From a virus, in IMG/VR virus record IMGVR_UViG_3300036827_000153, positions 1 to 38,779 of that record: a DNA stretch of 38,779 nucleotides; one strand, 5' to 3'. Below the pieces are notes generated by a model, which saw only the letters and a program-made list of their open reading frames with translations, made no database searches and was not told the DNA's origin. This document shows, piece by piece, positions 1-38,779 of the stretch; positions within the stretch are counted from its first letter, which is position 1, and the number at the start of each line of letters is the position of its first letter. The position numbers were made by a program, and so were the translations under genes.

Positions 1-86
1 AAAAGGACTCTGTAGAACGCCAGGAGACCATGACCAAAATAATCATTGAATTAATACAAAAATACAAAAATAAAAAAGAAAAGATG

Positions 87-114
87 TTGACTCCGTATAA
101 TACTTAAGTATAAT
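87..114 (+). promoter_or_regulatory. Promoter of the early operon
   Basis: A -35-like TTGACT at 87-92 and a perfect -10 TATAAT at 109-114 are separated by 16 bp. Another TATAAT lies at 96-101. The promoter sits in the 3' end of the first RHH gene and fires toward the second RHH gene at 151. The -10 hexamer lies between and overlaps both palindromes described separately, so protein bound there should block RNA polymerase. The second copy of the promoter is at 38739-38766 in the terminal overlap. Confidence 0.7.
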
Positions 115-124
115 ACTTAAGTAT
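100..124. promoter_or_regulatory. Tandem palindromic operators
   Basis: ATACTTAAGTAT, a perfect 12-bp palindrome, occurs at 100-111 and again at 113-124 with a 13-bp period. A degenerate third copy (ATAATTAAGTAA, 10 of 12 matches) is at 129-140. The sites straddle the -10 element of the promoter and precede an RHH gene. Autoregulation by one or both RHH proteins is inferred from this arrangement, which is typical of Arc/CopG-type repressors. Confidence 0.7.
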
Positions 125-150
125 AGTGATAATTAAGTAAGGACAACAAT

Positions 151-321
151 ATGGTAAAAGACACAAAAAGTATAAATGTTGAGATAAAGATAGAACATTG
201 GAAAAGATTAAAGATAATGTCTATAGAAAAGAACATTACCTTACAAGAAGTAGTCAATGAGATACTAGAACGCTTTGTATATAAGAAAGCAAAGAGTATT
301 ACCCATAACGAGGAACAATAG
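151..321 (+). CDS. Ribbon-helix-helix (Arc/CopG-like) regulator, second of two
   Basis: This 56-residue protein has a short N-terminal beta strand (SINVEIKIEHW, about residues 7-17) followed by two helices (KRLKIMSIEKN and LQEVVNEILERFV), the layout of an Arc/MetJ/CopG ribbon-helix-helix dimer that binds DNA with its strand pair. The start follows AAGTAAGGA by a normal distance. The gene lies 27 bp after two perfect palindromes, and an RHH gene of similar size lies directly upstream across the contig junction. The stop is followed at once by the next start (322). It is probably a repressor of the early operon, including itself; antitoxin is an alternative, but no toxin is recognised nearby. 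Confidence 0.75.
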   Translation: MVKDTKSINVEIKIEHWKRLKIMSIEKNITLQEVVNEILERFVYKKAKSITHNEEQ

Positions 322-579
322 ATGCGGTCTCTTATATCATTTGACACACTGGAATATATGGACGAGTTAAAAAGGTCAGGGATGAGACAAGAAGAAGCAG
401 AAGCAATTACAAAGGCCACCTCAAAGGCATTTGCCCAGATGATGGAAACAAAGGAACTTATTACAATGACAGACCTAATGAAAACAAAGAACGAACTGGA
501 AGCTTTTATTGTAAAGACGATCACCACGTCGGTTGTGGTGTTAGGCGGACTACAGACACTGTTTCACTTTTTAAAATAA
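322..579 (+). CDS. DUF1640-like small coiled-coil membrane protein
   Basis: The 85-residue product has the DUF1640 pattern: an N-terminal FDTLEYMDELKRSGM segment, a helix of the type EEAEAITKATSKAF, an acidic/basic helix, and a C-terminal hydrophobic segment (about residues 66-82) that would span the membrane. DUF1640 proteins are small tail-anchored coiled-coil proteins related to the CCDC90 family; their role in phages is not known. A second member is at 32727-32969. The ATG directly follows the stop of the RHH gene, with AGGAA upstream, so the two are probably co-expressed. Confidence 0.6.
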   Translation: MRSLISFDTLEYMDELKRSGMRQEEAEAITKATSKAFAQMMETKELITMTDLMKTKNELEAFIVKTITTSVVVLGGLQTLFHFLK

Positions 580-594
580 CTTAAGGCGTACAAA

Positions 595-614
595 GCAGGG
601 ACTGCAATCCCTGC
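595..614. terminator. Stem-loop after the DUF1640-like gene
   Basis: GCAGGGA at 595-601 and TCCCTGC at 608-614 form a perfect 7-bp stem with a 6-nt loop in the gap between 579 and 650. There is no run of T on either side, so it could be a factor-dependent terminator, an attenuator or an RNA processing site separating the regulator genes from the rest of the early operon. Confidence 0.35.
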
Positions 615-649
615 CTGGTACTGGTCATTAACGAAGCGGGAGCTATGCA

Positions 650-1042
650 ATGATTAAGAGCAATATACAACAGTTACATTCGGTTAGGCAAGATGCTAGG
701 GAAGGTATCTTTACAATGGAAGATAATTCATTCACACGACTTCTCCACAATCTAATTCGGGAGCATGGAACTTACCGTAACGGCAGCTATTCAGTTGATA
801 CACATGACTTTTCTTTTACCGACATGCGCCTTGTGCTTAGTTACTTGGTAAGCAATAAAGAACTTGTGTCAGCCTATCAATCAAAACCCAAGACCTCACA
901 ATTATTTGAAAAGCACCTCACAGACATCCAACACTTCATCGATGAAGAATGTCCCACGGTCTATTGCGAGGCGATGGAAGAAATGGGGATGACGCACCGC
1001 GCCCATCCAGATAATGGTGAAATTTATTGGGTCAAAAGATAA
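650..1042 (+). CDS. Hypothetical early protein, 130 aa
   Basis: I do not recognise this protein. It is soluble-looking and mixed charged, with a probable long helix over FTDMRLVLSYLVSNKELV (about residues 55-72) and an acidic C-terminal half. GGGAG at 638-642 supports the start at 650. It is followed after 14 bp by the Sak4-like ATPase, so it may belong to the recombination group, but nothing in the sequence itself shows a function. Confidence 0.6.
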   Translation: MIKSNIQQLHSVRQDAREGIFTMEDNSFTRLLHNLIREHGTYRNGSYSVDTHDFSFTDMRLVLSYLVSNKELVSAYQSKPKTSQLFEKHLTDIQHFIDEECPTVYCEAMEEMGMTHRAHPDNGEIYWVKR

Positions 1043-1056
1043 TAGGAGAAGACAAC

Positions 1057-1935
1057 ATGTTTCAAATAAGAAAAGCGGAACGTAGACAAGCAAAATTAAG
1101 GTTGGCACTAATGGGTGTATCGGGTTCTGGAAAGTCAGTAGGTGCCATTAATCTTGCGGCTGGCATGGGTGGAAAGTTCATTCTCATTGATACAGAGCAT
1201 AGGAGTGCTGATTTATATGCCCATCTGGCAGACTTTGATGTGATTAACTTAGACAAACCATTCACACCAGAAAAATATGTCCAGGCCATTAATTATTGTG
1301 AAGAGCGAGGATATGAAACTATTATCATTGATTCATTGTCCCATGCTTGGTCTGGTGAAGGCGGCGCATTAGACATGCACGACATGGCGACAAATGCATC
1401 TCCTAGTAAAAACTCATATATGGCATGGAATGAAGTGACTCCCTGGCAAAATAAACTAGTCAATACCATCATTCAATCTCCATCCCATATCATTGTCACG
1501 TTACGGGTCAAGACACATTATGATTTGGTTGACATTCAAGGAAAAAAGAAACCAATAAAAATAGGACTGGCCCCCATACAAAGGGCAGAGCTGGAATATG
1601 AATTTACAACTGTATTAAGTATAGACAAAGACAGCCACTTATGCACTTCCTCAAAAGACAGGACAGAAATATTTGAAGGAAAGCATGAAAAAATATCCAA
1701 AGAAACAGGCAGGAAAATTATAGAATGGCTTAACAATGGAAAGTCTTTCAAAGAAGTAGAAAAGGAAGAGGTAGGAAAGTTTACTCAAGACCTGGAATCT
1801 TGTTCGACCATGGAAAGTCTGAGAACTACTTTTAGGATAGCAAGAGACAAATATCCTAGTCATTACGATAGTTTTTTAAAAATATGTAATGAAAGAAGCC
1901 AATTATTAAATCCTATTGGAGAGATGTCATCATGA
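1057..1935 (+). CDS. AAA_24/Sak4-like RecA-fold ATPase (recombinase)
   Basis: This 292-residue P-loop ATPase has Walker A GVSGSGKS at residues 20-27, a beta strand ending in FILIDTEH at 41-48, and Walker B TIIIDS around 88-93. This is the layout of phage AAA_24/Sak4 proteins, RecA/Rad51-like ATPases that assist single-strand annealing with the phage SSB. The C-terminal 70 residues extend beyond the core. The ATG at 1057 is chosen because AGGAGA lies just upstream; an earlier in-frame ATG at 1027 would overlap the previous gene and lacks a good ribosome site. A Gp157-like protein and an SSB-like protein follow, a combination often seen in phage recombination modules. Its stop overlaps the next start (ATGA). 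Confidence 0.8.
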   Translation: MFQIRKAERRQAKLRLALMGVSGSGKSVGAINLAAGMGGKFILIDTEHRSADLYAHLADFDVINLDKPFTPEKYVQAINYCEERGYETIIIDSLSHAWSGEGGALDMHDMATNASPSKNSYMAWNEVTPWQNKLVNTIIQSPSHIIVTLRVKTHYDLVDIQGKKKPIKIGLAPIQRAELEYEFTTVLSIDKDSHLCTSSKDRTEIFEGKHEKISKETGRKIIEWLNNGKSFKEVEKEEVGKFTQDLESCSTMESLRTTFRIARDKYPSHYDSFLKICNERSQLLNPIGEMSS

Positions 1936-2093
1936 GCTTAGAATCCAATGAAGGATATATTTGTGCCTTGAAAAACATGAAAAAAACCATAGAAGAAGAA
2001 ATTGAACGTTGTGAATATGCCTTAGGTGAATGCTATTCAAACTATTATGAAGATGAACCCATAAAGAAATATTCAGACATTAGAGGAACATAA
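1932..2093 (+). CDS. Small hypothetical protein, 53 aa
   Basis: This short acidic frame starts in an ATGA overlap with the ATPase stop and ends 1 bp before the next ATG. It predicts one long helix (LKNMKKTIEEEIERCEYAL) and a tyrosine-rich tail. Tight coupling to recombination genes on both sides argues for a real gene. Function unknown. Confidence 0.6.
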   Translation: MSLESNEGYICALKNMKKTIEEEIERCEYALGECYSNYYEDEPIKKYSDIRGT

Positions 2094-2094
2094 A

Positions 2095-2589
2095 ATGAAC
2101 TTATACAATATTGCAAATGAATACCAAAACATATTTGAACAAACATTTGACACTGAAACAGGCGAGATAAATGAAAATGCACTTGCCTGTCTTGCAGAGG
2201 TCAAATCAACCATACAGGAAAAAGGGATTGCGGTCGCCTCCTACATTAAGAACATTGACGCAGAAAGAAAGGCCATTGAAGAAGCCAAGAAGGCCATGGC
2301 AGAACGAGAAAAGAGATTAGACAATCGAGTTAATTATCTTACCCAATATCTTCAATCCAATATGGAAAGGTGTGGCATCAATGAAATCAAGTCACCTTAC
2401 TTTGTGGTGAAATTAAAAAAATGTCCTTTCTCTACGGAGATATGGGACGAAAACTTAATACCGAATGATTATAAAAAAACCAAGGAGGTCATGAGCATAG
2501 ATAGAATAAAAATAAAGGAAGAGATATTGGCGGGCGTCGTCGTTCCTGGCGCGTCACTTAAACAAAACAACCGATTGGACATTAGATAG
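2095..2589 (+). CDS. Gp157-like (Sipho_Gp157) protein
   Basis: The 164-residue protein matches the Siphovirus Gp157 family in layout: an N-terminal helix (LYNIANEYQNIFEQ), a GEINENAL segment, a long coiled-coil (about residues 50-90, AERKAIEEAKKAMAEREKR), the NMERCGINEIKSPYFVVKLKK turn and strand, and a C-terminal part with an ...VPGASLKQNNRLDIR ending. Members occur in phage recombination operons beside Sak4/Erf-type and SSB genes and have been linked to resistance to host nucleases; the biochemical role is not settled. Start has AGGAAC upstream. Confidence 0.8.
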   Translation: MNLYNIANEYQNIFEQTFDTETGEINENALACLAEVKSTIQEKGIAVASYIKNIDAERKAIEEAKKAMAEREKRLDNRVNYLTQYLQSNMERCGINEIKSPYFVVKLKKCPFSTEIWDENLIPNDYKKTKEVMSIDRIKIKEEILAGVVVPGASLKQNNRLDIR

Positions 2590-2621
2590 GAAAACAAACT
2601 TTTAAACAAGGAAGTCAGACC

Positions 2622-3083
2622 ATGAAATTTTCACCTTTAACGGAAGATGAAATTAAGAAAATGTCACTCGCCCCGGAAGGCATTTATAGTTACCGAGTCA
2701 TAAGTGCCGAAGAAAAGACATCGAAAACAGGCAATGAATATCTTTCATTGATGCTAGAGATATGGGGCGAGGGGACGCGGGTTTATATTTTATTTACCGG
2801 TCTCTTTACTGCCAAACTGATTAAGCATTTTTGTGACATAAATGGGTTACAAGACCAATATAATTCTGGTAATCTAGCGGCCACTGATTGTTTAGGAAAA
2901 GGCAACGGCAAAATTTTAGTCGATATACAAGAAGGCAAGCCCAACGAAAGGGGCGGCCTGTGGCCTGCAAAAAATGGGGTCAAAGACTATATTATTGACC
3001 CGGTCGGCTCACAAACAATGCCATTGGGTGCTGTGCCATTTAGCGCATCCGGTGCACTTGCTAATGAAGACATACCATTTTGA
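2622..3083 (+). CDS. DUF669-like single-stranded DNA-binding protein
   Basis: The 153-residue protein has the DUF669 pattern: APEGIYSYRVISAEEKTSKTG near the N-terminus, beta-rich core through YLSLMLEIWGEG, and a C-terminus ending in DIPF. The DIPF ending matches the acidic tip of bacterial SSB proteins that recruits partner proteins. It probably coats ssDNA and works with the Sak4-like ATPase three genes upstream. CAAGGAAG lies upstream of the ATG. Confidence 0.75.
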   Translation: MKFSPLTEDEIKKMSLAPEGIYSYRVISAEEKTSKTGNEYLSLMLEIWGEGTRVYILFTGLFTAKLIKHFCDINGLQDQYNSGNLAATDCLGKGNGKILVDIQEGKPNERGGLWPAKNGVKDYIIDPVGSQTMPLGAVPFSASGALANEDIPF

Positions 3084-3094
3084 AGGAGAGTAAG

Positions 3095-3250
3095 ATGGAA
3101 AAGGAAATATTAAATGAGGCGCTGGTTTCAGAAGGACTTAAACTTCTAGACGAAGCATTTTGTCATTTTGTTAAAGTGCATGATTGCGAAAGAAGTTCGA
3201 TAATTGCCCATGTTCTGGGTGGACTACTTGTACTCGCAAAATCAATTTAG
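3095..3250 (+). CDS. Small helical protein, 51 aa
   Basis: The frame begins 11 bp after the SSB-like gene with GGAGAG upstream. The C-terminal third (SSIIAHVLGGLLVLAKSI) is hydrophobic with small residues and resembles the central helix of other short early proteins downstream. It may be a short version of that design. Function unknown. Confidence 0.55.
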   Translation: MEKEILNEALVSEGLKLLDEAFCHFVKVHDCERSSIIAHVLGGLLVLAKSI

Positions 3251-3281
3251 ACTATATCATCAACGGGCCGGGAGCATGGAC

Positions 3282-3683
3282 ATGAGTGAATTAAAGGTCA
3301 CATGGGAAAAAATCGACCTCAAAAAACCTGTTGTCAAATATATCGACCTAGGCAATGGGACCTGTTTTACCTTAGTTAGTTTCTATTTTAACACCGGTTT
3401 TTTTCGTAGACATTTTATCGGTATAGAAAGAAAAGGGGCATTTCTTTTCCCTACTTTCGGTTATGTATCCGGTGAATATGTTTCAGAGAAATTAAACCTT
3501 CCTGTTCCTGATGCCAATATCATTGCAGACTGGATGAATGTGCAAAGAGACAAATTCGTTAAGCAGCAAGGAACTTATTCAAAAAGAAATATTGCCGTTG
3601 CTTATGAGGAATGGACCAACGATTCTGATGTCTTATTGCCGATTATCTTGCCAGAAACAGAACTATCCAAGGAGACAAAGTAA
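3282..3683 (+). CDS. Hypothetical early protein, 133 aa
   Basis: The start at 3282 is preferred because CGGGAG lies 7 bp upstream; in-frame starts at 3204 and 3276 overlap the previous gene or crowd that site. The product is aromatic-rich with several predicted beta strands (VVKYIDLGNGTCFTLVSFYF, FFRRHFIGIERKGAFLF) and a charged C-terminus. I do not recognise the family. Confidence 0.55.
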   Translation: MSELKVTWEKIDLKKPVVKYIDLGNGTCFTLVSFYFNTGFFRRHFIGIERKGAFLFPTFGYVSGEYVSEKLNLPVPDANIIADWMNVQRDKFVKQQGTYSKRNIAVAYEEWTNDSDVLLPIILPETELSKETK

Positions 3684-3687
3684 CCTT

Positions 3688-4014
3688 ATGATAAATAAAA
3701 ATGGTTCTGAACCGAGACTTTCACAAGAAGAGCTTCGAATACTTTGTCGAGAAATGACGTCACTGCTTATCGATACTATTAATAACCATATTAAAAAATT
3801 ATCAAAATTACAGGTTAAAAAAGATGGAATGCCTTTAGATGATGGTAATGTTATGATTCTTATTATAACAACTTTAGGTGTTGTCACAGGACATATTGTT
3901 GCCAATTTTGAGAACCTCTTTGATAATTTGAATACAAAAAAACTATTAAAAGAACATGAAAGCATGATCTATCAAGCTCTTAATTATAATCGTAAGAATT
4001 ATAAAGAACATTAA
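3688..4014 (+). CDS. Small alpha-helical protein, paralogue of 4024-4350
   Basis: This 108-residue product has an N-terminal LSQEELRILCREMTSLLIDT helix, a hydrophobic central helix (VMILIITTLGVVTGHIVANF) and a C-terminal amphipathic helix ending in YKEH. The next gene repeats each of these parts, so the two are tandem duplicates. The start follows AAGGAGA. Role unknown; the central segment is borderline for a membrane span. Confidence 0.65.
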   Translation: MINKNGSEPRLSQEELRILCREMTSLLIDTINNHIKKLSKLQVKKDGMPLDDGNVMILIITTLGVVTGHIVANFENLFDNLNTKKLLKEHESMIYQALNYNRKNYKEH

Positions 4015-4023
4015 AGGAATTGT

Positions 4024-4350
4024 ATGACAGACAAAAAAAATAAAGAATATGTTCTTTCGAATGAAGAAATACGGAAAATTTGTGAAGGTATCACTGATGA
4101 ACTTATCAATACCATGCGTAAAAGTATTACAATTGAAATGGGCAAACATTTCCCATTGGATTCTACTTTTTTAAAAGACAGTGTTATTATCAGTCTCATT
4201 ACAACCATCACTGCCGTGTTCTCTGGGAAAATGTTATATTCGAACATTAGATTAAATAGTAGTATTCCTATCGATACTTTAATTGAATTGCATAGCAACA
4301 TCATGAAAGATGTCATCAAAACACATAAAGAAACTAAAAAGGAACATTAA
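4024..4350 (+). CDS. Small alpha-helical protein, paralogue of 3688-4014
   Basis: The 108-residue product has LSNEEIRKICEGITDELINT at residues 11-30 aligning with the same region of the preceding gene, then a hydrophobic helix (VIISLITTITAVFSGKMLY) and a C-terminal helix ending in KKEH. Length and layout are the same but most positions differ, so divergence is old or fast. The stop overlaps the next start (TAATG). Confidence 0.65.
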   Translation: MTDKKNKEYVLSNEEIRKICEGITDELINTMRKSITIEMGKHFPLDSTFLKDSVIISLITTITAVFSGKMLYSNIRLNSSIPIDTLIELHSNIMKDVIKTHKETKKEH

Positions 4351-4544
4351 TGATTTATCTCAGAAGAAAATTGAGCTATGAATTTATCTACAAGGCCGTA
4401 TTGGAATTGTTTCAGTATGACAAAGACAAGACAAACCTATGGTGGATGGCAAAGAACCCACAACTAAAAGGACTGTCCCCTTTTGAAGTAGTCAAAAAGG
4501 GAAAGGGACGAAGGATCATGCAACTCATAAACAGGTGTGGATAA
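4350..4544 (+). CDS. MbcA/ParS/Xre-type antitoxin C-terminal domain protein (DUF2384-like)
   Basis: The 64-residue product carries a pattern typical of the toxin-binding domain of Xre/MbcA/ParS antitoxins: LELFQYDKDKTNLWWMAKNP (helix, then W..xxNP), followed by LKGLSPFEVVKKGKGRRIMQLI. In antitoxins this domain holds a RES-type toxin and follows an N-terminal DNA-binding part; here that part is absent and no RES-like gene is adjacent. It may neutralise or mimic a host antitoxin, or may simply use the fold for another purpose. Coupled by TAATG to genes on both sides. Confidence 0.5.
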   Translation: MIYLRRKLSYEFIYKAVLELFQYDKDKTNLWWMAKNPQLKGLSPFEVVKKGKGRRIMQLINRCG

Positions 4545-4798
4545 TGTTAAATATAATCAAACAATGGTTTTGTCACCATCCTTCCATTTTAATAAAAACA
4601 GAAACCTGTTTTAACTCAGTTTTAATTTCTATGACGTCCATAATATGTGAGGACTGTAAAAAATCATTTCCCGTTCATCCACATTCAAATTGCTGTCATG
4701 TGCAGCATTTGCACGCTGAGGCCATCAAGGAACATATCTTTAGAGACGTCCATATGTCCATGAAGCAATATTTCGCTCCAGAAAGAGAATTAAAATAA
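4544..4798 (+). CDS. Cys/His-rich small protein, 84 aa
   Basis: The start at 4544 overlaps the preceding stop as TAATG. The product is rich in cysteine and histidine (CHHPS, ICEDCKKSF, HPHSNCCHVQHLHAE), with a CxxC pair and several His that could bind zinc. It ends in a TAATGA overlap with the next gene. Function unknown; the metal-binding idea is inference. Confidence 0.5.
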   Translation: MLNIIKQWFCHHPSILIKTETCFNSVLISMTSIICEDCKKSFPVHPHSNCCHVQHLHAEAIKEHIFRDVHMSMKQYFAPERELK

Positions 4799-5253
4799 TG
4801 AAAATAGGAGATCAAATTTGTTCACTCTCATTTGCGAAAAAATTACATGGACTAGGTATCATGCAAGAAAGTCTTTTCTTTTATGAATGGTATTCTGACG
4901 ATGCATTCAGGATTGCAAATGATGAAGAAAGGGCGCAACAACATGGTCGTGAACAATTTGCGGCCTTTACTGTATCGGAATTATTGGACCTCCTGCCTTC
5001 AATGATTTCAAAACCAGCAAGAGAAGGATTCGCTGTTCTTAATTATTATTTTAAATTAGAAAAAACTGAACTCCGGTCACGTTCATTTTATTGGTCAATT
5101 TATGAAAGGCCAACAGGCGGGATACTTCCTGACAGAGAACTATATTCTCCAGCATTTTGCAATATAAAGTGCGCAGATGCTTTGGCTGAATTTTTGATTT
5201 ATTTGATCGAAAAAGAATGTCCTGAAATTAGGAAATTAAAAAAGGAAATTTAG
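4798..5253 (+). CDS. Conserved phage hypothetical protein, 151 aa
   Basis: The N-terminus (QICSLSFAKKLHGLGIMQESLFFYEW) fits a family common in phages and integrated elements, in which an LxxAKKLxxLGxxQESLFYW start is followed by an AFTVSELLDLLP segment and a C-terminal helix near DALAEFLIYLIE. All three are present here. The family has no established function. The gene is part of the overlapping early chain. Confidence 0.65.
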   Translation: MKIGDQICSLSFAKKLHGLGIMQESLFFYEWYSDDAFRIANDEERAQQHGREQFAAFTVSELLDLLPSMISKPAREGFAVLNYYFKLEKTELRSRSFYWSIYERPTGGILPDRELYSPAFCNIKCADALAEFLIYLIEKECPEIRKLKKEI

Positions 5254-5255
5254 GA

Positions 5256-5618
5256 ATGACAATAAAAGAACAATGCAGGCATCGTGATGCTAATACAAGA
5301 CAAGAAAAATTGACAGAGGAATTGACCTTGAGGTTGCATGGGACCATTCATGAGTTTATGGAAAAAGAATCGAGTCAAAGAAATGACGAACCCATGGAAG
5401 GAGAAATTTGTCTGGCAATTATCGCGGCCGCAACCAATGTTGCGGCCAACACAGTGGCTTTTTTTACTATTCCATTCTCTGATGAGGGGAAAAAATACAT
5501 CATAGATGAAGCCAAGGAAATCTTCATGGTCCGGTTAGAAGATGAATTGACTGAAATAAAGAATGACCTCGATACTTACGATTTATTCTTAAACAGGAAC
5601 GCAAAATGCGAGACATAA
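5256..5618 (+). CDS. Small helical early protein, 120 aa
   Basis: The product has a charged N-terminal region, a central helix of small hydrophobic residues (EICLAIIAAATNVAANTVAFF, about residues 50-70) and an acidic C-terminal helix (EAKEIFMVRLEDELTEIKNDL). This is the same three-part layout as the products at 3688, 4024, 6419 and 6709. It overlaps the next gene by 13 bp. Function unknown. Confidence 0.6.
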   Translation: MTIKEQCRHRDANTRQEKLTEELTLRLHGTIHEFMEKESSQRNDEPMEGEICLAIIAAATNVAANTVAFFTIPFSDEGKKYIIDEAKEIFMVRLEDELTEIKNDLDTYDLFLNRNAKCET

Positions 5619-5911
5619 AAGAATTTGAAGGAGAAGCCAATGAATATGACGCACTCGCTATTATGTGTCCTCCATTGGCTGATTTCAAAGAACAGCCTAA
5701 AGACCAGTCGCATTGCGACCTGGTTAATTGCCCGGTATGTGGTGAAAAAATGTGGCTTTCAGACGAGAAGAAGAAAGCAATCTTCATTTGTTTAATAAAA
5801 AACAAAAGGTTGATCTGTGGTTGTTACCGTTGTATAGAAAAAATGACTCAAAAAGAATTTATGGAATTTGATCATATCGAATTGATTAATATACGACATA
5901 AGGGAAAATAA
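5606..5911 (+). CDS. Zinc-ribbon phage protein of the CPxCGxxMWLS type, 101 aa
   Basis: It has CPVCGEKMWLSDEKKKAIF in the middle and CGCYRC about 30 residues later, giving two cysteine pairs for one zinc. Short proteins with the CPxCGxxMWLSxxKK signature and a second CYxC pair recur in phages without assigned function. CAGGAACG precedes the ATG, which lies inside the end of the previous gene. Confidence 0.6.
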   Translation: MRDIKEFEGEANEYDALAIMCPPLADFKEQPKDQSHCDLVNCPVCGEKMWLSDEKKKAIFICLIKNKRLICGCYRCIEKMTQKEFMEFDHIELINIRHKGK

Positions 5912-5924
5912 AAGGAAAAGGGCC

Positions 5925-6422
5925 ATGAGCTGTATTACTGAAATATTGCGTGTAAAGGGCGACAAAGAGTATTTAGTGGTAGGCGGAATCGCCATCGAGA
6001 AGGGCGGCACGTATAAAGGGTTTGAGTATTTGATTACATTCACGAGCCGAGGCCACCGTTGTGGCTATGTCGCCGTGCCAGAAACCCATCCTGCCTGGCA
6101 CAAATCAGAGGACTATGATGTTTATGGTGGAATTACCTTCTTTGAACAAAGCCATTTTGCAGGAAAAATAACAGGCCATGTCTGCACAGACAAATGGTTG
6201 GGCTTTGATGCCATGCATATCGATGATGGAAAGGACTATGGGCTCATTAAAAAGATATTCGGAAATTGCGAAAAAACGATGAACGAACTTGGTGGCCTGA
6301 AATATATAGATGAAAGGTTTGCCATGCACATGGGAAAAAAAATACAAAAACCGAAAACGAAAGAATTTATGATAAGAAACTGTAAAAGCTTAATACGACA
6401 ATTGGTCAAGGAGCAACAATGA
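5925..6422 (+). CDS. Conserved phage hypothetical protein (GHRCGYV family), 165 aa
   Basis: The protein contains YKGFEYLITFTSRGHRCGYV, then VPETHP, VYGGITFF and DKWLGFDAMH, a series of motifs seen in the same order in a widespread phage protein family. The ordered His, Cys and Asp residues suggest a metal site or enzyme, but no activity is established. A C-terminal basic helix extends past the usual motifs. It overlaps the following gene by ATGA. Confidence 0.65.
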   Translation: MSCITEILRVKGDKEYLVVGGIAIEKGGTYKGFEYLITFTSRGHRCGYVAVPETHPAWHKSEDYDVYGGITFFEQSHFAGKITGHVCTDKWLGFDAMHIDDGKDYGLIKKIFGNCEKTMNELGGLKYIDERFAMHMGKKIQKPKTKEFMIRNCKSLIRQLVKEQQ

Positions 6423-6712
6423 AAAGAAACCTAGAAGCACTGGTCCCTCTTCTTTCTAAAAAATTAACCGATGAAGGAATATCTTTCCTTTCCAATTTAA
6501 ATGATGGAGACGGAATAGAAACTGCATCAGATGTAATGGACCTTATGTTGAGTTCTTATATCAATGCCCTCTTTACGCTAATAAGATTGATAGCATTTGA
6601 TAATGTAAAAGGACTTGAAAAAGTTGAGATATTTATCAATGAAATACAAAATTGCATCATAAATTCAAAAGTAATCAATTCTGTTACTTATACTAAAGAA
6701 GGAACAATATGA
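6419..6712 (+). CDS. Small helical early protein, paralogue of 6709-7026
   Basis: The 97-residue protein has a central helix DLMLSSYINALFTLIRLIAF followed by a helix LEKVEIFINEIQNCIINSKVINS. The next gene repeats this as MSAYMTSLFKVLLAI and VILFIKEMEEFFSRSEFINS, so the two are tandem duplicates. ATGA overlaps join it to both neighbours. Function unknown. Confidence 0.6.
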   Translation: MKRNLEALVPLLSKKLTDEGISFLSNLNDGDGIETASDVMDLMLSSYINALFTLIRLIAFDNVKGLEKVEIFINEIQNCIINSKVINSVTYTKEGTI

Positions 6713-7026
6713 AAACAGACATAAAGAAATTCTTTATGGACATGGTCCCTGAATTGTCATGGTATATTTCAAATCAAGCAATTATGCTTATTAAATACAA
6801 AGCAGGAAAAGTAACAAATGACGAAGATTTCGATAGTAAATTACTGGTTGATTGTTTAATGAGCGCCTACATGACTTCATTGTTCAAAGTCTTATTAGCA
6901 ATCTCAGAAGAAGATGAAGTTATGCAAAAAAATGTAATATTATTTATTAAGGAAATGGAAGAGTTCTTTTCTCGTTCAGAATTTATTAATTCTATTAATA
7001 TCATCCTAACGAAAGAACAGTCATGA
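6709..7026 (+). CDS. Small helical early protein, paralogue of 6419-6712
   Basis: The 105-residue product matches its upstream neighbour over the central helix and the C-terminal FINS-ending helix, with an acidic link (SEEDEVMQK) between. The layout also resembles the products at 3688, 4024, 5256 and, on the other strand, 30820-31116. It starts in an ATGA overlap with the previous gene. Function unknown. Confidence 0.6.
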   Translation: MKTDIKKFFMDMVPELSWYISNQAIMLIKYKAGKVTNDEDFDSKLLVDCLMSAYMTSLFKVLLAISEEDEVMQKNVILFIKEMEEFFSRSEFINSINIILTKEQS

Positions 7027-7077
7027 CCTTCGATGAAATCAAGATAGGCATATTATTTATTGAGAAGGACAAAGATA

Positions 7078-7392
7078 ATGAGTAATTTTATACAAGATAT
7101 TTCTCGTATTGTTATTTTATATACTGAAATAGTAGAAAAAGAAAAGGAAATAGCAGAAATAAAACGAAGAATATGTTTGTCAATAGATAGTGAAATTGTT
7201 ATAAAAATTATTAATCATGGAATTGCTGTTAACGCCCATATGGCAATGAGATTTTGTATTTTAAAGACAGCCATTGGATTAGGACATAATAAGGAAATAG
7301 ACGGTCGAATAAAAAGACAACAAGAATTTTTAAATATAACGGGATGGAAATATATAACTGATATGGAAATATTAAGAAATAAAATGAAATAA
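7078..7392 (+). CDS. Hypothetical helical protein, 104 aa
   Basis: ATG at 7078 follows AAGGAC and is preferred over an upstream TTG at 7060. The product predicts long helices: a charged coiled-coil (YTEIVEKEKEIAEIKRRI), then HGIAVNAHMAMRFCILKTAIG, then a basic helix. The central part again resembles the small-residue helix of the other early proteins. Function unknown. Confidence 0.55.
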   Translation: MSNFIQDISRIVILYTEIVEKEKEIAEIKRRICLSIDSEIVIKIINHGIAVNAHMAMRFCILKTAIGLGHNKEIDGRIKRQQEFLNITGWKYITDMEILRNKMK

Positions 7393-7407
7393 AAGGAAAT
7401 TTTAAAA

Positions 7408-7764
7408 ATGAAGAATGAAATCGAAATTAGAAAATTAATAGATACTTTATCAGAAATAAAATCGAGACAAGAAATTGCTTTCGATATATTGAAACCCTGC
7501 TTTAATAGTAAAGATGAAATATATAGACACTTTGCAGCTATGTGTGCTCATTTAAGTTTATTTACAAAAGATATTTATAAACGAATTACAAAATGTGAGA
7601 TAGATGATCAATTTGACGAAGAAGTAATGCAGATAATGGAATTTCTAAAAACGTGCGGATGTAATACAATGAAAAATATGGTTTGTACAATTTGCAAAAA
7701 AGAATTCCAATTCCTTGAAAATAAAGACGGACAAGAATTAATTTGCCCGTCCTGTTATTTTTAA
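7408..7764 (+). CDS. Helical protein with C-terminal zinc ribbon, 118 aa
   Basis: The first 80 residues are helical, with RHFAAMCAHLSLFTKDIY similar in style to the preceding gene. The C-terminus adds VCTICKKEF and LICPSCYF, two CxxC pairs that form a zinc ribbon. AAAAGGAAATTTT precedes the start. It is the last gene of the rightward early operon; a stem-loop overlaps its 3' end. Function unknown. Confidence 0.6.
   Translation: MKNEIEIRKLIDTLSEIKSRQEIAFDILKPCFNSKDEIYRHFAAMCAHLSLFTKDIYKRITKCEIDDQFDEEVMQIMEFLKTCGCNTMKNMVCTICKKEFQFLENKDGQELICPSCYF
7726..7760. terminator. Bidirectional terminator between convergent operons
   Basis: GACGG (7726-7730) pairs with CCGTC (7747-7751). On the + strand the stem is followed by CTGTTATTTTT; on the - strand it is followed by TTTATTTTC. 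T-rich tails on both sides and the position between the ends of the early (+) and tail (-) operons fit a two-way terminator. The stem is short and overlaps the last early gene. Confidence 0.5.
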
Positions 7765-8526
7765 TTAAGCACTTAAGAATTCAGTGATGACCACAATACC
7801 ATTCGACCCCGCACCACCTGCTTTAGCAGCGCTGCTAGCCGCAGACCCACCACCATTTCCACCTGTACCAGGGCCATTACCCGCTGCACCGGTAGTTGTA
7901 GTCGTACCAGCAGGAACCGCCTGGCCGCCCCAAGGTCCAGCTCCTCCTAATCCACATGCAGCATTAATTGAGGCAACTCCCGCTCCTATACCTCCCGAGC
8001 CACCATTACCTGCAACCGCAATATCTCCCGTACCAGCCGTACCTCCAGCACCACCAGCACTAGCAGTATTTGCAGCCGCACCTCCTCCTCCACTTCCTGC
8101 TCCAGCCGTACAAATAACACCAACTGATGTTGCACCAGAACCATTCCCACCAGGATTATTTCCGGCCGAGCCTGGGGTACCACCTGTTCCTACTGTTACA
8201 GTTTGAGATGCACCAATGGTTGTAGCAGTTGCAAATTTACGAGAATAACCTCCAGCGCCGCCGCCTCCTCCAAATCCTAATCCGGTAGATAAAGCAGCGC
8301 CGCCTCCTGCGCCACCAGGCCCCACGCATTCAAATATCGCATAGGAAATGCCAGGAGTAGGTGTATAAGTGCCGCTTGCATTAAAGACCTGGACATTTAT
8401 TTTCGAAAAGGGAGCAACAGTTAAAGCATTAAGCAGGTTGAGTTGTGTTCCTGTTGAGGTAACCGAAGTTGCGCCAACTGTGAATGGAGTTGCTAAGGTA
8501 TTGTCAATTGCATTTTGAGTAGCCAT
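7765..8526 (-). CDS. Glycine-rich tail-fibre tip protein
   Basis: The 253-residue product has a short N-terminal part (about residues 1-60), then roughly 180 residues of GG, GAG and GSGG-type repeats, ending in GSNGIVVITEF. This matches glycine-rich domains at the ends of phage fibres and adhesins, such as the T-even-type gp38 adhesin whose polyglycine type II helices carry variable receptor-binding loops. It is the last gene of the leftward tail operon and probably decides host attachment. The DNA is much more GC-rich than the early region next to it. Confidence 0.65.
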   Translation of the reverse strand: MATQNAIDNTLATPFTVGATSVTSTGTQLNLLNALTVAPFSKINVQVFNASGTYTPTPGISYAIFECVGPGGAGGGAALSTGLGFGGGGGAGGYSRKFATATTIGASQTVTVGTGGTPGSAGNNPGGNGSGATSVGVICTAGAGSGGGGAAANTASAGGAGGTAGTGDIAVAGNGGSGGIGAGVASINAACGLGGAGPWGGQAVPAGTTTTTGAAGNGPGTGGNGGGSAASSAAKAGGAGSNGIVVITEFLSA

Positions 8527-8538
8527 GTTTAAGTCCTT

Positions 8539-9402
8539 TTAAACGATTGTTAAATTTCCTTGTACGCCGCCCAATACGGTCCACGTTGTATTGACGGTCG
8601 TGCAAACTAGGTTAATAGCATCGAACTGGTTGGTGGAGGCCACAGAGCCTGTTGTGACTGTCGTTGATAACGAACCCACTTGAATGTTCTGTCCCGTGCC
8701 GACATTGATCTTCCAACCGCCTGCTCCTTTGCCAACGACTGCAAGCCCTGTTCCATAGGCCGCTGTGCTTGGCAAGGTAAAGGTCACGAGCCCCGCATTA
8801 TTGGCCGTATAACCACTGTCCGCGGCCATGGCCTGTGAGGCACCTGTCACATCTGTCCAGCCGATGCCGCTTGCTGTGCCACTAATTGTGATGCTCCCGG
8901 CACCATTGGCAATGGAGATACCAGGCCCTGCTGTCAAGGTGGTCGGCACGGGGTCTGCCCCGGCTGAGCCAATGAGAAGCTGGCCGTTGGTAAGTGGCCC
9001 CAGGAAATTGAAGTTGGAGGCCCCTTCTGCAACCGGCAGCGTATGGGCAGTCGGGTCCGAAACGCCCGTGCCACCTAAGGCCGGGGTGATGAGACTGGAA
9101 CCGGGCGAGATGTCCGTCCAGACCGCACTGGATGACGTCCCTGAGGTCGTGCAAACGTACATGATGCTATTGGTCGTGTCCCAACAAAGTTGGTAGACGT
9201 TGCCTGCGACCGCGCCATTGGGGTTTCCTGCGTGATGCAAGACCGTATTTGAGAGCATCAAATTAAAGACCTGCTGCAAGGTCTCTTGTACAGAGGTACC
9301 GGGAGAGGAAGGCGACACATAGCCTTGTACGGCATAGATAATGTCTGTCAAGGCCGAGGTTGCGACCGTTGGCAATTGGGTGATCATTTCGTTCGTACTC
9401 AT
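8539..9402 (-). CDS. Tail fibre protein with shared C-terminal domain
   Basis: The 287-residue product has an N-terminal part starting STNEMITQLPTV, a glycine/serine/threonine-rich middle (GGTGVSD repeat-type shaft) and a C-terminal domain of about 95 residues ending QGNLTIV. That last domain is homologous to the end of the 361-residue protein encoded just upstream (9422-10507): both contain a tyrosine/valine strand, GGWKI, TGQ, ASTNQ and LVCTT in order. It is probably a trimeric fibre with a receptor-binding or trimerisation tip. Confidence 0.65.
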   Translation of the reverse strand: MSTNEMITQLPTVATSALTDIIYAVQGYVSPSSPGTSVQETLQQVFNLMLSNTVLHHAGNPNGAVAGNVYQLCWDTTNSIMYVCTTSGTSSSAVWTDISPGSSLITPALGGTGVSDPTAHTLPVAEGASNFNFLGPLTNGQLLIGSAGADPVPTTLTAGPGISIANGAGSITISGTASGIGWTDVTGASQAMAADSGYTANNAGLVTFTLPSTAAYGTGLAVVGKGAGGWKINVGTGQNIQVGSLSTTVTTGSVASTNQFDAINLVCTTVNTTWTVLGGVQGNLTIV

Positions 9403-9421
9403 GTTCTACGTCCTTGTAGTC

Positions 9422-10507
9422 TTAAACAATTGTCAAGTTGCCTTGGATGCCATGTGCTGCAAACGTCGTGTTGGCAGTCGTACAGACCAATTCGATATTG
9501 TCCCATTGATTGGTGGACGCGATGGACCCACCCACGCCAGCAGTAGTAGCAGAACTACCCACGTGACAGGTTTGGCCTGTGGCCTGCCCTATTTTCCAGC
9601 CACCACTGGATGACCCAAAGACCCTAAAGATCGACCCTTGTGCCGCAGTGGCAGGCAATGTATAGGTAACGAGAGAGGCACCATTATCGGTAACGTATTG
9701 CGTGTTTACAGCAAGTGTGGCCGACCCTGACGTTTGATCGACCGTCGAATAAGGGGCAACGCCAGATGGAAGTGATGCAGACCAAGAAGGCACACCGCTG
9801 CCATTGCTCGTCAAAATGCTAGAGTTGGCCGTTAAAAGCGCTGCCATGACATTGGAACTCGATGCGTACAATAAGCTATTGGCGGCGTTCGTCAGTGGAT
9901 AAGTGCTGGTACTCCATTGGGGCGTTGTAGACGCCCCTGAGAGCAGCAATTGTTGGGCAGTCGCCGTCCCTGCGAGAATAGCGCCTGCCGAGGCCGATGA
10001 ATAAAAGATGCCGCCATTGTTCGCCGTGAGGGCAGCATTCGTTCCGCCATTGGCAAGCGAGAGGGGCAAGGAAGGCAATTGTGAGGTAGTCGCGAGTGTG
10101 CCACTCGTAGGAAACGTGACCGACGTGGTGTTCGTCAAGGTGCCTGTGAAATTGAAAGCACCTGAAAATACCAGGTTGCCGCCTATCGTAATCGTGCTTG
10201 CGCCATTATTGACGCCTGTCCCGCCCCGTGTGCCTGCCAAGGTACCTGACCAGCCTGCCGTAATGGAGGCCGCTTGAAGCAGTGCGGTCGCAGGCGTGCC
10301 GCCCAAGCTCAAGGTCACATTGGTGTCATTGACTTCTGTTAGGGCAGCGGGCGTGAAGGGCGCACCAAACTGTAGTTTAAAATTGCTATACAACATGGCC
10401 GCATCATTACCGGCACCATATGGCGACTGGCCGAAATACATCAAGTCAGTGTTCGCGTTGGTCGTAATCGGGTTTGCAATAAATACTTGGTCTATGTTCT
10501 TTGACAT
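9422..10507 (-). CDS. Tail fibre protein with shared C-terminal domain
   Basis: The 361-residue product has an N-terminus (IDQVFIANPITT), a long low-complexity shaft containing GTRGGTGVNN, LANGGTNA and similar GGT repeats typical of phage fibres, and a C-terminal domain (from about residue 265) ending HGIQGNLTIV, homologous to that of the neighbour at 8539-9402. The shared tip between different N-terminal parts points to duplication or domain swapping among fibre genes. Confidence 0.65.
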   Translation of the reverse strand: MSKNIDQVFIANPITTNANTDLMYFGQSPYGAGNDAAMLYSNFKLQFGAPFTPAALTEVNDTNVTLSLGGTPATALLQAASITAGWSGTLAGTRGGTGVNNGASTITIGGNLVFSGAFNFTGTLTNTTSVTFPTSGTLATTSQLPSLPLSLANGGTNAALTANNGGIFYSSASAGAILAGTATAQQLLLSGASTTPQWSTSTYPLTNAANSLLYASSSNVMAALLTANSSILTSNGSGVPSWSASLPSGVAPYSTVDQTSGSATLAVNTQYVTDNGASLVTYTLPATAAQGSIFRVFGSSSGGWKIGQATGQTCHVGSSATTAGVGGSIASTNQWDNIELVCTTANTTFAAHGIQGNLTIV

Positions 10508-10525
10508 GCCTTTTCCGTCCTTGGA

Positions 10526-10714
10526 TTAAGTGCCTAACAAAAGAAACTGGCTCCCGTCTAACAATAATAAAAAATCGAGCGGCGAGTCCAACAACAAAAA
10601 TGAATTCGGCAGAATGGGGACAACGTCCGCTTTCATGACTTGAATATTGTTAAACACGCTGTCTACGCCGAAATTAAAATTATTAATGTCGGGCTGGTCA
10701 TTACGTGTTTGCAT
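10526..10714 (-). CDS. Small structural-operon protein with FLLLDG repeats, 62 aa
   Basis: The start at 10714 overlaps the end of the previous gene by 14 bp (the preceding stop is within it). The product ends with near-repeats SFLLLDSPLDFLLLLDG and SQFLLLG, a short leucine/aspartate repeat that could add beta turns to a fibre or tail surface. A longer upstream extension of this frame is only a shadow of the 122-residue gene. Function unknown. Confidence 0.45.
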   Translation of the reverse strand: MQTRNDQPDINNFNFGVDSVFNNIQVMKADVVPILPNSFLLLDSPLDFLLLLDGSQFLLLGT

Positions 10715-11069
10715 AAAGAATGATCCCAATGTCTGCGGCACCGGCACCATTGTTGAGTAAATTGATGGTCGTCGCCGTAATGCCATCGTTCCGAAGCGAC
10801 GGCAATGTCCGTGAGCCTGGCAACAATTCGGAGGTAATCGAGGCGAACGTTGCCCCTGCTGGGGCGGCTGCGGTGCCATTATAGGCGACCCAAATATTAG
10901 AGCCGGCTTGAAACGAAAACGAGACAATCCAAGTCGGTACATTGGTCGGCAATGTCAATGTGGCATTTCCACCAGAGGCCAAGGTCACTGAAAATTTGTC
11001 TACCGAGACATTCGGGGCAAATGTGTTATATCCCTGTACGTCACGTCCGTATGAAAGCTTGGTTGTCAT
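10701..11069 (-). CDS. Small tail-associated structural protein, 122 aa
   Basis: This is a beta-rich protein: DKFSVTLASGGNATLTLP, WIVSFSFQAGSNIWVAYNG, a LLPGSRTL turn, and ATTINLLNNGAGAADIGIILY. The pattern resembles small jelly-roll or decoration proteins in fibre clusters. It lies between the collar fibre and two further fibre genes, so a virion role is inferred. GGAAAATAACG precedes the ATG. Confidence 0.5.
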   Translation of the reverse strand: MTTKLSYGRDVQGYNTFAPNVSVDKFSVTLASGGNATLTLPTNVPTWIVSFSFQAGSNIWVAYNGTAAAPAGATFASITSELLPGSRTLPSLRNDGITATTINLLNNGAGAADIGIILYANT

Positions 11070-11080
11070 CGTTATTTTCC

Positions 11081-13108
11081 TTATAACTTGATATAAAAAT
11101 TCATATAGGTAGAAGGCTGGACCACATTAAATGCAGTGGACACAGACAATGGGCTCCCGGCAGCGTTCGTATTGTTTCCTGTTGTGCCTGCACTGCTTGT
11201 AGTAAAAGCACCGGTCCCATAATTGTTCCCACCCGCTCCCGTACAGATAAACTGGCCACCCGTACTTGCGGCAGGAACATGTTGATGGATTCCCACTTCA
11301 TTTTGTAATTGCGTGTGCGTATATTCGCCCTCAAAACTTCCATTGAAGAACGCAAAGGCATTGTTGGGCGGTGTTCCCGCATTAGTAAAGGCCACATAAC
11401 TCGCGATATTGCCAGAAATGGCATTGGCAAAAGAGACGGCCACAAAGAAAGTGGTTGATGATTGTGGAACAGCATAATAGAGCGTATTGGCCGTAATGCC
11501 GGTCGGCAATGTGCCTGCCGTCCCGGGTGCGAATGTGACAACGGCACCGAGATAAAGCGCAAGCAAATTTGCGCCCGTGGTAGTAAAGAGCAGTGCGCCC
11601 CCGGAACTCGTTGCTGTGAAACCAGACGAATGGCCTTGCAAGGTCGGTGTGGCTGGTAACAATGCTGGAAGGGGAACGGTCCCGATCAAGACCTTGCCCA
11701 TCATCTTGGTCAAGGCCAATTGATTATTAGCAGAAAAATCAGCGATGGCATTTGCTCCATATGCAACCGCCGCGCCAGAACTGTTATACATTTGGCAAAT
11801 AGGGTTGACCGTCCCGCTCGTGTAGGTACTAAAGATGGCCCACAATTGATTAAAGAGGGGCCACGTGTCCTGGTTCGCACGCGCAGTTGCATTGGACGTT
11901 CCACTTCCTAAGGTGCCATCGTTCATCGGTACCCAACCGAACGGATAAAATGCGTTGATACTGGTGCGCAGGTCGCCCGTGCGCGGGGACGAGATAATGG
12001 CATCGACTTGGTCGTAAGTATCGCAATCATTCGAGGCGATTTCGTTGCCGATGTAAAGCTGCGGTTTTGCAATGTCGATGTTGAACGTCTGTCCAGGAGG
12101 GTAGCCGATTTGCAAGTAAAGGGCATCGTCACCACCATTGCCAAGTGCAATACCGGTTGCGGAAGGCATGTTGAATTGAATAATGCTTTTTGTGAAATTC
12201 GTGCTAGTTGCCATCGTAATGGTCTGAATAGGAACGACCATTGGAGAGGCCACCCCGCTACCCGCAAACTGGAGTATTGAAATAGTCAGTTGGTTGCCGC
12301 CTGTCCCACCGCTACTGTTTAACCGGTACCAAAAAGGCAAGACGACAGGCGTTGATTCAAGCGTTTTGATATGCAACGAAATAGGCACTTGGACATATTT
12401 AGACGTGGAACTACCGGCACCCGTACAGGCATAGTTTAGGAAAAATTCGGGCGTTACGTCTTGGTTCTGAGGGTTCACGGCTGAGGTATTGAGAAACTGT
12501 CCAGCCGTGAATTTCGTGAACGTCAATGTGTCCGTACCATCATTGACGTTCTTAATAAACTGCCAGTCTGGCATATTAAAGCCATCGTGGTTCGACGGAG
12601 CAAGGCGGGCGCTCAGCAGCCCACTAATCGGGTCGGTCGGCAAGGTGTTCGCATTCAAAGTACCGGTATTTCGCCAAAATACGTTGTTCGTAATATAGTT
12701 CTTTAAGGTCACGCCATTATTGATGACAGGCACTACCGCATCAAATGCGCCAAAAGGAAAGTCTTGTCTTGTAAACTGTTGTTGGCCGTTCGAGTTCGTG
12801 ACAACAATGTAGTAAAACTCAGGTGTCGCGTTGTCGTCCTCACTGTAAGGATAATAGAAAGGAATGACATCATTACCATTATCATCTTGGATCGTGCCGA
12901 CGGCGCTTAATGTCATCGGGTTTGGCAATACGATGAAAGTATAAGAACCCGGGGAACCGGTCAATTGGTACCAATTTTTGAAAGTCGTACGGGAATTGTC
13001 TTTGTATAGCGTGACGGTCCCGTTCGTCATGGGCAGCCCTGTGGCATTGTCCACAAGGTAGTCTTGCAGCATGGCCGCAGACACTAATAATGAAGGGTTA
13101 ATTGCCAT
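11081..13108 (-). CDS. Large tail fibre with phage collar domain
   Basis: The 675-residue protein starts with a domain containing GTVTLYKDNSRTTFKNWYQLTG and PYSEDDN, a layout found at the base of podovirus fibres. It has a central beta-rich domain, then a phage tail-collar type motif (PFGWVPMNDGTLG and WPLFNQLWAIFSTYTSG), and a C-terminal region with ATPTLQGHSSGF, THTQLQNEVGIHQHVP and a VVQPSTYMNFYIKL end. The last motif order is typical of collar-domain fibre tips. It is probably the main side fibre. Confidence 0.75.
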   Translation of the reverse strand: MAINPSLLVSAAMLQDYLVDNATGLPMTNGTVTLYKDNSRTTFKNWYQLTGSPGSYTFIVLPNPMTLSAVGTIQDDNGNDVIPFYYPYSEDDNATPEFYYIVVTNSNGQQQFTRQDFPFGAFDAVVPVINNGVTLKNYITNNVFWRNTGTLNANTLPTDPISGLLSARLAPSNHDGFNMPDWQFIKNVNDGTDTLTFTKFTAGQFLNTSAVNPQNQDVTPEFFLNYACTGAGSSTSKYVQVPISLHIKTLESTPVVLPFWYRLNSSGGTGGNQLTISILQFAGSGVASPMVVPIQTITMATSTNFTKSIIQFNMPSATGIALGNGGDDALYLQIGYPPGQTFNIDIAKPQLYIGNEIASNDCDTYDQVDAIISSPRTGDLRTSINAFYPFGWVPMNDGTLGSGTSNATARANQDTWPLFNQLWAIFSTYTSGTVNPICQMYNSSGAAVAYGANAIADFSANNQLALTKMMGKVLIGTVPLPALLPATPTLQGHSSGFTATSSGGALLFTTTGANLLALYLGAVVTFAPGTAGTLPTGITANTLYYAVPQSSTTFFVAVSFANAISGNIASYVAFTNAGTPPNNAFAFFNGSFEGEYTHTQLQNEVGIHQHVPAASTGGQFICTGAGGNNYGTGAFTTSSAGTTGNNTNAAGSPLSVSTAFNVVQPSTYMNFYIKL

Positions 13109-13125
13109 TCCTTGGCGTCCTTAAT

Positions 13126-14553
13126 TCACTTTCCTACATATTCTCCCATGGGAGGTATCAATTGTGGAACTAACTTCTCATAATTCGGTGCCATTTGCAT
13201 CAGTAACCTCAAAATGGCTGGGTTCTGTATCAATTCTGTAGGCAAATGTCCTGCGAATTTATGCGCCAATGCGCCTGTTACTCCGCCCCCTAATGCACCT
13301 GCCAAATGACCAACACCCGGGACAAATGAGCCTGCCAAAAGAGAGGATGCAAGTGCCGGAACGCCGATATTGGTCGCTGCATTCACAGCACTTCCTACTT
13401 CTAATTTGTTCTTTAATTCACGCTGAATGCCGGCCAAAGGATGTTCATCTTCGATTCCCAGTTCTTTCATTCTTTTTTCAGTCAATCCTCTTCTTTTAAA
13501 AGTACCTTTCTTTTCTTGTTTTTCAAGTGCCTGCAATAATTTGTCCGCTTTTGGAACAAAGCCTTGCTGAATTTCTTTTAATGCCGTGCCTTTGCCAAGT
13601 GGTGCTTTTTCATGTCTCGTTAATTCGGAACCGCGCTTTATTTTCTCAACAAATTCAGGCCTGCGTTCCTCAAGAAATTCTTTTAATGAGGCATTAATCG
13701 CATTTCTTCCCCGCTGTAGGCCTTTCATAACTGCCCTGCTTTCAGCATCTGATGCTTTCTCTTGTATAACACCTATTTCACTACCAAGCTGACTTTGCAA
13801 ATCATGAGCATTTTTATATGTGGGCTTACTCTTGAAGTTTTCATAAAGTTCACCGCCATATTTTTTCATGTATCTATTGACACTTTTGTTCTTCATTAAT
13901 TTTTGAATAGGACGTTCAGAATGCCCCCTGCCAAGAATCAAATATCGATTGAATGTCTTTTCAACAGGTTCATATTCTTCATTGATTCGACCTGAGATTT
14001 TCTCACCATACGATTTAAGCTTCTCAGAAATTTTCGCCATATGTTCTTTCGGATTAATGACCTCAGCATAACGACCTAATTGCTTTAGTCCTAAAGGCAA
14101 CGCATTCAATCCTGCCGATATGACCGTAGATTTCTCTAAATTCTCTATCGGTTCTTCGGTCATTCCTGCACCAATTCCTGCACCTTTTGCTGTATTTCCT
14201 GCGTATTGGGCAACATCTTTAACTGTTCCTGGTAGTTTCGATGCAAAATTTTCGAAAACAGTGGGGGCTATTTTTTTTCCAACTTGTAGCATTGATCCCA
14301 GTCCTGTGGCCGCTCCTCCTGCCCCTTCCCTTATCATTCCTTCCATGGCCTTCTGCATGGTTGCTTGTCTTTCAGTATCAGATATATTGGGATAGAAAAA
14401 ATTTAATATGCCATTAGGTTCTCTTTTTCCTGGCTCTTCTTTTGTCTTAGGCGACATACGGTCGGTCAATGATTGTGAGTATTCATTTCCCACGCTAATG
14501 TTTTTTTGATCAGATGGTTTCAAGGCATCTCGTAATGCTTCGAGTGATGGCAT
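13126..14553 (-). CDS. Probable DNA ejection (internal) protein, 475 aa
   Basis: The protein is long, basic and helical, with glycine/alanine-rich segments (GAGGAATGLGSML; SSLLAGSFVPGVGHLAGALGGGVTGAL near residues 405-435) that could insert in membranes. It lies after the gp7-like and 494-residue genes, the place of gp20/gp16 in P22, whose products leave the virion with the DNA and help it cross the envelope. No enzymatic motif was seen. The ATG overlaps or abuts the stop of the upstream gene at 14553. Confidence 0.55.
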   Translation of the reverse strand: MPSLEALRDALKPSDQKNISVGNEYSQSLTDRMSPKTKEEPGKREPNGILNFFYPNISDTERQATMQKAMEGMIREGAGGAATGLGSMLQVGKKIAPTVFENFASKLPGTVKDVAQYAGNTAKGAGIGAGMTEEPIENLEKSTVISAGLNALPLGLKQLGRYAEVINPKEHMAKISEKLKSYGEKISGRINEEYEPVEKTFNRYLILGRGHSERPIQKLMKNKSVNRYMKKYGGELYENFKSKPTYKNAHDLQSQLGSEIGVIQEKASDAESRAVMKGLQRGRNAINASLKEFLEERRPEFVEKIKRGSELTRHEKAPLGKGTALKEIQQGFVPKADKLLQALEKQEKKGTFKRRGLTEKRMKELGIEDEHPLAGIQRELKNKLEVGSAVNAATNIGVPALASSLLAGSFVPGVGHLAGALGGGVTGALAHKFAGHLPTELIQNPAILRLLMQMAPNYEKLVPQLIPPMGEYVGK

Positions 14554-16037
14554 TATTGTCCTCCCTTCTTCATTTTATTATTTATCATTTGTAAAATGAT
14601 GTTTCGAGGTACACTGTTTTTTATTTTATTGAATTCTTTGTCACTCAATATGTCTGGATTCTCAAAAACCTTGATTGCGTGCAATTTAGATATTTTCGGG
14701 TCTATTTTTTTCAATGCAGAATGAAACGTCCCGATGTCTCTGGCCTTGATGTTCATCGACTTCAAAGCGTTCTGGTTCAGAGGCAAATAATCGCCTGTCT
14801 CTGCAATGGAACGTAATGCTTCGGGCGTCAGGTAATCTTTCCATGTGTTTTGATAAGCATTGTTCACATAAAATTCGCCCGGCTCAAAATTCATCGAAGG
14901 ACGATGCAACTTATAATTGTTCCAAGCCTGTTCGAGCAGTCCCGAACGAACAGGAAGGCCATTTCGTTGAGGTGCGCCACCAGCAGAAAGAAACGCTTGA
15001 TGTTCCAAAGCATCTTCTGCCTTGCTCTTCCCGAACGTCGTAAGCCCAATAAAAGCGTCCTCAGGCAAGTCCCGTGATGCCTTTGCCCCACTTGATGCGG
15101 TAAAGTCATACCCGAATACTCTCCCTCCTCCTAAGAGCTTCGCATTCGCATTAACGACCTCTTGGATAAGCTTGTCGAACTCGGACGCCTCGGGAGAGAA
15201 TGCAGGAAACTTGCCACCTAACCGGCCTTTTGCGGTCGTTATGTTGTTGTACAAGTTTTCTAATTTATTGTAAGTCGGTACCAATTGTTGCGCCGCGGTT
15301 GACTCTTTCGCATATTCTTTCTGAAGTTCCATAATGGCTGAATTATTAGACTTATAATCTTCCACGGCCTTGTTTTGATTAAATTCAAAATTCGGGTCAG
15401 GATATTTCCGTTGTATGTAGGCTGATGCCAAAGGAGACATTCCCGTTGTATTAGTGGATGGAGGCGCATTGCCTGCATATATTTGGTTGTCCAATGCTTG
15501 GTTTTGTCGTTGCTTAATAAGGTTCTCTGTCATGCCCTGTTGAGGTGCGCCTGTTTCTGCTTGAGGTTGTTGTCCAAAAGAAGGCGTCGTTTGCGCATTC
15601 ATACTTGCATTGCCTGGCTGTCCTTGGCCTCCATTTTGAAGATAAGACAATGTACGCATCTCTTCGGTGGGATAACCCACTTTAGAGAAATATTGCAATT
15701 GTTTTGCTTGCTCGCCTGTGAGCCCTGCGCCAGCCTGCGCTTGTTTAGTTTGTGCGCCCCTTAAAGCAATTTCCGATTGGACATTAGGCACATACCATTG
15801 GTTTTCTTGTTTTGCTTTGAGCAGACCTTGTTCTGCCATCGGTTTCGCATATTGTGCCTGCACCTGTTTGAGTGCATTCATTAATTGGGCTTCTTTCAAT
15901 TGTTCCGGAAACAATTGCTGGCTTTGTCCGAATTTTTGGCCTTGTTCTAGCATGTTCATGCCAGCTTGTGCGCCTGTGAGCCATGGGTTCGCTTCGGCAA
16001 AGCTCAAATGAGGCCAATCAGGGAACTGTATAGGCAT
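14553..16037 (-). CDS. Probable DNA ejection (internal) protein, 494 aa
   Basis: The first 200 residues are very rich in glutamine, alanine and glycine (EQGQKFGQSQQLFPEQLKEA; QTKQAQAGAGLTGEQAKQLQ), predicting helices and disorder. A more ordered part follows (about 230-440) with GGKFPAFSPEASEFDKLIQE and LLGGGRVFGYDFTASSGAKA. Position and composition correspond to P22 gp20/gp16-type ejection proteins; sequence identity with them is not evident by eye. Immediately upstream is the gp7-like gene. Confidence 0.55.
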   Translation of the reverse strand: MPIQFPDWPHLSFAEANPWLTGAQAGMNMLEQGQKFGQSQQLFPEQLKEAQLMNALKQVQAQYAKPMAEQGLLKAKQENQWYVPNVQSEIALRGAQTKQAQAGAGLTGEQAKQLQYFSKVGYPTEEMRTLSYLQNGGQGQPGNASMNAQTTPSFGQQPQAETGAPQQGMTENLIKQRQNQALDNQIYAGNAPPSTNTTGMSPLASAYIQRKYPDPNFEFNQNKAVEDYKSNNSAIMELQKEYAKESTAAQQLVPTYNKLENLYNNITTAKGRLGGKFPAFSPEASEFDKLIQEVVNANAKLLGGGRVFGYDFTASSGAKASRDLPEDAFIGLTTFGKSKAEDALEHQAFLSAGGAPQRNGLPVRSGLLEQAWNNYKLHRPSMNFEPGEFYVNNAYQNTWKDYLTPEALRSIAETGDYLPLNQNALKSMNIKARDIGTFHSALKKIDPKISKLHAIKVFENPDILSDKEFNKIKNSVPRNIILQMINNKMKKGGQ

Positions 16038-16041
16038 TGTC

Positions 16042-16695
16042 TTATCCTCCTAAGAACCGTCCGATGGCACCACCTATTGGCCCACCTGCCATCATGCCAA
16101 GCCCGCCCCCAATCATGCCCCCAATGCCACCGCGTTGTTGGTTCCTGGAATTGGCTGATTCAAAAGCGAGCCGGGCTTTCTGCGCCTCAATGGAAGCCAA
16201 GTTTTGTCCTAGTCCCATGCCCGCTTCTGCCCCAATGCCATACATGTTCTCAGCACCACCCATTCCGCGGCCATGAAGCCCAAGGGCATTTTGTATCCAG
16301 GTATTATAATCTTGGTTTGCTAAGTTAGTGGCGAGTTCCATGTTCTGCTGGGTATGTTGCGGTGAGCCTGCCATGCCTCCGGCTGCGGACGCATTACCTG
16401 CGCCTTGCAATGCTTGTTGCATCGCAAATTGAAAGCCGGGGGACTGTTGATATCCGCCGCCGATTTCGTTGAGCCTGCCACCTGGGTCATTGATCAAGTC
16501 CCCATATTCGCCCTGTAACAGGTCGCCCATTTGATTACCGCGATTGATATAGGGATCGAAATATCGACGTAACTGGTCGGGAATATTATCAAGGTGGCCC
16601 ATGGCCTCTTTTGAAGGGTCTTTATAGCCCCCAAAGAGAGAACCGATCCCGCCCCCGATAAGCCCGCCACCGGGTGACATCACTGATGCAGCCAT
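16042..16695 (-). CDS. gp7-like DNA transfer protein
   Basis: The 217-residue protein has glycine-rich N- and C-termini (GGGLIGGGIGSLFGGYKDP; GGIGGMIGGGLGMMAGG) around a helical, glutamine-rich middle with YQQSPGFQFAMQQALQGAGNA and NMELATNLANQDYNTWIQNA. The middle motifs (SPGYQF..., followed by a Gly-Ala run and a NYxxW-type helix) are typical of P22 gp7-type transfer proteins, which enter the cell first with the DNA. It is the first of three ejection-type genes. Confidence 0.65.
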   Translation of the reverse strand: MAASVMSPGGGLIGGGIGSLFGGYKDPSKEAMGHLDNIPDQLRRYFDPYINRGNQMGDLLQGEYGDLINDPGGRLNEIGGGYQQSPGFQFAMQQALQGAGNASAAGGMAGSPQHTQQNMELATNLANQDYNTWIQNALGLHGRGMGGAENMYGIGAEAGMGLGQNLASIEAQKARLAFESANSRNQQRGGIGGMIGGGLGMMAGGPIGGAIGRFLGG

Positions 16696-16712
16696 AACTG
16701 TAATCCTTTACG

Positions 16713-17003
16713 TTATGATAAAAATGTTTTCCATGTACCGTTAATATTGCCTTGCAAGGCCGGTATGGTTGTATTGTAAATGATATTGTTGTTCGACGCA
16801 GCCCCCGTCAACAAGGCGATCTGGGACGACGTGAGCGGCGGCACCACAATGCCTTCCGGCTTGAAATAAGTTTGAAGGGCAACCGTCAATTGGTCGAAAT
16901 ATAATTGCCATTCGTCAGACATGTAGCCACCTTCTTTCACCATCGGTGTTTCACGTGGCATGTCAGGAAAAATCGCAAAGGGCCTTTGGTCTGATGCTGT
17001 CAT
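16713..17003 (-). CDS. Small tail-module protein, 96 aa
   Basis: The protein contains MSDEWQLYFDQLTVALQTY, VPPLTSSQIALL and a C-terminal WKTFL segment. Small proteins with a WxxYFxxL helix, a proline turn and a final WK strand commonly follow gp10-like genes in podoviruses; the role is not established but a tail role is likely from position. Its ATG overlaps the stop of the 560-residue gene. Confidence 0.5.
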   Translation of the reverse strand: MTASDQRPFAIFPDMPRETPMVKEGGYMSDEWQLYFDQLTVALQTYFKPEGIVVPPLTSSQIALLTGAASNNNIIYNTTIPALQGNINGTWKTFLS

Positions 17004-18682
17004 TGTCTTGTGTTCGCCTCACCATCGGTACATACAAAACGGCCCAGTCCCCAAAATTTAAATTGAGGGACAAAGTCATTGGCAAGCCCTATTTGCCACC
17101 ACATCAATTTGTTTCTTCTTTGTGCCAATGGGTTCATTACATAGGGGAAATCACTGCTAAAGGTCTCGCCACCGTCGATAGAAATGGAAAAGTCAACACG
17201 CGGTTGTATATAAGCAAACCCTTTTTGCTGACTAATGAGATAAGCAAAATCGGTTGGGTCGGTCTGTTGCGACACAAGATATTGGTTGTCTTGCGTTACA
17301 ATGAATTGGTTGTCTTGTGTCACAAAAAAGATACTATTGCCTTGCGTAATGATTTTATGCCCGTCCTGCGTAATCAAAAACACGTCCCCCGTGCTTTCTT
17401 GTTGTGCGGGCGTTTGTCCCATTTCAATGGTAAAACCCAAGTCATTCACAATAAAATATTCTTGGCTTACGTCCCGTATGTTTTTGCATGTCCTAATACG
17501 GGGTATTTCCGCACCGTCATAGGTCGTAAAAATAGTATCGAACGCATAAAGGTTGCAGGTTGAGTTAGGGTCGTTCGGCGCAGGGTTTGCGATAAAATAA
17601 TATTGGTTATTGAAAAAGGCCACTTGTGAGGCAATAAAATAATTTAAGTTTTGGTCTGACGCATGATAAAACTTCTTCGTATTGAAATCATAAAACAAAG
17701 AAATATTGTCTGTAAAAAAATTAATGTGATAAAACAAATGGCCGTCTTGACGATAGAGGAAACCTTGCGCGTCCGAAGGGTTTTTCATTTGGGAAAATAA
17801 ATAGTCAATCCCATCGGTCGTAATCTTCTCCGGTGAACCGCCTGTTGAGTAGAGTATAATGGGCCCTGATTTCTCGTTCTGTCCAAGCCATACCACAATT
17901 TCATCTAACGTCGCGACCGTTGCCGGGTTCAAACACCCATAGTCCACCGACATTTGGTTAGACCTCTGATAAGGAAACAATTGGTAGCCCGTGTCGAACC
18001 ATGCCTCAGAGACCGTTTCACCCATTACATAGATCATGTTGCCCTTAGAAGGGAAACGCACAACGGCCTGGACATTGTCAGGCTTTGTCTGCAAGACACC
18101 CACGCTTGATGCAGTCGTCGGCCAACTGAGTCCGTTATTAGAAGCAGAGAGCCGAAAGACATTACTTTGACCATTTTGTGTTTGGTCGTTCGAGGAGGCA
18201 GCCAGAAAATAAGTATCATGAAAATCAAGGTAGCCCGGCGTAAAATTAATCGATGCTGTTTGAAAAGGAGGAGTCAACGTGGTGTCATAAACATAAATGG
18301 CTTGCCCATCTGAAATGCCAATCTGCGGCTTGTTGTTTTCCGCAATATAAACAATTCCTGTTGAGGTTTGTAATGTCCCAATCGGAATGACTTGCGTATC
18401 AAATGTCTTTGACAAGTTCTGGTCGAAAAACAGATTAATCAAATAAACTTTATTGTCTACCACCACTACAAGACGGTTCAATTTAGTGCTGGTACGAATG
18501 GCGCGCCGGTTCTTTCCTAAATTTAAAATGGCGGCCTGATAGCCTGCATAAGGGACGGTCCACTCGTCACTTGAAAACATGTTATATGTTTTTTCGATGC
18601 TGATTTTAGGATAACGCCCGAAGGTCGATGACCCCGATATATTAAGCGGAAATTTCTTAAAACGCGGTGAACGGTTAATCAT
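17000..18682 (-). CDS. P22 gp10-like tail accessory / packaged DNA stabilisation protein
   Basis: The 560-residue protein begins GSSTFGRYPKISIEKTYNMF and WTVPYAGYQA, followed by repeated beta strands (NRLVVVVDNKVYLIN; FHDTYFLAAS; KGNMIYVMGETVSEAWFDTG) as in the beta-propeller gp10 proteins that close the portal channel with gp4. The gene follows the gp4-like gene, as in P22. Unusual feature: about residues 433-485 hold an eight-residue TQDN-type repeat, described as a separate entry. The C-terminus has WWQIGLANDF and GLGRF, common in this family. Confidence 0.7.
   Translation of the reverse strand: MINRSPRFKKFPLNISGSSTFGRYPKISIEKTYNMFSSDEWTVPYAGYQAAILNLGKNRRAIRTSTKLNRLVVVVDNKVYLINLFFDQNLSKTFDTQVIPIGTLQTSTGIVYIAENNKPQIGISDGQAIYVYDTTLTPPFQTASINFTPGYLDFHDTYFLAASSNDQTQNGQSNVFRLSASNNGLSWPTTASSVGVLQTKPDNVQAVVRFPSKGNMIYVMGETVSEAWFDTGYQLFPYQRSNQMSVDYGCLNPATVATLDEIVVWLGQNEKSGPIILYSTGGSPEKITTDGIDYLFSQMKNPSDAQGFLYRQDGHLFYHINFFTDNISLFYDFNTKKFYHASDQNLNYFIASQVAFFNNQYYFIANPAPNDPNSTCNLYAFDTIFTTYDGAEIPRIRTCKNIRDVSQEYFIVNDLGFTIEMGQTPAQQESTGDVFLITQDGHKIITQGNSIFFVTQDNQFIVTQDNQYLVSQQTDPTDFAYLISQQKGFAYIQPRVDFSISIDGGETFSSDFPYVMNPLAQRRNKLMWWQIGLANDFVPQFKFWGLGRFVCTDGEANTRQ
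17225..17383 (-). repeat. TQDN octapeptide repeat inside the gp10-like protein
   Basis: Five near-tandem units of about eight residues follow the scheme hydrophobic-x-hydrophobic-hydrophobic-T/S-Q-D/G-N/G: FLITQDG, IITQGN, FVTQDN, IVTQDN, LVSQQ, with a sixth looser copy LISQQ. The underlying DNA is also repetitive (TTGTCTTG near 17286 and 17318). The regular pattern suggests a short beta-solenoid or ribbon inserted in the propeller protein. Confidence 0.7.
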
Positions 18683-18744
18683 GTAAGCGTCCCTGCTTAT
18701 ATATCTACATATACAAAACTAATTTAATCCATTTGAATATATTT

Positions 18745-19494
18745 CTAACTTGGTCTCCAGCCCATTCCTATATTCACATCACCCCAATTCAATCCCCCTA
18801 TCTCCGTCAGAATACTGGCTGCCCTACGGCTTAAATCAGGCGGTGAGATATACATCAATTTGCGTTCATATTTTCTAAGGATTTTTTCAGATTCAGGATT
18901 AAATAAAATCCCATATTCGCTGCACATGTACTGCGCCAAAGCATATCTTAGATATTCAATGTAAGACGTGTCATAACCCGCATTGTTGGTTTGTAAGAAA
19001 GTGTAAGGTAATGTCTCGCTTACATTCGTCAGATCGGTGTTCAGCGCAACATCGTTTAAGAAAAACTTGACCATCATTTTCGCTGGATAATTGGCTTGCG
19101 GCAAAAAATAAAGCGACAGTGTGCCGCCCCCTTCTCCCCGGTTAAAGTTCCAATCGAACGGCAATGTCTGGATGTTGTCCACGCGGCTCGTGCCAAAATA
19201 GGCGCGCCGACTGGCAGGGATCATTGGATAACGGACCACGCCGATGTTAAATGTCATCGATTCAATCGCCGCCACGTTCGGCATGAAATAATATTCTTGG
19301 CCGCCCGTCAAAGGCATTTCGATATAGGTCCAATAAGGGACCAAGTCTGTTTCGATTTGTTTGAAGTCGAGCAACGCATTCAGCATCATGAGCCCATCTG
19401 TAATCTGGTCACCTGTGGGCGTTTGCAGATTACGGGCGATGATGCCTGACAAGTACCAAGAGCGTGTGACTAGCGTTTGTGCGGTATAGGCCAT
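18745..19494 (-). CDS. P22 gp4-like head completion / tail adaptor protein
   Basis: The 249-residue protein has the gp4 layout: an N-terminal helix with LVTRSWYLSGI, then GDQITDGLMMLNALLDFK, a beta region with YWTYIEMPLTGGQEYYFMPN, and a C-terminal helical part with YIEYLRYALAQYMCSEYGI and ILRKYERKL. In P22 this protein forms the ring between portal and gp10. It sits after the coat gene and before the gp10-like gene, as expected. A small stem-loop precedes its start. Confidence 0.75.
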   Translation of the reverse strand: MAYTAQTLVTRSWYLSGIIARNLQTPTGDQITDGLMMLNALLDFKQIETDLVPYWTYIEMPLTGGQEYYFMPNVAAIESMTFNIGVVRYPMIPASRRAYFGTSRVDNIQTLPFDWNFNRGEGGGTLSLYFLPQANYPAKMMVKFFLNDVALNTDLTNVSETLPYTFLQTNNAGYDTSYIEYLRYALAQYMCSEYGILFNPESEKILRKYERKLMYISPPDLSRRAASILTEIGGLNWGDVNIGMGWRPS

Positions 19495-19496
19495 GT

Positions 19497-19511
19497 GACA
19501 CGCTCCGTGTC
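19497..19511 (-). promoter_or_regulatory. Hairpin presenting the ribosome site of the gp4-like gene
   Basis: Reading leftward, GACACG, loop GAG, CGTGTC form a perfect 6-bp stem ending 2 nt before the ATG at 19494. GGAG at the loop has the right distance to serve as the Shine-Dalgarno site; a second purine-rich AAAGAGGA lies just upstream of the stem. This could hold the ribosome site in a loop and set the expression level of a protein needed in few copies. Confidence 0.4.
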
Positions 19512-19522
19512 CTCTTTAAAAG

Positions 19523-20404
19523 TTACACTAATGCAGGATAGGCCGAGTTCGAAACGCCTGCCCAGGACGCCACCGACACGCTCACGGAATCAGAAGCGGA
19601 GGTGACGAGATAGTCAATTTCAGGCTTGGACGAACCGACACCTGCAATGACTTGGATATATTGGGTCTGTGCGATCCCGGCGGCTGCGCCAACAATCGTT
19701 GGCAGGTTGGCCGTGGCACTTGATCCTGTTGGCCTAAACTGCACGACGTCACCGACCGCTACAGGCGTAAACACGACCAATAAATTAACGATCACGTTTG
19801 GCAAAGTGGTCGTTGGGATGGCGCTGTTTGTCGTCAAGTCGATCGCCGTAAAGGTCGTCGCCGTGCCGCCCGAAAGGACAGAGACAGCCGGCACGTTGTA
19901 ATAGGTCAACAGGCCGCTGATGTTCTGCGGCTTATGTGTTGCATAGACAAAGTTCTTGGAACCATCTGTTTGCCAAAAGCCAATCAGCCTATAAGAATCG
20001 TAGCCTTTAGGCATTAAGGGGCCAGGATAATTACTCGTAAGGCTCATGACCACAGCCGGGTTGTTATACAGCCGTGAGTCGCCAATGAGATAAAACGCAT
20101 ATTGCGTACTGGCCGCAATGGCGCCCGTATCAAGGCCATTCGCACCGTTTACCAATGAATTCACCAGGAGCCCGGGTTGGTAACCTTGAAACTGTAAAGC
20201 AGGGACATCAATCCCCGCATAATTTTGCAGCCCTACGACTATGTCGAGTATGTTGTTCATGTCCCTTGCTGCGCCGGGTGCCACCACGACTGCTGTACTT
20301 GCCAATGGTGTTGCTGCCGATAGCCACAGCCCCGAGATATATAAACGAGGCAACGAATAGATTGCATCGCTTTGGATTTGAGGAACTTGTCCGCCTGAAA
20401 TCAT
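19523..20404 (-). CDS. Structural protein between coat and gp4-like genes, 293 aa
   Basis: The protein is rich in alanine, serine, threonine and valine with many predicted strands. A helical N-terminal part follows the start (ISGGQVPQIQSDAIYSLPRL), then INYAG/QGYQPGLLVNSL and YAFYLIGDSRLYN. The C-terminus is a beta-rich domain. It lacks enzymatic motifs. The place between coat and gp4-like genes suggests a capsid accessory or decoration protein; a tail role cannot be excluded. Confidence 0.5.
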   Translation of the reverse strand: MISGGQVPQIQSDAIYSLPRLYISGLWLSAATPLASTAVVVAPGAARDMNNILDIVVGLQNYAGIDVPALQFQGYQPGLLVNSLVNGANGLDTGAIAASTQYAFYLIGDSRLYNNPAVVMSLTSNYPGPLMPKGYDSYRLIGFWQTDGSKNFVYATHKPQNISGLLTYYNVPAVSVLSGGTATTFTAIDLTTNSAIPTTTLPNVIVNLLVVFTPVAVGDVVQFRPTGSSATANLPTIVGAAAGIAQTQYIQVIAGVGSSKPEIDYLVTSASDSVSVSVASWAGVSNSAYPALV

Positions 20405-20427
20405 GAGAATCTCCCTTACGTCAGTAA

Positions 20428-20451
20428 ATAAAAGGGGACGACCGCCCCCTT
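20428..20451 (-). terminator. Rho-independent terminator after the coat gene
   Basis: Reading leftward, AAGGGG (20451-20446), an 8-nt loop and CCCCTT (20437-20432) form a stem followed by TTATTTAC. It lies in the 57-bp gap between the coat gene and the next gene, so it would lower expression of downstream genes relative to coat, a common device in phages. The T-run is broken by an A, so read-through is likely. Confidence 0.6.
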
Positions 20452-20461
20452 CGTTCTTTAA

Positions 20462-21781
20462 TTAGCCTTGAGACAGTGGTGACAATAGACGGCCTGTATA
20501 TTCAGGGACCATGACAGAACCCCACGTATTGTCATAAATCATGCCAGTCTGGTTTTGTCCGAACAGAGAACCATAAGTCAGACGCATCGAAACGCCTGTC
20601 TCAGGGTCATATTCGTTCGCGGTTGGATAGGGGTCTTGTTCTGGCAATTGGGGCATTGCGATGTAAAACGCATCGCCGCCAATGATTCCCCCTGCCCGGT
20701 GAGACGGGAAGGTCAATAATTGCATTCCTGCAACAATGGGATTGTTCAGGTTCTGGTTGGCACCGCCTGCCCAGTTCAGCACGTTATTGATACTGATGGT
20801 CACGTTTCCTGCTGAATTCGCGCCCGCATTGGCCGTTGCCATAAACTGCACAGGGTTCGCAGAAGGCGTATGGCCGATAAAAGTCAGATAACGCAGGTTA
20901 GGTTGTCCCGAGACACCATCTTTGAACTGGAATGCATCTCCTTGGAACACGGCATTGGCATCGCTCGCTGTAGCGCCGCTCACGGTGATTTGCGTCACGT
21001 TCTGGCCGGTCGGGTCATTGGTACTAATCACTGTCAATGTCTGCGCATTGACGCCCGTGTCGCCCGATACATGGATCGGCAACAGGTTAGACTGGTAGTA
21101 ATGGACAAGCGGCGTACCGAAGTCCCCCACTTCCCAGGACATGGCAATGTCATCGTTTCTGCGAGGCACAAACTGGTTGAGCCCGTTCCCGACAATCGAT
21201 GGCACGACCGTGTCTGGCAAGTAAAATTTAATGCCTTCTGCCACGGCACCGAAGTTCTTGAAGTACATGATGAACTGCGCGAGTTGTTGATAAGAGCTGA
21301 TGGGCGTAGACCCGTCTCCAAAGAAGCGGAACGGCCCCGAGAAAGTATTGACAGTATTGCCAGGCAACTGGCTCACAACGCCTGACACGAAGTTGAGGGC
21401 AATGTTCGCCTCAATTTGGTTTGCAAGTTCTGCCATTGCAGACTTGCCAAACACCCGCATGTAGTCCTCTTCCCCTTTTTCCAAGTTGAAGATCCTTTGT
21501 TGTGCGGTCGCTGCAAAACTGGTGTTTGCGGCCTGGTCACACGCGAGTTGTAACACGCGTTGCACAGCAGGCTCGAAGGAGGCCAGTAGTCCTGCGGTCG
21601 TTGTAAACCGGGGCGGCAAGTCGAAAGTCACTACAGACCCTAAATTGGCCTGTATCTTGTCGAAGTCTTTGAATTTTGTATTGGCCGTCGAAACTAAACA
21701 GCACAGGTTGAGAAGAAACCCGAGAGACGACCGTTGATAAGTTTGTACCTGTTGCAAAACATTATTTGGGAACACAGCCAT
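20462..21781 (-). CDS. Major capsid (coat) protein, P22 gp5-like
   Basis: The 439-residue length is close to that of P22 coat protein (430). The N-terminus (NNVLQQVQTYQRSSLGFLLN) is helical. LGSVVTFDLPPRF and a long helix region with EKGEEDYMRVFGKSAMAELANQIEANIALN follow, then beta-rich sections with Asn- and Gly-rich turns (GGANQNLNNPIVAG) and a C-terminus with YDPETGVSMRLTYG and MVPEYTGRLLS. The DFDKIQANLGSVVTFDLPPRF part corresponds to the spine-helix/P-domain entry seen in P22-type coat proteins. Location after the scaffold gene supports the call. Confidence 0.8.
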   Translation of the reverse strand: MAVFPNNVLQQVQTYQRSSLGFLLNLCCLVSTANTKFKDFDKIQANLGSVVTFDLPPRFTTTAGLLASFEPAVQRVLQLACDQAANTSFAATAQQRIFNLEKGEEDYMRVFGKSAMAELANQIEANIALNFVSGVVSQLPGNTVNTFSGPFRFFGDGSTPISSYQQLAQFIMYFKNFGAVAEGIKFYLPDTVVPSIVGNGLNQFVPRRNDDIAMSWEVGDFGTPLVHYYQSNLLPIHVSGDTGVNAQTLTVISTNDPTGQNVTQITVSGATASDANAVFQGDAFQFKDGVSGQPNLRYLTFIGHTPSANPVQFMATANAGANSAGNVTISINNVLNWAGGANQNLNNPIVAGMQLLTFPSHRAGGIIGGDAFYIAMPQLPEQDPYPTANEYDPETGVSMRLTYGSLFGQNQTGMIYDNTWGSVMVPEYTGRLLSPLSQG

Positions 21782-21848
21782 GTGATGACACTCCTAACAA
21801 TCAATCCATTAATTGTTCGGACAATTTGCGCTATGTTTTCCGTGGCCT

Positions 21849-21869
21849 ATATAAGGCTATGCCTTATAT
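21849..21869 (-). promoter_or_regulatory. Perfect hairpin at the scaffold stop codon
   Basis: ATATAAGGC and GCCTTATAT are perfect 9-bp arms around a 3-nt loop. The scaffold stop (TAG, 21857-21859) lies at the loop. There is no T-run, so this is not a standard terminator. In the 75-bp gap between scaffold and coat it may be an RNA processing or stability element that lets coat mRNA outlast scaffold mRNA. Confidence 0.5.
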
Positions 21870-22600
21870 TTATTCCTATAATCTCTGACCGACATAACGC
21901 CACCGTCCGTTCCGGTATTAGAAGGTCGCATCTGGTCTAAGGGTTGCCTAGGAAGCTTTATCTTGCCGGCTGCTTCATTGTCCTTGATTGATTGGGACAA
22001 CTGTTGCATGTGGCGGATGGCGGCTTGGGGGGTCCTCGTTGCCATGCTCTCGATCAGTTCCAGCTTGGTCATGTCTTGACCGAGGTGATATAAAATGTCA
22101 CCTGAGTTGTCAACAAAGTCGCCCAATAACTGGACCACGTTCGGATATGACGACAAGATTTCCTCATTCGGGGCCACCTTGTCAAAGTCCGTATACTTTT
22201 CTCTGCCTGTCTGGACCTTTGTCCTGAAGTTTTGCACAGTCCGTTGTGCCATCTCATCCTGAGATTTTTGAAAGGCCTCTTGCCTCACGTTTTCAAAGTG
22301 GCGTTTTGCTTCCTCTGCGGCCACTTGTCTAATCCGGTCATCTGAATGTGTTGCTTGGTCTGGTTGCCCATTATTTTGGGGGCCATACTTTTGCGCCACA
22401 TAATGGGGCTGCTCTTGCTGCTGACGCCTGTAAGCCTCAACGGCTGCCGCTTTCTCCCTACTGACTAAATTAGAAACTTCAGATTGCTTAAAAGTCCTTT
22501 CATCACTTGCCCCATGCGACTCATGCGCAGGTGCCGGTGACGTTACAGGGGCAGATACCTTCGCGTCCGTTCCCTGACTCGCTCCTTGGTTCTCGTCCAT
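21857..22600 (-). CDS. Scaffolding protein
   Basis: The 247-residue protein is hydrophilic and helix-rich with a disordered, proline/serine N-terminus (APVTSPAPAHESHGAS). It then carries KAAAVEAYRRQQQEQ, EEAKRHFENVRQEAFQKSQDE and MAQRTVQNFRTK, and a basic C-terminus (VRDYRNKYK), which in P22-type scaffolds binds the coat. It lies directly before the coat gene. AAGGAAG precedes the ATG at 22600. It should guide procapsid assembly and leave before DNA filling. Confidence 0.7.
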   Translation of the reverse strand: MDENQGASQGTDAKVSAPVTSPAPAHESHGASDERTFKQSEVSNLVSREKAAAVEAYRRQQQEQPHYVAQKYGPQNNGQPDQATHSDDRIRQVAAEEAKRHFENVRQEAFQKSQDEMAQRTVQNFRTKVQTGREKYTDFDKVAPNEEILSSYPNVVQLLGDFVDNSGDILYHLGQDMTKLELIESMATRTPQAAIRHMQQLSQSIKDNEAAGKIKLPRQPLDQMRPSNTGTDGGVMSVRDYRNKYKA

Positions 22601-22611
22601 ATGCTTCCTTG

Positions 22612-22715
22612 ACTATTGCCCCATCACGGTATCCCACCCCTGCCTAACGAACAGGTCTCGTACTATTGCCGCGTAACCGTTCAAAACCCCTGCTATCTGT
22701 CACAGGTCTACTATT
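22612..22715 (-). repeat. Tandem 48-50 nt structured repeat in the scaffold/coat leader
   Basis: Reading leftward, two imperfect copies (22715-22668 and 22667-22618) each begin AATAGT and share AGACCTGT, then GCAGGGGT, then AC(G/C)GT and a final GGC. A third AATAGT begins at 22617. ACCTGT and GCAGGGGT can pair around a 7-8 nt loop whose sequence differs between copies while both stem halves are kept. The element lies in the 5' leader of scaffold and coat, ending 12 nt before the scaffold start. It may be a leader RNA or protein-binding array. Confidence 0.55.
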
Positions 22716-22819
22716 TAAGCTTAAGGGCTCCCCGTCTTGATTGCAAAAAGGAGTGCGACGAATTACCATGGTTTGCGGTCGAATAAGTTAATTGAAACCA
22801 TTGTCACAGGGAGTGATAA

Positions 22820-23020
22820 ATGCTCGAAATCCTAGGCACTAAATATATAACAGACAAAGAAGCCTCACATATCTATGGTTATTCCGTGTCTTGGTTCCAA
22901 AAACAAAGATACAATAAAAAACCGCCTCCTTTCGTGAAACTACAAGGCAGAGGAAAAGTTTATTATGCGGTGGATGAGCTAAACAAATGGTTTAAAAACA
23001 ATATTTTTGTATATAGGTGA
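22820..23020 (+). CDS. AlpA/excisionase-like DNA-binding protein (HTH_17)
   Basis: The 66-residue product fits the winged-helix AlpA/Xis pattern: ITDKEASHIYGYSVSWFQKQR (helix-turn-helix, about residues 10-30), then KPPPFVKLQGRGKVYYAVDELNKWF. GGGAG precedes the ATG. It is on the + strand within the otherwise leftward structural region, as expected of an inserted gene. AlpA proteins activate excision or late genes; no integrase is present in this genome, so a transcription role for the neighbouring late operon, or service to a host integrase, is more likely than excision of this phage. Confidence 0.7.
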   Translation: MLEILGTKYITDKEASHIYGYSVSWFQKQRYNKKPPPFVKLQGRGKVYYAVDELNKWFKNNIFVYR

Positions 23021-23023
23021 CCC

Positions 23024-23245
23024 ATGCCATCAATTGCCGTATCAGATTTATCAATAAACAAAAGTGTAGAACGTACCGCAAAACAAATAGGAAAAATTTT
23101 AAAGAAAAACTTCCCTGGAATTTTAGCAGGGAAATATCCAGGTCAAACGAACAACAATAGAGATGAAAACAAACTAAATGAAAGAATATCCATTGTCCTG
23201 TATTTAGAATTACTTCACTTTGGCTATTTTGACAAGTTCACATAA
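23024..23245 (+). CDS. Small hypothetical protein, 73 aa
   Basis: The gene starts 3 bp after the AlpA-like stop and forms a two-gene unit with it. The product is basic in the middle (RTAKQIGKILKKNFPGILAGKYPGQ) and ends with a helix (RISIVLYLELLHFGYF). I do not recognise the family. It may be a partner of the AlpA-like protein. Confidence 0.5.
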   Translation: MPSIAVSDLSINKSVERTAKQIGKILKKNFPGILAGKYPGQTNNNRDENKLNERISIVLYLELLHFGYFDKFT

Positions 23246-23271
23246 CGGCCATGAAATGTATTCAAGGCCGT
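23245..23271. terminator. Stem-loop between convergent genes
   Basis: ACGGCC (23245-23250) and GGCCGT (23266-23271) form a 6-bp GC-rich stem with a 15-nt loop between the ends of the AlpA-module (+) and the 314-residue gene (-). No strong T-run follows on either strand, so two-way termination is possible but weak. Confidence 0.4.
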
Positions 23272-23289
23272 CCTGTTTAACAAAAACCA

Positions 23290-24234
23290 TTAGGTCGTCA
23301 CTTGGGCATATGTCACGGCCACAATGACGCTACCGGCCGTATAATCTGTGGTGCCGCCGATGTATTGCAAAAAGACGTTCGCACCTGCCGTACTAATGGT
23401 CGCCTCACTTGACGAGGCAATGGGGTTGCCGGCACCGCCCCACAACGTAAAGATAGGCGTGCCGAGCAGCGCCGCCGTAATGCCTGCATTATTGAACACC
23501 AACGTACCGTCTGCCAATGAAAGCAGGCGGTTTCCGCCCCCACCACTTAGGCCCGTTGATAGAAATACTTTAAGGTCCAAGATGGCTATTTGTGCCGTCA
23601 CAGTAGGTGAGACAAAAATATTGACCTTTCCGGCTGTTGCCAGCGCCGCAAAGCCTGCTGTTACCACCTTAGAGACAACCACAGGATTACCATTAAGCAA
23701 TAAGTTTCCGGCAATGGACTGGGTATTCGCAACAACTGATGCCTGGACCAGGCTAGAGAACAAGACCCCACTGTCTATCAAGGTCCCTCTGACGTCATTG
23801 TATTTCGGCACGTCACCAATCACGGACGCACCCGATTGCATGACCACGTTCGTCAACGCCGCATTAGAGGGCAAAAACCCTGCATCTTTCAACTGTCCAG
23901 TCGTGCCATTAAATACAGCAAAGTCCCCAGAAACGACAGGCAACAATACGTTTCCTGGGTTTGTCCATTGGACTAACGTGATGATGCCGTTTGAGATAGA
24001 CGGCGTAAATATCTCGAACGTCCCGGCAGACGTAATCGAGTTAAAGCCGCCCACCGCCCCGTACCACATATCAATCACGTCTGTATTGAAAATGTTATAG
24101 CCTTCAAGGCTTACATTATTTAGGTAACCTGCCGCAGTCACGGTCGCCAGGTTGTCCGTTGTTAAAATCCGTACTGTCCTAGGCTGCACGCCCACTTGTC
24201 CGGCAACGCTCGTCGTAATCGACAAAATGCCCAT
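23290..24234 (-). CDS. Putative head fibre / decoration protein, 314 aa
   Basis: The protein is beta-rich and low in charged residues: repeated strands with VVSGDFAVFNGTTGQLKDAG (a motif found in many fibre and decoration proteins), and a C-terminal domain with TLWGGAGNPIASSSEATIST and FLQYIGGTTDYTAGSVIVAV, a jelly-roll-like pattern. It lies between the His-rich small protein and the scaffold gene, close to portal and coat, so a head-surface role is more likely than a tail role. AAGGAATTTC precedes the ATG. Confidence 0.5.
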   Translation of the reverse strand: MGILSITTSVAGQVGVQPRTVRILTTDNLATVTAAGYLNNVSLEGYNIFNTDVIDMWYGAVGGFNSITSAGTFEIFTPSISNGIITLVQWTNPGNVLLPVVSGDFAVFNGTTGQLKDAGFLPSNAALTNVVMQSGASVIGDVPKYNDVRGTLIDSGVLFSSLVQASVVANTQSIAGNLLLNGNPVVVSKVVTAGFAALATAGKVNIFVSPTVTAQIAILDLKVFLSTGLSGGGGNRLLSLADGTLVFNNAGITAALLGTPIFTLWGGAGNPIASSSEATISTAGANVFLQYIGGTTDYTAGSVIVAVTYAQVTT

Positions 24235-24269
24235 TTTTGAAATTCCTTTTTCAAAATGAATAGATAAAG

Positions 24270-24527
24270 TTACTTATTTTTCCAGCCGCCAGACATCGAC
24301 CCATGTTGTCCCACAGGCATTGCCCCTGGCCTTTGAATGACTCGACTAATGCCTTGCTGATGGTTGTCTTTGACGACTGCGGTGTGTTCAGGATGGCCGT
24401 GGTTGTTGGCCTCTTTTCGTTCATGCGCCGCCTTATGCTGGTCGCGCATTTTGTGGTGCGCCATCTCGCCCTTGTGGTAGTGGTGGCCTGATTTGTGCTT
24501 GTTCGCTTCCATGTGAGATTTTTCCAT
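24270..24527 (-). CDS. Histidine-rich small protein, 85 aa
   Basis: The ATG at 24527 is preferred because AAAAGGAG lies just upstream; an in-frame ATG at 24545 overlaps that site. The product is extremely rich in His, Lys and Gly (HKSGHHYHKGEMAHHKM; NNHGHPEHTAVV) and could bind metal ions or nucleic acid. It precedes the putative head-fibre gene by 35 bp and is probably co-transcribed with it. No family recognised. Confidence 0.55.
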   Translation of the reverse strand: MEKSHMEANKHKSGHHYHKGEMAHHKMRDQHKAAHERKEANNHGHPEHTAVVKDNHQQGISRVIQRPGAMPVGQHGSMSGGWKNK

Positions 24528-24545
24528 TGTGAAACTCCTTTTCAC

Positions 24546-24860
24546 GGGTTAAGTATCTTTACGCCAATTATCAACTATCCGTCCCTTTAATGCTATGTCT
24601 ATGTGTTGACAATATACAAGCAATCTTGGACACTTTAAGATTGCCTCCCCTAATAATATATATATATTTATTTATTATGGTAGTTACTATGTAAGGCAAA
24701 ACGGGGCATAACTCTAATTACATTATTAAAAACATATAGTTATATAAATCAAAAGCAGTATATAGCTTGTAGATAAAAAAGTAACAACTTTTCTCAAAAA
24801 TCCTGTCCACACGCTATACAGACATTATTCACAGAAATTGTGGATAACTTTTCCTTGGCA
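24546..24860. other. Candidate replication origin: A/T block and DnaA-box cluster
   Basis: This gap of over 300 bp has no gene. It holds an 8-bp inverted repeat GCAATCTT/AAGATTGC (24620-24627, 24637-24644), a very A/T-rich stretch at about 24651-24677 (TATATATATTTATTTATTA), a second A/T-rich stretch at 24716-24780, and three exact TTATNCACA DnaA boxes next to its right end. An easily melted block beside clustered DnaA boxes is the layout of bacterial oriC and DnaA-dependent plasmid origins. The lack of a phage polymerase or primase supports use of host DnaA and replisome. Confidence 0.6.
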
Positions 24861-24869
24861 TTATGCACA
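24825..24869. promoter_or_regulatory. Three DnaA boxes
   Basis: TTATTCACA at 24825-24833 (+), TTATCCACA on the - strand at 24839-24847 (TGTGGATAA as written), and TTATGCACA at 24861-24869 (+) all match the TTATNCACA consensus exactly within 45 bp. A weaker CTGTCCACA is at 24803-24811. The last box includes the stop codon of the neighbouring leftward gene. Confidence 0.75.
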
Positions 24870-25211
24870 GATATTAGGGGTCAATGCGCCACATTTCCCA
24901 CATCTCCTAAATTCCCTATCAGACTCGTCTTTAAAGACAATTTCTGACACGTTCTTTCCAATCTTTCCAAGATTTCCACAAGAAGAACACCGATGTAATG
25001 TCTCTTTTATGTTCTCAAAGATATTGATTTTTCCATATAGACTACAAAGAGAACTCAAAGTGTCGCTCAATTTCTCAATACGAATATCTTTTTCTTTCAT
25101 TTCTTTCTCTAATTTCTCAATCCTCTCAAAGCACCTTTCAATACCAGTATAAACATTTTCGAATAACGTTGATGTTTCCTCTATCTTATCTGGAACATGA
25201 CATCCGCTCAT
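24861..25211 (-). CDS. Coiled-coil protein with zinc ribbon, 116 aa
   Basis: Residues 8-60 form a heptad-type helix (FERIEKLEKEMKEKDIRIEKL). The C-terminal part has CSSCGN and CGKCGA, two CxxC pairs 29 residues apart that can bind one zinc. It ends inside a DnaA box, directly beside the putative origin. The start overlaps the previous stop by ATGA and follows AGGAAGAG. DNA or protein binding is plausible but not shown. Confidence 0.55.
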   Translation of the reverse strand: MSGCHVPDKIEETSTLFENVYTGIERCFERIEKLEKEMKEKDIRIEKLSDTLSSLCSLYGKINIFENIKETLHRCSSCGNLGKIGKNVSEIVFKDESDREFRRCGKCGALTPNICA

Positions 25212-25408
25212 AAAACTCTTCCTATGCTAATATTAATTTGAAGTCGGACCTCGGGGTTCGGCAACGTCCATACTTCTCCCGTATTGTCAAATGCAACGAT
25301 CCATAAAAGATGATGTTCTTGGGAGTAATCGATCCATCCAATGGCATGGCCTGTCCCTCTGCCTTCCACATAGACAGGAATAGTGGGATCAAGTTGAATT
25401 ATCGACAT
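25208..25408 (-). CDS. Conserved small phage protein, 66 aa
   Basis: The pattern VYVEGRGTGHAIGWIDYSQEHHLLWIVAFDNTGEVWTLPNPEVR is typical of a short protein found in many tailed phages between terminase/portal and capsid genes; its role is unknown. It predicts a small beta barrel. It overlaps both neighbours and belongs to the late leftward transcript. Confidence 0.6.
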   Translation of the reverse strand: MSIIQLDPTIPVYVEGRGTGHAIGWIDYSQEHHLLWIVAFDNTGEVWTLPNPEVRLQINISIGRVL

Positions 25409-25619
25409 AACCGATGCCTCTACATTTATGGCATTTCTTCTGAATCACCTCGAAATCAGGCAATGGTGCATATCCACATCCGCGACATTCAGGACATTGC
25501 ACAAGGTCAGTCACCGGCCTCGCTGCCATTCTTTCGTTAAATTCTTTGTTTAGATGTTCCAATTCATCATAGTGGTCATCCTCCCTCAAACGAGCCAATT
25601 CCGCTATTAAGTCAATCAT
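25389..25619 (-). CDS. Small protein with DnaJ-type zinc motif, 76 aa
   Basis: The N-terminal half is helical (IAELARLREDDHYDELEHLNKEF). The C-terminal half has CPECRGCGY and CHKCRGIGY, two CxxCxGxG-like repeats as in the zinc domain of DnaJ, which binds one zinc and unfolded proteins. A second small protein with the same motif type is at 32358-32615. ATGA overlap joins it to the upstream tiny gene. Confidence 0.6.
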   Translation of the reverse strand: MIDLIAELARLREDDHYDELEHLNKEFNERMAARPVTDLVQCPECRGCGYAPLPDFEVIQKKCHKCRGIGYVDNST

Positions 25620-25738
25620 TTCTTTTTTTTCTCGTCCTTCTTCTTGACATAAAGCTTATTGTCCTCTTGCCTGTCTTGCCTTAAGATTTCCTTCTTTAGC
25701 TTTCGAAGATCGGCCTTTCTCGCCTGTTTCGGGTTCAT
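25616..25738 (-). CDS. Lysine-rich miniprotein, 40 aa
   Basis: This very basic product (NPKQARKADLRKLKKEI... ending KKKDEKKKK) is linked to both neighbours by ATGA overlaps, which supports translation. It may bind DNA or RNA or act as a structural counter-ion, but this is only inferred from composition. Confidence 0.45.
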   Translation of the reverse strand: MNPKQARKADLRKLKKEILRQDRQEDNKLYVKKKDEKKKK

Positions 25739-25914
25739 ATCGTTTGCCCTTTTGTCGGTTTCACTTGCTTCCGTCGGGTCTTGTTAGTGTCCTTCGCAAC
25801 CGGTTTCACTGACTTTTCAGTCTTAGAAAATGATTTCTTGGTGTCTTTGTTCTCACGTTTGTCAAATGCCTTTTTCATGTCTTTGCCTCTCTTTGGTGGG
25901 TCATACATCATCAT
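25735..25914 (-). CDS. Lysine-rich small protein, 59 aa
   Basis: The frame begins with three ATG codons directly after the upstream TGA stop and ends in an ATGA overlap with the next miniprotein. Composition is basic and disordered (KKSFSKTEKSVKPVAKDTNK). No family recognised. It forms part of a chain of very small late genes. Confidence 0.45.
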   Translation of the reverse strand: MMMYDPPKRGKDMKKAFDKRENKDTKKSFSKTEKSVKPVAKDTNKTRRKQVKPTKGQTI

Positions 25915-26022
25915 TCACCTCTTCGCGAGCTTATCAATTGCGCCCGCACGTTCTTTCATAATTTGTAAAACAACCCTTTCTATTTGCGCAATAGAAAGCT
26001 TTCCTTTATGTTTTGGGGACAC
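25915..26022 (-). CDS. Tiny basic protein with GTG start, 35 aa
   Basis: GTG at 26022 lies 5 nt after AAGGA, and the TGA stop is followed at once by the next ATG. The product has a basic start (SPKHKGKLS) and one helix (IAQIERVVLQIMKERAGAIDKLAKR). The strong ribosome site and coupling support expression; function unknown. Confidence 0.4.
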   Translation of the reverse strand: MSPKHKGKLSIAQIERVVLQIMKERAGAIDKLAKR

Positions 26023-26030
26023 TATTTTCC

Positions 26031-26186
26031 TTACTTTTTTTTTGATTTCTTCTTTTTAACATGTTCAGGCAGTCCTTTAATGTTTTTAGTAGCATGGGCA
26101 AATTCTTCCGCGACGCCCTTCTTCAATTCACCTCGGCCCTCCATCGCAAACATTTTACGTTGCTGTGACTTTGATTTAAACGGCAT
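26031..26186 (-). CDS. KSxxQxRKMF-type small basic protein (DUF3008-like), 51 aa
   Basis: The protein starts PFKSKSQQRKMFAMEGRGE and continues to IKGLPEHVKKKKSKKK, a pattern found in short phage and bacterial proteins of the DUF3008 type (KSxxQ near the start, GLPxxV near the end). ATG at 26186 is preferred because AAAGGAG is 9 nt upstream; another ATG at 26195 would crowd it. Function unknown. Confidence 0.5.
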   Translation of the reverse strand: MPFKSKSQQRKMFAMEGRGELKKGVAEEFAHATKNIKGLPEHVKKKKSKKK

Positions 26187-26346
26187 GACTTTCATCTCCT
26201 TTGGTAAACTCTTGTATGTCTTTTTCCGTCAATACATACAAATGAGGGACATTGTTCATTTTTAAAACATCATAAATATGAGAAATGATAACGGACAAAT
26301 TCTCAACCCTTTCCTTTAATTCAATGACCTGTTTGGATGAGGACAA
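26176..26346 (-). CDS. Small coiled-coil protein with TTG start, 56 aa
   Basis: TTG at 26346 directly follows the stop of the upstream gene, with GGAGAAAG at the usual distance. The product has a helix (KQVIELKERVENLSVIISHIYDVL) and then VPHLYVLTEKDIQEFTK. It overlaps the next gene by 11 bp. Start choice is uncertain; an internal ATG would give a much shorter product. Confidence 0.4.
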   Translation of the reverse strand: MSSSKQVIELKERVENLSVIISHIYDVLKMNNVPHLYVLTEKDIQEFTKGDESHAV

Positions 26347-26535
26347 TTACTTTCTCCTTCCATAAAACTGTTGATAAAAGTCCCGTCGCTCTTTCTGGTT
26401 CGCCCCATCAAGGTGGCCCCTCACTTGGTTCTCAAGCACCGAATCGGCCTTCTTTCCATTTCCTATCTTATAGGTTTTCCGTAACTCGTCCTGCGTTGCT
26501 TCGTGCAGATTGTTCCACGATATCTTTTGTTGCAT
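26347..26535 (-). CDS. Hypothetical small basic protein, 62 aa
   Basis: The product is charged and helical (NNLHEATQDELRKTYKIGNG; NQKERRDFYQQFYGRRK). It overlaps the upstream frame by 68 bp and lies in the chain of small late genes near portal. GAGGAGAGG lies upstream. No family recognised. Confidence 0.45.
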   Translation of the reverse strand: MQQKISWNNLHEATQDELRKTYKIGNGKKADSVLENQVRGHLDGANQKERRDFYQQFYGRRK

Positions 26536-26704
26536 CGATAATCCTCTCCTCTATTCCTAACGCAATGCATTTTGCAAATTCATATAACACCCATCCAATA
26601 ACATCATCCTTTGCAGGATAATATCTAGAAGCCATTATCTTCGTACCAGGCGATATAATGACTGGCACCCGATTTTCTCTCTTCTTTCGACTTTTCTTTC
26701 CCAT
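26468..26704 (-). CDS. Hypothetical small protein, 78 aa
   Basis: The N-terminus is very basic (GKKSRKKRENR), followed by VPVIISPGTKIMASRYYPAKDDVIGWVLYEFA and a helix. It starts 25 bp after the portal stop with AAAGGAC upstream. Function unknown; a head-assembly role is possible from position only. Confidence 0.5.
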   Translation of the reverse strand: MGKKSRKKRENRVPVIISPGTKIMASRYYPAKDDVIGWVLYEFAKCIALGIEERIIDATKDIVEQSARSNAGRVTENL

Positions 26705-26728
26705 AATATATTATGTCCTTTCATGGCA

Positions 26729-28828
26729 CTAATGCGCTCCTTCTCGCCGGGGTTGTGTCACTTGATGGTGCGTTTCAATGACTTCTTTCGTGTGTCGGTG
26801 CCGCATGTCTCTTCGTTTCAATTCAAGGTCCACCCGTTTAGAAAACCGGTCGGTGTTCGCCTTTACAATTTCCACCAAGTTATAGCCATGGGCCATTTGC
26901 ATGTCCGCCGCTATTTTCTTCTCTTCATTCTCAATCTTTCGCATGTCAACCATATACTGGACCTTCATTTTCTCTTGGTCTTGTTTCAACTTCGCCGCTG
27001 CCAATTGGTTACGTTCTGCAAGTGGGTTGTTATTCATCTCGGCCTTTTGTTTCTCCATCGCCAAGCGCTTTTGTTCTGCAAGCTCTTCCGTCCAACTGTC
27101 CACCATCTTCTTCAATTGGTCAATGCCACGTCCTTCCATGTTGTCCAAGACGAAATTGAGCCCTTTCTCTGCAATGAATTGTGCAAACAATTGGGACATC
27201 CCCATCATTTCTTTCAACATCATGATGGTGCGTGCTTTCTGTACCTGGAACGATGCGCCTGCCTTGACCAACACATTGAGCGCGTTCGAATCGTAAAACA
27301 TGTTCACACCTTCCTCGCCATTGATTTTGACGTAAGACTTCTTGCCCTCTTCATCCATGACCGGAATCGTGCGCGGAGTCGTGTAATATTTTGGCATAAG
27401 GTCCACGTAGATTTGCGCTGCTCTTTGATATCCTTGCAAATATCCGACAATATATGGCATTGCAGCGGAGTTAGATTGTGTGGCCGCCTCAACAATCGCG
27501 ATACCCGATAACTGGTTATTATTGATTCCCAAAGACGCATCGTAACTCCCTAATATGTTTTGAATGAGACTGTCAGACCCTTGAAACGCCTGTACAATTT
27601 CAGGCGGCGCAGGTACTTTTGCAATTTCCCTAATGGGCTCAGGAATCGGTTGGTCGGGGTTCTCTTCGTAATAGGCATTCACGACCACGTTACTTGGTTT
27701 TTGGACGTCCTTGATGGCAGCTAAGTACTCTTCTTCCTTTGGCAATGCTTCTTTCTTGATGATGAATTTGTGTTCAACGATGTTTTCAACGGAACCCGCC
27801 AAGGAAATGCCCGCATAGTTCTTCAACCGTTGTGCGCCCTTCGCATGATAGACGTAGGGACGCGTCACTTGACGAATGTTGCTGCTCTTCGGTGACCGTA
27901 TCATCACCGAATGTCCGTCAACAAAAATCAATGGAAAATGCGCGAAGTCCGTTTCTTCATATTTCAATATTTTATTGTCTATCAAACGATAGCGAACAAT
28001 TGTTTCGAGCAGGGTCTTTCGGGGCCTTCCTACTATCGCAGGCGGTGCCGAGAACTCGCTCCACGTCTTTAGCATCTTGTCATATTCAGACTTCTTCATG
28101 ACGCGCCCATCACGCACCATCACGATCTGTGTTTCGTGTTTCTTCTTCTCATAATAATCTGCCACAATCAACATAGGTGTCGAGTCATTGAGGTAGGCCC
28201 AATTGAACCCCGCAAAGTCACGCTTAAACGTAATGTCTTGCAAAGGAACGTCAGGGTATTCTTCCTCAAAATCGTCTTTTGCCATCGGAAAAAGCTCGAA
28301 AGCAAGTCGCCCGTCCCCCTTGTGGGACTCCCTCGCCAATGGGTCAAAGCCACACAGCGTTGGTTCCGCACGCACGACATTGATGACTTGGTGCATGGAC
28401 ATAGGGCTCGCGTAGTCCGTCGTCACCTTGAGCGTGCTAAAGCCCCCTGACAAGAGGTCTTTATACACTTCGTACTTGGTGTGATGGTTCGATGCGTCAG
28501 TCAGCGTATGTCGAAGATGTTGCTCGACCACCTTGATGGTCATGGGGTCGGCCGTGTTCTGGTCGTCCGCGCAGACTTCAATGTCGGGCTCTTGCTTTGA
28601 AAACTCGCCTAGCAAACGTGATATATAAGCTTCTAGGATATTGAATTCGAGTTGGGGCTTTGAAATGGTGGTCAGTAAGGTGATTTCATCATTCGTGAGT
28701 GAGGACTCAAAGACAAACCGCCTAAAATCATTGTAACGGTCATAGTTCGGCTTAAAATAATCGTGCGCTATCCTGACACTTTTCTTGATGCGCGCAAGCT
28801 GGTCCTGGTGCGTTCTCGCCACTTCCAT
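26729..28828 (-). CDS. Portal protein, P22-like
   Basis: The 699-residue length is close to P22 portal (725). The N-terminal part has the typical YDRYNDFRRFVFESSLTNDE region and QLEFNILEAYISRLLGEFSKQEP. A middle part (FDPLARESHKGDGRLAFELFPM; YEETDFAHFPLIFVDGHSV) is followed by a long C-terminal coiled helix (AEQKRLAMEKQKAEMNNNPL onward) that corresponds to the barrel of P22-type portals. It forms the dodecameric DNA channel and binds terminase and the gp4-like adaptor. Confidence 0.85.
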   Translation of the reverse strand: MEVARTHQDQLARIKKSVRIAHDYFKPNYDRYNDFRRFVFESSLTNDEITLLTTISKPQLEFNILEAYISRLLGEFSKQEPDIEVCADDQNTADPMTIKVVEQHLRHTLTDASNHHTKYEVYKDLLSGGFSTLKVTTDYASPMSMHQVINVVRAEPTLCGFDPLARESHKGDGRLAFELFPMAKDDFEEEYPDVPLQDITFKRDFAGFNWAYLNDSTPMLIVADYYEKKKHETQIVMVRDGRVMKKSEYDKMLKTWSEFSAPPAIVGRPRKTLLETIVRYRLIDNKILKYEETDFAHFPLIFVDGHSVMIRSPKSSNIRQVTRPYVYHAKGAQRLKNYAGISLAGSVENIVEHKFIIKKEALPKEEEYLAAIKDVQKPSNVVVNAYYEENPDQPIPEPIREIAKVPAPPEIVQAFQGSDSLIQNILGSYDASLGINNNQLSGIAIVEAATQSNSAAMPYIVGYLQGYQRAAQIYVDLMPKYYTTPRTIPVMDEEGKKSYVKINGEEGVNMFYDSNALNVLVKAGASFQVQKARTIMMLKEMMGMSQLFAQFIAEKGLNFVLDNMEGRGIDQLKKMVDSWTEELAEQKRLAMEKQKAEMNNNPLAERNQLAAAKLKQDQEKMKVQYMVDMRKIENEEKKIAADMQMAHGYNLVEIVKANTDRFSKRVDLELKRRDMRHRHTKEVIETHHQVTQPRREGAH

Positions 28829-28882
28829 GTGGGCTTCCTTGGGTCTATTTAGATAATCAGTGTAACTCTAATTGATTAAAAC

Positions 28883-29323
28883 TTAAATATAGTCTATATT
28901 GAATATCTCGCAGATTTTTTCTTTGATTCTCTCAAAATCTTCAAGGACCTTCATAAATTCTGTCCCCTGGGACATTTCTTTCAATGCCCTTATCTTAATG
29001 TGCATGTTATCAATAGAAAATTGAGATTTCATTTCCGTTAATTCAACCAACAGGTCCTTTATACCTCTAGTGTCTAATAGTTTGTTGACTTCGGTTATTT
29101 CACTATAAACGTTCTGTACACCAATCGCATGTTGGCTGACCATTGATTCAATTTGCTGCATTCTTTCATTTAATTTATTTTGTATTGAAAAAATATCATC
29201 AGATAATTTCCTTACTTTCCAATAATCACTATCCATGTCATAAAATGCCCTATTACATTCTTCATTTATTTGCTCTTTTATGGCTTCCCTTACTTCATCG
29301 CTCAATCTAATTTCATTTTCCAT
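28883..29323 (-). CDS. Coiled-coil protein between terminase and portal, 146 aa
   Basis: The product is acidic and almost entirely helical (EVREAIKEQINEECNRAFYD; FSIQNKLNERMQQIESMVSQ; KVLEDFERIKEKICEIFNI). It overlaps the terminase gene by 11 bp, so the two are co-translated. No family recognised. A packaging-related or head-assembly role is suggested only by position. Confidence 0.55.
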   Translation of the reverse strand: MENEIRLSDEVREAIKEQINEECNRAFYDMDSDYWKVRKLSDDIFSIQNKLNERMQQIESMVSQHAIGVQNVYSEITEVNKLLDTRGIKDLLVELTEMKSQFSIDNMHIKIRALKEMSQGTEFMKVLEDFERIKEKICEIFNIDYI

Positions 29324-30827
29324 ATGCTGCCTTCCTTAACCTGTCTACATTATTGGCCGTTGACATCACTTTTTTCGCGACCGCCTCATCATCACGCCTG
29401 CCCGTTGCCCGCACAATCATGGTACGGTCAATCAATGCAATTTTGATTGCATCGTACATCGTGTCTGCAATGTCGTCCCACCGGTGTACATTGTTTGCCG
29501 TGATCTTGCTACAATGGTCAATAAACATCTTGGTATGTCCACCATAGGTCGGCAAACTGATAAGCCCCCGTGCCACATAGGGCTGCGCTTCTAGAAACCG
29601 GCTTGTCTTGTCACCGCTCGCCTTCGTCCGCTCAATGTCAATGACCTGCATCCCTTGGTACTTCTTAAGCACTGATGACAATGTCACGCCCGTTGATTTC
29701 TTCTCGATCGCTATTACTTGGGGCTTCACCTTGTGCTTGCAACAGGTCGCATAAAAATTAAGAAACGAACCCTCAAGGTCCTTGGGCTCAATCCGGATTT
29801 CCCAGCAGTCCATGCAATGGAGCGCATATTCACCGGTCTCAATGTCCCCGACCTTGATTTTATAGAGCCCCCAAAAACTAAACACGCTCGCATCATTGTA
29901 TGACTTGTTCGTTTCCGCCGTGTCAACCGTAACAAACGTACATAAAATCTCGGGCTCAATGTCATGCGTCCTAAACCATTCTTCTTTAAAGATACCGCCG
30001 CCCGCAGGCTGTGGGTCCTGTTGAAACTGGGCGGCGAACACATAGGGTGATTTCTCTTGCATTGACCTTAATGCAACAAGGCCATGCATGGTGGGATGCA
30101 ATGCGTTCCCTGCCACATCAATTGCCGGGATAATTACTGTTTTCCATTCGCCGGTCTTGATAAGCTTCGCCGCAAGGTCGTCATCATGAAGCCGTTGACC
30201 AATAAACACAATTGGAGTAATGGGAGAGTTAACGCGCGACTGCAACGTGTTGTCGTACCAGTCATTAATGCTTTCTCTAACAACATCTGACGTAACTTCT
30301 GTAGGCTTGTGTATATCATCAATAACAATAGCCCCACCAAATCGAGGACAAGAGTTAATGCCAGCGCCACGGCCAGTGATAGACCCGCCAGCACCGGCTG
30401 CATAGATGCTGCCACCTTGTTCAGTCTCAAAATTGTCTTTCGCACTCGTGTCCCCTTTCAGGCTTATTTTAAACGTCTCTTGGTACTCACGCATTTCAAT
30501 GATGGACTTGATAGTTTGTGTTTGTTTCTTGGCAAGGGAATGCGCATAACTCACATAAAGGAAATTGGAATCAGGCCATTGTGCCATTGCCCATGCCACA
30601 AAATGGATGACAAGCTCGGTCTTGCCATATCGAGGGGGGACATTGATAATGAGCCGCTTGGTCTCACCATCAAATACTTTTTCGAGTTCTTTACAAATCG
30701 TGACCAAGTGTGATTCACGCCCGGGCGGGAAAGACAACTCGAATTTTCTCCCGGTACGCAAATAATAAAAGACCTGCGTAAAGTGCAACAATGAATCTAC
30801 CAGGCGTTGTTCATGGCTCTTACTCAT
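29313..30827 (-). CDS. terL: Terminase large subunit
   Basis: The 504-residue protein has an N-terminal ATPase with Walker A PPRYGKT at residues 64-70, Walker B AIVIDD at 166-171, and SYAHSLAKKQ between them as in phage terminases. A C-terminal RNase H-like nuclease begins around TFVTVDTAETNKSYNDASVF (first catalytic Asp), with a later acidic site in IAIEKKSTG and a final HRWDDIADTMYDAI. It drives and cuts headful DNA packaging with the small subunit. The start at 30827 is preferred; a longer frame to 30881 lies inside the preceding gene. Confidence 0.9.
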   Translation of the reverse strand: MSKSHEQRLVDSLLHFTQVFYYLRTGRKFELSFPPGRESHLVTICKELEKVFDGETKRLIINVPPRYGKTELVIHFVAWAMAQWPDSNFLYVSYAHSLAKKQTQTIKSIIEMREYQETFKISLKGDTSAKDNFETEQGGSIYAAGAGGSITGRGAGINSCPRFGGAIVIDDIHKPTEVTSDVVRESINDWYDNTLQSRVNSPITPIVFIGQRLHDDDLAAKLIKTGEWKTVIIPAIDVAGNALHPTMHGLVALRSMQEKSPYVFAAQFQQDPQPAGGGIFKEEWFRTHDIEPEILCTFVTVDTAETNKSYNDASVFSFWGLYKIKVGDIETGEYALHCMDCWEIRIEPKDLEGSFLNFYATCCKHKVKPQVIAIEKKSTGVTLSSVLKKYQGMQVIDIERTKASGDKTSRFLEAQPYVARGLISLPTYGGHTKMFIDHCSKITANNVHRWDDIADTMYDAIKIALIDRTMIVRATGRRDDEAVAKKVMSTANNVDRLRKAAYGK

Positions 30828-31116
30828 GCAATTTCTCACTGGACATAAAAGATATGGTCGTTCCTTCCTGTTTATTAACAAATTTACTCAATGCAGAAAC
30901 GTCATTCAGAAACTCGTCTAAATCATCAATATCAAACGTTTGCGCCATCGCAGACAATGTCATTGCCATTGCGGAGAGATAACACATGAACTGATATTTT
31001 CTTTTTACGAAAAGATGGGCATTCTCTGCAAAGACTGCTGTTATCTTCTTATGTATCTCTAAAGCTTTCTCAATAATTTCAGTATCATTAAATTTCTTGT
31101 CTGCCATTGTGTCCAT
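30820..31116 (-). CDS. Small helical protein, 98 aa
   Basis: The product has a charged N-terminal helix (EIIEKALEIHKKITAVFAEN), a central helix of small and hydrophobic residues (FMCYLSAMAMTLSAMAQTF) and an acidic helix (DIDDLDEFLNDVSAL). The layout resembles the early-region small proteins at 6419 and 6709. It overlaps the terminase start by 8 bp. The start may be 31116 or 31107. Function unknown. Confidence 0.5.
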   Translation of the reverse strand: MDTMADKKFNDTEIIEKALEIHKKITAVFAENAHLFVKRKYQFMCYLSAMAMTLSAMAQTFDIDDLDEFLNDVSALSKFVNKQEGTTISFMSSEKLHE

Positions 31117-31128
31117 CGCCCCTGTTGA

Positions 31129-31308
31129 TTAATAGAAAAGTAACCGAAACATTTTAACATTTATAAATAAACTAGAAAACATCACCACCAGTCCCCAGTA
31201 AATAATACAAACTAAATGTTCTTCATTTGCTATTGCTTTGACATACATCACAGACGAGACAATTAATAGAACAAGTTGAATCAATAAAATATAAAGACCT
31301 TCTGTCAT
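31129..31308 (-). CDS. Small membrane protein with two spans, 59 aa
   Basis: ATG at 31308 overlaps the preceding stop by ATGA. The product has two hydrophobic segments (LYILLIQLVLLIVSSVMYV and VCIIYWGLVVMFSSLFI) joined by a short charged loop, so it should form a membrane hairpin. It could be a holin-like or exclusion protein; the main lysis cassette lies about 2 kb upstream. Confidence 0.5.
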   Translation of the reverse strand: MTEGLYILLIQLVLLIVSSVMYVKAIANEEHLVCIIYWGLVVMFSSLFINVKMFRLLFY

Positions 31309-31511
31309 TCTGGTTTCCCCTTTACCCGCATGTTCCATGCCTCGATGGCTTCATCCGGCGTATAACGTTCCCCGCCAGCAGCATCACAAGAGGCGCATCG
31401 AATCTCATCAGCAAGATGTTTTACACGACAATGGTTCACCATATTAAAATAAAGGTCATCTGACCCACAAAAAGGACAGGGCTTTAATAGAGGGCCATCT
31501 TCATCAGTCAT
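31305..31511 (-). CDS. Lar-like restriction alleviation protein
   Basis: The 68-residue protein matches the Lar family: LKPCPFCGSDDL near the N-terminus, IRCASCDAAGG in the middle and a DEAIEAWNMR end. Lar of the Rac prophage modulates the EcoKI type I restriction-modification enzyme so that incoming DNA escapes cutting. The two CxxC pairs bind zinc. Here it sits in the late-strand accessory group near terminase, so protection may be of progeny DNA, or the gene may have its own promoter. Confidence 0.7.
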   Translation of the reverse strand: MTDEDGPLLKPCPFCGSDDLYFNMVNHCRVKHLADEIRCASCDAAGGERYTPDEAIEAWNMRVKGKPE

Positions 31512-31588
31512 TTCTTTTCCAATGGAGGATTAATTAAGTCTATGGTCTGGCGCATGAGGGAATTTGTCGACATTAGTCCTTTATTCAT
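31508..31588 (-). CDS. Possible miniprotein, 26 aa
   Basis: A 26-codon frame joins the zinc-finger gene above and the Lar-like gene below, ending in ATGA with the latter. It may be translated by coupling, but the ribosome site is weak and the product (basic ends, NPPLEKK) shows no motif. It could simply be a leader. Confidence 0.25.
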   Translation of the reverse strand: MNKGLMSTNSLMRQTIDLINPPLEKK

Positions 31589-31591
31589 TTT

Positions 31592-31768
31592 TTAAATCTC
31601 ATCTACCAAACGAATAAAACTTCTTGCCAACATTTCTATGTCTTTTTTAAGTACTTTTATTTCAGTTACTATTTGTACCTGATGATGACAATTTTCGCAA
31701 AGATGTCCAACAACATGCGACCAAGGGGTCGCATCACATTTACATAATACACATGTTTCTAAACTCAT
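31592..31768 (-). CDS. Small zinc-finger protein, 58 aa
   Basis: The N-terminal half has CVLCKCDATPWSHVVGHLCENCHH, with two CxxC pairs and adjacent His to bind zinc; the C-terminal half is a single helix (VTEIKVLKKDIEMLARSFIRL). The start overlaps the small terminase stop by ATGA. Function unknown; DNA binding or partner of terminase are possibilities without direct support. Confidence 0.55.
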   Translation of the reverse strand: MSLETCVLCKCDATPWSHVVGHLCENCHHQVQIVTEIKVLKKDIEMLARSFIRLVDEI

Positions 31769-32133
31769 TTATACTTTTCCTCTGCATTACGTATGCGTCT
31801 TACGGTCTCGTCATCGACTTTTAAATTGATGCTCGCATCGAAATTGTCACGCCATTTTGCTTGCGTTTTAAGATAAAATATTTGTGCAGTCACATTGCCA
31901 AGGTCTATATTTTTAAGCAAGGCATTCGTAACATGTGAAACACCTTTTGCTCTTCCTCTTTTTACAGCATCTTCTAATTCCTGGAACTCATTTTTTTTAT
32001 TGTGGAACGTAGATATGCCAATTCCAATACAAAGCGCGATGTCCTGCTGCTCCATTCCACGCGATGCAAGCTCTTCAACTTTCTTAATGATTTCTTTAGT
32101 GGGGACCCACGGCTTTTTGCCAACTTTTGCCAT
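31765..32133 (-). CDS. terS: Terminase small subunit
   Basis: The 122-residue protein has an N-terminal helix-turn-helix (KEIIKKVEELASRGMEQQDIALCIGIGISTFHNKK) and a VSHVTNALLKNIDLGNVTAQIFYLKTQAKWRD segment. The GNVTAQIFYLKT...WRD motif is characteristic of one group of small terminase subunits, which recognise the packaging site and load the large subunit. The large-subunit gene is four to five small genes downstream. ATG at 32133 is preferred over an ATG at 32148. Confidence 0.7.
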   Translation of the reverse strand: MAKVGKKPWVPTKEIIKKVEELASRGMEQQDIALCIGIGISTFHNKKNEFQELEDAVKRGRAKGVSHVTNALLKNIDLGNVTAQIFYLKTQAKWRDNFDASINLKVDDETVRRIRNAEEKYK

Positions 32134-32151
32134 TTCACACCTCGACATTTG

Positions 32152-32358
32152 TTATTTCATTATGCCCCAATCATCAGCAATCAAATCGTCCCATAAAGGA
32201 ATATATTCGCGCAATGACACGCCAGAAGAAGAATGGTTAACTAAATACAATTTAGAATATATTGAATCAATAATGATATAAAGGTCATCCCAATTTGCAT
32301 TATACCTTTTTATTCTGCTCATCGAAGTGGCATTTCTTAATATCTCTGAGATCAACAT
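32152..32358 (-). CDS. Hypothetical small protein, 68 aa
   Basis: The start overlaps the previous stop as TAATG; an internal ATG at 32322 is an alternative. The product has RYNANWDDLYIIIDSIYSKLYL and REYIPLWDDLIADDWGIM, an acidic, aromatic C-terminus. No family recognised. Part of the leftward packaging operon. Confidence 0.45.
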   Translation of the reverse strand: MLISEILRNATSMSRIKRYNANWDDLYIIIDSIYSKLYLVNHSSSGVSLREYIPLWDDLIADDWGIMK

Positions 32359-32615
32359 TATTTGTTTTCTCCGGCCTGTTTCTCAATTTCTTCGTCCAAT
32401 ATTTTCTCGGCCTCACTGTCAGATATTTTCCCACTTATTTTCTTGATGGCCTTCTTGGCCTTCGTATAAGACGGTGACCCCTTTTCTAAATAATTGGGCG
32501 GCTCGACAATGACAGTCTTGCCAACGCCGTCGCACACGTCACAGTCTACCAAGATCATGCCGCCCCCCATGACTTTACCTGACCCACCGCATGGCACGCA
32601 CCGCTTTCTCGCCAT
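32358..32615 (-). CDS. Small protein with DnaJ-type zinc motif, 85 aa
   Basis: The N-terminus has CVPCGGSGKVMGGG and CDVCDGVGKT, two CxxCxGxG motifs as in the DnaJ zinc domain. A middle linker with proline precedes a basic-acidic helix (AKKAIKKISGKISDSEAEKIL). AAGGAG lies upstream of the ATG. It is the first gene of the leftward operon that contains both terminase subunits. Confidence 0.6.
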   Translation of the reverse strand: MARKRCVPCGGSGKVMGGGMILVDCDVCDGVGKTVIVEPPNYLEKGSPSYTKAKKAIKKISGKISDSEAEKILDEEIEKQAGENK

Positions 32616-32635
32616 AAAAAAACTCCTTAAATTGA

Positions 32636-32660
32636 TTACTAATTATACACTTAATCCATT
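32636..32660 (-). promoter_or_regulatory. Possible promoter of the packaging operon
   Basis: Reading leftward, TATAAT (32647-32642) lies about 25 bp before the ATG at 32615 in the gap between two divergent genes. A good -35 element is not seen, so activity may need an activator. This is the only place where the leftward transcript toward terminase, portal and capsid could begin anew after the lysis region. Confidence 0.35.
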
Positions 32661-32726
32661 AATAATAAAGCATTGACTGGAGAACATAAAATGATAACCT
32701 GTCACTAATTATAAAGAGGAGACAAC

Positions 32727-32969
32727 ATGAACGTAAATTTCGATACTTTCAAATTTGTAAAACGAGCGACGCACGCGGGCTTTACGGAAGAACAAGCCGC
32801 TTTCCAAGCCGAAGAAATGGCACTTTTATTAAAAGAGGAGCTTGCTACTAAAAAAGACATTCAGCAATTAGAGAAGGACATAGAACACATAAAAAATGAC
32901 ATTATTATTCGACTTGGTACTTTAATGGTCGTCGGGATGGGCCTTTTAGGATTTATCCTAAAACATTAA
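32727..32969 (+). CDS. DUF1640-like small coiled-coil membrane protein, second copy
   Basis: The 80-residue product has the family pattern clearly: FDTFKFVKRATHAGFTEEQAAFQAEEM, then LATKKDIQQLEKDIEHIKND (coiled coil) and a C-terminal membrane span (LGTLMVVGMGLLGFIL). GAGGAGA precedes the ATG. It is alone on the + strand between leftward genes and its end overlaps the end of the holin-like gene by 4 bp. This isolated position with its own start region suggests an accessory gene. The other copy is at 322-579. Confidence 0.7.
   Translation: MNVNFDTFKFVKRATHAGFTEEQAAFQAEEMALLLKEELATKKDIQQLEKDIEHIKNDIIIRLGTLMVVGMGLLGFILKH
32943..32963. terminator. Stem-loop at the convergent gene ends
   Basis: TTTTAGGA (32944-32951) and TCCTAAAA (32956-32963) are perfect 8-bp arms with a 4-nt loop, overlapping the end of the DUF1640-like gene and just before the end of the convergent holin-like gene. 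A/T-rich flanks give some support for two-way termination, but there is no classic T-run after the stem. Confidence 0.35.
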
Positions 32970-33223
32970 CCCAACAATTTCTTTTTTGCTAAATGGTATG
33001 TCCCGAAACCAAACAACAGATAGACCAGGTTCATGATGTCACCCGGGTCAATAGGGAACGGCGTAATTTCGTGGGTCTCGAGGACCTGAAGCGACCATTC
33101 TAAATTTACGACTACCAATTGAGGGATATAATAGAGTGCCACGCAAAAACCGGCTGTCCACCCAAGCAATGGTTGCCAGAGAGATTCAAACCCATTGAAC
33201 GCCTTCCCTTTTTGTTCGTCCAT
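32966..33223 (-). CDS. Holin-like protein of the 3-TM family
   Basis: The 85-residue product has SLWQPLLGWTAGFCVALYYIPQLVVV and a C-terminal segment DIMNLVYLLFGFGTYHLAKKK, matching the 3-TM holin family (PF11351) found in phages and gene transfer agents: a WxRPxxGW-type first span, a polar middle, and a last helix with GLG/GFGxxRxxEK-like ending. It should form pores in the inner membrane that time lysis. ATG at 33223 follows AGGAGAGTG and is preferred over 33256. Confidence 0.7.
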   Translation of the reverse strand: MDEQKGKAFNGFESLWQPLLGWTAGFCVALYYIPQLVVVNLEWSLQVLETHEITPFPIDPGDIMNLVYLLFGFGTYHLAKKKLLG

Positions 33224-33228
33224 TTTTG

Positions 33229-33432
33229 TCACTCTCCTATTATTTTCCCTTTGCAAAACATTTCTAACGCCCTACTAAGCGTATTGTACTCGGTTGTCGT
33301 CAAAGGATAAATCTCATCTTTTTTGCCTAAAACAAAAAAACCAGAAGGTTCAGTAGGCGAACTAAGGTCTAAGCGCAGCATGTTGATTTTATCCGCATTG
33401 ACCCATAACGTTGGGCTTACCTGTAATAACAT
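33229..33432 (-). CDS. Hypothetical small protein, 67 aa
   Basis: The ATG overlaps the lysozyme-like stop (TAATG). The product predicts short strands (WVNADKINMLRLDL; GFFVLGKKDEIYPL) and a helix. It lies between the lysozyme-like and holin-like genes but shows no spanin or anti-holin features. Function unknown. Confidence 0.45.
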   Translation of the reverse strand: MLLQVSPTLWVNADKINMLRLDLSSPTEPSGFFVLGKKDEIYPLTTTEYNTLSRALEMFCKGKIIGE

Positions 33433-33776
33433 TATAGTTCTCCAATCCACATGTCTGCCAAAATAATGCCCGAAAACTTGATGGCACGCAGGGTCTTTCC
33501 TCGGTCACTTTCATGTAAAAAATGATAAGCTGCTGGGCCATAATCATCCTGCTCAAGTGCAGCCAATGCCTCTTTGCAATTGAAAAAACCTTGCACACCC
33601 ATATTGAAACAAATACCAATCAAAGCTATCTGGCGGTTTTCACTCAATCGCCCAAAACAAGGGAGCCAAGCCAGAAGTTTGTCAGTAAAATAGGTAATAT
33701 CATCATCTATAAATTGCTGGTGGTCTTTACTAAAATCTAATAAAGCCTTAAGTCTCTGCTTTCCTTCCGGTGTCAT
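33432..33776 (-). CDS. Lysozyme-like (GH24-type) protein lacking the catalytic N-terminal part
   Basis: The 114-residue product aligns in character with the C-terminal lobe of T4-type lysozymes: WLPCFGRLSENRQIALIGICFNMGVQGFFN, then ALAALEQDDYGPAAYHFL and TLRAIKFSGIILADMW. The N-terminal lobe with the catalytic Glu (E11 in T4 lysozyme), Asp and Thr is missing. The start is firm: AAGGAGGG lies 7 nt upstream of ATG 33776, and the frame above carries no such motif. It may be non-hydrolytic, a regulator of lysis, or a degenerate endolysin. Confidence 0.6.
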   Translation of the reverse strand: MTPEGKQRLKALLDFSKDHQQFIDDDITYFTDKLLAWLPCFGRLSENRQIALIGICFNMGVQGFFNCKEALAALEQDDYGPAAYHFLHESDRGKTLRAIKFSGIILADMWIGEL

Positions 33777-33837
33777 TAGGTTTCCCTCCTTGGCCGTCCA
33801 AACAGCATAGCACACTGTCGGCCAAGGGGAAGTAAGC

Positions 33838-34008
33838 TCATTTGAGTAGTAGGCTGAGATAAGCGTATATCATCCAGAACATAGCCATCCATTGCCACAT
33901 GTTCCATTTTTTATGGTCCGATGGTCTGATGCAATCGCCAATATAAAACAACCCGGCCACTATTAAAAAAAGAGCTGAGGTGATAATGCAGATATAAAAT
34001 TCACTCAT
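33838..34008 (-). CDS. Two-span membrane protein (holin-like), 56 aa
   Basis: The product has two hydrophobic stretches (FYICIITSALFLIVAGLFYIG and WQWMAMFWMIYAYLSLLL) joined by CIRPSDHKKWN, giving a membrane hairpin with a basic loop. The ATG follows directly after the stop of the exported-protein gene and is upstream of the lysozyme-like gene. Its position suits a class II holin or antiholin partner to the 3-TM holin-like protein. Confidence 0.5.
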   Translation of the reverse strand: MSEFYICIITSALFLIVAGLFYIGDCIRPSDHKKWNMWQWMAMFWMIYAYLSLLLK

Positions 34009-34536
34009 CTAAGGACGCGCCGGGACATACAGCTTGGCCGTTTTCTTGATCGACATATTGACAGCACCCTGTACCGTTGTCGTCGCAACGATCGGATAAG
34101 TACCGGGCGCTTGGGGCTGCGGATAAATTGCAAATGATGCGCTGGTCTTAAAATTGCTTTGGTCTGGCAAGACGCAACTGCGCCCGGTATTTGTCCTTGT
34201 ATCAAACGATTCGACTTCCATTTTAAAACTAATGGGCAATGGCCGGTGTTCAGAATAACTTTCTACTTCCAACTCATGTTCTGATTCTACGCGAACGGAC
34301 TGGCCGGGATAAGTATAGGTATCTTTAACATCTGCCCATACCCTTACGACCCCGTTCGACATCTTGTCCTTTTTTTTTTCTTTCACACTTGCGCAACCTG
34401 ATTCTTCTCGAATTTCACAAGTTGAATTAGCACTACAACTATACGTTTCTTCTAACATCTCAACACCGTCTAGCATCCAGGACAAAGCAGGTGACGACGA
34501 CATCAAAAGGCCAACCATCAATAATAATTTTTTCAT
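34009..34536 (-). CDS. Exported protein with CX5C motif, paralogue of 34533-35075
   Basis: A Sec signal peptide is clear: KK, hydrophobic core LLLMVGLLM, cleavage likely after PALS (residue 19). The mature part has CSANSTC (C-x5-C) near its start and further Cys (ESGCASV, SCVLP), suiting disulfides in the periplasm. It is beta-rich and ends YPIVATTTVQGAVN...KLYVPA, closely paralleling the neighbour's YPILASTTLEGDAK...ILYVTA. The start overlaps the neighbour's stop by ATGA. Function unknown; the lysis genes follow directly. Confidence 0.65.
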   Translation of the reverse strand: MKKLLLMVGLLMSSSPALSWMLDGVEMLEETYSCSANSTCEIREESGCASVKEKKKDKMSNGVVRVWADVKDTYTYPGQSVRVESEHELEVESYSEHRPLPISFKMEVESFDTRTNTGRSCVLPDQSNFKTSASFAIYPQPQAPGTYPIVATTTVQGAVNMSIKKTAKLYVPARP

Positions 34537-35075
34537 TTTTTTGCTCCCGCTGTAACATAAAGAATTGCCGAATTTGTCACATGGCGCTTTGCGTCCCCTT
34601 CAAGCGTCGTAGAAGCTAGAATAGGATAATCACCTATTTTGTTTTTTTCTGTGTACAAGGCAAGCCCTATCGAGTCAGTGCCATAGCCGCCCGCCTCAAC
34701 TTCTACCTTTCGCCAGAAAGTCATCGAATCTTCACCGCATTTTATTTCAAATGTGAAAGAATAATATTGGGTTTTATTGGTGTCATTAGGAAGCCCCACA
34801 GAAAATGTACCAAAGAGTTTGCCCAGATAATTAACAGGAAAATAAGCGGCCTCGACATGCGAGCCAACATAGGGGTCCCTATTAGTTTGAAGAGAAACCA
34901 GGCCCTCCATCGAAAACGCGGCGGCATCACAAACGTGTTTCCCTTTACAAATGATTTTTGTTTCAATCACTCTGATGCCTTTTCCTTCCAACGAGAACGC
35001 GTTTAAGCTTGACAAAGACAACAATAGCAAAGATAACAATGAGAGCAAGAATGAGATGGGCTGCTTTTTTTTCAT
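34533..35075 (-). CDS. Exported protein with CX5C motif, paralogue of 34009-34536
   Basis: It has KKK, a long leucine-rich core (FLLSLLSLLLLSLSS) and a likely cleavage after LNA (residue 26). CKGKHVC gives the same C-x5-C spacing as the neighbour. The body is beta-rich and the C-terminus carries DYPILASTTLEGDAKRHVT and ILYVTA. The 180-residue product is probably periplasmic or outer-membrane associated. AAAGGAAAT precedes the ATG. Roles such as superinfection exclusion, envelope modification or lysis support are possible; none is shown. Confidence 0.65.
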   Translation of the reverse strand: MKKKQPISFLLSLLSLLLLSLSSLNAFSLEGKGIRVIETKIICKGKHVCDAAAFSMEGLVSLQTNRDPYVGSHVEAAYFPVNYLGKLFGTFSVGLPNDTNKTQYYSFTFEIKCGEDSMTFWRKVEVEAGGYGTDSIGLALYTEKNKIGDYPILASTTLEGDAKRHVTNSAILYVTAGAKK

Positions 35076-35134
35076 CTAAAAATTTCCTTTTTTATTGTAT
35101 TTAAAACGCGAGTATAAACATCGGGCAGAAAAAC

Positions 35135-35455
35135 TCAATTCAAATCAGCGGTTTCTTCATCAGGGAGCGCACAGCGCTTACCAAACCCTAAAATTATCTC
35201 TTCAGATACTGCACATTCAATGATGGCCTTTTCTAAAAAGCTACCACGTAATTTTATCCAGTCCTCCCCTGCTTGATGATAATATTTAATAAGTGCATCC
35301 ATAATAATAAATTCAAGAGAAAGCACAAAGGCATGTTCACTTTCTGGCTCTTGAAAGCTCAATAAAAGGACTTTTCCACCAATACATGAAACAGAAATGT
35401 CATCATTTAATATTGTCATTTTTCCATATTTTTCTAAATATTCTTCTTCCGTCAT
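35135..35455 (-). CDS. Hypothetical protein, paralogue of 35452-35745
   Basis: ATG at 35455 overlaps the neighbour's stop by ATGA and is preferred over 35470. The 106-residue product starts TEEEYLEKYGK, similar to the neighbour's TRQEFYEKYSS, and both continue with a leucine/aspartate segment, a strand and a helix with YYHQ or YRQE. This suggests tandem duplication. The C-terminal third (VSEEIILGFGKRCALPDEE) is distinct. No family recognised. Confidence 0.5.
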   Translation of the reverse strand: MTEEEYLEKYGKMTILNDDISVSCIGGKVLLLSFQEPESEHAFVLSLEFIIMDALIKYYHQAGEDWIKLRGSFLEKAIIECAVSEEIILGFGKRCALPDEETADLN

Positions 35456-35745
35456 GCCATCAACTCCCATATGTTCTTTCTAAAATACTCGTCAAACTCC
35501 GTTGGCACGGCCTGTTGTTCAGGAGTTTCATATTTAATGGCAACCATGACACGTTCCCAATCGCGGTAAAATTCTTGCCGATAAGCAACGATTGCATCAA
35601 ATTGAGGCCGAAAAAGAAATATACGAGGATGTTCCTGAGGCCGTGTCCAATGAATGCTCGTCACAATGCCATTAAACCGCATATGGAGATCGTTCCCCAA
35701 ACACCGAGGACTTGAATATTTTTCATAAAATTCTTGTCGTGTCAT
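35452..35745 (-). CDS. Hypothetical protein, paralogue of 35135-35455
   Basis: The 97-residue product has an acidic-aromatic N-terminus (TRQEFYEKYSS), FNGIVTSIHWTRPQ, and a helix region (DAIVAYRQEFYRDWERVM). It shares the start pattern and approximate layout with the next gene. AAGGACGAGGACA precedes the ATG. Function unknown. Confidence 0.5.
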   Translation of the reverse strand: MTRQEFYEKYSSPRCLGNDLHMRFNGIVTSIHWTRPQEHPRIFLFRPQFDAIVAYRQEFYRDWERVMVAIKYETPEQQAVPTEFDEYFRKNIWELMA

Positions 35746-35768
35746 TGTCCTCGTCCTTTGGCTGTCGC

Positions 35769-36023
35769 CTAAACATCATTAACATTGGCTTCTCCGATAT
35801 GTTCCTCGTCCTTTATCTTTCTCTGCAATTCATCGAGCCCATAATTAAGTGCTTGCAAAAAATGCTCTAATGACAAGCCATTATGCACAAAGCCTGTGCG
35901 AAGAGGTTTTTTATCCATTGAAAGATTAGTCGCCGTTAACCCAATTACGCAAGGCCCTATCACAGATACGGAGTCGTCTTGTCTCAGTACACTAAAATCA
36001 AACCTATATCTAAATTTGTTCAT
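35769..36023 (-). CDS. Hypothetical small protein, 84 aa
   Basis: The product has strands (FRYRFDFSVLRQDDSVSVIGP) and a C-terminal helix (LEHFLQALNYGLDELQRKIKDEE). It belongs to the leftward chain between the VRR-NUC nuclease and the lysis region. No family recognised; the ribosome site is weak. Confidence 0.5.
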   Translation of the reverse strand: MNKFRYRFDFSVLRQDDSVSVIGPCVIGLTATNLSMDKKPLRTGFVHNGLSLEHFLQALNYGLDELQRKIKDEEHIGEANVNDV

Positions 36024-36032
36024 TCGCTCTCA

Positions 36033-36122
36033 CTAAATAATTTGGCGGCCTCTAGGTTTCTTCAGGCAGGCATTAACACTGGCCATATCTCCATGCCCTT
36101 TACACCGCCCCCGGCCAGTCAT
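36033..36122 (-). CDS. Possible miniprotein, 29 aa
   Basis: A 29-codon frame fills part of the gap between the VRR-NUC gene and the next gene and encodes a basic, Cys-containing product (TGRGRCKGHGDM; LKKPRGRQ). No clear ribosome site was found. It may be translated by coupling or be chance. Confidence 0.25.
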   Translation of the reverse strand: MTGRGRCKGHGDMASVNACLKKPRGRQII

Positions 36123-36154
36123 GAGGGCCTTGTCAGGCCACCCGCTTTATACCA

Positions 36155-36517
36155 TCAGTCTGGCAACGGTGCCAAGCCCAAATAGTCTACAACGATCGCC
36201 TTGGCCTGCTCTGCTCCTTTTGCGACCTCGGCCCTGTAGCCCTCCTTACGCAGGAAATCGATCCATTCCTGTTGCTTTTCCGAGATTGTACTTCCAGACA
36301 CCCTTTTAAGCTCGATATAGAGCCCGTGGTACAACGATCTTGGCAATGGAATACATAGGTCAGGCACCCCAGGTGAGACCCCGGTGCGCTTGAACTTGAC
36401 GGCCTCGACAATGTCCCGCTTCCCGCCGTTCGGCACGGCGTAGTGTCGGATGTCCTTGATTTGCAACCAGGCAACAAGTAACGCCTGTTCCTCGTCCTCA
36501 CTTTTAATGATTCGCAT
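36155..36517 (-). CDS. VRR-NUC domain nuclease
   Basis: The 120-residue protein covers one VRR-NUC domain of the PD-(D/E)xK superfamily: E at EEQALLVAWLQ, HYAVPNGGKR, then GVSPGVPDLCIPLP (catalytic Asp) and GLYIELKRVSG (ExK), ending with a helix and YRAEVAKGAEQAKAIV. Such phage nucleases cut branched or damaged DNA and often lie near replication or packaging genes. AGGAGGCC precedes the ATG. The gene is directly downstream of the iteron-like region. Confidence 0.8.
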   Translation of the reverse strand: MRIIKSEDEEQALLVAWLQIKDIRHYAVPNGGKRDIVEAVKFKRTGVSPGVPDLCIPLPRSLYHGLYIELKRVSGSTISEKQQEWIDFLRKEGYRAEVAKGAEQAKAIVVDYLGLAPLPD

Positions 36518-36533
36518 CTGGCCTCCTTGCCAT

Positions 36534-36547
36534 GTTCTACGTAGAAC
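36534..36547. promoter_or_regulatory. Perfect 14-bp palindrome
   Basis: GTTCTACGTAGAAC is a perfect palindrome just upstream of the VRR-NUC gene and 1 bp before the first TTGTCCCT repeat. It could bind a dimeric regulator or replication protein, for instance an RHH or HTH protein. It is the only perfect palindrome of this length noticed in this region. Confidence 0.5.
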
Positions 36548-36548
36548 G

Positions 36549-36788
36549 TTGTCCCTGTCTGTCTCTCTCTAGCAGTGAAAGGGACAGACAAATAATATAT
36601 TATATATAAATATATAATATATATAATAATATTGTATTGTCCCTCATGCTCTAATTTGAGGGACAGAAGACAAAGTAGTCATTTTTTATACAGTACAAGA
36701 AATGAACAATTCTTGTCCCTGATTTGTCCCTACAGGGACAGAAAAAACAATATATAAATCAATATGTTTCCCTTGTCCCTTTGTCCGC
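36549..36788. repeat. Iteron-like TTGTCCCT array around an A/T block (candidate origin or operator array)
   Basis: In the 277-bp gap between the VRR-NUC and helicase genes, TTGTCCCT occurs at 36549-36556, 36637-36644, 36713-36720, 36724-36731 and 36773-36780, with a variant TTGTCCGC at 36781-36788. Inverted copies AGGGACAG lie at 36580-36587, 36659-36666 and 36734-36741. TGTCCCT-AC-AGGGACA (36725-36740) is a perfect inverted repeat. A pure A/T block of over 40 bp (about 36590-36633) sits among them. The layout suits an iteron-type origin next to the helicase gene; a multi-site operator is the alternative. Confidence 0.65.
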
Positions 36789-36794
36789 AGTGTA

Positions 36795-37916
36795 TCAAGA
36801 CAACATCCATATTTTGCCTCTTTTTCCGCTAATTGAGAACGTTTCGTATATTTTTAACTCATCCTTGGCTTTGTATAATCGGTTGACTGAAAACCCTCTC
36901 TCCATCGCTTCTTTCCTTATTTCCGATAATGGAACTGATCCATTCTTGAGCATTTCGATCAAAAATTGTTTAACTTCTTCAAGTTTCGGAGAGTCAAGGG
37001 ACAAACCGGCGTTTAAGATTTCATTAGCAGTTTTGTCGATCTTTTCGTCCAGCCATTCAATCTTGCTGGACTCTATCTGACCATCTATCATGAGTCCTTT
37101 TATTTGATAAACGAACCCCGTTTCGTCCTGGCCGATATTGTTTTTAATCGGCAAAAACAAACGCCGCTTCGGGTCATCCGGGTCTTTCATGATGCCGTAC
37201 ACGATCCTGGCCGCTGCTGCAAAGCCGATGCTGCCCATGACACGATAGATTGCGTTTTTATGAGACATGCCAGACGGTTTTGAAAAATGACTATTGATGA
37301 CGATGGCAAGGTTGTGGCGTTCGGCAAGTGCCATAATGATTGCCATGGCCCGACGTATTTCCTTGTTTTTGTTTTCATCGACCGACCCCAAATAGATAGA
37401 AATGGGATCAACAATCATGAGCTTGTAATTGTTTTTCTTTATTTTTTCCTCTAAGTCGGCCATGTGCTCAACCAAACAAATGGCGTCGTAATAAGGATTG
37501 CCATTCTTGTCCCTTTTTTTCAGTCCCTTCACATTATCGATATGGTTGAGGTCTGCACCGAGCGCCAGTAGCCGCGGCTTGATAGTGTCCTCTGAGCTGT
37601 CCTCGCCCGAAATCAGTAGCACCCGTCCTGCCTCGCAAGGTACCGGTTCAAAATGGAAACACCCTCCTTTGCTGACAATGCTCGCGATGTAAAGCAGCAG
37701 TTGCGACTTGCCGACACCGGGCTCGCCCGCAAACAACGTGAGCTTTCCATAGGAGATGACGTTCTTCCAAAGCCAGTCGATTTTCTTGACTTGCACGTCG
37801 GCCAGGTTTTCGATTTCGATATCAACGGCCTCAGGTTCACCGTAAATGTGTTGGACTTTCTTATACTGGTTGATCTCTTCCTGTGAGACCATAAACTCGG
37901 TAGGTTCCTTAGTCAT
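36795..37916 (-). CDS. AAA_25/RepA-like RecA-fold replicative helicase
   Basis: The 373-residue protein has Walker A GEPGVGKS at residues 64-71, strands with AGRVLLISGEDS, Walker B KLMIVDPISIYLG near residue 170, IVINSHFSKPSG (sensor-like His), and a C-terminal helical domain with a winged-helix look (PLSEIRKEAMERGFSVNRLYKAKDEL). This is the layout of AAA_25 helicases related to RSF1010 RepA and DnaB-type ATPases. It is the only replication enzyme recognised in this genome. The start overlaps the previous stop by ATGA. The iteron-like region follows its 3' end. Confidence 0.8.
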   Translation of the reverse strand: MTKEPTEFMVSQEEINQYKKVQHIYGEPEAVDIEIENLADVQVKKIDWLWKNVISYGKLTLFAGEPGVGKSQLLLYIASIVSKGGCFHFEPVPCEAGRVLLISGEDSSEDTIKPRLLALGADLNHIDNVKGLKKRDKNGNPYYDAICLVEHMADLEEKIKKNNYKLMIVDPISIYLGSVDENKNKEIRRAMAIIMALAERHNLAIVINSHFSKPSGMSHKNAIYRVMGSIGFAAAARIVYGIMKDPDDPKRRLFLPIKNNIGQDETGFVYQIKGLMIDGQIESSKIEWLDEKIDKTANEILNAGLSLDSPKLEEVKQFLIEMLKNGSVPLSEIRKEAMERGFSVNRLYKAKDELKIYETFSISGKRGKIWMLS

Positions 37917-38260
37917 TTTTTCAGTTCCTTGTTAAAAATAAATGATTGTTTTCGTGAGATATAAGTAATTTTGGTGGCACCGTAAGCAAAAAAGCAGAAA
38001 GAACAAGACCGGACAAAATCAACGGATGAATGGCCTGTGTCTACAAGATAGACCTCTGTATTTTTAAGCGGCCAGGTAAAATGAGTAGGAGAAGTGTAAG
38101 GAGGCAAACAAAGGACATAAGGCATTTCAAAAGGAGGTGACCTTAGGTCTTGGGCCTTCTCGAGTGAGAGAGGCCCCATAAAGATAATGGCGACTTTGTG
38201 GTACGCATCGAAAGAGGCGTTTTGCTGGAGATGTTCTCCGTAAGGGGCAAGCGGCTTCAC
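37913..38260 (-). CDS. Hypothetical protein upstream of the helicase, 115 aa
   Basis: The start codon is GTG at 38260, 7-8 nt after AAGGAA. The product begins KPLAPYGEHLQQNASFDAYHKVAIIFMGP, has LCLPPYTSP and VYLVDTGHSSVDFVR in the middle, and predicts alternating strands and helices as in a small Rossmann-type fold. It is coupled to the helicase by ATGA, so a replication-related role is possible. No named family assigned. Confidence 0.55.
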   Translation of the reverse strand: MKPLAPYGEHLQQNASFDAYHKVAIIFMGPLSLEKAQDLRSPPFEMPYVLCLPPYTSPTHFTWPLKNTEVYLVDTGHSSVDFVRSCSFCFFAYGATKITYISRKQSFIFNKELKK

Positions 38261-38344
38261 TTTTTTTGTTCCTTAAGGGCAAAAAGCTTGCAAATCCGTG
38301 CAAATCTTTTAAAATTGCCCTGTAGAGGTTAATGGAATAACTAG

Positions 38345-38365
38345 AGGGGAGAGGCCATCTCCCCT
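38345..38365. terminator. Strong hairpin downstream of the 49-residue gene
   Basis: AGGGGAGA (38345-38352) and TCTCCCCT (38358-38365) form a perfect 8-bp GC-rich stem with a 5-nt loop, a few bases past the stop of the leftward 49-residue gene. The leftward side continues CTAGTTATT, without a clean T-run, so the element may attenuate rather than fully end transcription toward the helicase. Confidence 0.5.
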
Positions 38366-38369
38366 TGAT

Positions 38370-38519
38370 TCATAATCTCAATATCATAACCAATTTCTTA
38401 ATAAAATCTTCATATTTCTTTTTTTCCTGCATGACAAAGAACTCGTCCACCAACTGCTTGATTTCACTATACTGCTGGTAACACCGCTTGATTTCGCCAT
38501 ATTCCTTATAGCTTTCCAT
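38370..38519 (-). CDS. Small helical protein, 49 aa
   Basis: The product repeats a short unit (YKEYGEIKRCYQQYSEIKQ) and continues with a basic helix (QEKKKYEDFIKKLVMILRL). AAAAAGGAC precedes the ATG. It is the first leftward gene, divergent from the first RHH gene, and could be part of the same regulatory switch. No family recognised. Confidence 0.55.
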   Translation of the reverse strand: MESYKEYGEIKRCYQQYSEIKQLVDEFFVMQEKKKYEDFIKKLVMILRL

Positions 38520-38545
38520 AAATTAGTCCTTTTTTATTGGGCCAT

Positions 38546-38573
38546 TTGATGCTAATATACTTTTATATATTAA
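38546..38573 (+). promoter_or_regulatory. Promoter/operator region of the first RHH gene
   Basis: TTGATG at 38546-38551 and TATTAA at 38568-38573 are 16 bp apart and face the RHH gene at 38595. Between them TAATATA (38553-38559) and TATATTA (38566-38572) form an inverted repeat. ATACTTTTATAT at 38557-38568 matches 9 of 12 bases of the ATACTTAAGTAT palindrome found before the second RHH gene, so the same repressor could act here. Confidence 0.5.
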
Positions 38574-38594
38574 TACAATAAAGAGGAAATAGAT

Positions 38595-38759
38595 ATGGGC
38601 GGCATAAAATGCTTTAATGTTCAACTACCTGTCGAAATATGGTCTTTTCTCAAAAAGGACTCTGTAGAACGCCAGGAGACCATGACCAAAATAATCATTG
38701 AATTAATACAAAAATACAAAAATAAAAAAGAAAAGATGTTGACTCCGTATAATACTTAA
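38595..38759 (+). CDS. Ribbon-helix-helix (Arc/CopG-like) regulator, first of two
   Basis: The 54-residue product has the strand IKCFNVQLPVEIW followed by helices FLKKDSVERQE and TMTKIIIELIQKY and a basic tail, as in Arc-type RHH repressors. AAGAGGAAA precedes the ATG. Its 3' half lies in the terminal overlap, so it is seen twice; in the circular molecule it ends 43 bp before the second RHH gene. The stop lies inside the first operator palindrome of that gene. The paired RHH genes recall the Arc/Mnt arrangement of P22-type control but are adjacent here. Confidence 0.75.
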   Translation: MGGIKCFNVQLPVEIWSFLKKDSVERQETMTKIIIELIQKYKNKKEKMLTPYNT

Positions 38760-38779
38760 GTATAATACTTAAGTATAGT
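38653..38779. repeat. Terminal overlap, copy 2 (identical to 1-127)
   Basis: This is the same 127 bases as at the left end. Joining them closes the molecule to 38,652 bp and makes the early operon continuous from 38595 across the junction. Confidence 0.95.

Follow-up and report, generated by a model that had tools for sequence, protein, structure and literature searches.

What does a cluster of DnaA boxes do amid the late structural genes of a tailed phage? For a phage that has no polymerase, initiation has to be taken over from the host, and how such phages act on the nucleotide cycle of DnaA is little known. The locus considered here lies in a virus record from IMG/VR, 38,779 bp long, which is referred to below as the window. 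The original prediction read it as a candidate replication origin dependent on host DnaA.

Results and discussion

The phage and its relatives

PHROG matches identify the window as a tailed phage. The structural matches comprise a P22-like portal, a major head protein, head-closure and ejection proteins, and the large and small terminase subunits; further matches were obtained for Sak4-like, Mu-Gam-like and single-strand-binding proteins, a VRR nuclease and a DnaB/primase-helicase-like ATPase. The phage had been described as devoid of polymerase and primase. Scanning 40 ORFs of the window indeed returned neither of these, nor an initiator or dnaA gene, but replication genes are not wholly absent, since ORF 36795–37916(−) encodes the DnaB/primase-helicase-like ATPase (PHROG matches, Pfam AAA_25). 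The composition of the window is mosaic, with rightward genes at 34–38% G+C (1–7764) and leftward structural genes at approximately 40–54% (7765–38260), and the right contig end (38749–38779) carries repeats of ATAATACTTAAGTAT.

Relatives retrieved with the capsid protein as query numbered at least 80 among viral contigs and 6 among bacterial genome assemblies; one of the 6 belongs to a Legionella maceachernii isolate and shows 55% capsid identity. With the terminase as query, three real relatives (L002–L004) were present among the 80 loci kept. Family contigs also occur in assemblies labelled Bacteroidetes, Sulfuricurvum, Desulfosporosinus and beta proteobacterium (L282, L283, L284, L286 and L287). 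As not all of these can be hosts, the labels are likely due to binning errors. No nucleotide match to the window was obtained among cultured phages or plasmids, short-element searches of cultured phages gave matches at chance level only (best E 0.01 and 0.6), and Rfam and tRNA scans found nothing.

Composition of the DnaA-box cluster

The cluster resides in a gene-free gap of 333 bp with 68.8% A+T (24528–24860). These limits assume that the neighbouring gene for a small His-rich protein (24270–24527, − strand), downstream in the late direction, starts at ATG 24527; the listed ORF begins with GTG 24545, but the ATG is likelier and is preceded by a ribosome-binding-like AAGGAG. A homologue of the His-rich protein is encoded in 32 of 89 relative loci. 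The gene on the other side (24861–25211, − strand) encodes a 116-aa coiled-coil/CxxC protein, for which tblastn found no homologue among the same 89 loci.

Three exact TTATNCACA boxes are present within 45 bp, at 24825(+), 24839(−) and 24861(+), just as predicted. The first, box II (24825–24833, TTATTCACA), is separated by the 5-nt spacer GAAAT (24834–24838, + strand) from box I (24839–24847, TTATCCACA), which faces it head-to-head. The resulting dyad reads TTATTCACA-GAAAT-TGTGGATAA. The third exact box (24861–24869, TTATGCACA) follows 13 nt past box I and overlaps the stop codon of ORF 24861–25211(−). The claimed length of the gap, over 300 bp, holds, but the third box is therefore partly coding, and two of the three exact boxes lie wholly outside the neighbouring genes. 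Weaker direct boxes precede the dyad: a candidate box III (24814–24822, + strand, CTATACAGA), matching at 6/8 informative positions, ends 2 nt upstream of box II, and a further 6/8 match (24803–24811, + strand, CTGTCCACA) ends 2 nt upstream of the candidate, so that CTGTCCACA, CTATACAGA and TTATTCACA form one row with 2-nt gaps and an 11-bp period. A one-mismatch box, TTATCTACA, is found at 24768–24776(−); boxes of this quality occur at chance frequency (44 in the window vs. 44.85 expected). The boxes adjoin an A/T-rich block at 24640–24800, as had been noted, which represents a possible unwinding element or promoter region. At 75.8% A+T it stands at the 99th percentile of the window, and equally A/T-rich stretches exist near 31, 3.9 kb, 6.6 kb and 7.0–7.4 kb.

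The expectation that such a cluster would rarely arise by chance was confirmed. When the window was simulated 2000 times with a first-order Markov model, no run contained three exact boxes within 45 bp; none of 20,000 simulations of the local 355 bp had three, and the expected number of head-to-head pairs with a 5-nt spacer in the window is 2.3e-5. Simple chance is thereby ruled out as the origin of the cluster. The total number of exact boxes is ordinary (5 in the whole window vs. 1.70 expected, with at least 5 in 7 of 100 shuffles). As the DnaA-box cluster is non-random, its sequence makes it a probable target of host DnaA.

Recurrence of the dyad in viruses and bacteria

The pattern TTATNNACAGANNTTGTGNATAA was found at 77 places in 2.9 million IMG/VR viral contigs, compared to one for the reversed control. 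The 5-nt spacer is preferred, in that variants with 4 and 6 nt gave 5 and 20 places, respectively. Adding the relatives L276 and L254 to 76 loci of this search provided a set of 78 dyad loci, which includes near-duplicates (L290 and L346 of L254, L311 of L276, L335 of L332). Relatives of the terminase, portal, scaffold or capsid of the window are co-encoded in 30 of the 78, and the remaining 48 have no structural gene of this phage family. The dyad also occurs in 46 of 274 genomes sampled from the larger class that contains Legionella (built-in controls, 0), and 30 of the matching genomes yielded loci. In two other bacterial classes it was found in 1 of 82 and 0 of 119 genomes.

DnaA-box clusters of a general kind are present in at least 120 stretches of viral contigs (L082–L201; reversed control, 0). 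Among the matches listed, dense arrays show direct spacing of 2–3 nt, and inverted pairs are mostly 2–3 or 13–15 nt apart. These arrays thus resemble the locus in having clusters of TTATNCACA but differ from it in that their inverted spacers are mostly of lengths other than 5 nt. Clusters of this kind, common as they are, could fit a DnaA sink similar to datA, i.e. titration that withdraws DnaA from the host oriC, and several non-coding boxes of differing strength, with the bound DnaA multiplied by phage copy number, would suit such a role. Titration needs no fixed 5-nt head-to-head spacing, however, and the IHF site located between boxes in datA has no counterpart here, as no exact IHF consensus WATCAANNNNTTR was found in or near the gap. 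A sink is accordingly a minor possibility, and we consider it improbable.

Position of the dyad in related phages

Two or more exact boxes within 100 bp were found in none of the 89 relative loci other than L254 and L276, both of which contain the dyad; weaker versions were found in L264 and L270. When the whole gap was compared with these loci by blastn, the two best matches were exactly the dyads of L276 and L254. Both carry the dyad at the start of the packaging operon, ahead of a small CxxC protein, TerS and TerL. The dyad of the window is displaced from this position: it lies between the portal and capsid genes, in the opposite orientation to late transcription compared with the relatives. 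Its setting amid late genes, which the original prediction called unusual for an oriC-like origin, is an unusual one for the cluster. Two relatives, L208 and L002, keep the flanking conserved genes with no gap between them. The element is patchy across whole records, as a dyad with at most two mismatches is present in 6 of 39 (the window and 38 relatives), the window being one of the 6. Each of 44 records has one dyad place, a count that used only loci already known to hold a dyad (44 of the 77) and is 44/44 by construction.

In relatives, small DnaJ-like CxxC proteins recur beside the dyad where the packaging operon begins, before TerS. The window encodes a protein of this zinc-ribbon-like type at 25389–25619, approximately 540 bp from the displaced dyad.

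Being palindromic and, in relatives, close upstream of reading frames, the dyad could be taken for the operator of some phage repressor or for an RNA hairpin whose likeness to DnaA boxes is accidental. Still, variation among dyads is concentrated at position 5, which DnaA ignores, and at position 6, and inspection shows that TTATCAACA left arms break the RNA stem. Together with a third DnaA box at the spacing found in DARS (see below) and the same element in bacterial chromosomes, this renders an unrelated operator or hairpin a minor and very improbable explanation. The orientation relative to late genes differs between the window and its relatives, a difference that a DARS would accommodate more readily than an operator.

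Box III and comparison with DARS

Box III was absent from the search pattern, so its occurrence next to the dyad is unselected. After near-duplicates and elements too near an end had been dropped, 62 viral and 29 bacterial elements were available. A box III-like 9-mer, matching at 6/8 or more informative positions, is located 3 nt upstream of the dyad in 25 of the 62 viral elements, in 13 of the 25 family elements and in 25 of the 29 bacterial ones, while counts at the remaining offsets (0–27 nt) ranged from 0 to 4. Judged from these sequences, the conserved architecture is III-3-II-5-inverted I. The window deviates in part: its box III, CTATACAGA, scores 6/8 at 2 nt, and nothing of 5/8 or better is present at 3 nt.

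This architecture was compared with the two DARS elements (DnaA-reactivating sequences, at which ADP-DnaA is recharged) in the E. coli MG1655 record. DARS1 (bioD-uvrB) reads TAATACACA-TGG-TTATCCACA-GGAAT-AGTGGATAA and DARS2 (near mutH) reads TTCTTCACA-ACT-CTATCCACA-GAAAA-GGTGAATAA. The segment 24825–24847 shares box order, orientation and 5-nt spacer with both, and thus has the head-to-head pair of DARS. Like the cores of DARS1 and DARS2, the element is intergenic and has a candidate direct box upstream of box II; it differs from them in being phage-borne, in its weak box III at 2 nt, in the lack of any IHF site found and in the extra exact box that follows box I by 13 nt. The chromosomal DARS-like elements of gammaproteobacteria show the same 23-bp dyad pattern as the window but have a stronger box III, at 3 nt in the 25 elements counted above. 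Known DARS flanks comprise IHF and Fis sites in DARS2 and a stimulatory region of approximately 50 bp in DARS1.

Boxes I–III have the same spacing in DARS1 and DARS2, with box I opposing II and III, and the head-to-head pair is a prominent DARS feature (PMC5742627). It is also described as characteristic and functionally essential, unlike the head-to-tail boxes of oriC (PMC10380432). A ChIP-seq study lists the III-II pairs of DARS1 and DARS2 as double boxes occupied by DnaA; paired boxes may be 2 or 3 bp apart for the E. coli protein, and at purH a 2-nt gap works as well as 3 (PMC11317965). The tolerance at purH matters here because the candidate box III of the window has a 2-nt gap. DARS2 requires IHF and Fis and DARS1 does not (PMC5742627).

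Evidence for and against an origin

In the origin reading, DnaA would assemble on the boxes and open the A/T-rich block. Both hallmarks, a DnaA-box cluster and A/T-rich DNA alongside it, are present, as in oriC, and the row of weak direct boxes with 2-nt gaps described above points in the same direction. Across the family, the 160 bp upstream of the dyad are richer in A+T than the downstream DNA (0.674 vs. 0.606, 30 loci) and than the overall average (0.603), which suits an origin or a promoter. Moreover, 6 of 10 relatives have their cumulative GC-skew minimum no more than 2.2 kb from the dyad, but there the change in skew coincides with gene divergence at the dyad, so that this observation is confounded and cannot decide. 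In the window itself the minimum is 13 kb from the element, and the skew falls from −0.041 to −0.159 across it, opposite to what an origin would give, although skew is weak evidence in phages.

The build of the element is a further objection. A head-to-head core with a fixed 5-nt spacer is unlike oriC arrays, the same core heads the packaging operon in related phages at one copy per record, and the gap is absent in the two relatives with the same gene order. The window differs from oriC in this core, in the lack of skew support and in having no initiator or dnaA gene among the scanned ORFs. Hence, what persists of the original prediction is the non-random DnaA-box cluster; on account of the head-to-head core, the skew and the relatives, an origin is no longer its best reading, and we regard it as unlikely.

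Evidence for and against a role in transcription

The strongest of the rivals to a DARS-like reading is a DnaA-responsive transcription switch. DnaA at the element would repress or activate nearby late genes and thereby couple the packaging genes to the replication state of the host. In relatives, the element is found shortly upstream of a small CxxC (or other small) ORF, TerS and TerL, often between divergent genes, and good σ70-like promoters occur just upstream in L276, L324 and L338 (scores 12.8, 10.2 and 10.5). Its position in bacteria, where 12 of 31 loci have it upstream of priA, is in line with such a role, and E. coli DnaA regulates genes via paired boxes 2–3 bp apart (PMC11317965). 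The priA-side position and the fact that DnaA sites in E. coli often regulate genes mean that control of transcription would account for some of the data.

Nevertheless, a promoter is poorly discernible. Upstream of 25 family dyads the promoter score was 6.87, hardly above the 6.26 of shuffles (difference 0.61, s.e. 0.39); higher scores were obtained on the reverse strand (7.26), and the −10 sites lie at scattered positions. With no significant promoter excess and no common −10 position in these 25 dyads, a fixed promoter before the dyad was rejected. The window has fewer promoter-like sites than expected (2 vs. 3.9), and its element faces away from the start of the next gene. The regulon pairs at purH, polA and nrdA share with the locus direct boxes 2–3 bp apart; they differ in that no inverted box I at a fixed distance is needed (PMC11317965), so that regulation through paired boxes does not call for a head-to-head box I at 5 nt. 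On balance a transcription switch is possible, albeit somewhat unlikely.

The bacterial loci merit description in their own right. The 31 gammaproteobacterial loci comprise those from the 30 genomes of the Legionella class with a returned locus, and L378. In 12 of them (L381, L386–L389, L393–L395, L398, L399, L405 and L407) a three-box DARS-like element is situated 16–143 bp upstream of the priA start. DARS1 and DARS2 of E. coli are located elsewhere than priA, and a priA-side element, when compared with E. coli genomes by blast, gave weak matches only. In a scan of 33 ORFs, the neighbours other than priA had no family in common except two histidine kinases. The priA-side element may be a DARS that has escaped notice or a site through which DnaA controls priA and, given its presence in many gammaproteobacteria, is a candidate regulatory site in itself.

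A proposed phage-borne DARS-like module

Of the readings considered, a phage-borne DARS-like DnaA module explains the cluster best, and we put it forward tentatively. The element is termed DARS-like, not DARS; its head-to-head core falls within the definition of the latter. Host DnaA would bind boxes I and II head-to-head, assisted by the weaker III-like direct boxes upstream. By analogy with DARS1 and DARS2 of E. coli, ADP-DnaA molecules placed face-to-face would lose ADP, depart as apo-DnaA and reload ATP. The level of ATP-DnaA in the infected cell would then rise and initiation by the host machinery would be favoured. A phage with a helicase-like ATPase, for which no polymerase was found, would need that machinery and could profit. 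The boxes, their geometry, their recurrence in related phages and gammaproteobacteria, the identity with the DARS core geometry and the box III of the group are observed features, whereas DnaA binding, nucleotide exchange and a benefit to the phage would follow from the analogy.

Several observations weaken the DARS reading. Box III of the window is weak and sits at 2 nt instead of 3 nt, no exact IHF site is near the gap, and the element is patchy (6 of 39 records), with 48 of the 78 dyad loci devoid of a structural gene of the family.

Conclusions

A broader version of the DARS-like reading, possible in our view but doubtful, is that widespread uncultured tailed phages carry their own DARS, recharging ADP-DnaA and overriding once-per-cycle control, and that the element has here moved into the structural operon. 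No phage-borne DARS was found in the literature searched. Known phage actions on DnaA, such as that of the prophage protein YfdR, which reportedly binds it, are mediated by proteins. The assays of ADP dissociation and the flow cytometry used for DARS1 and DARS2 are directly applicable to the phage module. If the DARS-like reading is true, a virus would shift the replication switch of its host with a few dozen base pairs, i.e. by DNA only and with no protein. The build of the element, DARS-like and not that of an ordinary origin, suggests that some phages may tune the host replication switch.

Follow-up and report, generated by a model that had tools for sequence, protein, structure and literature searches.

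A candidate iteron origin in a phage genome, probably read by the C-terminal domain of the adjacent RepA-like helicase

Introduction

What is the role of a short word that is repeated many times between a helicase gene and a nuclease gene of a phage, and which protein reads it? The question is raised by a locus at 36.5-36.8 kb of the window, by which we mean the whole 38,779-nt stretch of DNA analysed here. This virus record carries a 127-bp direct terminal repeat and is therefore probably a complete, circularly closed phage assembly; it encodes a P22-like portal and a terminase. The original prediction had described the locus as having the look of an iteron origin, and had left its reader unnamed. 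Having compared the locus with its relatives, we put the probability at about 0.76 that it is an iteron origin whose reader is the C-terminal domain of the neighbouring helicase itself, such that initiator and helicase are one protein, and that this pair of reader and word has been switching repeatedly.

Results

The repeat array and its A/T block

The repeat array is real and goes beyond what shuffled sequence would provide. The 7-mer TGTCCCT occurs eight times within 231 bp (Table 1), on the plus strand at 36550, 36638, 36714, 36725 and 36774 and on the minus strand at 36580, 36659 and 36734, whereas the maximum for any 7-mer with at least three G/C in 60 local dinucleotide-shuffled copies was four per 260 bp. 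At least eight copies of one octamer in both orientations had been predicted, which holds for the 7-mer but not for the octamer: TTGTCCCT is found five times, every time on the plus strand, and the three inverted copies read CTGTCCCT, with C in place of the first T of the octamer, so that the unit common to all copies is the 7-mer. Two further elements are present as originally described. The perfect dyad TGTCCCT-AC-AGGGACA occurs once in the window, with none expected, and the eight cores flank a block of A and T only, which lies between the helicase and nuclease genes (recognised by their AAA_25 and VRR_NUC profiles) and is, at 44 bp, the longest A/T run of the genome.

The array also contains a 30-bp element whose identical counterpart in the relative L009 is inverted with respect to the helicase gene, set in an array that is otherwise 76% identical between the two. 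This possibly reflects an inversion between repeats, or a site that is read in either orientation; an exact search with the 24-bp core of the element matched L009 only. Rfam gave no match. As single-stranded DNA, the minus strand of the array (36534-36794) folds far better than shuffles (z -6.6), which is expected because inverted repeats are present. Additionally, a copy of the own word lies within the helicase gene of both the window (36997-37004) and L009 (about 5873), in linker codons before the winged-helix domain, the two copies having opposite orientations.

Table 1. Features in and around the candidate origin, in window coordinates (strand "." where a feature is not stranded).
Feature	Position	Strand	Remark
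VRR-NUC nuclease gene, downstream of array	36155..36517	-	VRR_NUC E 2.6e-12
Candidate iteron array, TGTCCCT x8	36550..36780	.	5 plus-strand, 3 minus-strand copies
Pure A/T block, 44 bp, candidate DNA-unwinding element	36590..36633	.	
30-bp element GACAAAGTAGTCATTTTTTATACAGTACAA	36669..36698	+	100% identical in L009 (6160-6189), inverted relative to helicase gene
Dyad TGTCCCT-AC-AGGGACA, 7-bp arms	36725..36740	.	
AAA_25 / RSF1010 RepA-like helicase P0001, 373 aa	36795..37916	-	Pfam AAA_25 E 9.7e-30
C-terminal winged helix-turn-helix (about residues 309-371), proposed array reader	36804..36992	-	AlphaFold2
Predicted recognition helix (residues 344-353)	36858..36887	-	N345 and R346 track the array word
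Small gene overlapping helicase start, no assigned function	37913..38260	-	weakly conserved in 5/8 relatives

An array that stays with the helicase while its word changes

Searches with the helicase and with the conserved DNA pattern, the latter yielding L123, provided eight relatives with more than 50% helicase identity (Table 2). In each of the eight an array occupies the corresponding position, right behind the stop codon of the helicase gene, and in most members little DNA separates that codon from the first word copies; an A/T run of 22-44 bp sits between the last copy groups, in the same interval, in the eight full members including the window. The own word of each array, ACCGACA in two relatives and ACGGACA in two others, is present in 8-12 copies at a density of 28-49 per kb as against 0.09-0.61 per kb elsewhere, and a cross-table of words by members is nearly diagonal. 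The commonest spacing of close copies on one strand is 8 bp, seen in 20 of 39 pairs. The window's literal octamer is absent from the arrays of all relatives, yet this absence does not speak against the original prediction, since it is the word that varies and not the presence of the array: along with the helicase, the relatives keep the array, the A/T block and the position behind the gene, and an iteron origin is still the best fit.

Table 2. Array words (gene sense) and recognition-helix residues in the window and its eight relatives.
Member	Helicase identity to window	Word and copies	Residues 345/346/349	Variable part of word
Window		AGGGACA x8	NRK	GG
L009	82-83%	ACCGACA x10	DRK	CC
L036	67-70%	ACGGACA x8 + ATGGACA x4	ARA	CG or TG
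L037	about 53%	ACAGACA x8 + ACGGACA x4	GRA	CA or CG
L038	about 53%	ACGGACA x10	NRE	CG
L039	about 53%	ACCGACA x11	DRK	CC
L115	60-64% (L115/L117)	ACTTACA x11	PIK	T for G4
L118	63-67%	ACCGAAT x7 + ACCGAAA x4	DRL	CC
L123	63% over part covered	GCGACAT x11		

Among the flanking genes, VRR-NUC homologues occur in seven of the eight relatives. We considered the array as a companion of this nuclease and rejected the idea: in the stretches examined, the VRR-NUC relatives L015-L022 have neither a P0001-like helicase nor such an array beside the gene, and the array thus goes with the helicase. On the other side, directly before the helicase, L038 and L039 carry a Toprim primase-like gene (L038 4055-4960), a position taken in most other members by a small gene.

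The same comparison bears on whether the array could be an operator only, bound by the helicase or by another phage regulator for the downstream genes, with replication starting elsewhere. The array does lie between two co-directional genes, its dyads look like operators, weak sigma-70-like matches fall on the A/T block at chance level, and in iteron systems one site can serve as both origin and operator. However, 8-12 copies in about 250 bp together with a conserved A/T block are much for an operator, no promoter-like site at the array rises above chance, and the gene behind the array varies (L036 and L115 are without VRR-NUC directly after it) whereas the helicase always stands before it. 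We consider a purely regulatory role unlikely.

Beyond this group, phage, plasmid and genome collections yielded only helicases below about 35% identity, and most of the more distant AAA_25 relatives (26-36% identity) showed no clear comparable array near the gene. Other both-orientation arrays were seen downstream of distant AAA_25 genes (L042 3996-4200, L088 6024-6330 and, in the Corynebacterium plasmid pCG2, L033 2376-2680) as well as upstream of them (L045 3437-3700, L070 4367-4500), hinting that the arrangement is wider than this phage group.

A candidate reader on a RepA-like motor

The motor of the helicase P0001 is of the RepA/RecA type. Pfam assigns it to AAA_25 and weakly to DnaB_C and KaiC, the family profile matches RSF1010 RepA (1g8y) at 7e-9, and in Foldseek comparisons the core aligns with RepA at TMt 0.65-0.67, its closest folds being RadA, RAD51, RSF1010 RepA and DnaB. 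A hexameric ring and helicase activity would go with membership of the RSF1010 RepA-like class. AlphaFold2, given 45 aligned relatives (mean pLDDT 89.6), joins to the RecA-type core a C-terminal domain with helices at residues 310-323, 330-339 and 344-353 and strands at 357-360 and 368-371, and the same winged helix-turn-helix is obtained when this domain is predicted alone. Foldseek relates the domain to PadR, MarR, Fur and other winged-helix proteins, none of them below E 0.001, and Pfam and PHROG gave no match below 0.01 for either C-terminal domain. On the strength of the predicted fold and of the comparisons below, the C-terminal winged helix-turn-helix is a strong candidate for the reader of the word.

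Residues of the recognition helix were compared with the words of the respective arrays (Table 2). Among 373 columns, column 345 alone sets the three members with ACC words, which have Asp there, apart from the rest; the seven other sister-balanced triples, taking one member per sister pair, had no separating column, and the floor of p in this sister-swap test is 1/8. R346 is replaced by Ile solely in L115, whose word is also the sole one to have T instead of G4. Both GG and CG words are found with N345, and there is therefore no one-residue code. On a coarser scale, changes concentrate in the winged-helix part in two pairs of sisters with differing words, with 16/67 there versus 5/237 in the motor in L038/L039 (p 5e-8) and 38/65 versus 33/247 in L115/L118 (p 7e-13). 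A partial Mantel test of the three helix residues against word distance, with motor distance controlled, gave r 0.42 and p 0.087 on eight sequences, which is not significant at the 5% level, and in a scan with a 5-residue window other segments ranked above the recognition helix. The evidence is thus strong for a linkage of the C-terminal domain with the word, and suggestive for single-residue recognition rules.

A different phage or host protein might instead read the origin and load the helicase there, as in RSF1010, where a separate protein, RepC, opens oriV and RepA is loaded at the melted origin (PMC8965321); the small upstream gene, present in five of the eight relatives, would be compatible with such an arrangement. 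However, the helicase is the sole window gene detected in all eight relatives, some of whose records are fragments, the small upstream gene was not detected in L038 or L039 although both bear the array, and changes of the word accompany changes of the helicase's C-terminal domain. A separate reader thus seems to us improbable, a shade more so than an operator.

Concerted change of the word and routes of switching

When the arrays of L038 and L039 are aligned, the variable word position is changed in 10/10 copies, nine of them to the exact L039 word, as compared with 0/60 changes at the other word positions and 46/219 (21%) in non-word columns. Between the window and L009, the variable word positions are changed in 15/16 cases against a background of 52/210, and the other word positions in 4/40, all four stemming from one copy that is shifted by a base. 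The binomial probabilities of such concerted change are about 1.7e-7 (L038/L039) and 1e-8 (window/L009). Given that copies change in concert while the other positions stay, the words of an array are under strong constraint and switch together. Repeats can homogenise and an 8-bp tandem spacing is common, but the copies stand in both orientations, at scattered conserved positions in less conserved DNA, and change only at N2/N3 with the other word positions kept, as the counts for L038/L039 given above show. This makes it extremely improbable that the words differ through gene conversion, slippage or low-complexity drift without any reader.

Switching of a reader and its word may have followed more than one route. 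Nucleotide identity between L038 and L039 drops from 93.9% in the motor to 82.6% in the reader domain and 80.5% in the array, and is back at 93.8% in VRR-NUC; between L115 and L118 it falls from 80% (motor) to 56% (reader domain) and 44% (array). This suggests that in both pairs reader domain and array were exchanged as one cassette. Such an exchange is evidence of linkage and not of contact, and in L038/L039 other genes diverge too. The window and L009 are without such a step in identity, and there the switch therefore has the look of numerous parallel changes in place. L123 combines a similar motor, placed within the group by a tree on 38% of columns, with another C-terminal domain and, in an array at the same place, a new word, and its switch looks like a domain replacement. 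This group of few genomes may hold three routes to a new origin identity.

Discussion

The locus combines the marks of an iteron origin, namely a short word in eight copies and an adjacent A/T-rich element, with a candidate initiator, namely a helicase whose gene adjoins the array and whose predicted winged helix-turn-helix covaries with the word. In the model that we propose, several helicase subunits would bind the repeated word via their C-terminal winged helix-turn-helix, occupation of the words that flank the A/T block could help to melt it, and RepA-like rings would be placed on the two exposed strands. With binding, melting and motor placement all predicted for the helicase, initiator and helicase would be one protein. 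The pair of reader and word would switch either in place, all copies together, or via a cassette of C-terminal domain and array. We infer origin function as well as physical binding, melting and loading, the latter three by analogy with SaPI Rep, Cch2 and P4 alpha.

Several known systems offer points of comparison. The C-terminal domain of SaPI Rep and SCCmec Cch2 recognises short iterons downstream of their own gene (PMC7581432), and here, too, an array of words lies directly downstream of a helicase gene whose product has a predicted C-terminal DNA-binding domain. However, their motors are of the DUF927 or D5/Primase_Cterm types (PMC7581432), whereas the motor described here is AAA_25, RepA/RecA-like and found in phage genomes, and many word variants occur among close relatives. 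In phage P4 alpha, in the account cited in PMC4234260, a winged-helix domain on the replication helicase binds origin repeats, after which unwinding follows. The likeness lies in a winged-helix domain on a helicase and in origin repeats, with binding being predicted in our case; the P4 alpha chain differs in including a Toprim-type primase, whereas the helicase protein here showed no primase domain. RepA of RSF1010 acts in plasmid replication and its solved helicase fold is close to the motor of P0001, but here the RepA-like motor carries a winged helix-turn-helix in the same protein, and both roles, divided between RepC and RepA in RSF1010, may sit in one chain.

A further parallel is offered by the RepA_N/ori modules of PLE in Vibrio cholerae, in which the DNA-binding domain of the replication initiation factor RepA covaries with iterons, modules swap, and selection for switching may come from a nuclease directed at the origin (PMC8263062). 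While repeated switching of a DNA-binding domain with its word would be common to both, the predicted reader is fused to a helicase in the phages studied here, and the difference between the window and L009 looks like concerted change in place rather than a module swap. Overall, the candidate origin type does not form a new category but varies the theme of the self-loading initiator helicase, with another motor; the novelty lies in a probable reader and in a natural series of what are probably reprogrammed reader/word pairs.

If this reading is true, at least one group of phage AAA_25 proteins would be one-protein initiator-helicases that join a RepA-type motor to its own origin reader, and our comparisons suggest that the reading specificity of this motor has been switched repeatedly in nature. 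Natural pairs, such as helicases that are 94% identical and go with different words, would allow a few residues to be tied to base recognition, and the question of how and why the specificities of an initiator and its origin change jointly would become directly testable in laboratory strains. A bolder version, to which we would give even odds, holds that phage AAA_25 proteins bearing a C-terminal winged helix-turn-helix act as self-loading initiator helicases, that the code in this group pairs D345 with CC and R346 with G, loss of the Arg going with loss of the G, and that origin identity is repeatedly reprogrammed, perhaps in escape from parasites or nucleases that target origins.

Finally, the window contains other features that are relevant to where replication may start. 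The cumulative GC-skew minimum falls at 37,841, about 1.1 kb from the array, a position that is confounded by gene orientation. The original prediction had also raised the question of two initiation modes, and a second candidate origin does lie about 12 kb from the array, in the non-coding stretch 24551-24860. This stretch holds the only other A/T run of at least 25 bp in the window (24651-24678) as well as a DnaA box without mismatch on the minus strand (24839); another DnaA box is found at 4536.
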